NCBI GenBank assembly: GCA_030749035.1
Contig: JASMKV010000103.1
Coordinates: forward strand, 1 to 36,178
Direction of reading: 5' to 3'
DNA from: Myxococcota bacterium
GTDB taxonomy: Bacteria > Myxococcota > XYA12-FULL-58-9 > JASMKV01
Length of the DNA: 36,178 nt
The notes beneath the pieces were generated by a model. The model was not told the origin of the DNA and ran no database searches. It worked only from the letters and a program-made list of their open reading frames with translations. A program made the position numbers and the translations under genes. Position 1 is the first letter of the stretch, and every line of letters begins with the position of its first letter. Shown one piece after another: positions 1 through 36,178 of the stretch.

Positions 1-1
1 T

Positions 2-1606
2 CACATCATTGGTCTGACACTCTTTGTCATTGGTTATCAACTCCAAAAAATCAAGTTCCATGACCTGCTCACAACCGCCAAATCCTTGGCCTCATTATAT
101 ATATGTGTGCTTGTGAGCCTCGGCCTTTCTGGCGCACAACTCATCCCCTCTATTGAATTCTTTTTTCACAGCCACCGCAACACAGAGAGCTTCTTCTCTC
201 TTTCACAATCATTCTCTTTAACTGGCCTTGCATCTCTGACTTTACCCACGTACAGCCAGCATATTTTTTGGAATCAGTATTTTTTTCCTGGGACATTACT
301 TTTTACCCTCACTTTTCTGAGTCCTCATGTATTAAGAAACCACATCACCAGGGCATTGCTCTTTGTCGCGCTTGGTTCGATCATCCTGGCTTTAGGGCCG
401 CACTCGCCACTCTTTGAAACCTGGAATGCATTGCTGCCTGGCTATAAGCTTTTTCGTGGCCCGGTGCGCATCGCTCTTTGGATAGTACCTGTTTTAGTAC
501 TTTTGGGCACACGCACCCTCAGCTGTCTATTCACAGGCATTTATACAAGAAACACCAAACAACTTATTCTTGCCTTAATCTTGACCATGATCCCTTTTAC
601 GATCGCCCCTTTGGTGTTTAAAGAGAATTATCCCTGGAAGTTCGAACTGATGACCCAAGGCATAAGCTTGCTGCTTCTTGTTCTTCTTATTTCGGGATTA
701 TTAAACCGCAAAGTCAGCCAACACATTATTATCTGCATGTCGTTGGTGCTCCTTGCTAAGCAATTTTCCTTGACCGTTGATGCCAAAGACTATTTCTCTG
801 TACCACCACACAGCAAATGGGAAGAAGAAATGCGCAGCAAAATAGAAGCTCTCGCCTCTGACCAGCCACAGCCAAAACGCATTGCTGCACCGGAAACCAG
901 AATAAGAGCAAATACCGCAACCCTGTACAAAATTTCCAATTTAAATTGTTTTGCAGGCATGCACCTGGACAGGACCTGGAAGGGCTTGCATCTTGGAGTA
1001 GAGCAGGAGCCAACTCGAGCACGCATAAATCAACCAGCAAACAATCTCTTTTCAAGGGAAATATTTCCTGAAATTTTTGCCGTCGATGCTGTCTTCACGC
1101 CTGAGCGCGGTTGGCACGTAAAACAGGACCGCCCTGACTTCGTCCACATTAGCCATCGCCACCTCACTCCTGAAAGTCCTGAAGCGCTTATTAAATATCT
1201 GCGCAGTGAACACCCACAAATCCAAATCCCCCTCACCGAAAGCAAACTGCCAATACCAACATTGCCAGCAGAGGCTATACCTCTTGGTAAAGCAATGATC
1301 ACCGATTACCAGACCAATCGAGTTGTGGTTCGTGCATCAAGCTCTCACAGCGCCATCCTGTTTCTTAGCGATGCCTGGTATCCTGGCTGGACTGTACGGA
1401 GAGATGGGCAAAAGTCAAAGGCTATACCTGTGAATCTGTGGATGCGCGGCGCTCTGATTCCACCAGGAGAGCACACTCTTGTCTTTGAGTTTATTCCTAT
1501 TTCTTTCTATCTTGGTCTTGGCCTTAGCCTCCTGACGTTAATATTCTCTTTGTTTTGGCAAAAATCTTGGCCTATGTTAAAAGATCCAGAGAAATGCAAG
1601 CCATGA
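2..1606 (+). CDS. YfhO-family membrane protein, 5' end outside the window
   Basis: The reading frame is open from base 2, so the gene begins upstream of the window. The visible part (about 534 residues) has several hydrophobic segments, a long soluble loop, and a final membrane segment. The N-terminal motif GAQLIPSIEF and the C-terminal stretch SDAWYPGWTVRRDG followed by GALIPPGEHTLVFEF are typical of the YfhO family of large membrane proteins, which are linked to glycosylation of cell-wall polymers (YfhO of Bacillus and Listeria glycosylates lipoteichoic acid). The stop codon overlaps the next gene's start as ATGA at 1603-1606, so the two are translationally coupled. The partner is a polyprenyl-phosphate-type GT2 enzyme that could make the lipid-linked sugar donor used by a YfhO-like GT-C enzyme; that link is inference. 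Family assignment is fairly sure; substrate is unknown. Confidence 0.8.
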   Translation, partial: HIIGLTLFVIGYQLQKIKFHDLLTTAKSLASLYICVLVSLGLSGAQLIPSIEFFFHSHRNTESFFSLSQSFSLTGLASLTLPTYSQHIFWNQYFFPGTLLFTLTFLSPHVLRNHITRALLFVALGSIILALGPHSPLFETWNALLPGYKLFRGPVRIALWIVPVLVLLGTRTLSCLFTGIYTRNTKQLILALILTMIPFTIAPLVFKENYPWKFELMTQGISLLLLVLLISGLLNRKVSQHIIICMSLVLLAKQFSLTVDAKDYFSVPPHSKWEEEMRSKIEALASDQPQPKRIAAPETRIRANTATLYKISNLNCFAGMHLDRTWKGLHLGVEQEPTRARINQPANNLFSREIFPEIFAVDAVFTPERGWHVKQDRPDFVHISHRHLTPESPEALIKYLRSEHPQIQIPLTESKLPIPTLPAEAIPLGKAMITDYQTNRVVVRASSSHSAILFLSDAWYPGWTVRRDGQKSKAIPVNLWMRGALIPPGEHTLVFEFIPISFYLGLGLSLLTLIFSLFWQKSWPMLKDPEKCKP

Positions 1607-3042
1607 GCACTCAACCCAAAATAGGCATTCTGATCGTCACCTACAATGCCGCAAGTACCCTCGTGGAAGTTTTCAATCGTATCCCTGAAAAAGTCTGGGG
1701 TGAAGTCTCCGAAGTCATTGTCATGGATGATGCAAGCCATGATGCGACATTTGAAGTCGCACACGGTTATAAAGAAACCCGGGCTGTTGAAAAACTAAAA
1801 ATCATTAAAAACACTGAAAACCTGGGCTATGGTGGCAATCAAAAAGCCGGTTATCGCTACTGCCTCGAGAATGGTTTTGATTGTGTGGTGCTCCTGCATG
1901 GCGATGGACAATATAAGCCTGAGCTCCTCAGCGACATGTATCAACCTATTGTTGAAGGACGCGCCGATGCTGTTTTTGGCACACGTATGCAAGATGCCTA
2001 CGGTGGGCCTTTAAAAGGTGGCATGCCCTTTTACAAATATATTGGTAATCGTATTCTCTCCTCCCTCCAAAACTATTTCTTAAGCATGAACTTAAGTGAG
2101 TTTCACAGTGGTTATCGCGCCTATTCGCTCAAGGCCTTAAAAGAAATTGTCATGGACAACATGACCAACGATTTCCATTTCGACACTGAAATCATCATTA
2201 AAATGAACCATCAAGGCTTCATCATCAAAGAAACCCCCATTCCCACGTACTACGGCGATGAGATCTGTCATGTCGATGGACTAAAATACGCCAAAAATGT
2301 TCTGCGCTCGGTTTTGCGTTATAATCGCAGCGTCTCAGGAACCAGTAAAAGCAGTGAATATGAGGAATATTACCAGCATTACCCCAGCCGCACAGAACGC
2401 TTTTCAAGTCACTGGTGGTTAGATAAATTTATTGGGTCAGGCAATCTTGTTTTGGACATTGGCTGCAGCACCGGCGAATTTGCGACACAACTCAAAAAAC
2501 AGAGCAACACCGTCGTCGGTATGGATATTCTTCCTGCAAAAGAGATAGGGCCCGATATCGACAAATATATTCAAATGGATTTAAATCAGGTGCCTGATGA
2601 TCTTCCAGCAATCCTTGATGGTCAAACTTTTGATAAAGTCATTATGGCAGATATCCTTGAACACCTGATTAAGCCCGAAACAATACTGCAACAAAGCCGG
2701 CAACTCTTGGCTCCCAAAGGGCGGCTTATTGTATCCCTCCCCAATATTGCCAACATCACCGTGCGATTAAATCTTCTTCTTGGACGATTTACATACTCTG
2801 ACCGTGGCATCCTGGACTCAACACATCTGCATTTTTATACTTTGGGGACAGCCAAGAAACTTTTTCAAGAAAATGGGTTTCAAGTTATTCTACATCGCGC
2901 ATCCAATATGCCTGTAGAGCGTGCCTTGGGTATCCGCAGAAGGCCTCGTCTTTTCTCCTGGCTTCTGGCGTTTGCGACACGATGCTTTCCCCGCCTACTT
3001 GGGTTCCAGCATGTTTTTATTTTAGAACAAAAAGAAGGATAA
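1603..3042 (+). CDS. Bifunctional GT2 glycosyltransferase / class I SAM methyltransferase fusion
   Basis: About 479 residues. The N-terminal 240 are a GT-A glycosyltransferase of the dolichyl-phosphate-mannose synthase type: IGILIVTYNAASTL, the VMDDASHD acidic motif, and HGDGQYKPE carrying the metal-binding DxD-like site. The C-terminal half is a Rossmann methyltransferase with motif I VLDIGCSTGEFA, a MADILEHL motif and a LIVSLPNIAN strand. The start chosen is ATG 1603, which overlaps the stop of the YfhO-type gene (ATGA); the same frame extends 16 codons upstream but that part lies inside the upstream gene. No transmembrane segment is evident, so it probably acts at the cytoplasmic face, transferring a sugar to a polyprenyl carrier. 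The methyltransferase target is unknown; it may modify the sugar or its acceptor. Fusions of this kind are known in envelope polysaccharide loci. Confidence 0.85.
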   Translation: MSTQPKIGILIVTYNAASTLVEVFNRIPEKVWGEVSEVIVMDDASHDATFEVAHGYKETRAVEKLKIIKNTENLGYGGNQKAGYRYCLENGFDCVVLLHGDGQYKPELLSDMYQPIVEGRADAVFGTRMQDAYGGPLKGGMPFYKYIGNRILSSLQNYFLSMNLSEFHSGYRAYSLKALKEIVMDNMTNDFHFDTEIIIKMNHQGFIIKETPIPTYYGDEICHVDGLKYAKNVLRSVLRYNRSVSGTSKSSEYEEYYQHYPSRTERFSSHWWLDKFIGSGNLVLDIGCSTGEFATQLKKQSNTVVGMDILPAKEIGPDIDKYIQMDLNQVPDDLPAILDGQTFDKVIMADILEHLIKPETILQQSRQLLAPKGRLIVSLPNIANITVRLNLLLGRFTYSDRGILDSTHLHFYTLGTAKKLFQENGFQVILHRASNMPVERALGIRRRPRLFSWLLAFATRCFPRLLGFQHVFILEQKEG

Positions 3043-3093
3043 TCGGCTTAGGCTGAAGGACATCTCAACATCGCGCATTTCATTTTATTGTTT

Positions 3094-3354
3094 TTAGGTG
3101 AGATGCTGGCTGGATGAAACGCGTTCTGGTGCAACGACAGGGGTCACAAAAAGATCTAAATCAAATTTATCCCAACGCAAACCCAAACCTCCTGCAATAA
3201 TTTCCCCTCTAGACAATTCGTCCTCGGTCATGCCTGCAAGTTCAACAACATCCTCGACAGCAAAAGTATAGGACTGGCCTTCTTTGTCGGTCACATTTAA
3301 ACGGTTTTCTTTGACTGAGAAATCGCTAATTTTAATCCATTTATCTCTTCGCAT
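3094..3354 (-). CDS. DUF2442-like small protein
   Basis: An 86-residue protein whose C-terminal half contains GLGLRWDKFDLDLFVTPVV, matching the family pattern of DUF2442 (a G-x-G-[IL]-x-W then D-x-D-L segment). The ATG at 3354 is preceded by AAGGG at good spacing and lies 14 bases inside the upstream small gene, so translation is probably coupled. DUF2442 genes are commonly found beside DUF4160 genes, and such pairs have been suggested as toxin-antitoxin-like modules; no activity is established here. The pair sits directly behind an HtrA-type protease gene on the same strand. It is convergent with the GT2/methyltransferase gene. No intrinsic terminator is seen in the short gap at 3043-3093. 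Confidence 0.7.
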   Translation of the reverse strand: MRRDKWIKISDFSVKENRLNVTDKEGQSYTFAVEDVVELAGMTEDELSRGEIIAGGLGLRWDKFDLDLFVTPVVAPERVSSSQHLT

Positions 3355-3580
3355 TGATGCCCTTTAAGATTAACGGTTTCTTCTCTGCCACCAAAGCCCC
3401 TAAAGACCGAAGCTCCTCTCGGCTTAAACCGGAAGCATCAAGAATCATCAAAGGCTCCAAAAGCATTCTTGCACAAATGCGCTCATCCTCCGCAGATGCT
3501 ATCTGCACCACAGGTCGCTTATCTGTTTCATTGTCAAAAACAAAAAAACGGTATCCCGAATCATGTGTTATCGTCGCCAT
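3341..3580 (-). CDS. DUF4160-like small protein
   Basis: A 79-residue protein. The order of elements, YRFFVFDNE near the N-terminus, then a beta-rich segment, then LDASGLSREELRSLGALVAEK, resembles DUF4160 (usually G-F-x-F-x-x-F-x-x-[DE] and a C-terminal GLSxxELxxIxxLVxEH). The histidines normally present after the first strands (PHVHV in many members) are replaced here by RPVVQIA, so this is a divergent member and the assignment is tentative. The ATG at 3580 lies only 3 bases after the protease stop, and the 3' end overlaps the DUF2442-like gene by 14 bases. That gives a three-gene minus-strand operon. A proteolysis-linked or toxin-antitoxin role is possible but unsupported beyond gene order. 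Confidence 0.55.
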   Translation of the reverse strand: MATITHDSGYRFFVFDNETDKRPVVQIASAEDERICARMLLEPLMILDASGLSREELRSLGALVAEKKPLILKGINAKR

Positions 3581-3583
3581 GTC

Positions 3584-4636
3584 TTAATTCAGCTGAACCA
3601 ATGTGATTTGAATTTCTCTTTCGACACCATCTCTGGACACTTTGATCGGCACACGCTCGCCCACTTTGTAGTTCTCCAAGATATGCCCAAACTGGTCTGC
3701 GCTCACCACTTTTTGACCACCAATGCCGATAATCACATCGCCAAAACGCACTTCCCCATTTCTGTTGAGGCTTAGACCTTTAAGACCTTTACGTTTGGCC
3801 GATGTATTTTGAAAAACCTTTGCGATGATCACACCTTTGATTCCATAACGCATCGCCACAGCATCACTGACCACCTCAACACCAAGACCCGGCCTGATCA
3901 CTTTTCCATATTTGATCAATTGGGGTACGACCCGTTTTACGGTATTCATGGGCACCGCGAAACCAATTCCAGCACTGACACCACTTGGACTTATGATTGC
4001 CGTATTCACTCCGATAACTTGCCCCATTGAATCCAAGAGAGGTCCCCCTGAATTGCCCGGATTGATGGCCGCATCCATCTGAATGACATTCTTGATGGTA
4101 CGCTCGTTACGCGCCTTAATCTCACGGCCCAAGGCACTTACGACACCTGTGGTGAGCGTATTGTCTAAACCAAAAGGGTTTCCAATAGACAAAATCTTTT
4201 GTCCGACACGTATCTTACCTGAATCTCCTTGCACGACTGGAGCCAAATTTAGCCCTTGAGGCTCGATCTTGAGCACAGCCAGATCTTTACTCTCTTCAAA
4301 GCCCACAAGTTTTGCATCAAAAGACTTCTGATTATGCAACGTCACTTTGAACGAAGAGCTGCCCTGGATCACATGGAAATTTGTTACGACATGGCCTTTT
4401 TTATCCCATATAAAGCCACTGCCTGTGCCTTGCGGGACTTCAAACACATCCATCGAAAATATGCGGCGGCGAACAGCCAGGCTTTCAATATAAACAACTG
4501 AAGTCGATGTCCGCTCAAAGACCTCAATCGTATTACATTCATCAGGAAGAAGCTTACATTCGCTCGCTTGCGCGATGTTCGCTGTCAATACGACAAAAAA
4601 AAGTGTGACCAGATAACAACGCATAGTGCCCAACAT
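3584..4636 (-). CDS. HtrA/DegP-type periplasmic serine protease with one PDZ domain
   Basis: About 350 residues from the ATG at 4636, chosen because GGAA lies about 10 bases upstream and the N-terminus MLGTMRCYLVTLFFVVLTAN then reads as a signal peptide ending near AQAS. A second ATG at 4624 is nearly as good. The trypsin-like domain has the full triad: His88 in VVTNFHVIQ, Asp118 in SKDLAVLKI, and Ser196 in NPGNSGGPL. A single PDZ domain follows (GIKGVIIAKVF, FGDVIIGIGGQ). One PDZ makes it closer to DegS/HtrA than to two-PDZ DegP. Two cysteines just after the signal peptide could form a disulfide. Expected role: periplasmic protein quality control or regulated proteolysis. It heads the operon with the two small DUF genes and diverges from the GT2 gene at 4776. 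Confidence 0.92.
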   Translation of the reverse strand: MLGTMRCYLVTLFFVVLTANIAQASECKLLPDECNTIEVFERTSTSVVYIESLAVRRRIFSMDVFEVPQGTGSGFIWDKKGHVVTNFHVIQGSSSFKVTLHNQKSFDAKLVGFEESKDLAVLKIEPQGLNLAPVVQGDSGKIRVGQKILSIGNPFGLDNTLTTGVVSALGREIKARNERTIKNVIQMDAAINPGNSGGPLLDSMGQVIGVNTAIISPSGVSAGIGFAVPMNTVKRVVPQLIKYGKVIRPGLGVEVVSDAVAMRYGIKGVIIAKVFQNTSAKRKGLKGLSLNRNGEVRFGDVIIGIGGQKVVSADQFGHILENYKVGERVPIKVSRDGVEREIQITLVQLN

Positions 4637-4775
4637 CGTAATTTTCCAATTTACATCAATTTTTATTCTGCATATAAAGGCGATTCCTCCACTTGAAGGA
4701 GCACCCATATATGCGCTACAGCCAATTTATATTATAGAGGCCAAAGAACAAGTACTATTTACAAGGGAAAAATCG

Positions 4776-5624
4776 TTGAGCAAAATAAAAAATTCAATTG
4801 GTGTGGTTATTCCAACCTACAACAGGGCCCACACGATCACACGCGCTTTGGATTCAGCGATGACCCAAACCAGAGTCCCAAAAGAGATTGTTGTTGTTGA
4901 CGATGGGTCCACCGATCATACCAAAGAGATTATTTCAACCTACCCGCAAATACGCTTACTCTCGCAAGAAAACAAAGGCGTCAGCGCTGCGCGCAACAAC
5001 GGCATCAGGAGCTTAGACACCGAATGGATTGCCCTCCTCGACTCCGATGATGCCTGGAGCCCGGAAAAACTCGATGCACAAATTCAGACACTCAAAAAGA
5101 ATCACAAGTGGCGTATTTGCCATACCAATGAAATTTGGGTGCGCCGCGGACGACGTGTCAATCAGATGAATAAACATGCGAAATATGGCGGCAAGATCTT
5201 TGAGCAATGCTTGCCCCTTTGCTGCATCTCTCCTTCGAGTGTCCTACTTCACCACACTGTGTTTACAGACTATGGCTACTTTGATGAAGACCTTCCGGCA
5301 TGCGAGGATTATGACTTTTGGCTTAGACTCACCCAAAAGGAAGAAGTGTGCTTTGTGAACAGAGCCCTTACAGTTAAATATGGTGGTCATGCCGATCAAT
5401 TATCCCGACAGTTTTGGGGCATGGACCGTTTCCGTATTCAAGCGATGGAAAAACTTTTGCGCAACGGCGGTCTAAGCAAACAACATGAGCAAGCCACACT
5501 TAAAATACTTGCCAGTAAAATGCGCATCTATATTGAAGGCGCAAGAAAGCGCGAGAAATCCGAAGATGTCGCCTTATATTGCCAAAAGTGGGAAAATATT
5601 TTTTTAGAATCGTATCAACCATGA
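4776..5624 (+). CDS. GT2-family glycosyltransferase
   Basis: About 282 residues. The start chosen is TTG 4776, because AAGGGA at 4763-4768 is well spaced and the GT-A domain begins right after it (IGVVIPTYNRAHTITRAL). The same frame extends 50 codons upstream, but that region is the intergenic space shared with the divergent protease. Motifs are VVDDGSTDHT and the LDSDDAW DxD site, with a later ACEDYDFWLRL acceptor-side segment typical of GT2 family members that add sugars to envelope glycans. No membrane segment is seen. The stop overlaps the next start as ATGA at 5621, so it is translationally coupled to the nucleosidase-like gene even though the functions look unrelated. Donor and acceptor cannot be told from sequence. 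Confidence 0.88.
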   Translation: MSKIKNSIGVVIPTYNRAHTITRALDSAMTQTRVPKEIVVVDDGSTDHTKEIISTYPQIRLLSQENKGVSAARNNGIRSLDTEWIALLDSDDAWSPEKLDAQIQTLKKNHKWRICHTNEIWVRRGRRVNQMNKHAKYGGKIFEQCLPLCCISPSSVLLHHTVFTDYGYFDEDLPACEDYDFWLRLTQKEEVCFVNRALTVKYGGHADQLSRQFWGMDRFRIQAMEKLLRNGGLSKQHEQATLKILASKMRIYIEGARKREKSEDVALYCQKWENIFLESYQP

Positions 5625-6469
5625 CAAGGCCTCAATTCACATCACGTGGACAGGTCCATCTGGTTATGGCACTGTCGCTTGAGGCACAGCCCCTCATCAA
5701 GGCACTCAAGCTTAAGCGCGACAGAAACACCAAAGCGTTTCCACTCTATATGAACAATACGGGCAACATCTCTTTAGTCGTGAGCGGAAAAGGCGCAACA
5801 AACTGTGCCGCAGCGACAAACTATATTGCCGGAATGTCTTCTGACGCGCCACATGCCGCATGGCTCAATATCGGTGTTGCAGGGCATGCCAGCGCCACCC
5901 TTGGTGAGATGTTTTTTGCGACAAAAATAGAGAGCACATATGAGACAAACTCTTTTCATCCAACAATTCGGCGAAACCTGGGTCTTCCTGGCGCAACGAT
6001 TCTTTCTGTATCCAACCCCACACCGGAATACCCAAGTGGTGTCTGTGTTGACATGGAGGCTGCTGCCTTTTGCCAAAACGTCAAACGTTTTGCCGCCACA
6101 GAGCTGATTCAATGCTTAAAAATCATATCTGACAATCAAGAAAAACCATGGACAGATTTTGACACCAAAACGCTGCCCACATTGTTCGACCAAAACATGC
6201 CCAATATAGCAACTTTTATCGAGGAACTCCTGCATCTCTCTAATATAGAAGCCGAACAAAATGTCCTTCCGGGATATTATCAAGAACTCACGCAAATGTG
6301 GAAATTCTCTCAGACACAAGACCATCAACTGCAAAAACTACTGCGGCGTTGGGAAACACTTGAAATCAACGACTCACCACTGCGAACTTTTGATGCCACC
6401 TCGCTAAACAGAAACGCTTTCCTCGAAACACTTGAAAAACACCTCGACACGATCCAACTGAAACTCTAA
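5621..6469 (+). CDS. MTA/SAH-nucleosidase-like protein (PNP/UDP phosphorylase superfamily) with C-terminal extension
   Basis: About 282 residues from the ATG at 5621 (ATGA overlap with the preceding gene). Residues 12-200 resemble 5'-methylthioadenosine/S-adenosylhomocysteine nucleosidase: Glu21 in MALSLEAQPL fits the catalytic N-terminal Glu, WLNIGVAGHA is the glycine-rich core, Glu146 in VDMEAAAF fits the ribose-binding Glu, and Asp171 in KIISDNQ fits the catalytic Asp. About 80 further residues, helical and with no recognised domain, follow. This class of enzyme also cleaves 5'-deoxyadenosine, the by-product of radical SAM reactions. It lies 4 bases ahead of a radical SAM gene, so removing that product is an attractive but unproven role. 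Overall similarity to MtnN is modest, so the actual substrate may differ. Confidence 0.75.
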   Translation: MTRPQFTSRGQVHLVMALSLEAQPLIKALKLKRDRNTKAFPLYMNNTGNISLVVSGKGATNCAAATNYIAGMSSDAPHAAWLNIGVAGHASATLGEMFFATKIESTYETNSFHPTIRRNLGLPGATILSVSNPTPEYPSGVCVDMEAAAFCQNVKRFAATELIQCLKIISDNQEKPWTDFDTKTLPTLFDQNMPNIATFIEELLHLSNIEAEQNVLPGYYQELTQMWKFSQTQDHQLQKLLRRWETLEINDSPLRTFDATSLNRNAFLETLEKHLDTIQLKL

Positions 6470-6473
6470 AGCC

Positions 6474-7472
6474 ATGATTGACACCATCTATATTGAAGAG
6501 GCTTTAAAAGATCACCCTCGCACACATGCCATCATTAAGCGGCTTCGCCCCACACATATTATTTCGATTGAGCGCTATAGTGAAATCTTTAACCGCAAAA
6601 AGCAGAATTTTCGCATACAAAAAAGAAATCCTGCGCTTATTCTGGCTCAAAAGAACAACCGCTTGGTTCTGCCAACTCCCGAGGGCTACGGCATTTCAAC
6701 ACAGAAAAACTATTATTTTTCACATATGCTCAATTGCCTATACGACTGTCGCTACTGTTTTCTACAAGGCATGTATTCTTCTGCCCATTACTTGTTGTTT
6801 GTGAATTTTGAAGATTTCACCCACGAAATAGAGATGACGATTCAGCAAGAAAACGAGCCCGTCACTTTTTTCACTGGATATGATTGTGATTCTCTTGCTC
6901 TAGAGAATGTGACCCATTTTGCGCATGAATTCTTGCCTCTTTTTGCGCGACATCCAGAACATCTCTTCGAACTTCGAACCAAAAGCATCAACATCAAGTC
7001 GCTTCTACAAACAGAAGCCTTGAAGAATGTTGTTGTGGCATTTAGCTTAAACCCCAATACCGTCATCAATGCCCTCGAGCATAAAGCCCCAAGTGCTGAA
7101 CAGAGGTTAAAGGCGATGCTCGACTTGGCAAATCACGGCTGGCCTATTGGGCTACGCTTTGATCCACTTATTGATCACATTGATTACCAAAAGAATTACA
7201 GCACATTCTTTAAGCAAATAGAGTCGACAATCCCGGAAGCGTCCATTCACTCGGTCAGTATTGGTCCTGTCAGGTTCCCTGCCGAAATGTATGCGAAAAT
7301 AGCGCAGCTCTACCCACAAGAGAAATTGTTTGCCAGTGGCCTCAAAAAAAGGGGCCAGATGGTGTCTTACACACAAGAACGCGAACAGGAACTTACGTTC
7401 TTTGCACGCACTCAACTGGGGCGATGGATCTCTGACCACAAATTCTTCACCTGTTTGCCGGAGGCAGCATGA
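6474..7472 (+). CDS. Spore photoproduct lyase-like radical SAM protein
   Basis: A 332-residue protein. Cys88, Cys92 and Cys95 in NCLYDCRYC form a C-x3-C-x2-C cluster, the spacing used by spore photoproduct lyase to bind its 4Fe-4S cluster and SAM, and FLQGMY follows as in that family (YLQ in Bacillus). Cys138 in GYDCDSLALENVT lies 50 residues after the first cluster cysteine. This fits the position of the essential hydrogen-donor Cys141 of Bacillus SplB (51 residues after its Cys90). The remaining core (PIGLRFDPLI, SVSIGPVRFP) is also SPL-like. In spores the enzyme directly reverses the UV lesion spore photoproduct in DNA; nothing in the window suggests sporulation. It overlaps the SDR start (ATGA) and follows the nucleosidase by 4 bases. 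Confidence 0.87.
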   Translation: MIDTIYIEEALKDHPRTHAIIKRLRPTHIISIERYSEIFNRKKQNFRIQKRNPALILAQKNNRLVLPTPEGYGISTQKNYYFSHMLNCLYDCRYCFLQGMYSSAHYLLFVNFEDFTHEIEMTIQQENEPVTFFTGYDCDSLALENVTHFAHEFLPLFARHPEHLFELRTKSINIKSLLQTEALKNVVVAFSLNPNTVINALEHKAPSAEQRLKAMLDLANHGWPIGLRFDPLIDHIDYQKNYSTFFKQIESTIPEASIHSVSIGPVRFPAEMYAKIAQLYPQEKLFASGLKKRGQMVSYTQEREQELTFFARTQLGRWISDHKFFTCLPEAA

Positions 7473-8185
7473 ATACTCTATACAAAAGACAAATTCTGGT
7501 CACAGGCTGTAACCGTGGCATAGGACTTGCCACCACACAATCTTTAGTCGAACAAGGTATGCGGGTCATCGGACTCGGTCTCCAGGAAGAACCAACCTTA
7601 AAAGAATCAGACGATTTCACCTATCTCCCTTGCGATCTTAACAATCTAAAGCAACTCACTTCGACATTCAAAAATATCATGTCGACATATCCTGATTTGG
7701 ACGCCGTTATCGCGAATGCGGGTATCGGCTCATTCGGGCACCTGGAGCAAACAAGCGACGAAGAGATACTTCATACCGTCAATATTAACCTCACCAGCCA
7801 AATCCTTCTAGCTAAAGCCTTTACACCACATCTAAAAGCCCTTGGCCGTGGTGACTTTATCTTTGTGGGTTCTGTTGCAGGCATTCACCCTGGAAAAAAA
7901 GGTTCCCTCTATTGCGCGACGAAAGCCGGTCTGCATGCGCTGAGTAAAGCCCTGCGTGAGGAATGTTCCTCGAAAAATGTGCGGGTGATGCTCGTACAGC
8001 CAGGGATGACCAGGACCAATTTCTATGACCAACTTCATTTCGAACCAGGAGATGAAATAGAACACGCTTTAGAGCCCCTTGATGTTGCACATCTCATCGT
8101 CAATTTGCTTGCCATGCCTAAACATATGGTTATCGACGAGGTCACCGCGACACCACTGAAGAAAGTCATTCAATTCAAATCCTGA
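7469..8185 (+). CDS. Short-chain dehydrogenase/reductase (SDR)
   Basis: A 238-residue classical SDR. It has the cofactor-binding TGCNRGIG motif (Thr12 to Gly19), the structural IANAGIG motif (82-88), and the catalytic Ser135, Tyr148 and Lys152 (GSVAGIH, YCATK). The segment after the second strand, GLGLQEEPT, has no obvious basic cluster for the NADP phosphate, so cofactor preference is unclear. The ATG at 7469 overlaps the SPL-like stop by 4 bases. It is the last gene of the four-gene run beginning at 4776 and is convergent with the EEP gene. Its substrate is unknown; gene order suggests, but does not prove, that it works with the nucleosidase and radical SAM protein. Confidence 0.9.
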   Translation: MNTLYKRQILVTGCNRGIGLATTQSLVEQGMRVIGLGLQEEPTLKESDDFTYLPCDLNNLKQLTSTFKNIMSTYPDLDAVIANAGIGSFGHLEQTSDEEILHTVNINLTSQILLAKAFTPHLKALGRGDFIFVGSVAGIHPGKKGSLYCATKAGLHALSKALREECSSKNVRVMLVQPGMTRTNFYDQLHFEPGDEIEHALEPLDVAHLIVNLLAMPKHMVIDEVTATPLKKVIQFKS

Positions 8186-8244
8186 TGGGCATCTGAGGCG
8201 TCACACTCTGGGGGTATACTCGATAAAATAAGCCTTCGTCTGAA

Positions 8245-9006
8245 TTATTCAGAACCATCGTCAAACGAAGCTGAAACGTAGTAATGATCAGAATAGTAGT
8301 CACCTTCCCGGTCATCAACGTACTTGGCGCGGAGCCCATAACTCGACGACTTGAACAAAATATAATCGATGCGTGAATAATATTTTCTCTCACCAAAGGC
8401 ATGATAGGTGATGGGTGTCTCTGCCCATGTCCACGGATCGCAAAAGCCGTCCTGACGCAACACCTCTAATGTTAGAGACTTCGGATCGTCATTTGCATCA
8501 CCCATGAGAATACAATTCTCCCCAGGATATGCTTTCGCTATTTCCTCAAGCAACACCTGCGCCTGCTTCGGCCTTGCCTCTGTGCATTCGTTATCAAAAT
8601 GAAACGACCCTATCGCAAGCGTGCTCTTTTGGTTTGCACTCTTGATTTTGGCCAACACCGCTAATTTGGGCCAGCAACTGCCAAAGCTTTTAGAGCCTGA
8701 GACCTCTGGGGTCTCGGAAAGCCATCGGTCCATCGTGTCGAGCACTTGCCAATCCTTTTGCACAAAAAGACAAGGATACATACGAAGTGGGTCATATGCT
8801 CTGTGTTGGTCGAGCAAAACATAATCACCTTCCAGCAATTGCGCTAAATCATACAACTGGGATTGACGACCTTCTTGTGTTGCAAAAAAGTCAGGTCGTC
8901 TCTCGAAAAGCAAATCTCTCAAGCGAGTTTTACGTTCAGACCAAGCATCTTGATCTTCTTCGTTTTCATACCTTAAATTGATCGTTGCTGCTTTAAATGA
9001 ATTCAA
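8245..9006 (-). CDS. Endonuclease/exonuclease/phosphatase (EEP) family phosphodiesterase
   Basis: A 253-residue protein of the EEP (DNase I/exonuclease III-like) fold. Motifs in order: ATINLRYEN, the metal-binding Glu45 in FFATQEGRQ, GSFHFDNE, LMGDANDDP (family GDxN), RIDYILF and YYSDHYYVSASF (family SDHxP/Y, supplying the catalytic His). This set fits phosphodiesterases acting on nucleic acids, phosphoinositides or small phosphoesters; no signal peptide is visible, so it is probably cytoplasmic. The start is a TTG at 9006 with GAGAGGG about 6 bases upstream; no better ATG exists. It lies 12 bases after the esterase gene on the same strand, so the two form an operon. The stop codon sits in a short palindrome at 8239-8253 that lacks a T-run. 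Confidence 0.88.
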   Translation of the reverse strand: MNSFKAATINLRYENEEDQDAWSERKTRLRDLLFERRPDFFATQEGRQSQLYDLAQLLEGDYVLLDQHRAYDPLRMYPCLFVQKDWQVLDTMDRWLSETPEVSGSKSFGSCWPKLAVLAKIKSANQKSTLAIGSFHFDNECTEARPKQAQVLLEEIAKAYPGENCILMGDANDDPKSLTLEVLRQDGFCDPWTWAETPITYHAFGERKYYSRIDYILFKSSSYGLRAKYVDDREGDYYSDHYYVSASFDDGSE

Positions 9007-9018
9007 GATTGCCCTCTC

Positions 9019-10032
9019 TCACTTATTTAAAGACTCTAAAAGATAAGGCAAACTGTGCTCGTACCGCCAGTCTGTATCAAAATGCCCACCGGCATAAAAT
9101 TCGATGTGATGCTCGACCTTAGCCGCCTCAAGCTCTTGCCGAAAAAGTCTTAAACCCCACTGCAAGCCAAACTCATCCTCATTCCCAGCGTCTAAAAAAC
9201 ACGCCTTTAACGATTTCAACGCATCTACACTGGGACCTTCCTTGATCTTATGCAGTGGGTCAAAACGCAGCCATCGGTCAAAAACATCTGCTCTAAATCC
9301 GCCCGTATCGGGCTCAAGAGGCAAATCAAAGCCAAGTTCGGTCTTTTCATTAGGAGAATAACAAGCACTCATGGCCAGCATATTGATTGCTGCATGCGCT
9401 TGCCGTCCCAAGCGCTTGGGCGGAAAACTATCTAAAAATGCTTTCGGACCACCTGCCTTTTGCCAAGCCGTTAATGCATCTGAAAACTCCGCAACATAGG
9501 TCATTTGAAAATTGAGATCCCCCGAATGCGAACCAAGCGCATGAAAATATCCCGGGTTATTCATCGCCAAATGTAGAGCGCCAAAACCACCACTTGATTT
9601 GCCGACAACAATACGTCCATTTTCCCCGCCACAGTGATATTCATCCTCAATACATGGCAAGAGTTCTTGGACTAAAAAGTCCTCATAATCGCCTGTCGCG
9701 CTTGAGTTCACATACTGACTCCCACCTAAGCTTGTTTCACAAGCAGGCCAAACAAAAATGGCTGGCGGAATCTTTTTTTGCGCAAGAAGCTGCGCAATAC
9801 GTTCGGGTAGATTTTTTTTCCATAGACTTTGGGAAATCACTTTTAGGCCAGAGCCCGTAAACCCCACAAGGAGAGCAACAAGTGGTAGGTTGCCTGGGTT
9901 CTCTTTAGGAATTAAAATCGGGCTGTAGCGCAACACTGAATCGCCTAAAGGATTATTCTCTAAAAGCGTGCTTTTGTGCTTGTGAAGAACTAAAGTCGCA
10001 CTTTCAAACTCACACTGGTATTGTATATGCAT
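9019..10032 (-). CDS. Alpha/beta-hydrolase esterase (enterochelin esterase-like family)
   Basis: About 337 residues from ATG 10032. The frame runs open further upstream, but that part overlaps the divergent gene at 10108 and does not look conserved; ATG 10050 is an alternative. The nucleophile elbow is VVGKSSGGFGAL (GxSxGG). The likely acid is the Asp in DAGNEDEFG and the likely base the His in AGGHFDTDW. An N-terminal beta-sandwich-like region (ESATLVLHKH, RYSPILIPKE) precedes the hydrolase core, as in the esterase D/enterochelin esterase/Fes-like family that cleaves acyl or siderophore esters. No siderophore genes are present nearby, so the substrate is unknown. It is first of a two-gene operon with the EEP phosphodiesterase. 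Confidence 0.85.
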   Translation of the reverse strand: MHIQYQCEFESATLVLHKHKSTLLENNPLGDSVLRYSPILIPKENPGNLPLVALLVGFTGSGLKVISQSLWKKNLPERIAQLLAQKKIPPAIFVWPACETSLGGSQYVNSSATGDYEDFLVQELLPCIEDEYHCGGENGRIVVGKSSGGFGALHLAMNNPGYFHALGSHSGDLNFQMTYVAEFSDALTAWQKAGGPKAFLDSFPPKRLGRQAHAAINMLAMSACYSPNEKTELGFDLPLEPDTGGFRADVFDRWLRFDPLHKIKEGPSVDALKSLKACFLDAGNEDEFGLQWGLRLFRQELEAAKVEHHIEFYAGGHFDTDWRYEHSLPYLLESLNK

Positions 10033-10107
10033 TTCACTTATGTATATCATGCACGCTATAGTTGAAAAGAGTCCAGTGAATAAAAACCAAAGCAGACACA
10101 CAACACC

Positions 10108-11496
10108 ATGACCGACCCCAATAGCCAAAACAGCTATCTCAAAAAAGTTTTTATTCTTACCCACGAACCCGAGACGGCAGAAAGGCTCGCCAAGCATCTG
10201 CACTTTTGTCACACATCGGTATTTTCAGACGAGTCCAGGATGTGGAAGAGCCTTGCAGAACAAAAAGTGCATTTGCTGATCCTGACCTACAATGACAACG
10301 CCAATAAGTGCAAATCGCTCCTGGAAGAATTGAAACATAAACATCCACAAACACAGCGAATGCTTTGGGCAAACTTTGACCACTTACCCCAAATCATTTC
10401 CTCGGGCTCTGGTCGACTTGTTGAGCGCATTTTACCCAGTCCCGTCAAACCCCAAACAGCACAGCGTGTGATCGCGCAAAATATCGGCTTTAAACTTGAA
10501 GATGATCCAACCGTGTTGCACTACAGTGCTTCTTTTGCACGCATGGTCGAGAAATCCACCGAATTGCTCAAATGGACCGCCGAACAACTCACCTTGACCC
10601 ACGGTTCTGTCTTACGTCCCCCCCCCACAGACGCGCAGATCCTTCACTTACAATTTGTGATGCCTAAAGATGATCGCATCACGAAAATACGTGAACAATT
10701 GCCTGCCCGTTGGGCTTGGCCTAAAAAAGCCTATGGGCAAAAAATGGATCGACAACTCAAAAAGCATCCCGTCCTGCAAACCTTGGGAAAGCTGGAAAAA
10801 AACCAGGAAATCTATATCCAACAGGTGAGTGATGACACCTACCTCTACCTTGTCTTTCTGCCGTGGAAAAAGGAAGCCAAATGCACCGTCGTGCTGGGTG
10901 TGCACCACGAAACGGAACAAAGTGAGCCCTTTAAAGAAGCCTTAGATGTCATCTATGTGGATTGCTTGAGTGCGGTGTCACAATTTCACTACTCTTTGAG
11001 CGAATCGACAGAGCAAACCAATACCAACAAAAAAGGTCCTGATTATATTTCAGAATACGACTGGGTTGCTGCGCAAAATTATGTTGGACCAGATCGCAGA
11101 AATGAACCAACCCCCTTTATGAATGCTTATGCCGTCCGCGGTCGCAGAAAATCTGTGCCCAAAAAACTCACCCAATTGGGTGGTCAATTCGTCGACCAAA
11201 TGACCCCGTGGATGCGGATATTCTTCTGGCTCTACGTGGTTCTTTCAGCCATTGATACGGTGCTCACCTATATTTATGTTGGTGGTGGACGCTTTAATGA
11301 ACTCAATCCATTTTTACGCCCACTTATTCCAGACCATATGTGGCTCTTTGTGATCCTCAAAAACTCGGTGTCTTTGAGCACATTTTTTGTGGTCACGCGT
11401 TTTCAACTCTTTAGAATTGGACAGTTTTTTGCCACAATCAATGTCGCCGGCTATGCTGGATTGGACATTTATTGGGCCCTTTTACTTCTGAGTTAA
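10108..11496 (+). CDS. Degenerate receiver domain + DUF5658-like membrane protein (copy 1)
   Basis: A 462-residue protein in three parts. Residues 12-125 read as a response-regulator receiver fold (VFILTHEPETAERLAKHL, LLILTYND, RMLWANF), but the phospho-acceptor Asp position at the end of strand 3 is Thr and the strand-5 lysine motif is PSPVKP, so it is probably not phosphorylated. Residues 150-295 are an unrecognised mixed domain. A GPDRRNEPTPF motif (327-337) and a basic stretch lead to the membrane domain 365-462 with about three hydrophobic helices and FNELNPFLRPL, the hallmark of DUF5658. Residue-by-residue similarity to the gene at 19010 is clear over the whole length. Function unknown; the layout suggests a membrane-tethered sensor or regulator. 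It is divergent from the esterase gene. Confidence 0.8.
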   Translation: MTDPNSQNSYLKKVFILTHEPETAERLAKHLHFCHTSVFSDESRMWKSLAEQKVHLLILTYNDNANKCKSLLEELKHKHPQTQRMLWANFDHLPQIISSGSGRLVERILPSPVKPQTAQRVIAQNIGFKLEDDPTVLHYSASFARMVEKSTELLKWTAEQLTLTHGSVLRPPPTDAQILHLQFVMPKDDRITKIREQLPARWAWPKKAYGQKMDRQLKKHPVLQTLGKLEKNQEIYIQQVSDDTYLYLVFLPWKKEAKCTVVLGVHHETEQSEPFKEALDVIYVDCLSAVSQFHYSLSESTEQTNTNKKGPDYISEYDWVAAQNYVGPDRRNEPTPFMNAYAVRGRRKSVPKKLTQLGGQFVDQMTPWMRIFFWLYVVLSAIDTVLTYIYVGGGRFNELNPFLRPLIPDHMWLFVILKNSVSLSTFFVVTRFQLFRIGQFFATINVAGYAGLDIYWALLLLS

Positions 11497-11561
11497 AAAA
11501 AAACGATTACTTTTAAGATCTTAGCGACACCGGAAACTTTCATTCTGAAGAGAATCATGAG

Positions 11562-11589
11562 TTGACCTCGGACGAAATGCTATGCTAAT
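11562..11589 (+). promoter_or_regulatory. Possible sigma70-type promoter of rpoZ
   Basis: TTGACC at 11562-11567 is followed after 16 bases by GCTAAT at 11584-11589. The -35 box is close to consensus and the -10 box is weak. It would start transcription about 20 bases before the rpoZ start codon, leaving room for the AGGAGG ribosome site. A TATGCT hexamer at 11581 also exists, but at only 13 bases spacing. Confidence 0.35.
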
Positions 11590-11612
11590 GCACCCCGACA
11601 CAGGAGGATGAC

Positions 11613-11855
11613 ATGGCTCGCGTAACTGTTGAGGATTGCTTAGATAACGTTGACAACCGGTTCGCTTTAGTATTGCTTGGGGCGCAGCGTGCGCGGCAGT
11701 TACTTAAGGGTGCCAAATCTACTGTTGAGCACAGCAAGAACAAAGCCGCTGTACTTTCTCTTCGTGAAATCGCTGCTGGTCATGTTTATTACGAAGGTGA
11801 CTTAGAAGATTTATTGGAAAACGAAGAAGCACCGAATCCCATGTCCGTATTCTGA
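11613..11855 (+). CDS. rpoZ: DNA-directed RNA polymerase omega subunit
   Basis: An 80-residue protein beginning [20 protein letters not shown] and continuing [24 protein letters not shown], the canonical omega-subunit pattern. The spelling resembles omega subunits of myxobacteria and other former Deltaproteobacteria. Omega binds the beta' subunit, assists RNA polymerase assembly and forms part of a ppGpp site in proteobacteria. The ATG at 11613 has a strong AGGAGG ribosome site at 11602-11607. Unlike many genomes, gmk and spoT are not adjacent; the gene stands alone between the receiver/DUF5658 gene and a convergent unknown gene whose stop lies 7 bases away. Confidence 0.97.
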
Positions 11856-11862
11856 TTTGCTT

Positions 11863-12495
11863 TTAAGCTGCACGTAATTTTTCAGATAAACCCAATCTAA
11901 AAAAACGACGGGCTTGGTGATTGACCCAAGTTCTGTTGTGTTTTTTATGGCTCTTGAGCAAGTGGCGACAAAACCGTTTCGCCGTGCGATGCGCAATCCA
12001 ATAACGCTCATGCTCTTGAACTGGAACCGCATCATGCAGCGCAAAAGACGTGAAAAAGACGTCGAAAATCTGTAGTGCACTTTCTTCTATTGAATGCCCC
12101 TGATCAATCAACCAAAACCAGGAACAAATGAATTTGTCCACTTCTGCTTGAATCTCAAGCTCCAGCGCACTCACCGGACGCCCCACATGCGCACGCCACA
12201 CCACTAAAATAAAATGGCTTATGCCTTCAACAACAACACATGTCTCCTTGATGTTGCCTGTGTGTAAGCATTCAAAAGGCTGATCACCGTGTAAATGACT
12301 AAGAATCCCGGGCTCAATATACAAAGCCAATTCAGTCTCGTCGTTCATCTCTCGAATAAACATCTGCTCAGGCAAATCCTTTTGACAGCCTGGAATAAAG
12401 CCACGTGTATGCTTATCGACCAGAAATTGCTCCACACTCAAATCGAGTTCGACACCATTGAGTCCTTGCAGATATGCCTGAATAAAAGAGAGCAT
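11863..12495 (-). CDS. Unrecognised protein, second gene of a two-gene operon
   Basis: A 210-residue soluble protein of no family I recognise. It begins with a short segment MLSFIQAYLQGLNGVELDL, has a mostly acidic N-terminal half with a beta-rich stretch (ETELALYIEPGILSHL), a conserved-looking centre (CVVVEGISHFILVVWRAH), an acidic helix and a strongly basic, His- and Arg-rich C-terminus (HLLKSHKKHNR, ARRFFRLGLSEKLR). The basic tail could bind nucleic acid or acidic lipid; that is inference. AGGGGG about 10 bases before the ATG supports the start. It lies 14 bases downstream of the gene at 12510-13124 and is convergent with rpoZ. Codon use looks ordinary and no truncation is seen. Confidence 0.75.
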   Translation of the reverse strand: MLSFIQAYLQGLNGVELDLSVEQFLVDKHTRGFIPGCQKDLPEQMFIREMNDETELALYIEPGILSHLHGDQPFECLHTGNIKETCVVVEGISHFILVVWRAHVGRPVSALELEIQAEVDKFICSWFWLIDQGHSIEESALQIFDVFFTSFALHDAVPVQEHERYWIAHRTAKRFCRHLLKSHKKHNRTWVNHQARRFFRLGLSEKLRAA

Positions 12496-12509
12496 CGGCT
12501 TACAACCCC

Positions 12510-13124
12510 CTACTGAATAAAGTCTTTGGGAAAACGTCCCTTGGGCATCAAACCACGCTCATAAAGCAAACGCTCAATCCGCTCGCTGCCAGTACGTGAC
12601 CAGCGCTCATAAAGCTTCAGTAAATCCGCTTCACGTGGATTATGCATGCTCGTCGCTTCTGAAATCACATTCAAAACCTCGACCAAAGCGGCAAACTTTT
12701 CCGCCAAATCCATATAAAGCTCGACAAACATTTCGCCCTGGCGCTGTGTACCAATCAGCGACGAAAGGCTGCTGTAGGCGCCACCACCCATCGAAATATA
12801 ATAGTCGATATCGACCAAAGAGCGATCAATAAAGTCTGAGAAGAAACCAGCCATATAGAGCGCGACATCACCAAGTCGCTTAAAAGAATCGGCCTGTTCT
12901 CCAGGTGTGAGCGCATCCATCGCATTCTTATAGATGAGTGCAAGCGGCTCCTGCTGGAGCTTGACAACGCATTCGGGTTTGGAGAAATCGCAGAGCATAT
13001 TCACGAGGTAAAACTCGGTCGCCTCAGGTAAATTCAAGCCGGCCTTGGTGCTCGCCTCACCCACCTGGTCACGAAAAAACTCACTCAGATCCGTACTCAA
13101 AATAAGGTCCGATTCGTGTGCCAT
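12510..13124 (-). CDS. Unrecognised helical protein, first gene of a two-gene operon
   Basis: A 204-residue protein from ATG 13124, chosen because AAGGAG lies 7 bases upstream; the frame extends only 7 codons further. It looks almost entirely alpha-helical: LILSTDLSEFFRDQVGEA, ATEFYLVNMLCDFSK, a long middle containing LGDVALYMAGFFSDF and YYISMGGGAYSSLS, and a C-terminal LLYERGLMPKGRF. There is no signal peptide; the central hydrophobic residues look like packed helices. I do not recognise the family, but the well-defined motifs suggest a conserved cytoplasmic protein. It is cotranscribed with the gene at 11863-12495. The upstream 13125-13404 region carries a candidate promoter and a short direct repeat. 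Confidence 0.8.
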   Translation of the reverse strand: MAHESDLILSTDLSEFFRDQVGEASTKAGLNLPEATEFYLVNMLCDFSKPECVVKLQQEPLALIYKNAMDALTPGEQADSFKRLGDVALYMAGFFSDFIDRSLVDIDYYISMGGGAYSSLSSLIGTQRQGEMFVELYMDLAEKFAALVEVLNVISEATSMHNPREADLLKLYERWSRTGSERIERLLYERGLMPKGRFPKDFIQ

Positions 13125-13166
13125 GCCCAAACTCCTTGCTCGCAAGCCCCAAAAACACCTTCACTT

Positions 13167-13194
13167 AGTTTACACCCAATCGCCTAAGTGACAA
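13167..13194 (-). promoter_or_regulatory. Candidate promoter for the operon 13124-11863
   Basis: On the minus strand TTGTCA (13194-13189) and TAAACT (13172-13167) are separated by 16 bases. The -35 hexamer matches the sigma70 consensus at five positions and the -10 at four. The predicted start of transcription would be about 35 bases before ATG 13124. Assigned by eye only. Confidence 0.4.
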
Positions 13195-13230
13195 GAAAGC
13201 TTTAGTTGCGCCCATCAGATAATAGACCGC

Positions 13231-13248
13231 ATGTGCGCAGATGTGCGC
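13231..13248. repeat. Tandem direct repeat of ATGTGCGC, one helical turn apart
   Basis: ATGTGCGC occurs at 13231-13238 and 13241-13248, a 10-base centre spacing, upstream of the candidate promoter of the minus-strand operon. Two equal half-sites on one face of the helix could be an operator, but no known regulator site is recognised. The rest of 13125-13404 (about 280 bases) holds no gene I can support; GCAAGCG/CGCTTGC arms at 13323-13329 and 13347-13353 form a 7-base inverted repeat without a T-run on the relevant side. Confidence 0.3.
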
Positions 13249-13404
13249 TCTGTGTATACATGACAAAAATGGGCCAAAATCGGTGAATGCACCCGAAACA
13301 AGTTGAATTTTTTAAGACTTTTGCAAGCGTCACCACCCATGCCCATCGCTTGCGCGTCGCCAGGCTTGCATGTACAAGATCACGCCTTCGACCAAAAAGG
13401 CCCT

Positions 13405-14040
13405 CTAATTCTGCATTTGATTGCGCAGGTACTCTTTGACCGCCACAGCCTTTTCTTGTACCGACGCAGGAATATCTTGAACCTGCAAGAGACCGCTTAA
13501 TTTTTCGGCCAGCAATAAGGCTTTGCGAAATTGCTGTTCAGGGCTCAATGCGGCTGGTGTCGGTGGTCGAAAAGCATTCGGATCAACTTCTCGGAAGCGC
13601 TTAAGCAAGGCCCCCTTACTCACATCCAACGGTCCTGGTGTGAAAACTTCGGTGCGAATATTGTCGAGTTCAGATTGCGCTATGGTGCTTTTTTCCCGTG
13701 CCTGAGAAAGTAAATCCACGACATCAAGTGCGGGCACCTCCTGATAGTTTTCCTGGTCAAGAACCCGCGGTTCGTGATCGCGCACATAGGCATAAGAACG
13801 GGTTAATTTATTCACCGTTTCCTTATTGATGTGCAACTCCTTACGGCAATAGGCCTCAAGACTGTTATAACCCCAATCGCTATACAGATCTTGCTCCCGC
13901 ACACGTGTCAAGCAATCACCCAGCTCCACCCAAGTCGCTTTGAATCTCTTGGCGGCAGCAAGAATTTGATAACGTTCAGAGCCAGGCTCGAGTTGCTCCA
14001 GCTGCTCTTCCATTTCTCTTTGAGTTCTCGTACTACGCAT
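13405..14040 (-). CDS. Unrecognised helical protein downstream of the DEAD-box-like gene
   Basis: A 211-residue, highly charged, helical protein. An N-terminal coiled-coil-prone region (EMEEQLEQLEPGSERYQILA) leads to a segment FKATWVELGDCLTRVREQDLY and then SLEAYCRKELHINKETVNKL. This arrangement is reminiscent of small DNA-binding or adaptor domains in which a helix-turn-helix-like unit follows the phrase 'W-x-x-L'. The C-terminal third is proline- and charge-rich and ends in a helix. I cannot name the family. The ATG at 14040 has AGGAACG just upstream and lies 12 bases after the stop of the DEAD-box-like gene, so the two are almost certainly cotranscribed and may work together. Confidence 0.72.
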   Translation of the reverse strand: MRSTRTQREMEEQLEQLEPGSERYQILAAAKRFKATWVELGDCLTRVREQDLYSDWGYNSLEAYCRKELHINKETVNKLTRSYAYVRDHEPRVLDQENYQEVPALDVVDLLSQAREKSTIAQSELDNIRTEVFTPGPLDVSKGALLKRFREVDPNAFRPPTPAALSPEQQFRKALLLAEKLSGLLQVQDIPASVQEKAVAVKEYLRNQMQN

Positions 14041-14052
14041 CGTTCCTACAAC

Positions 14053-15864
14053 CTACTGTTCCATTTCGACAACAAGAACCTTCTTGCCTATCTGCGCGCC
14101 ATCAACACGTTCCATGATCAAATCGGCGATATCCTGCTTGGCTGCCAAAACCGCGTGATGACGTTTACTCATGAGCTCTGTCAAAATGCCATCATTTAAA
14201 CCCGCCAGGGCCGCTATCTTCTTGGCGACAGCACCTCTACCTTTAAAACCATCTTCAAAGCCAATATTGACTGTAATCTGGCTCAAGCCATCGGCTTTAA
14301 GAGAAGCCGCATCTTCAGCGCTGAGTTTAATCTCCTCCAGCTTAGACGCTGCTTCAACCTTACGCTCACGTCCACTTTGTGAAGTCATATTGGCATCACT
14401 AAGCTTGGTGCCTTTACGGCGCTTACGACGTCGACGTCGATCCTGACCTTGAGCTTCGCCACCTTCTGCTTCAGTCTCTTTCTCCGGCTGCGCCTGCTGT
14501 GCTGGACGCGCCTGCCTTTTTCGTTCCTTTTGGACCTGTGAAAAATAATAATGCAGCAAGAAAGAAACCACTTTGGCCGGCTCTGCACTCTCAATAAGTG
14601 CCTTCGCAATCTCGACCTGCTCCTCGCCTTCTGTCTCGGCCGCCTTCTCTACCAATTCATCAAGAATGCGCTTGGTGCGACTGGCCAAAACCTCCGCTTC
14701 ACTCGGCAACTCTTCCCACCCCAGCTTAAGCTTTAATTCTTTTAACAAGGCTCCGGCAGCTTTTTTCTCTTCAGGCTGCACAAAAGACAAAACACTGTCC
14801 ACAGTGTGCTCTTCTACTGACCGACCAATACGCTCGGAATACACCGATGAGAAATTAGGCAGCATATAGTTGATCAAAAGCTTAAATTCGCCCAAATCCA
14901 TGTCTCGGGTCGAAATATCTGTCACCACCAAAATCTTAATGGTGCCCGCCTCGATACCCGTCTTGACGCGCTCGCGCTCACGAAAGCGAACATGGCCCCA
15001 TAGCGCGTGCACGGGCAGACCTGCGCCCCGCAGATAACTTAAAACCCCCATCACCTCATCACGATTCTCGCAATAAACAATGGTTTTCTCAGAAGCCCGT
15101 GCCTCCAAGAGCGCTAAAAGCTGTTCTTTATGTTCCTTTTCTGTGTCCAAAAGAATTCCCGTATGGGTCGCATCACCTAAATGAACCTCGCGCTTTAAGA
15201 AATCAAGATTGACCCCATCCTTGGCATAGGTCGTATGTGTTTTCGCAACCTCATTGGGCAATCCATTCGAAAACGTGAAGAGTTCGAATCCCTCCGGCAC
15301 AAGCGTCAACAATTCGTTGACGGTCTTCCAAAAACCCATGCCGTACATCTCATCGGCACTGTCGAGAAACACGGTTCGAACCTGTTTGAAATCAAGATTT
15401 TCCCGACCATGATGATCCAACAATCTGCCAGGCGTTCCAATCACAACATCGACTGGATTCTCCAAAGCCGCGGCTTGACGCCCCACAGAAACACCACCGT
15501 ATACCGAGACGAGATTCAGCTCTCGACCTTCAGCTAAGTGTTCAATACTGCGATTGATTTTTTTCGCCATCTCGCGCGTTGGTGTCAGCAGCAAAGCCTG
15601 AGGTGCACCTGGCTCCGTGGTGGGCTCAGACAATTTGGTCAAAAGGGGAAGCCCCAATGCCAAAACACGATCTGCACGTATCTCACACTGAATGAAGCCG
15701 GCTTTTTCCTTGGTGGTGGCCTTAAAGACATCGGCTTGAAACTGTGAAAAGCCTTCAATATCCTGACCACGTAAACCCGTCAGCAGCTCATCCGAAAGCC
15801 CTAATGTTTCCAATCCAATATTGTATTCGACGCTAATTTCTTCGCTAAGTTCTTGTTTTTCCAT
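14053..15864 (-). CDS. DEAD-box RNA helicase-like protein with degenerate ATPase motifs and DbpA-like RNA-binding domain
   Basis: A 603-residue protein with the two RecA-like domains of a DEAD-box helicase, then a basic, disordered linker (QDRRRRRKRRKG near 475-486) and a C-terminal DbpA/CsdA-type RNA-binding domain (about 528-601: ITVNIGFEDGFKGRGAVAKK, then KKVLVVEME). Several motifs are intact in form: the Q-motif Gln, PTREMA (95-100) and TPGRLLD (144-150). The ATPase motifs are not. Walker A is CEIRADRV at 60-67 with no GKT. DEAD is DSAD at 168-171. SAT is SNG at 199-201. Motif V has RD for RG (319-320), and motif VI is ERIGRSVE (344-351). It probably binds RNA without unwinding it. It heads an operon with the gene at 13405. 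Confidence 0.88.
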   Translation of the reverse strand: MEKQELSEEISVEYNIGLETLGLSDELLTGLRGQDIEGFSQFQADVFKATTKEKAGFIQCEIRADRVLALGLPLLTKLSEPTTEPGAPQALLLTPTREMAKKINRSIEHLAEGRELNLVSVYGGVSVGRQAAALENPVDVVIGTPGRLLDHHGRENLDFKQVRTVFLDSADEMYGMGFWKTVNELLTLVPEGFELFTFSNGLPNEVAKTHTTYAKDGVNLDFLKREVHLGDATHTGILLDTEKEHKEQLLALLEARASEKTIVYCENRDEVMGVLSYLRGAGLPVHALWGHVRFRERERVKTGIEAGTIKILVVTDISTRDMDLGEFKLLINYMLPNFSSVYSERIGRSVEEHTVDSVLSFVQPEEKKAAGALLKELKLKLGWEELPSEAEVLASRTKRILDELVEKAAETEGEEQVEIAKALIESAEPAKVVSFLLHYYFSQVQKERKRQARPAQQAQPEKETEAEGGEAQGQDRRRRRKRRKGTKLSDANMTSQSGRERKVEAASKLEEIKLSAEDAASLKADGLSQITVNIGFEDGFKGRGAVAKKIAALAGLNDGILTELMSKRHHAVLAAKQDIADLIMERVDGAQIGKKVLVVEMEQ

Positions 15865-16135
15865 GACTTATTTTATCCCTTACTGACCACACACCCGTTT
15901 TATGTGTATGGCCTTACTCAATCTGATTGATTCAATATTGCTGGATCGTCACCATAATAATAGAGCGCGATCCTTGTCCCGAACCCGGGCCGGGCCTATA
16001 TCTCGCAGCGTTACAAAAACGTCAAGCAAAAAAACATCCGAATCCTTAAGCCCGAAAACGAGTTCTAAGTGCTGGAAAATGCGCTTATCTCTGGTATCCT
16101 CACTGAGTTTAGTGTTAACACCTACAGAAAATGTC

Positions 16136-18370
16136 ATGAGAAAAACACCACACTCAACATATTCACGGCGACAGCACTGGCACTATCTTGCTGCTGGCAT
16201 TCTTCTGGCTTCCGCCCTTGCATCGGGCTGCAATTGCAAAGAAAAAACCACGCTCAATCAGCAGCCTGAGTGGGCATGTCACGAGGATGATGTGATCAAT
16301 GGACGCCCTGCCCTCGATACAGAAGCTTGTCCCAACGGTGGACGCTTCGTCAAAGGTGCCTGTATGGAAAGCCGATGCGACGCCGGTGATTTGGCGCCAA
16401 ATTGCTGTCCGGGCACCTACTGCACTGCCGGTGGCGTTTGTGAGCTGCCTTTAGGCCTGCTCAAGTTTTGCACAGAAGACAGCGAATGCGACGAAGGCCA
16501 ATATTGCCTTGATCGTTCCAAAGTCTCCGCCAACTTTGCAGAAACAAAGGTCTGCGGCTTTGTCCAGGTCGATGCAGAGGGCACATGCCCTGAAGGTTTA
16601 AGCCCCTTCAACCAGCGCTGTTTACGCACACCACCGTGCGGAGGCACCTGCGCCGAAGGCAGCGTCTGTAATATTGACACCAACAATTGTGAAAGTGCGC
16701 CAACGCAAACACAAGCCGATGCAACCTGTGCACAAACTTGTGGAGACAATCAATTGCTGGTGTTTAGCGATCCAGACAATATGATATTCCATGGCTGCTG
16801 TGCCCTAAGCTGCGAGTGCATAGACCTACCCGCATTACAACCGGGCCCCTTTGGTCGATACTCCGACTTGCTCCTAAGCAACGATAAACTTTTGATTTCG
16901 GGTTACGATACTTTCTATGGTGACCTGGCCCTTGGCACCTATGAGCTCGATGGCACCGAACTTTCGATTGAATACGTTGATGGCGTACCGACCTCGGGCA
17001 CCGTCTTAGGTTCACCTGATGGCCCCCGCAACGGCATCACCACGCCTGGACCGGATATCGGTTCGCATACGTCCATGGAATTATCCAACAACACACCGCT
17101 CATCGTCTACAGAGACAACGATCAAGCTTCCTTAAAATTTGCACACAAATCCGCCAGCGCAGAGGCCTGGACCATTGCAAGCATTGATGCCGGTGTTGAC
17201 GACGACTCCGCCGACTTAGGCTATTATACGGCCATGGCCATCGACTCGACCGGCTTAGCACACGTCTCCTACTACGCCCATCGATACACCCTTGATGGCA
17301 GCATACGCAGTGGACTCAAATATGCACGGGCAAAAACGTCCACACCCACAAGTGCTGATGACTGGGAGGTTGCGGTTGTCGATTCAATACAAAGCTGCAA
17401 TGTGCCATGTGCTGCAGATGCATCCTGCGTCCTCAGTGGCGAGAGCTCGCTTTGCCTCGACCAAAGCGAATCCTGCGATACCGATTGTGCATGCGGAGAA
17501 GTCTGCGTCGATGACAACGGCAGCCCAAGCTGCTTAAAAGCGCAACCACAATTCCTGGACACACCATGCAGCGATGCATGTACTCCAAGTCAAGTGTGCG
17601 TTGACAATGGCGAAGATGCCGCCGGCTGCTTGACCCTCATGGAATCATCGTGCAACCCCGCATGCAGCGCCACACAAAGCTGTGTCGATGACGGTGCTGG
17701 AAACAATGTCTGTCGCACCCAAGCCGCAGAACCCAGCGGTGGTGGACTCCCCTACGGGGCCGGCTTATTTAGCCAAATCGCCATCCTTGAAGATACCCCT
17801 GTCTTTGTCTACTACGACAATATTCATCATACCCTGCGCGCCGCATACGCAAATTTCACCAGTGCCGCCGCGCTCTCTGCGGGCTTCACCAGCCAGAGCA
17901 TCGCATGCCATGCAGAATATGGTGTTGGTATGCACCCGAATATCGCCGTCAACAACAGCGATTTTGCGATCACTTATCAAGGACTCAGTGGAGAAAATCT
18001 TAACCTTTACCAGGCCAGTGGTTTAAACAACTTGTTTGCCGGCACAGCGCAAGTCATCGATGCAGGGGTCAGAACCAGTCAGCAATTACTCGTGGGTGCA
18101 TTTTCGACGCCCCTGTATTTAGACAATCAACTCTATATTCTTTATGCGGACCAAACGAACAACAATCTTGTGATAAGCCAGAAGCCAAGCGAGACCTGGG
18201 AGCCATCAACCATCGCATCACAAGGTGCACTCGGCAGTTTCATCAATGCACTGGGTGCCAACAACAAGATTTACACAAGCACATACAAACGCTACTTCAA
18301 TGATACCGGGATCGATTTAAGCTCCATTGCCGTTTTTAATTATGATCCGGCAAATACAAATACGCCATGA
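16136..18370 (+). CDS. Large cysteine-rich surface lipoprotein
   Basis: About 744 residues from the ATG at 16136; the same frame is open further upstream, but only from here does it read as a signal sequence (YLAAGILLASALASGC, lipid-anchored Cys32). The N-terminal 250 residues carry many disulfide-type cysteines in short Cys-x(5-8)-Cys units (CCPGTYC, CTEDSECDEGQYC, CGGTCAEGSVC), a style common in Myxococcota and Bradymonadota surface proteins. The rest looks like a beta-propeller of repeats such as LKFAHK, AMAIDSTGLAHVSYYA and LKYARA, interrupted around 420-520 by a second block of cysteine units (CSDACTPSQVC, CNPACSATQSC). Ligand unknown; outer-membrane, surface-exposed placement is inferred. 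It is divergent from the DEAD-box-like gene; the 271-base gap between them shows no other supported gene. Confidence 0.85.
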   Translation: MRKTPHSTYSRRQHWHYLAAGILLASALASGCNCKEKTTLNQQPEWACHEDDVINGRPALDTEACPNGGRFVKGACMESRCDAGDLAPNCCPGTYCTAGGVCELPLGLLKFCTEDSECDEGQYCLDRSKVSANFAETKVCGFVQVDAEGTCPEGLSPFNQRCLRTPPCGGTCAEGSVCNIDTNNCESAPTQTQADATCAQTCGDNQLLVFSDPDNMIFHGCCALSCECIDLPALQPGPFGRYSDLLLSNDKLLISGYDTFYGDLALGTYELDGTELSIEYVDGVPTSGTVLGSPDGPRNGITTPGPDIGSHTSMELSNNTPLIVYRDNDQASLKFAHKSASAEAWTIASIDAGVDDDSADLGYYTAMAIDSTGLAHVSYYAHRYTLDGSIRSGLKYARAKTSTPTSADDWEVAVVDSIQSCNVPCAADASCVLSGESSLCLDQSESCDTDCACGEVCVDDNGSPSCLKAQPQFLDTPCSDACTPSQVCVDNGEDAAGCLTLMESSCNPACSATQSCVDDGAGNNVCRTQAAEPSGGGLPYGAGLFSQIAILEDTPVFVYYDNIHHTLRAAYANFTSAAALSAGFTSQSIACHAEYGVGMHPNIAVNNSDFAITYQGLSGENLNLYQASGLNNLFAGTAQVIDAGVRTSQQLLVGAFSTPLYLDNQLYILYADQTNNNLVISQKPSETWEPSTIASQGALGSFINALGANNKIYTSTYKRYFNDTGIDLSSIAVFNYDPANTNTP

Positions 18371-18732
18371 ACAAACGAAGAGACGGACAAGGGCTAAAGC
18401 CCCCCCAAGCCAATGCGCTTGGTCCCGATAAACGGGCCAAACATCACCAACAACATGAGACACAAAACCACGCGCAACAAGTCAAAGAGCTCAACCAAGG
18501 ACAAGATTTTGTCGAATCCAAACCAGCCCCTGAACAGGCACAAAAAGGATTTACACCCGATGTGCTTATGGTGCGCTCCTGGCTGGAAAAACGCCCTATG
18601 GAACCAGCCAACAAGACAGCTGCCATGATCCCCTACCCACGCCAGTGGGCGACCAAACGTGGCCGTTACTGTAAATTTAGAGCACCAGGCGCAGGCACCT
18701 ACGCGCTTATTCGCGCTCGACCCACGTTCTAA
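18367..18732 (+). CDS. Doubtful ORF, Gln/Lys/His-rich
   Basis: A 121-codon frame starting at an ATG that overlaps the lipoprotein stop (ATGA at 18367), an arrangement used by several real gene pairs in this window. The product would be rich in Gln, His and Lys in its first half and basic at the end, with no recognised motif or signal peptide. Codon choice is not out of place, but both strands are open here: the antisense frame would give a hydrophobic peptide, and a second plus-strand frame covers part of it. I cannot decide whether it encodes a protein. If it does not, 18371-18782 is a gene-free stretch of about 400 bases with no RNA motif that I recognise. Confidence 0.3.
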   Translation: MNKRRDGQGLKPPQANALGPDKRAKHHQQHETQNHAQQVKELNQGQDFVESKPAPEQAQKGFTPDVLMVRSWLEKRPMEPANKTAAMIPYPRQWATKRGRYCKFRAPGAGTYALIRARPTF

Positions 18733-18782
18733 TATTGCTGAATAGCCACTCGACGTGCGGCTTAAGAGACTTGTTTGACCAT

Positions 18783-18869
18783 TGGTACCGGAGAAGGGAC
18801 TCGAACCCCCACTGAGTTTCCCCAAACGGATTTTGAATCCGTCGCGTCTACCAGTTCCGCCACTCCGGC
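18783..18869 (-). tRNA. tRNA-Leu (anticodon CAA)
   Basis: The minus strand reads GCCGGAGTGGCGGAACTGG at the 5' end, an anticodon arm GGATTCAAAATCC with loop TTCAAAA (anticodon CAA), a long variable arm (TTGGGGAAACTCA region), a T arm with GGTTCGAGTCC, and an encoded CCA at 18783-18785 after discriminator A. The 87-base length and long variable arm are those of a type II leucine tRNA. It reads UUG codons. The first acceptor pair would be G1:U72 and not the usual G:C, as written in this sequence. The gene stands alone, with no tRNA neighbours in the window. Confidence 0.96.
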
Positions 18870-19009
18870 ACCTTATGGCTGCTTGCCTACAATGAAGTGA
18901 CTGATTTCGCAAGTCTTTAGAACAAAGTCACCGGAAATAAAGAAATGAAACAGGGAAGTCTATTCCTTATTCCTTGACGTTTAGTGCTGGTATTTCTAGC
19001 TTGGACATC

Positions 19010-20392
19010 ATGAGCCAATCCACACCAACAACGCTACTCGTGATCGCCTCGAACCCCAAAGATGCGGACCTGCTACAAGATATTTTTTCGGACTTCCCCT
19101 GTACACAAGTCGAATCTTACCCTGAAGCATTAAACCATGTCTGCGCTCACGCGGTTGCTGGCATCTTCGTTGCCTTTGAAACAGACTGTGCTGAGATTCT
19201 GGGCTTTATGCAAGAAGCCAACAAACATCAACCAGACGCACAAAAGATACTATGGGCCGACTACACTCAACTTCCTGCAATTATTGGCACCCCTTTAGGC
19301 GATCTTCTCAACCGCATCATGCCCAAACCGGGCAAAGCTGAAACCATGCAAAGGGTCATTGCCGAACTCTTTGACACCGGCAATTCAACCAGTCCAAATG
19401 ACACTTTTTACGAACAGACACACGCCGCCTTTGACTGGCTCAATGCTGAAAAGCTCTTGCGTTGGTCGACCACATCCGCCTGCCACATCAGTGGTTGCGT
19501 GCTCAGATGTCTACCCACCGACCTTCGGGCCGGACAAATGCAATTTGTGCTCAAAAATGATGACGCCGCGGATGCCCTCATAGAGAGATTAAACGACCAC
19601 TGGGGCAGCCCCTATAAAAGCGCAAACACATCGATGTCCTTGCGCGAAAAACAACACCCTGTGGTTAAGCATATTGGTCGATTATGGAAACCACAAACCC
19701 TTTATATGCGTCAGGTACACGACCAGGAGACCTATGTTTATCTTATTGTTCTACCCTGGGAAAAAAAGCCAAAACTGACCATCATCCTGGGTATTCACTC
19801 AACCTCAATCAAACTTCCCTACACACAAATACTTGAAGGCATTCATCAAGATGCTTTTGACGAGGTCTCCCAATTCGTCGTTCCAACCAGAATAGGCGAC
19901 CTACGAGAACTCGATGGCCCCCAGTACATCTCAGAATACGATTGGGTCATGACCCACAGCTATCTCGGCCCCGATCGGCGTGCCGAGCCGACCCCCTTTC
20001 TCAACCAATACGCCTATCACGGTAAAAGAAAAACAATCCCCAAAATTATAGAAGACGGTCAGGGCGCATTTGTGGACCGAATGGCACCATGGGTCCTTTA
20101 TCTCTTCGTCTTTTATCTTTTTCTCTCATCGTTGGATACATGCTTCACCTATTGGTTTGTGCGCAGTGGCGATGTGATTGAACTCAACCCTCTACTGCGT
20201 CCCCTGATCACAGAACATCCCTGGATTTTCGTCTTCGTAAAAAATCTATTTTCTATTTCTTCTTTTCTTCTGGTGGCCCGCTTGCAACTTTTCCGTATCG
20301 GCAAAATTCTCTTGCCATTTAATGTTGCAGTGTATTTCTGTCTGGATATCTATTGGTTTATACTGGTCGGACCTAAGCTGATGGGATTTTAA
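19010..20392 (+). CDS. Degenerate receiver domain + DUF5658-like membrane protein (copy 2)
   Basis: About 460 residues from ATG 19010 (GGA a few bases upstream). It is a full-length paralogue of the protein at 10108-11496: LLVIASNPKDADLL receiver-like start, Ala in place of the phospho-Asp (GIFVAFETD), KILWADYTQLP, the middle domain with YMRQVHDQETYVYLIVLPW, the GPDRRAEPTPFLNQYA motif, and the DUF5658-like end with LDTCFTYWF, IELNPLLRPL and three hydrophobic helices. Copies share architecture and many positions, but are clearly diverged, so the duplication is old. Function unknown; likely inner-membrane. The stop lies 3 bases before the GTG start of the glycosyltransferase-like gene at 20396, suggesting cotranscription with it. 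Confidence 0.8.
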   Translation: MSQSTPTTLLVIASNPKDADLLQDIFSDFPCTQVESYPEALNHVCAHAVAGIFVAFETDCAEILGFMQEANKHQPDAQKILWADYTQLPAIIGTPLGDLLNRIMPKPGKAETMQRVIAELFDTGNSTSPNDTFYEQTHAAFDWLNAEKLLRWSTTSACHISGCVLRCLPTDLRAGQMQFVLKNDDAADALIERLNDHWGSPYKSANTSMSLREKQHPVVKHIGRLWKPQTLYMRQVHDQETYVYLIVLPWEKKPKLTIILGIHSTSIKLPYTQILEGIHQDAFDEVSQFVVPTRIGDLRELDGPQYISEYDWVMTHSYLGPDRRAEPTPFLNQYAYHGKRKTIPKIIEDGQGAFVDRMAPWVLYLFVFYLFLSSLDTCFTYWFVRSGDVIELNPLLRPLITEHPWIFVFVKNLFSISSFLLVARLQLFRIGKILLPFNVAVYFCLDIYWFILVGPKLMGF

Positions 20393-20395
20393 ACC

Positions 20396-22363
20396 GTGCT
20401 TCCATTAAAACCGACATTCATCACTCTAATCGGATTAGTGTTCGCCGCTTTTATCTATATGGCCTCGGGCCTGCTTCTGGATATAAACCTGCACCAAGCG
20501 CTGGGGGCGACAGCCATGATATTTTTCTCTGCCCTAGGCTATGGCCTGCATTATACGCAGAGTTTAAACATCTCATCAAAGAGAGCACTCTACCTCATCA
20601 GCATCATGCTTGGCCTTGCTGCGCTCAGTCTGGGCACAACCCTGCTGGGTTTTTGTCAGATCCTTCATGGCACAACGCTCGCTCTTATCGTTTTTCCCGG
20701 CATTGCCCTTCTTATCCCTAAGGCGCGAAGTCTTTTCGGCGCGTGGCGTGCGGAACTCAATACTCAGATCGCTTGGTCGAGCCTGCTGCTGGCCATCGTG
20801 ATATGCACAGCTCTTTTCATCACCATCGTGCCCTCCATCCTCGCACCTCTTTGGTATGATGGTCTTGTCTACCACTTGGCTCTGCCTAAATACTATTGGT
20901 TGCATGGGGGCATCACCCAAGCTCCGCACAACTTCTTTTCGCTTTTTCCTCAAGCCGTCGAAATGCTTTATCTCCTGGCCTTGGGCTTAGGGGGAGAACT
21001 CGCACCTCGATTACTCAACGGTGGCTTTGGGCTTCTCACACTTTTTCTGCTTTATGAAGCCGGTGGCCCAACGCTTCACAAAAACAATCGAATGCTCTCA
21101 GTCTTGCTCCTCATGGGAACCCCCTATTGGTATATCAGCACACAGATGGTGTTTATCGAAAACGCCGTGATTGCCTTTCTTCTGGCAACCTTGATGCTTT
21201 TTGAACATCTTCAAAAGCAACACCATGATAAAGCCCTTTGCGCGCTGGGTCTCTTCTGCGGAACCATCATTGCCTCAAAATACAACGCCGCCGCACTCAT
21301 CGCTCCCTTCATCCTCTGGATGCTTTATCATGCGACCCGGAAAAACCCTGGGCGCCAACTTCGTTTGTTTTGTATACCGATGGGCCTGGCAGGGCTGCCT
21401 TGGTACATCCACAATATACTTGTGGCCAAGAATCCCTTCGCGCCACTCATTTGGGGCTACCCCTCCTGGTCAACAGAAGAGTTGCATACCTATCAAAATC
21501 ATCTCGCCCAATTTGGTTTAAGCGATGCCCCCATCATGCACAAAATCACCGGTATCGCGCAGGCCCTGATTTCTCCCGAACTCTTTCAAGGGTTAAGTTT
21601 GGGGCACGGCACATTTCTTCTGCTCGCCCTTGTGCTTGTGTTTTATCGAAAGTCACCCTGGCAACAATCCAAACACTATTGGTGCATTGCCCTATGGGGG
21701 GCACTCCTTTGGACCTTTACATCACAACAAACACGCCTCCTTTTGCCTGTCGAAGCACTCTTGATTGTGGCTGCCATGCGCTCTTTCGCCCCCCTCGCTT
21801 TAGCGCGCCCTATTCGCGCCGCCATCATTATCCTGCTTGTGCCCTGTGTGAGCTATGGTTTTTACAGTGGCTTTAATGCGTGTGAAAAAGGCTTTTCCCC
21901 CTGGCCACATCTCAATTCCTCTGCCTCTCAAGAAAACTATATACGTAAGCATATTGCTTCCTTTAACGTCACTCAAATCGCCAATCGGCTGCCCAAGAAC
22001 ACCCAGCGCACGCTCCTCGTCGGCGAAACAAGAACCTATTATATGAACCGTGCTTTCATTCCTATTACCGGATGGAACACAAATCCCCTGGTCAAAAGTG
22101 TTCAAGGCTGTCGGTCGCCTGAGTGCATCAAAAACAAGCTCCGGAAAAAACACATCGACTCCATCATCCGCATCCCCAGTGAAGAGACACGTCTACAGAA
22201 CAGCTTTGATTTCTTTCGCAACTTAAACAAGGAAGAAGTTGAGCTCTATCATCTTTTCTTCAAGAGCCTACCCGCGATACAAAAGCAACCTGGCGGGCCT
22301 GCCCTTTATCTTCTCGACGAAAAACTTCTCGAACTCTACAGCGGTCTTAATGCACAAAGCTGA
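20396..22363 (+). CDS. GT39-like integral membrane glycosyltransferase
   Basis: A 655-residue multispanning protein (about ten or more hydrophobic helices) beginning at a GTG 3 bases after the DUF5658-like gene. The first periplasmic loop has WYDGLVYHLALP (Asp155), matching the conserved acidic residue of GT-C/dolichyl-phosphate-mannose mannosyltransferase-type enzymes, and IASKYNAAALIAP and GLPWYIHNI are further family marks. The C-terminal soluble part has LLVGETRTYYMNR. It is homologous to the protein on the opposite strand at 22336-24192, with the same ordered motifs. The role is transfer of a sugar from a polyprenyl-phosphate carrier to an extracytoplasmic acceptor; acceptor unknown. Its 3' end overlaps that convergent paralogue by 28 bases. 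Confidence 0.85.
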   Translation: MLPLKPTFITLIGLVFAAFIYMASGLLLDINLHQALGATAMIFFSALGYGLHYTQSLNISSKRALYLISIMLGLAALSLGTTLLGFCQILHGTTLALIVFPGIALLIPKARSLFGAWRAELNTQIAWSSLLLAIVICTALFITIVPSILAPLWYDGLVYHLALPKYYWLHGGITQAPHNFFSLFPQAVEMLYLLALGLGGELAPRLLNGGFGLLTLFLLYEAGGPTLHKNNRMLSVLLLMGTPYWYISTQMVFIENAVIAFLLATLMLFEHLQKQHHDKALCALGLFCGTIIASKYNAAALIAPFILWMLYHATRKNPGRQLRLFCIPMGLAGLPWYIHNILVAKNPFAPLIWGYPSWSTEELHTYQNHLAQFGLSDAPIMHKITGIAQALISPELFQGLSLGHGTFLLLALVLVFYRKSPWQQSKHYWCIALWGALLWTFTSQQTRLLLPVEALLIVAAMRSFAPLALARPIRAAIIILLVPCVSYGFYSGFNACEKGFSPWPHLNSSASQENYIRKHIASFNVTQIANRLPKNTQRTLLVGETRTYYMNRAFIPITGWNTNPLVKSVQGCRSPECIKNKLRKKHIDSIIRIPSEETRLQNSFDFFRNLNKEEVELYHLFFKSLPAIQKQPGGPALYLLDEKLLELYSGLNAQS

Positions 22364-24192
22364 ATACCACTTTTATCAAAGAGCAAGTCACATGAGTCCA
22401 TCACCGGACGCAGCTTCTTCGCAGACACGGGCGGCATGGGAAAGTAGTCGTAGGTCGCGGTTAAACGTTGAAGTTCGTGGTGATTGATGAAGAGATGGGT
22501 GATCCCTTCTGAAGCAAGTTTCCTCAAAAATGCATCCGTATCCGAACTTTCTTCCAACCACATGCGTGTGTCGTTAAGATCCCATGCAGAGGCAAAGTGC
22601 ACCTCGTGGTCAAAATATAAAATTCTTGTTTCACCAATCAAAAGCAACTTCGCTTCTTTGGGCAAATTCCCCGCCGCCCACCGCGCCCCTTCATAGTAGG
22701 GAAGATTCTGCTTTAAATAATCCTCCTCAGAAACCTTCCCCAGCACATGCTCAAAGGCGGCGCCTTCGCGATTATAATAGGCATGCGCAAAGCCGACAAA
22801 AGTCATATAATTTTTAATTGTAAAGCCAACCACCAAACACAAAAGGAAAAACCAGGCGTAGCGCTTGCGTTTGAACCAGTGCAACATTTCGTGTAACCCC
22901 AGGAGCGCAATCAGTCCCAACACAGGATAAATAAAGCGGGTGTTCTGTGCAAAACAAGCCCACAGCAACATATAAACCACACAAAAAAAGAGCCAAGGGC
23001 GCGATTGCGGTGCACGTAAAGCCCCAATCACTGAAAAGACAAGAAGCAGAGCAAAGAACTTGCCTATTTCCGCCCCTGAACCCAGCCCATCAAAACTCCA
23101 AAATGCGTTATAGAGAAGCCCCATCAAGCCTGCAGGCGTGAAATCATGGTGTGCAATATCTTTTGTCAGGTTCATGGTCGCATGTGCTGCTCCCGGATGC
23201 TCACCAAACCACTGACTTAACGCTGGATGAAAGGGGTTGCCGAAGCTTAGCCCATTGCGAATATACCAGGGCGAAGCCACAAGAAGCGCAATCAGCACAT
23301 GTATGCCTGCTAAAAAAATGCGCCTATTGAAAACTTCTTTTTTCCAAACCAAAAAGCATAAGCCGCCAGCCAAGGGCATATAAATGCCCGTGTATTTGCT
23401 TCCAGCCATCAAACCACCAACCAAAGACGCTAAAATAAGATAGCGCACAGAAGCTGCATTTGAGAGGCTCAAGGCCTTGGCCAGCGCTAAGGCATACAAG
23501 AGTCCTAAGCACGTTAAAGGTATCGCAAGCGATGTCATTGTTGCCATCAAGGCAAAAGCTGGAGCCGATAAAAGAAGAGCGCTGGCAAGACAAGGTAGAT
23601 TTTCGCCTTCGTCAGGAAAGACATGACGCGCGAACGCATAAATCCCAAAAAACACCCCTGTATACATGAACACGATGAATAATTTAGAGAGCGTCGCCCC
23701 ACCAAGTTCAAAAAGGGTTCCAAGAAAAAGACCAAGATATGCAGGAAACCCCGTGTGCAACACGGCGGGCAACGTCGTCATCTCTCCCCGGATAAAATAC
23801 TGATGGGGCAAACCCACATGGTAATAAAGTGCATCGTAGAAAACTTCGGGAACGAACGCACCACAAAGCACCGAGCCTGTTAAAAAGACCACAGGTGTAA
23901 GCTTCAAAACAAGCGCGCCCTGCGGGCCAGAAAAGCTTGGGCGTGGCGCCCCACGGAAAAACCAGTATAGAGTGCCCAACACTAAGCCAAGGCCCCCGCC
24001 CCAAACAATCACTTGCAAATGCAGAAGGCCTAAAAAACCTAAACCTGTGATCAACAAAGACCACGTCAAGAGCCCAAAGAAAAAACTCCAGAGGACCTTT
24101 TCAAGCCCTGTGCTTTCGGGCAAACAATCGCCCATACGTCGTCCGCTGACATACAAAAGGCCTAAGACCAAAATGATATAGAACAACGCCAT
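22336..24192 (-). CDS. GT39-like integral membrane glycosyltransferase (convergent paralogue)
   Basis: About 618 residues from ATG 24192 (a GTG two codons upstream at 24198 is possible). It has many hydrophobic helices and shares ordered motifs with the protein at 20396: FYDALYYHVGLP (Asp120 in the first large loop), AGSKYTGIYMPL, SPWYIRNGLSFGNPF, FIYPVLGL, LLIGETRILYFDH and a C-terminal small domain ending LLFDKSGIQL. As in the paralogue, this is the fold of GT-C lipid-linked-sugar transferases. The two genes point at each other and overlap by 28 bases at their 3' ends, so each stop codon lies in the other's coding sequence. Donor and acceptor unknown. Confidence 0.86.
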   Translation of the reverse strand: MALFYIILVLGLLYVSGRRMGDCLPESTGLEKVLWSFFFGLLTWSLLITGLGFLGLLHLQVIVWGGGLGLVLGTLYWFFRGAPRPSFSGPQGALVLKLTPVVFLTGSVLCGAFVPEVFYDALYYHVGLPHQYFIRGEMTTLPAVLHTGFPAYLGLFLGTLFELGGATLSKLFIVFMYTGVFFGIYAFARHVFPDEGENLPCLASALLLSAPAFALMATMTSLAIPLTCLGLLYALALAKALSLSNAASVRYLILASLVGGLMAGSKYTGIYMPLAGGLCFLVWKKEVFNRRIFLAGIHVLIALLVASPWYIRNGLSFGNPFHPALSQWFGEHPGAAHATMNLTKDIAHHDFTPAGLMGLLYNAFWSFDGLGSGAEIGKFFALLLVFSVIGALRAPQSRPWLFFCVVYMLLWACFAQNTRFIYPVLGLIALLGLHEMLHWFKRKRYAWFFLLCLVVGFTIKNYMTFVGFAHAYYNREGAAFEHVLGKVSEEDYLKQNLPYYEGARWAAGNLPKEAKLLLIGETRILYFDHEVHFASAWDLNDTRMWLEESSDTDAFLRKLASEGITHLFINHHELQRLTATYDYFPMPPVSAKKLRPVMDSCDLLFDKSGIQLCALRPL

Positions 24193-24314
24193 CAACACTC
24201 TGCTTTATCAAAGAGATGTAGTCTCAATATGTTATGCCGAAAAAGGCCCCTAACGCAAAGGCCATCTTCTTGGTCAAAAATCTTTCCTATAGACGCAAAA
24301 ACAGCTACAACGTC

Positions 24315-24770
24315 ATGCGCATGCAACAACCAAAAGACATCGAAATCAGCGAAATTGACACCACAGGGCCACTCTATGTCGAGGCGTGCCAACTCCGCTA
24401 TGACCTTTTGCGCGTGCCCTTAGGCATCACCCATCAAGATGCTGAAAAATTTGATTTTGAAAAAGATGCCCGCCACTGGGTTGCCCTCAACGAAGGTCGC
24501 GTCGTGGGCTGTGTGCTCCTCTATGTGAACCCATCAAAGGAGGGCAAACTTTTCCAGATGGTTGTTGCAGAAGACCACCAAGGCAAAGGCATCGGCGTGA
24601 TGCTCGTGAACGCACTCGAAAATGCTGCGCGCCAACAACACTTAGAAGAGATTCAGCTGCATTCACGCCTTGTTGCGCTTAACTTTTACCGCAAACTCGG
24701 CTACAAAGCATATGGACCCATTTTTGCTGAGGTGGGCATTCCTCACCGACGCATGTTTAAAGTGATTTAA
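24315..24770 (+). CDS. GNAT-family N-acetyltransferase
   Basis: About 151 residues if started at ATG 24315 (or 24321). The same frame goes back to ATG 24234, but the extra 27 residues look unlike the family and no ribosome site decides between them. The core shows HWVALNEGRVVGCVLLYVN, then the acetyl-CoA loop VAEDHQGKGIGVMLVNALE (Q-x-x-G-x-G) and the C-terminal LVALNFYRKLGYKAYGPIF that is standard for GNAT proteins. It acetylates a small molecule or peptide amine, unknown here. The first conserved segment, YDLLRVPLGI, resembles the GNAT subgroup that includes ElaA-like proteins. Its stop is one base before the lipoprotein ATG at 24772, so the pair is coupled. Confidence 0.85.
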   Translation: MRMQQPKDIEISEIDTTGPLYVEACQLRYDLLRVPLGITHQDAEKFDFEKDARHWVALNEGRVVGCVLLYVNPSKEGKLFQMVVAEDHQGKGIGVMLVNALENAARQQHLEEIQLHSRLVALNFYRKLGYKAYGPIFAEVGIPHRRMFKVI

Positions 24771-24771
24771 A

Positions 24772-26034
24772 ATGCAAACACCTCTTTTTATAAAAACGAC
24801 ATGTATTTGGCTTCTCGCCCTCAGCCTAAACGGCTGTATCCACAACCCCAAAGATTCACTTGAGGGGCAAACCAAACCTATCGAGATTAATCTTAGCCAA
24901 GCCATTAAAGATGGTGCCGCTTACTTGCTTAAAGATGTGACGGCGCAAGGTGCTTTTTTGTATCGAAGCAACACCAATCCCAAAACGAAGGTGAAGAAAA
25001 AATACAATTGGCTGCGTCATGCCGGCACCCTATACTCCCTGGCGGCCTATGTGGATTGGGCCAAAGACCGTGCCCCCGTGGAAAAGATAGAGCGGACAGC
25101 AAAATACCTCTTAGAGACGGCGGTCGCGCCCTTACAAGAAGATCCCCGTATGCAGGCCGTGTGGTCTCTTGAACAACACACCGGCAAAAAAGCCCCGCCC
25201 ACCGCCAAACTTGGTGGCAGCGGCATCGCTTTGGTCGGCCTCTTGAGTTTGGAGAAAATTTCCCCGGGCTTTAATCAAAAAGAAAAGCTCGAAGCGTTGG
25301 GGCGGTTTTTAAAATTCATGCAAAAAGCCGATGGCGGATTTTATTCCAAATATATTCCATCAAAAGTTGGTCGTGATGACTCATGGACAAGCCTCTATTA
25401 CCCCGGTGAAGCCGCTCTTGGCTTGGCCATGCTCTATGAATATACGCAGGACAAACAATGGCTGGAGTGCTCGATCAATGCTTTGGGTTATTTGGCGCGC
25501 TTAAGGCAAGGCCGAGCAAGAGTTGAACCAGACCATTGGGCATTGTTGGCCAGCCAAAGGGTACTTCTGCATTTGGAAAAGGTCCCGGACACAACGGTCA
25601 GCAAAGCTCTGCTCCTCGAGCACGCCGCGAGCATATCCAAAAGCATCATGCGCGGACAAATGAAGACACCGGGTGGCTCCATGCCCGAAGGCGCATTTGA
25701 CAGCAATGCGCGAACCACCCCTGTGGCCACCAGACTTGAAGGGCTTCTGGCGGCGTACACTTTCTTGCCACAAACACATATGTCTCTGCGCAAAGAAATA
25801 TCCACCACAGCACACCCAAGCATCCAGCTCTTGCTCCAAAGTCAAATCCAGGAAGGTGATTTTAAAGGCGCCGTGCCCCGCTCCTATTTTGGCAACCCAC
25901 GCAATGCCGCGCAAGCCCCCGATCGACGCTCAACGGAAATACGCATCGACTACAATCAACATTTCATCTCTGCGCTCATGCAATACAGCGATGCCTTTTA
26001 CCCCAAAGTTAAAAAGATCATCCGTCAAAAGTAG
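24772..26034 (+). CDS. Lipoprotein with alpha/alpha-toroid (terpene-cyclase/glycosidase-like) domain
   Basis: A 420-residue protein. The N-terminus FIKTTCIWLLALSLNGC is a lipoprotein signal with Cys22 as the lipid-anchored residue. The rest is a helical repeat protein: WLRHAGTLYSLAAYVDWAKD, AKLGGSGIALVGLLSL, LGRFLKFMQKADGGFYSKY, SLYYPGEAALGLAMLYEYT and a later HWALLASQRVLLHL. The repeated glycine-x-alanine-containing helices and DGGFYS segment are like the alpha/alpha-toroid folds of squalene cyclase-like and six-hairpin glycosidase proteins, and the C-terminus ends in a helix. I cannot name the substrate. It is most likely periplasmic or outer-membrane-anchored. It is coupled to the upstream GNAT gene (1-base gap), and convergent with the allantoinase. 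Confidence 0.72.
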   Translation: MQTPLFIKTTCIWLLALSLNGCIHNPKDSLEGQTKPIEINLSQAIKDGAAYLLKDVTAQGAFLYRSNTNPKTKVKKKYNWLRHAGTLYSLAAYVDWAKDRAPVEKIERTAKYLLETAVAPLQEDPRMQAVWSLEQHTGKKAPPTAKLGGSGIALVGLLSLEKISPGFNQKEKLEALGRFLKFMQKADGGFYSKYIPSKVGRDDSWTSLYYPGEAALGLAMLYEYTQDKQWLECSINALGYLARLRQGRARVEPDHWALLASQRVLLHLEKVPDTTVSKALLLEHAASISKSIMRGQMKTPGGSMPEGAFDSNARTTPVATRLEGLLAAYTFLPQTHMSLRKEISTTAHPSIQLLLQSQIQEGDFKGAVPRSYFGNPRNAAQAPDRRSTEIRIDYNQHFISALMQYSDAFYPKVKKIIRQK

Positions 26035-26041
26035 AGACGCT

Positions 26042-26962
26042 CTAACCTGCTGGGAAATTTTGGTGCCAGTGCTCAGCGATATCAAGCCGTCGACAGATCC
26101 AAACGTCATCAAAGCCTTTGACATAATCTAAGAAGCGCTCAAGCGCTGCAATACGCGCCGGACGGGCAATCACACGGCAATGCAGACCCACAGACATCAT
26201 CTTGGGCGCGGATAATCCCTCACGATAGAGAAAATCAAAGCCATCTTTAAGATACGTAAAAAACTGGTCTCCCGAATTAAATCCCTGAGGCGCGACAAAG
26301 CGCATATCATTGACATCCAAAGTATAAGGCACAACCAAATGCTGCTTGTCCCCTACCGGCACCCAATAGGGTAAATCGTCCGCATACGAATCCGCATCAT
26401 AAAGAAAGCCGCCCTCTTCGACAATCAATTCTCGTGTATTGGGGCTGGGTTTTCCCTGATAAATACCTAAGGGTCGTTGTCCCGTGAGACGCGTTTGGAT
26501 CTCAATCGCCTTTTGAATATGTTCGCGCTCAGTATCAATATCGACGTATTGATAGTCAATCCAGCGATAGCCGTGCGTGGCAATCTCCCAGCCAGCATCC
26601 AGCATCGCCTTGGCCACGTCCGGGTTTTTTTGTAAAGCCAGCGCCACCGCAAATGCTGTACACGGAATATTCTTGTCGACAAAGAGTCGGTGCAGTCGCC
26701 AGAAACCGGCCCGGGAACCATACTCATACATGGACTCCATATTCATATGACGTACGCCTTCGTAAGGCGTTGCACCAATGATGTCCGAAAGAAGCCACTC
26801 CGAGGTTTTGTCCCCATCCAGAATGCAGTTCTCGCCACCTTCTTCGTAATTCACGACAAACTGCAGCGCTAAGCGTGCTTTTTTACCACCAGGCAGAGGC
26901 CAGGCAGGATCTGGAGGGGTCGCACCATAGCCGACCAAATCTCTTTTGAGTCCATTGTCCAT
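26042..26962 (-). CDS. puuE: Allantoinase PuuE (polysaccharide deacetylase-fold type)
   Basis: A 306-residue protein opening RDLVGYGATPPDPAWP and LALQFVVNYEEGGENC, which is the signature of PuuE, the metal-independent allantoinase with a NodB/polysaccharide-deacetylase fold. Later segments are EIATHGYRWIDYQ and GQRPLGIYQGKPSPNT, SYADDLPYW, and a C-terminal GLHCRVIARPARIAALERF; most family members have Pro where this protein has Cys in that segment (usually GLHPRL). It hydrolyses allantoin to allantoate in purine degradation, in the cytoplasm. No urate oxidase, OHCU decarboxylase or allantoicase gene is nearby. It runs divergently from the ABC exporter, with an 89-base gap. Confidence 0.92.
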   Translation of the reverse strand: MDNGLKRDLVGYGATPPDPAWPLPGGKKARLALQFVVNYEEGGENCILDGDKTSEWLLSDIIGATPYEGVRHMNMESMYEYGSRAGFWRLHRLFVDKNIPCTAFAVALALQKNPDVAKAMLDAGWEIATHGYRWIDYQYVDIDTEREHIQKAIEIQTRLTGQRPLGIYQGKPSPNTRELIVEEGGFLYDADSYADDLPYWVPVGDKQHLVVPYTLDVNDMRFVAPQGFNSGDQFFTYLKDGFDFLYREGLSAPKMMSVGLHCRVIARPARIAALERFLDYVKGFDDVWICRRLDIAEHWHQNFPAG

Positions 26963-27015
26963 GTGTCACAATCTGATACTAGCCTCATCACTAAATCACA
27001 AGCAGCGATTTGTCC

Positions 27016-27043
27016 TTGATTGTCCTGATGCCTCTGTCATAAT
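27016..27043 (+). promoter_or_regulatory. Candidate promoter of the ABC exporter gene
   Basis: TTGATT at 27016-27021 and CATAAT at 27038-27043 are 16 bases apart. The -10 hexamer matches the sigma70 consensus at five positions. Transcription would begin at about 27050, only 2-3 bases before the ATG at 27052, so the mRNA could be leaderless; no Shine-Dalgarno sequence is seen. Confidence 0.42.
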
Positions 27044-27051
27044 CGAATTCA

Positions 27052-28827
27052 ATGAAAACAACGCTCATTCCCGACAGAGAGAAATTAGGGAAACTTGCCC
27101 AACTGCTCAAACCGCATTTCTGGGTCTATTTATGCGCTCTACTGACCCTCTTGCTGGCAGCTGGAGCGGCCTTAATTTATCCACAGCTTATGCGCATCGC
27201 TGTCGATGAAGCTTTTGTCGAAAACTCGCAAGAACATCTCAATCACATCGCACTTCTCGCGGTTCTGGTTTTTATTTTGCATTCAGCTTTTATTTGGATT
27301 CGTCATTTTACCATGAGCTGGTTAGGGGAAAGGGTTGTCGCCGACCTGCGCCAAAAAGTATTCAACAAAATCCTCCGTTTTTCTCTGAGCTGGTTTCACG
27401 AACACCGCACAGGCGAGATTGTAGGGCGACTCGCCAGTGACACAACGATGGTACAGAGTGTGATCGGCAGTCAATTAAGTATGGCCCTGCGCAGCATCGT
27501 ACAGATTCTCGCCTGCTTTGTGATCCTTTTAAGTCAAAATGCCAAGCTTACTCTTTTTGTTCTTGTGGTGGTCCCCCCGCTTACGCTTGCCACCTTCTTT
27601 TTCGGACGACAAATTCGCATTATGGGGCGAAAAATTCAGGAACGCCTCGCCGAAACCAGCGCCCGCGTCGAAGAATCCATCGCCGGCATCGAAACTGTTC
27701 AAGCCTTCACTCAGGAAGAACGGGAATATAACCTCTATCACGAAACGGTCGAGAAGACCTTTGATGACGCGGTCACACTGGCCCGATGGCGCGCCTCTTT
27801 TATGTCGGTGATTTCTCTTTCGGGCTACCTCACCATTGCACTCATACTTTGGTATGGTGGTCAATTGGTGCTTGAAGGCGCTTTATCCAAAGGCGATTTG
27901 GTCGCCTTTATCCTCTACAGCATGATGATTGCCAGTGCCCTCTTTACCGTTGCAAACGTTTGGGGTGCCATTCAACGTGCCTTGGGCGCCATCGATCGGA
28001 TTCTTGAAATACTGAACACCAATTCTGAAATTTCCACGCCTGCACACCCCCAAGCGCTGAACCCAAAGAACCCCGCCATCACCTTTAAGCATACCTCTTT
28101 TCACTACCCCAACAGACCCGAGAAACCCGTGCTCCAAAACATTTCTCTGCATATCGAGCATGGTGAGACGGTTGCCTTTGTTGGCCATTCTGGCGCGGGC
28201 AAAACAACGCTGGTCAAACTCCTGATGCGTTTTTACGATCCAAGCAACGGCGCCATCGAACTTGGGGGGCTTGATATTCGTCAACTGGATTTGGAAAAGC
28301 TTCGACAATCGTTTGCGCTTGTCTCGCAAGAGCCGATTCTCTTTTCCGGCAGTATTTTGAACAATATTCGCTATGCCAAACCGAGTGCGACGTCGGAACA
28401 GGTCAAATCTGCTGCTGAGCGGGCTGCTGCTGACCATTTTATTCAAAAACTGCCACATGGCTATGCCACGGAAGTTGGAGAGCGCGGTATGCAGCTTTCC
28501 GGCGGACAAAAACAACGTGTTGCCATTGCGCGCGCGCTTTTAGCCAATCCACAATTTTTGGTACTCGATGAAGCCACGAGCAATTTGGATTCGGAGAATG
28601 AAACACTTGTTCAAGAACATCTGAGTGAACTCATGATGGGCCGCACCACTTTGGTTATCGCCCATCGCCTCAGCACCATTAAAGCGGCCGACCGTATCGT
28701 TGTTCTCGAAGAGGGACAAATTGTTGAAGAAGGTGACCATCTCACACTCATGCAGGCCAAAAGTACCTATGCCAAATTGGTCGAAATGCAAATTATTCAG
28801 GATGCGACCAAAGCGCCGCTACATTAA
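27052..28827 (+). CDS. ABC exporter, fused permease and ATPase (MsbA/ABCB type)
   Basis: A 591-residue half-transporter. The N-terminal half has six hydrophobic segments (type I exporter fold; the linker motif ETSARVEESIAGIETVQAF marks the intracellular loop). The ATPase half has Walker A GHSGAGKTT near residue 378, Q-loop LVSQEPILFSGS, signature LSGGQKQR, Walker B FLVLDEATSNLD and switch His in IAHRLS. All catalytic residues are present, so it should be an active homodimer. Family members flip lipids such as lipid A, or export drugs and peptides; sequence alone does not decide. No Shine-Dalgarno is seen and the predicted promoter lies right before ATG 27052. It is convergent with the histidine phosphatase gene, with 19 bases between stops. 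Confidence 0.94.
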   Translation: MKTTLIPDREKLGKLAQLLKPHFWVYLCALLTLLLAAGAALIYPQLMRIAVDEAFVENSQEHLNHIALLAVLVFILHSAFIWIRHFTMSWLGERVVADLRQKVFNKILRFSLSWFHEHRTGEIVGRLASDTTMVQSVIGSQLSMALRSIVQILACFVILLSQNAKLTLFVLVVVPPLTLATFFFGRQIRIMGRKIQERLAETSARVEESIAGIETVQAFTQEEREYNLYHETVEKTFDDAVTLARWRASFMSVISLSGYLTIALILWYGGQLVLEGALSKGDLVAFILYSMMIASALFTVANVWGAIQRALGAIDRILEILNTNSEISTPAHPQALNPKNPAITFKHTSFHYPNRPEKPVLQNISLHIEHGETVAFVGHSGAGKTTLVKLLMRFYDPSNGAIELGGLDIRQLDLEKLRQSFALVSQEPILFSGSILNNIRYAKPSATSEQVKSAAERAAADHFIQKLPHGYATEVGERGMQLSGGQKQRVAIARALLANPQFLVLDEATSNLDSENETLVQEHLSELMMGRTTLVIAHRLSTIKAADRIVVLEEGQIVEEGDHLTLMQAKSTYAKLVEMQIIQDATKAPLH

Positions 28828-28846
28828 AGTTGGCTGGCCTTTAAAC

Positions 28847-29443
28847 CTATTCAATCAATAATTCCTGCCAAAAATTAATATGACCATTCGAAAAGATATC
28901 GAAAGCAAAAACCTCACAGTTGCGCTGAAAAAACTGTGCCGCATTAATCGTATCCCAGGAAAAGAGTTCGGCGAGAATAAGCGTGTTGGTACCACCGTGC
29001 CCCATGATAAAAACCTGTCCCGTCTCATGCGTATCGAGAATTTTCTCTAAGCCTTGCGCTACACGTGCACGATGGGTTTCACGGGATTCTCCCCCATCTA
29101 ACGCATCATTGGGATCGGTAATGCGCCGAACAAATTCTTGACGTACACGCCCTTCATCTCCATCCATATATTTGCCTTCAAAGGAACCAAGAGACTGTTC
29201 ATTTAACTCAGATAATACGACCAAAGGGGATTTCGCTTGCAGGCCCTCGACACTTTCTTTGGTGCGGGCCAAATCACTGCAATAGATGCCATCAAAATGA
29301 TAATATTGATAACGGTCTAAAAGTTTAGCCGCCTGTGCCTTACCTTTTTCATTTAAGCCAATATCGCTCATGCCCTGAGCACGAGACTGCGCATTCCAAT
29401 CGGTCTCACCGTGCCTGGCCACAAAAAGTCGCAAATAGTCCAT
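28847..29443 (-). CDS. Histidine phosphatase (phosphoglycerate mutase-like family)
   Basis: About 198 residues if started at ATG 29443, where the sequence becomes MDYLRLFVARHGETDW; ATG 29455 and 29482 are also in frame. The phospho-acceptor His is in VARHGETDWN, and the second catalytic His in IMGHGGTNTL. Further marks are DIGLNEKGKAQA, YCSDLARTKES (the conserved arginine region) and LNEQSLGSFEGKYMDG. These proteins remove phosphate from small molecules such as cobalamin intermediates (CobC/alpha-ribazole phosphatase type) or sugar phosphates. Substrate cannot be told; a B12-binding regulator lies about 3.5 kb away, but no cobalamin synthesis genes are seen. Cytoplasmic. Confidence 0.88.
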   Translation of the reverse strand: MDYLRLFVARHGETDWNAQSRAQGMSDIGLNEKGKAQAAKLLDRYQYYHFDGIYCSDLARTKESVEGLQAKSPLVVLSELNEQSLGSFEGKYMDGDEGRVRQEFVRRITDPNDALDGGESRETHRARVAQGLEKILDTHETGQVFIMGHGGTNTLILAELFSWDTINAAQFFQRNCEVFAFDIFSNGHINFWQELLIE

Positions 29444-29577
29444 ATCACCATCCATTGAATAGCCGTTTCGAGCATATCTCATTTCAATCTAAATGACAGA
29501 ATAAAACGCAAAAATGCTTCGGCCGAGATTCAGCCTATTCCTCACAGGCTTTTTTGTGCTAAACCCCCTCCACAGAG

Positions 29578-30804
29578 ATGATGCGCGTACTACACATATT
29601 GTCCCAAAGACCGAGTCAAACCGGCAGCGGTGTCACCTTACAAGCGCTCCTGCAATATGGCCAGGAGCAAGGTTATGCGCAAGCCGCGGTGGTGGGCGCC
29701 GCCAAGGGTGAAGCCAAGCCTGAGATTGAAGCCCTGCCTTCTGAGCTGGTTTTTCCGCTCTACTTTGAACAAGACCCTTTAAACTTCCCTATTCCAGGCA
29801 TGTCCGATGTGATGCCCTATAAGAGCACGCGTTTCTCAGAGATGCACGGCGAACACATTGACGCGTATAAAAAGGCATGGGCGCAGCTCTTGCGAGAAGT
29901 GAAAGCGCAATTTAAACCCGATGTGATACATTCGAATCACCTTTGGATCTTAAGTGCGATGCTCAAGGATATTTTCCCTGAGATCCCCATCGTCACCCAC
30001 TGTCACGCGACCGGCCTGCGACAAATGGAACTTTGTCCGGATTTAAAAACGCAAGTACAACAAGGTTGTGCCCGAAATAATCTCTTTGCTGTGCTCCACG
30101 AGGAACACGCTGCGCTGGTGGAAACAAGCCTTGGGGTAGACCGCCAACGCATCCATGTTGTTGGCGCCGGCTATATGGACAGCATCTTCCACAACAAAAA
30201 CGCAGCGCGCAGCCCAAACCACAAACGTATTCTCTATGCGGGCAAATATGCATATGCCAAAGGCGTCCCCTATCTCCTGGATGCCTTTGAACGTTTGGCG
30301 CAAAAAAATGCGCATCTGAGTCTGGATATTGCCGGCAGTGGCAGCGGCGATGAAGCGCAAAAGTTGCGTGAACGCATGCAGACCATGGGCCCAAACGTGC
30401 ATCTGCATGGGCAGGTCAATCAAAGAGAACTTGCAGAGTTGATGCGGCGGGCTGATGTGTTTGTCTTGCCTTCGATGTATGAGGGACTTCCCCTGGTCCT
30501 GGTTGAGGCGTTTGCCTGTGGGGCTCGCTTGGTCGCCACAGATTTAACGGGAATTCGGGAACAAATCGCCCCGCATTTAAAAGATGCCATTTTCCTGGTG
30601 CCCAAACCTAAGATGCAAAGTGTCGATCAACCTTCTGAAGAGGCGGTCGGACCTTTTAAAGTACAACTCAGCCATGCCATTGAACAAGCTCTCTTGGCTG
30701 GCGCAATCAATCCGGCCGAAGCAACATTCAAGCAAAGCCTCGAGCATTTCAAATGGAAGACCGTCAGCACACGAATCGAGCAGATGTGGAAAAGCCTGCT
30801 TTAA
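29578..30804 (+). CDS. GT4-family glycosyltransferase (GT-B fold)
   Basis: A 408-residue protein. N-terminal domain: RVLHILSQRPSQTGSGVTLQ (the Gly-rich acceptor-side loop) and VIHSNHLWILSAML. C-terminal nucleotide-sugar domain: ILYAGKYAYAKGVPYLLDA, SLDIAGSGSGDEA, VHLHGQVNQRELAEL, RADVFVLPSMYEGLPLVLVEAFACG (the E-x7-E motif) and VATDLTGIREQI. Together these define GT4. An insertion around residues 345-375 (MQSVDQPSEEAVGPF) is Pro- and Glu-rich. The start is one of two adjacent ATGs at 29578/29581. Its 3' end overlaps the convergent pssA gene by 4 bases. The enzyme is likely cytoplasmic, or at the membrane face, adding a sugar to a glycan or lipid; specificity unknown. Confidence 0.93.
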   Translation: MMRVLHILSQRPSQTGSGVTLQALLQYGQEQGYAQAAVVGAAKGEAKPEIEALPSELVFPLYFEQDPLNFPIPGMSDVMPYKSTRFSEMHGEHIDAYKKAWAQLLREVKAQFKPDVIHSNHLWILSAMLKDIFPEIPIVTHCHATGLRQMELCPDLKTQVQQGCARNNLFAVLHEEHAALVETSLGVDRQRIHVVGAGYMDSIFHNKNAARSPNHKRILYAGKYAYAKGVPYLLDAFERLAQKNAHLSLDIAGSGSGDEAQKLRERMQTMGPNVHLHGQVNQRELAELMRRADVFVLPSMYEGLPLVLVEAFACGARLVATDLTGIREQIAPHLKDAIFLVPKPKMQSVDQPSEEAVGPFKVQLSHAIEQALLAGAINPAEATFKQSLEHFKWKTVSTRIEQMWKSLL

Positions 30805-31529
30805 ACCGACGGCAGTGCCTCTTCCCTGCGCCGAAACGCACCTGTGAGGCCCAGCAGAACGTAGCCGACCATAAAGCCCAAAAGAATGGTTCCACCTGGC
30901 CCCCCCACGCTCAACACGCTTAGTCCAAAAACGATGAGCCCATAATAAAAGAGCTGTCTCTTTCTGTTGCGAAACTGTTTGTATGAAGGAAATGGGATTT
31001 TAGAAATCATCAAGATCCCTGAGACCAAAAGAAACCCACTGGCCAAACGCCAGTCTCGTAACCAAGGGATGTCACATTCATGGTAGGTCATCACTAAAGT
31101 CACCGGCAAAAGCGCCCCCACAGGAATCGGTATCCCTTGAAACTCTTTATCCGCGGCAGACTCCGGCCCTCCGGCATTAAAGCGCGCCAAACGCAGCGCC
31201 CCACAAGCGACAAAAAAGAAGAGAAAGAGCCAGCTTAAATCAAAAGCGACAAACGTATCGCCCGCATAAACCCAATAATAAACCACATAGGCCGGCGCCA
31301 AACCAAAAGAGACAATATCGGCTAAACTGTCGAGCTGCGCACCAAAAGCACTCTGGGTTTTTAACACCCGGGCAATGCGACCATCCACCGTATCACAAAG
31401 GGCAGCCACAATAATGGCCGTGCAAGCCCAGTAGGGACGCATGGGTGCCCATAAAATGGCCAACATGCCACAAAAAATACCGCTCAAGGTAATGGCCTGA
31501 GGAAATGCAATGCGAAACCAATAAGGCAT
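30801..31529 (-). CDS. pssA: CDP-diacylglycerol-serine O-phosphatidyltransferase
   Basis: A 242-residue integral membrane enzyme with the full CDP-alcohol phosphotransferase motif D-x2-D-G-x2-A-R-x8-G-x3-D-x3-D at Asp46, Asp49, Gly50, Ala53, Arg54, Gly63, Asp67 and Asp71 (CDTVDGRIARV and QLDSLADIVSFG). The N-terminal NLS-like family opening is replaced by QAITLSGIFCGMLAI, typical of the type II PssA group. About six to eight membrane helices follow. It makes phosphatidylserine from CDP-diacylglycerol and serine, the precursor of phosphatidylethanolamine. No psd gene is next to it. The ATG at 31529 has only a weak ribosome site. It diverges from the M19 homologue. Confidence 0.92.
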   Translation of the reverse strand: MPYWFRIAFPQAITLSGIFCGMLAILWAPMRPYWACTAIIVAALCDTVDGRIARVLKTQSAFGAQLDSLADIVSFGLAPAYVVYYWVYAGDTFVAFDLSWLFLFFFVACGALRLARFNAGGPESAADKEFQGIPIPVGALLPVTLVMTYHECDIPWLRDWRLASGFLLVSGILMISKIPFPSYKQFRNRKRQLFYYGLIVFGLSVLSVGGPGGTILLGFMVGYVLLGLTGAFRRREEALPSV

Positions 31530-31622
31530 CGCTCAAGCATCGCGCCCTTCTAAAACGATTGCAAGCGATAATGTATACGCATGCACCTTGTGAAATCTGT
31601 GTTTTTCATCGATGTTAAAACC

Positions 31623-32705
31623 ATGAAACGTCAGTATATTGATGCCAGTATCGATTGGCGAAAGACACCTATAAAATGGGCTGAAGCCCTGGGCATCAGC
31701 AAGGAAGCTGTCGAACTCTACTTGGAATGCAAAGCCATTGATCTCCATATTGAATCGTTTATTTGGCAACGCTTAGGTCTCTACAGCCTTCTAAAACAAA
31801 ACAACAAAGGCGCATTCGGTGCGCGCGGTTATGCCCAAATCGATTTGCCCCGTGCGCTCGCCGCGGGCATGGGCGGTGGGGTTTGGAGTATCTGCACAAA
31901 CCCTTTACGAGGTGCTAAGAATCGCGAAAAGATCTTTTTTGACAATCTGAAGGAAATCCGAAAAACCTTGAACAGCCACCAGGATGTCAGCATCGTCAGC
32001 AATGCCCGGGAATTTGATGCCGCGCAAGCAGCCAACCGCTACGCCATATGGCTGGGCATTCAAGGGGGAAACGCCCTCGACCATAACCCGCAAAGCCTGG
32101 CGCAAATCCCAGACAAAGTGATTTCACGTATTACCTTGGTGCATCTGATGAACTCCAGTTTAGGCTCGACCAGCTCACCACTGCGCATTCGCGATCACGG
32201 CCTCACCGCAAAAGGCGCCGAATACATCGAAGTGATGAATCATGAGCGCATCCTCGTCGACCTGGCCCATATCAGCGAAAAAGGTTTTTGGCAGGCCCTC
32301 GAGGTGCATGACACCTCACAACCCTTCCTCGTTTCCCATACAGGCGTCTGCGGAGTCCACAATATGTGGCGAAATATCAACGATCTACAAATCAAAAGCG
32401 TGGCCAAAAGCGATGGCGTCATCGGCATTATTTTTCACAAAGGCTTCCTGGGCAAAAGCCGTGATGGCGGACATCTTGATGCGCTTGTCGACCATATGGG
32501 CCACATCATCGATATCGTCGGCGAGGACCACGTGGCGCTCGGCAGTGACTGGGATGGCGCCATCACCACCCCCAACGCCATGCCCACGGTTCTGGAGCTT
32601 CCACGCCTGGTCGAAGAAATGCTGCAGCGAAAGTGGGATGCAAATCGCATCGCCAAGATTTTAAGCCACAACTATGTGCGCGTGTTTAAGGCCATTCGGC
32701 CCTAA
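31623..32705 (+). CDS. Peptidase M19 (membrane dipeptidase) homologue with altered metal ligands
   Basis: About 360 residues from ATG 31623; ATG 31581 in the same frame is possible because a GATAAT hexamer at 31567 would give a nearly leaderless mRNA there. The metal-dependent hydrolase fold is clear: AIDLHIESF (His42), LGIQGGNALDHN, RILVDLAHISEKGF (His216), PFLVSHTGVCG (His239) and VALGSDWDGA. Two expected zinc ligands differ: the H-x-D pair is H-x-E (Glu44), and the bridging Glu of the family EGG motif is Gln147 (IQGG). The two later histidines and the GSDxDG motif are present. It may be a modified or inactive member; the usual activity is cleavage of dipeptides, including D-amino acid peptides. 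No signal peptide is seen. Confidence 0.82.
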   Translation: MKRQYIDASIDWRKTPIKWAEALGISKEAVELYLECKAIDLHIESFIWQRLGLYSLLKQNNKGAFGARGYAQIDLPRALAAGMGGGVWSICTNPLRGAKNREKIFFDNLKEIRKTLNSHQDVSIVSNAREFDAAQAANRYAIWLGIQGGNALDHNPQSLAQIPDKVISRITLVHLMNSSLGSTSSPLRIRDHGLTAKGAEYIEVMNHERILVDLAHISEKGFWQALEVHDTSQPFLVSHTGVCGVHNMWRNINDLQIKSVAKSDGVIGIIFHKGFLGKSRDGGHLDALVDHMGHIIDIVGEDHVALGSDWDGAITTPNAMPTVLELPRLVEEMLQRKWDANRIAKILSHNYVRVFKAIRP

Positions 32706-32834
32706 AGACCCAAAGACCTAAACCAAACGACAAATGTGATCGCCTTAATGTAACGTGCAAACAACTTTCGTCCAGAAAAAACATAAACAGAAAAGTGCTT
32801 ATGAAACAAGGATTTAACACCAAAAAATAGCCGC

Positions 32835-32863
32835 TTGGTGAATAATTTTGCACATGTTATAGT
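32835..32863 (+). promoter_or_regulatory. Candidate promoter of the B12-binding regulator gene
   Basis: TTGGTG at 32835-32840 and TATAGT at 32858-32863 are separated by 17 bases. The -10 box matches the sigma70 consensus at five positions. It fits transcription starting about 30 bases before ATG 32901. The gap 32706-32900 shows no other gene. CarA/CarH-type proteins often repress their own or neighbouring promoters, but no clear palindrome is evident here. Confidence 0.45.
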
Positions 32864-32900
32864 AGACTGTTGAGCAATTTTGAGTCATGGTGGCGCTTCA

Positions 32901-33833
32901 ATGAAGGATGATGTTCTTACATCTGATGGTATCTATCCCATGCGCGTTGTGGCGCGCCTGACAGGTCTGTCTCCCGATGCGATCCGGGTATGGGAGCGAC
33001 GCTATCAGGCCGTTGTCCCACACCGCACAAGTGGTGGAAGTCGCAGATTTTCTGCCGACGATGTGCGCCGTCTGCAGCTCTTGCGCCAAGCCACAGAAAA
33101 TGGCCATTCGATTTGCGCCATCGCCAATCTTTCAGAATCTGAGCTTGAGTCTCTGCCCGAACTTGAGGCCGCCCCCGTAAAAATACAGGTGCAAAGCGAG
33201 AGTGCAATCATAGACTCTTCGTTTGAACAAATTTGCACCAACTATGTCGATGCCATTCGAAAATTTGACATACAAAAATCCTACGATATTTTATCCCGGG
33301 CCGCAGCCGTGCTCAAACCCATCGACTTTGTGCTGCAAATTGTGGTTCCAGTCTTGCGAACCATCGGGAATGAATGGATGCGTGGTGATTTAGAGCTCGC
33401 CCATGAGCATTTGGCCTCAAGCCAAATCAAATCCTTAATGTGCGCTATGGTCAAAAGTGCAACCGCACAGCCTGGCGCTGCCCGTATTGTTGTCGCCACC
33501 CCATCAGGCCATTGGCACGAGTTTGGCGCCATGATTGCGGCCTTTATGGCGATCAGCCGGGGCTTTCAGGTTCTTTACCTGGGATCTAATTTAAGAAACT
33601 CCGATCTGATCTTTGCCTGTGAAAAATTTCAAGCCAAAATCCTCATGCTCTCGGTTCTTTTCCATGAGGACGAAGAGACCAACAAACGCTTGAACACAAA
33701 TCTGCAGGAGCTCTCGAAGAAACTTGACGTTTGGGTCGGCCTACCAGAAACCCATCCGCTGACAAGTACAGATACCGGCGCCCAATATTTTAGTCGCTAT
33801 GAAGATTATAATTACGCCCTAAGCACCCTTTAA
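32901..33833 (+). CDS. CarH/LitR-like MerR-family regulator with B12-binding domain
   Basis: A 310-residue protein from ATG 32901. The N-terminal MerR helix-turn-helix starts YPMRVVARLTGLSPDAIRVWERRY (residues 12-35) with the GGSRRFSADDV wing. The C-terminal region matches the cap and cobalamin-binding domains of CarH: W159 and E169-H170 in the cap (EWMRGDLELAHEHLAS), and HWHEFG at 204-209, which corresponds to the E-x-H-x-x-G motif with the lower-ligand His206 retained. Two positions differ from CarH as I know it: Met160 in place of the His after the cap Trp, and His204 in place of the Glu. CarH senses light through adenosylcobalamin to derepress carotenoid genes; no carotenoid genes are seen here. 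Confidence 0.88.
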   Translation: MKDDVLTSDGIYPMRVVARLTGLSPDAIRVWERRYQAVVPHRTSGGSRRFSADDVRRLQLLRQATENGHSICAIANLSESELESLPELEAAPVKIQVQSESAIIDSSFEQICTNYVDAIRKFDIQKSYDILSRAAAVLKPIDFVLQIVVPVLRTIGNEWMRGDLELAHEHLASSQIKSLMCAMVKSATAQPGAARIVVATPSGHWHEFGAMIAAFMAISRGFQVLYLGSNLRNSDLIFACEKFQAKILMLSVLFHEDEETNKRLNTNLQELSKKLDVWVGLPETHPLTSTDTGAQYFSRYEDYNYALSTL

Positions 33834-33884
33834 AACCAAAGTCGACATTGAAATTCACAGCAACTTCGCTTAGCGTTAGCCTGC

Positions 33885-35519
33885 ATGGGCTTTTCTGAAT
33901 CAACCACAGCCACCCAAAGCGTCCAAAAGCAGTACGAACGCTGGCCCTACCCCTATGTCCCCCTTATTGCCACCTTGCATCGCGAACAATTATGGCAAAT
34001 CAACATCCACTGGCTCAACGCCGCCTGCGGACAACCACTCCCTGCAAAAGTAAAACCCAAAATATGGATCACCGGATGCGGTACCTTTCAACCCTATGTT
34101 TTCGCCAGAGCCAACCCGGATGCGGATATTTTGGCCACCGATCTATCCAGACGCTCGCTCGAATTGGCCGAGCGCCGTTGCAAATTCCACGGCATTAAAA
34201 ATGTGCGCTTCGAACAAATCGATTTGGATAACCCAGCAAGTTTTCCACAAGAAGAATTCGATTTCATCGAAAGCTATGGGGTGTTGATGTGCTTGCCCGA
34301 ACCACAAAAGTCTTTAAAGCACATCAAGGAAAAGCTTAAGCCGCATGGCGTCATGCGCATCATGGTCTACCCGCACTACGGACGGCAACGTATTTTTCAA
34401 ATACAGCGCTTAGCCAAAATACTGGGTTTCGATTACCAGGATAAAAGCCATCCGGCAGAGCTGAAAAAACTCATGCGGCGTTTGCCCAAAAATCACCCTT
34501 TGCACTATGCGTTTTTCTCTTACAGCGACAGCCAAAACCCTCAAGGTGTCGTCGATGGCTTCCTGCACCCTTCCGACCGGGCCTTTACCGGCATAGAGCT
34601 TTCTCATCTCATCGATAAGGCCGACCTTATGCCCGCCTGTTTTTTTCATCGTCCCTGGGGACAGCCCGCATCCATGGCCGAAAAATTAGAACTTGAGCCC
34701 TACTGCCCTGCGCTGATGCTGCACTATCTGGATCTTTGGCAAGAGATCGGCACCAACTATATTCTCTGTTTGACCAAAAAAGAGGCACCCCCACAAAAGA
34801 CCACAGCCCCAAAGACGCACCCGCTTTTTGATAAGAACAACAAGACCTTAGATCTTCGACATCGACTGCGCTTAAAACGCTTAGGCTTAAGCGGCGCTTT
34901 ACTCGAATCAAAAACCCATGCAGAGTCTTTACCTTTAAGCGCCAGGGAGGTTCGCCAACTGACAAGCGGTCAAACCGATGGCCTTAACGGCCACGCACGA
35001 CAAATCATCCCCGGCGCAGATTCAGCACAAGCACAGGCGGTTTTCTTAGGAGAACTCGAAGAGCTTAAACCCGGGCCACAACTTTTCTGTGTTCCAGGCA
35101 GCAATGCACCCAACCCATTCTACACCCATCTTTTTGAAGCGTATCGCTTTGAACATCATTGGCCACAAACCCAACCAAGTAAAGTGGCGCCCTTAAAAGA
35201 ACAAATCCGGCGCTGGCAAGAACACGCCTATCCTTTGGAAGACGACCTTCATCGCTTTGGCCTCACCCCTTTTGGCACCCACCAACATGCCCCCGAGCTT
35301 GTCGCCAAAGGCCTTGCGCAACTTGAAGGTGCTTCAAAGTCACTTCGCATCGACGAATTTAGACTGAGCGATGAGACGCATAAATTTTGCGAAGTCGAAG
35401 ACTTCCTTAAGAGACAAAGCAGCATACCCAAGAAGCAGTTTCACGACGCGCACCTGCGCGAGCTTTGGCTCTTACTCTTTTCCTACCCGCAGCTGCTGCT
35501 GGATATTGAAGAAGCCTGA
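33885..35519 (+). CDS. SAM-dependent methyltransferase with long C-terminal extension
   Basis: A 544-residue protein. The N-terminal 290 residues are a class I methyltransferase: VQKQYERWPYPYVPL (a family opening seen in many uncharacterised methyltransferases), motif I IWITGCGTFQPYVFAR, an acidic ILATDLSRRSLELAERR motif, and FIESYGVLMCLPEP. A Gln-, Pro- and Lys-rich linker near 300-330 leads to about 210 residues that I do not recognise; they contain LGELEELKPGPQLF and LDIEEA at the end and look helical. The ATG at 33885 has no strong ribosome site. It lies 51 bases after the B12-regulator gene on the same strand, so could be cotranscribed with it and possibly be a target of its regulation. 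Substrate unknown. Confidence 0.8.
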   Translation: MGFSESTTATQSVQKQYERWPYPYVPLIATLHREQLWQINIHWLNAACGQPLPAKVKPKIWITGCGTFQPYVFARANPDADILATDLSRRSLELAERRCKFHGIKNVRFEQIDLDNPASFPQEEFDFIESYGVLMCLPEPQKSLKHIKEKLKPHGVMRIMVYPHYGRQRIFQIQRLAKILGFDYQDKSHPAELKKLMRRLPKNHPLHYAFFSYSDSQNPQGVVDGFLHPSDRAFTGIELSHLIDKADLMPACFFHRPWGQPASMAEKLELEPYCPALMLHYLDLWQEIGTNYILCLTKKEAPPQKTTAPKTHPLFDKNNKTLDLRHRLRLKRLGLSGALLESKTHAESLPLSAREVRQLTSGQTDGLNGHARQIIPGADSAQAQAVFLGELEELKPGPQLFCVPGSNAPNPFYTHLFEAYRFEHHWPQTQPSKVAPLKEQIRRWQEHAYPLEDDLHRFGLTPFGTHQHAPELVAKGLAQLEGASKSLRIDEFRLSDETHKFCEVEDFLKRQSSIPKKQFHDAHLRELWLLLFSYPQLLLDIEEA

Positions 35520-35525
35520 TGAACG

Positions 35526-35972
35526 CTATTTTTTCCTGAGCGTCGATTTGACGTCGTCAATTTCCTTCACGTGTTTTGCGGTCGTTTTAATGTCCTTTTG
35601 CGTCTTGCCCAAATGCCCTTCCACCTTGGTGACAAGCTTGGATACCGACTCAATTTGCTTTTTGGTCTTTTTAGAAAGCGTAACCAACTGATTCTTTATT
35701 TCAAAGAGGTTATCCTTATCCCCAATCAAGGTCTTCGCATCCTTTTTAAGCGCCTTGACATCTTTTTCGAGGTTCTTCTTGATTTTAGAAAGTTTCTTAA
35801 TGCTCGAAGCAATTTTTTTACCTGTGTTGGCCACATCGCCAAAATCAAAAGCCTGGGCACTGTTCATATGCGTCAAAGGCACCGCCGTTAAAATCAAACC
35901 AATCACAAACGATGGCCAATCAAAACGCCATTGGGTTAATTGTCTTTTTTGTTCTTTGTCTTGCTCACTCAT
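35526..35972 (-). CDS. Small exported coiled-coil protein
   Basis: About 148 residues if started at ATG 35972, chosen for AAGGAG 7 bases upstream (the frame stays open to near the window end). A hydrophobic helix (WPSFVIGLILTAVPLTHMNS) followed by AQAFDFGD resembles a signal peptide with cleavage near AQA, or else an anchored helix. The remainder is dominated by lysine-, glutamate- and aspartate-rich helices (KKIASSIKKLSKIKKN, LVTLSKKTKKQIESV, GKTQKDIKTTAKHVK) with a heptad-like pattern, so it is probably a coiled coil exposed in the periplasm. No enzyme motif is seen. Possible roles are structural or protein-protein binding at the envelope. It is convergent with the methyltransferase gene, with only 6 bases between stops. 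Confidence 0.65.
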   Translation of the reverse strand: MSEQDKEQKRQLTQWRFDWPSFVIGLILTAVPLTHMNSAQAFDFGDVANTGKKIASSIKKLSKIKKNLEKDVKALKKDAKTLIGDKDNLFEIKNQLVTLSKKTKKQIESVSKLVTKVEGHLGKTQKDIKTTAKHVKEIDDVKSTLRKK

Positions 35973-36178
35973 GTTGTTCTCCTTATGCTCATCCAGAGCC
36001 CATTGCTCCAGCAGAGTTAATTTCTGCCACACATGGGACAACCTTGCAGCAATAAAGAGGTTTTTCTCTGCTGAAGGCACTTTTCTTTCAGCACGCTCAA
36101 AACCAAGGCCCCTTATGAAGTTATTCTTTTGCCTCTGTTTTTTATTTCCGCTAAGTTGAAGTCGACCATGCGACAAAA

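Follow-up and report, generated by a model that had tools for sequence, protein, structure and literature searches.

The window, a stretch of 36,178 nucleotides from a Myxococcota bacterium, contains a DEAD-box gene that, instead of being broken, probably encodes a functional pseudo-helicase able to bind RNA. The favored explanation, held with fair confidence, is that the protein is an ATP-independent RNA-binding factor retained from a helicase found throughout the order, and that it serves as a scaffold, passive chaperone or placeholder. Its altered motifs point strongly to a loss of ATP use and turnover, while the parts that it has kept suggest RNA binding and a scaffold or chaperone role. 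A concerted loss of this kind, giving a pseudo-helicase with a preserved tail, had been proposed in the original prediction, and it is borne out by intact orthologues at the same genomic position, by faster evolution centred on the core, and by conservation of the tail.

Gene and family membership

The gene is a 603-aa open reading frame (15864-14053, minus strand) that starts with ATG and has no internal stops (Table 1). The protein matches both Pfam models of the core, DEAD (PF00270, 74.6 bits) and Helicase_C (PF00271, 46 bits), above their cut-offs. The closest solved structures are likewise DEAD-box proteins (MJ0669 1hv8, Hera 4kbf and CshA 5ivl; E 3e-43 to 2e-40), and structures of DEAD-box RNA helicases align along residues 11-380, covering both RecA domains. 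By homology, with two RecA-like domains and both Pfam matches, the protein belongs to the DEAD-box subfamily and has the standard domain order, as originally predicted. Its scores against the NCBIfam equivalogs for CshA, DbpA and DeaD are far under the cut-offs.

Table 1. Features of the helicase locus, in window positions (residue numbers refer to the 603-aa protein)
Feature	Position	Strand	Basis or remarks
Divergent upstream gene, synteny marker	15902..18370	+	Genes next to the orthologue in five other genomes are 33-47% identical to it
DEAD-box pseudo-helicase gene	14053..15864	-	603 aa; ORF, Pfam DEAD and Helicase_C, PDB relatives
Q motif remnant SQFQ, residues 40-43	15736..15747	-	Q43 kept, V42F, upstream aromatic F18L; alignment to 30 intact proteins
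Degenerate motif I / Walker A CEIRADRV, residues 60-67, replacing AxTGSGKT	15664..15687	-	0/6 invariant residues kept
Motif Ia PTREMA, residues 95-100, retained, RNA-facing	15565..15582	-	4/5 kept
GG motif YGGV, residues 122-125, retained, RNA-facing	15490..15501	-	3/3 kept
Motif Ib TPGRLLD, residues 144-150, retained, RNA-facing	15415..15435	-	5/5 kept
Degenerate motif II DSAD, residues 168-171, catalytic Glu lost	15352..15363	-	Alignment to intact orthologues
Degenerate motif III SNG, residues 199-201, replacing SAT	15262..15270	-	Alignment to intact orthologues
Altered motif V TDISTRDMD, residues 315-323, RG to RD (320-321)	14896..14922	-	4/7 kept
Degenerate motif VI ERIGRSVE, residues 344-351, replacing HRxGRTGR; His and last Arg lost	14812..14835	-	3/7 kept
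Arg/Lys-rich linker, residues 476-484	14413..14439	-	Present in all orthologues (alignment)
C-terminal domain, residues 525-603, order-specific, possibly remotely DbpA-RBD-like	14056..14292	-	59-66% identity to orthologues; weak PF03880 match in orthologues
Downstream neighbour, 211-aa protein of no recognised family	13405..14040	-	Adjoins helicase in 6/7 other order genomes

Loss of the ATP motifs

The motifs were compared with those of 30 intact DEAD-box proteins, comprising order orthologues, phylum relatives and two paralogues from the same genome. These are at least 95% invariant in 72 columns of the core, 42 of which the window protein keeps. The assignment of motifs to an ATP side and an RNA side of the core is the standard one. 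Invariant residues are kept at 9 of 24 positions in the ATP motifs (Q, I, II, III and VI), at 19 of 25 in the RNA-facing motifs and at 14 of 23 elsewhere. ATP-motif positions are lost preferentially, whether compared with the RNA motifs (Fisher p 0.0096) or with all other positions (p 0.021), given class boundaries that were the analysts' choice within the motif scheme of PMC9539457. Retention in the RNA motifs is not clearly higher than at the other conserved positions, so the clear signal is ATP-site loss and not extra RNA-site constraint.

The lesions named in the original prediction, at Walker A, DEAD, SAT, the RG of motif V and the His and final Arg of motif VI, are all real when set against intact orthologues; in motif I, TGSGKT has become IRADRV at residues 62-67. 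PTREMA and TPGRLLD had been described as intact and do retain nearly all and all of their invariant residues, respectively, and the RNA-facing motifs of RecA1 (Ia, GG and Ib) together keep 12 of 13. The Q motif, also described as intact, is so only in part: its glutamine remains, but F18 is now L and V42 is now F. The RecA2 losses include the Q of QxxR and the G of motif V.

Some residues on the ATP side survive, namely Q43, the D of TDxxxR and two motif VI arginines, and these would be the starting point for a protein that is still a nucleotide-dependent enzyme working through relocated or different catalytic residues. However, SAT has been lost, along with the Lys and Thr of Walker A, the Glu of DEAD and the final Arg of motif VI, and the protein does not carry the set of motifs expected of an active enzyme (GKT in motif I, DEAD, SAT and HRxGRxxR). 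According to PMC4402597, a single Glu to Lys change in DEAD abolishes the ATPase of RhlB (citing Vanzo 1998), and an arginine-finger mutant of DbpA is inactive (citing Elles and Uhlenbeck 2008). Continued enzymatic activity is thus extremely improbable.

Orthologues and locus

The order was sampled with eight genomes, including the genome of the window (G000) and that of Deltaproteobacteria bacterium RIFOXYA12_FULL_58_15. Each of the eight has exactly one helicase match at E <= 1e-50, and in a tree of the core the eight proteins form one clade (support 98/100). Orthology follows from microsynteny on one or both sides, the single copy and this clade; the shared neighbours, the lack of a second copy and the clade support likewise rule out that a paralogue is being compared. 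Catalytic motifs are all canonical in six of the seven other orthologues; the intact ones include L043 (Deltaproteobacteria bacterium RIFOXYA12_FULL_58_15) and those of G001, G002, G003, G004 and G007. Six fully intact orthologues indicate, by motif content, that the ancestor was active.

The 211-aa neighbour matches no Pfam family at E <= 0.001, in agreement with the earlier description of an unrecognised operon partner, although its conservation beside the helicase elsewhere in the order means that it is not unique to the window. Its family is absent from G003, and a cysS-like ORF is next in several order genomes. It may be that the window protein regulates this neighbour, or another helicase, by competing for RNA or by forming a complex, as is often the case with pseudoenzymes. 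Consistent with such a role, the neighbour adjoins the helicase in six other genomes, the degenerate case in G005 included, intact paralogues are present in the same genome, and Utp25 has been proposed as a helicase cofactor (PMC9539457). However, the same gene pair occurs where the helicase is intact, so that nothing about it is specific to the pseudo form, and regulation of this kind is improbable.

Farther downstream are two more genes (11863-12495 and 12510-13145, minus strand) that encode 210-aa proteins of no recognised family; both have relatives near the helicase in G001 and G004, and that at 11863-12495 also in G006. Two proteins flanking the helicase locus (10108-11496 and 18974-20392, plus strand) have a C-terminal DUF5658 domain. 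PMT_2-type mannosyltransferase-like genes at 20396-22363 (plus strand) and 22336-24198 (minus strand) are convergent with a slight overlap, and a spore photoproduct lyase family protein (PF20903; 6474-7472, plus strand) adjoins glycosyltransferase and short-chain dehydrogenase genes.

The original prediction had suggested looking for an intact DEAD-box paralogue in the same genome, and two, L001 and L002, are present with their motifs intact. The genome also encodes a small 373-aa DEAD-like helicase (L003, G000:C188) with DEPD as motif II, TAT as motif III and an intact GKT; a G004 protein (L079, DEVD) is similar to it, and the two apparently belong to a conserved atypical family.

Divergence of core and tail

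Identity between the window protein and its intact orthologues is 32-37% in RecA1, 28-32% in RecA2 and 59-66% in the last 79 residues; the corresponding values for pairs of intact orthologues are 54-74%, 67-80% and 64-86%. Branch lengths were estimated with the species topology fixed, and the branch leading to G000 exceeds that of G001 5.6-fold for RecA1 (1.65/0.29), 15-fold for RecA2 (3.29/0.23), 3.5-fold for the tail (0.43/0.12) and 1.7-fold for the neighbouring gene, while rpoB+rpoC are equal (0.178/0.181). The tail itself, at 0.43 compared with 0.08-0.27 in intact relatives, has evolved somewhat faster. Because the rpoBC branches are equal and the core branches far longer, the acceleration is a property of this gene, chiefly of its ATPase core. 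A fast-evolving genome as the cause of the core divergence is ruled out by the normal rpoBC rate.

It could be that the core has become little more than a passive remnant, and that the gene is kept for a linker and C-terminal domain that bind a target RNA or partner, with RecA domains that need only fold. Core branches that have lengthened 6-15 fold above a tail still 59-66% identical are what such a model would predict, as is a RecA2 domain without the Q of QxxR and the G of motif V. On the other hand, matches continue to cover the greater part of each RecA domain, the RNA-facing motifs of RecA1 are almost complete, and no truncation or indel decay was seen. A passive core is an unlikely alternative to an RNA-binding factor in which RecA1 also takes part.

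The C-terminal domain

A profile built from the eight tails finds its match in 8/8 order genomes and in 0/187 other genomes of the phylum. The original prediction described a DbpA-like C-terminal domain, and this stands only in part. PF03880 aligns nearly end to end with the tails of six of the eight order proteins, at sub-threshold scores (E 0.0016-0.017; 15.6-18.8 bits, cut-off 25.6), but the window's own tail has no Pfam hit and does not significantly resemble any known RNA-binding domain. An hhalign comparison of the tail with three local DbpA-type tails gave a probability of 6.8%, nothing significant was found among PDB profiles, and Foldseek with a model of the tail returned no matches at E 0.001 or better. 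An ordinary DbpA RBD is thus unsupported at threshold by Pfam or hhalign. The predicted secondary structure is compatible with a beta-alpha-beta-beta-alpha-beta order, but at a pLDDT of about 60-69; single-sequence and full-length models, the latter an AF2 model built from only two sequences, show RRM-like element orders at low confidence (pLDDT 63 and 46). A remote kinship to the DbpA RRM is plausible on these profiles and models. No canonical PF03880 domain was found in G000, G004 or G005, and five other order genomes encode separate proteins of this kind.

Maintenance of the gene

All 603 codons are open, with no frameshift, stop or truncation seen. Read in frame, the core has a codon score of 0.216 bits per codon, inside the 0.17-0.34 spanned by the genes around it; the other frames score 0 or less. 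When the G001 core was allowed to decay neutrally in simulation to 34% identity (200 runs), a mean of 12 stops accumulated, with a minimum of 4 and never 0. Neutral decay would have left about 12 stops in a frame that is in fact open, so this is not a pseudogene, and together with the codon bias the open frame indicates selection for a full-length protein. Two features expected of a pseudohelicase are present: the catalytic motifs are gone from a family that is otherwise active, judging from the motifs of six orthologues, and the gene is maintained as a functional protein, judging from the open frame, codon bias, simulation and tail conservation.

The original prediction was to be abandoned if the orthologues had intact motifs while the window gene proved to be a recent pseudogene. 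The orthologues are intact; a recent pseudogene is contradicted by the open frame, the codon bias and the conserved tail. A gene decaying toward a pseudogene, or an assembly artefact, would fit intact orthologues, a very long core branch and the reliance on a single fragmented assembly, since the G000 lineage is represented by one genome in 527 contigs. Against this are the neighbour-like codon usage, the stops expected from the simulation, the conserved tail and a second degenerate yet open orthologue in G005, and scattered, motif-centred changes within an intact frame are unlike assembly error. Decay or artefact is therefore very unlikely.

A second degenerate orthologue

The orthologue in G005 (L019 / L058, G005:C170, L058 2634-4565) is partly degenerate, with replacements that differ from those of the window protein: it has GSGKI, NDAD, SSS and HRAGRIEG, an intact tail and an open frame. 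In both proteins the same 12 invariant columns have changed (hypergeometric p 0.003), with an identical replacement in 1 and different ones in 11. A tree of rpoB+rpoC+Mfd+SecA (4816 columns) places G005 with G002/G004/G006 (97/94) and G000 with G001 (85/89), a grouping that implies independent losses. The core tree joins G000 and G005 weakly (56/86), with a risk of long-branch attraction, and the marker data do not reject a forced G000+G005 clade (AU p 0.095). Independent loss is the reading preferred, but not proved, by the marker trees, with shared ancestral loss as the alternative; the loss in G005 is probably independent of that in G000 and less advanced.

It may be that a single-copy, order-conserved active helicase has been converted in place to a bacterial DEAD-box pseudo-helicase at least twice within one order, fully in G000 and partly in G005, with its C-terminal RNA-binding module preserved to give an ATP-independent RNA scaffold. 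This broader reading is tentative and may well not hold. Relatives that still carry, at this locus, what is presumably the active ancestral form, together with the intermediate-looking G005, amount to a natural experiment on what ATP cycling, as opposed to RNA binding by core and tail, contributes to bacterial DEAD-box function.

Proposed role and comparison with known systems

For the window protein as an ATP-independent RNA-binding factor, the following sequence of events can be envisaged. The family ancestor would have been an active RNA helicase directed to its target by the tail, and in the G000 lineage the ATP machinery would have disappeared as selection on it relaxed or changed. The RNA (or RNP) targeted by the ancestor would still be recognised through the C-terminal domain and Arg-rich linker, and the RNA-facing surface of RecA1 (Ia, GG and Ib) would have been preserved as the ATP pocket was dismantled. 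With these parts kept and the pocket gone, the protein might dock on RNA, for example in ribosome or RNP assembly, as a scaffold, chaperone or placeholder instead of cycling ATP. The paralogues L001 and L002 could supply ATP-driven unwinding in the same genome.

A search of open-licence papers found no published bacterial DEAD-box pseudohelicase; the only pseudohelicases named as such in that literature are Deinococcus radiodurans PriA and yeast Utp25, neither of which is a bacterial RNA helicase. The nearest comparison is with the intact order orthologues, which are the same gene by synteny and phylogeny and share the domain order, Arg-rich linker and C-terminal domain, but in which the ATP and RNA motifs are all canonical and RecA2 is 67-80% identical among themselves and about 30% identical to the window protein. 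DbpA and YxiN have a similar layout of core plus C-terminal RNA-targeting domain, and the RRM of DbpA recruits it to hairpin 92 of 23S (PMC7973409). The window's orthologues match PF03880 weakly, although its own tail is below threshold. D. radiodurans PriA is also a bacterial helicase orthologue that has lost its ATPase motifs in one lineage while keeping nucleic-acid binding, which in that case was shown biochemically; however, it is a DNA replication-restart helicase, neither DEAD-box nor RNA-related (PMC4504706). Utp25/Def, a pseudohelicase of the eukaryotic SSU processome, is a DEAD-box-like protein with two RecA domains and vestigial motifs that has been proposed as a catalytically dead cofactor or scaffold, but it is eukaryotic and essential, and mutation of its motif Ia has no growth effect (PMC9539457). 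Unlike Utp25, the window protein keeps a different C-terminal domain, and intact orthologues persist at the same position within its own order.
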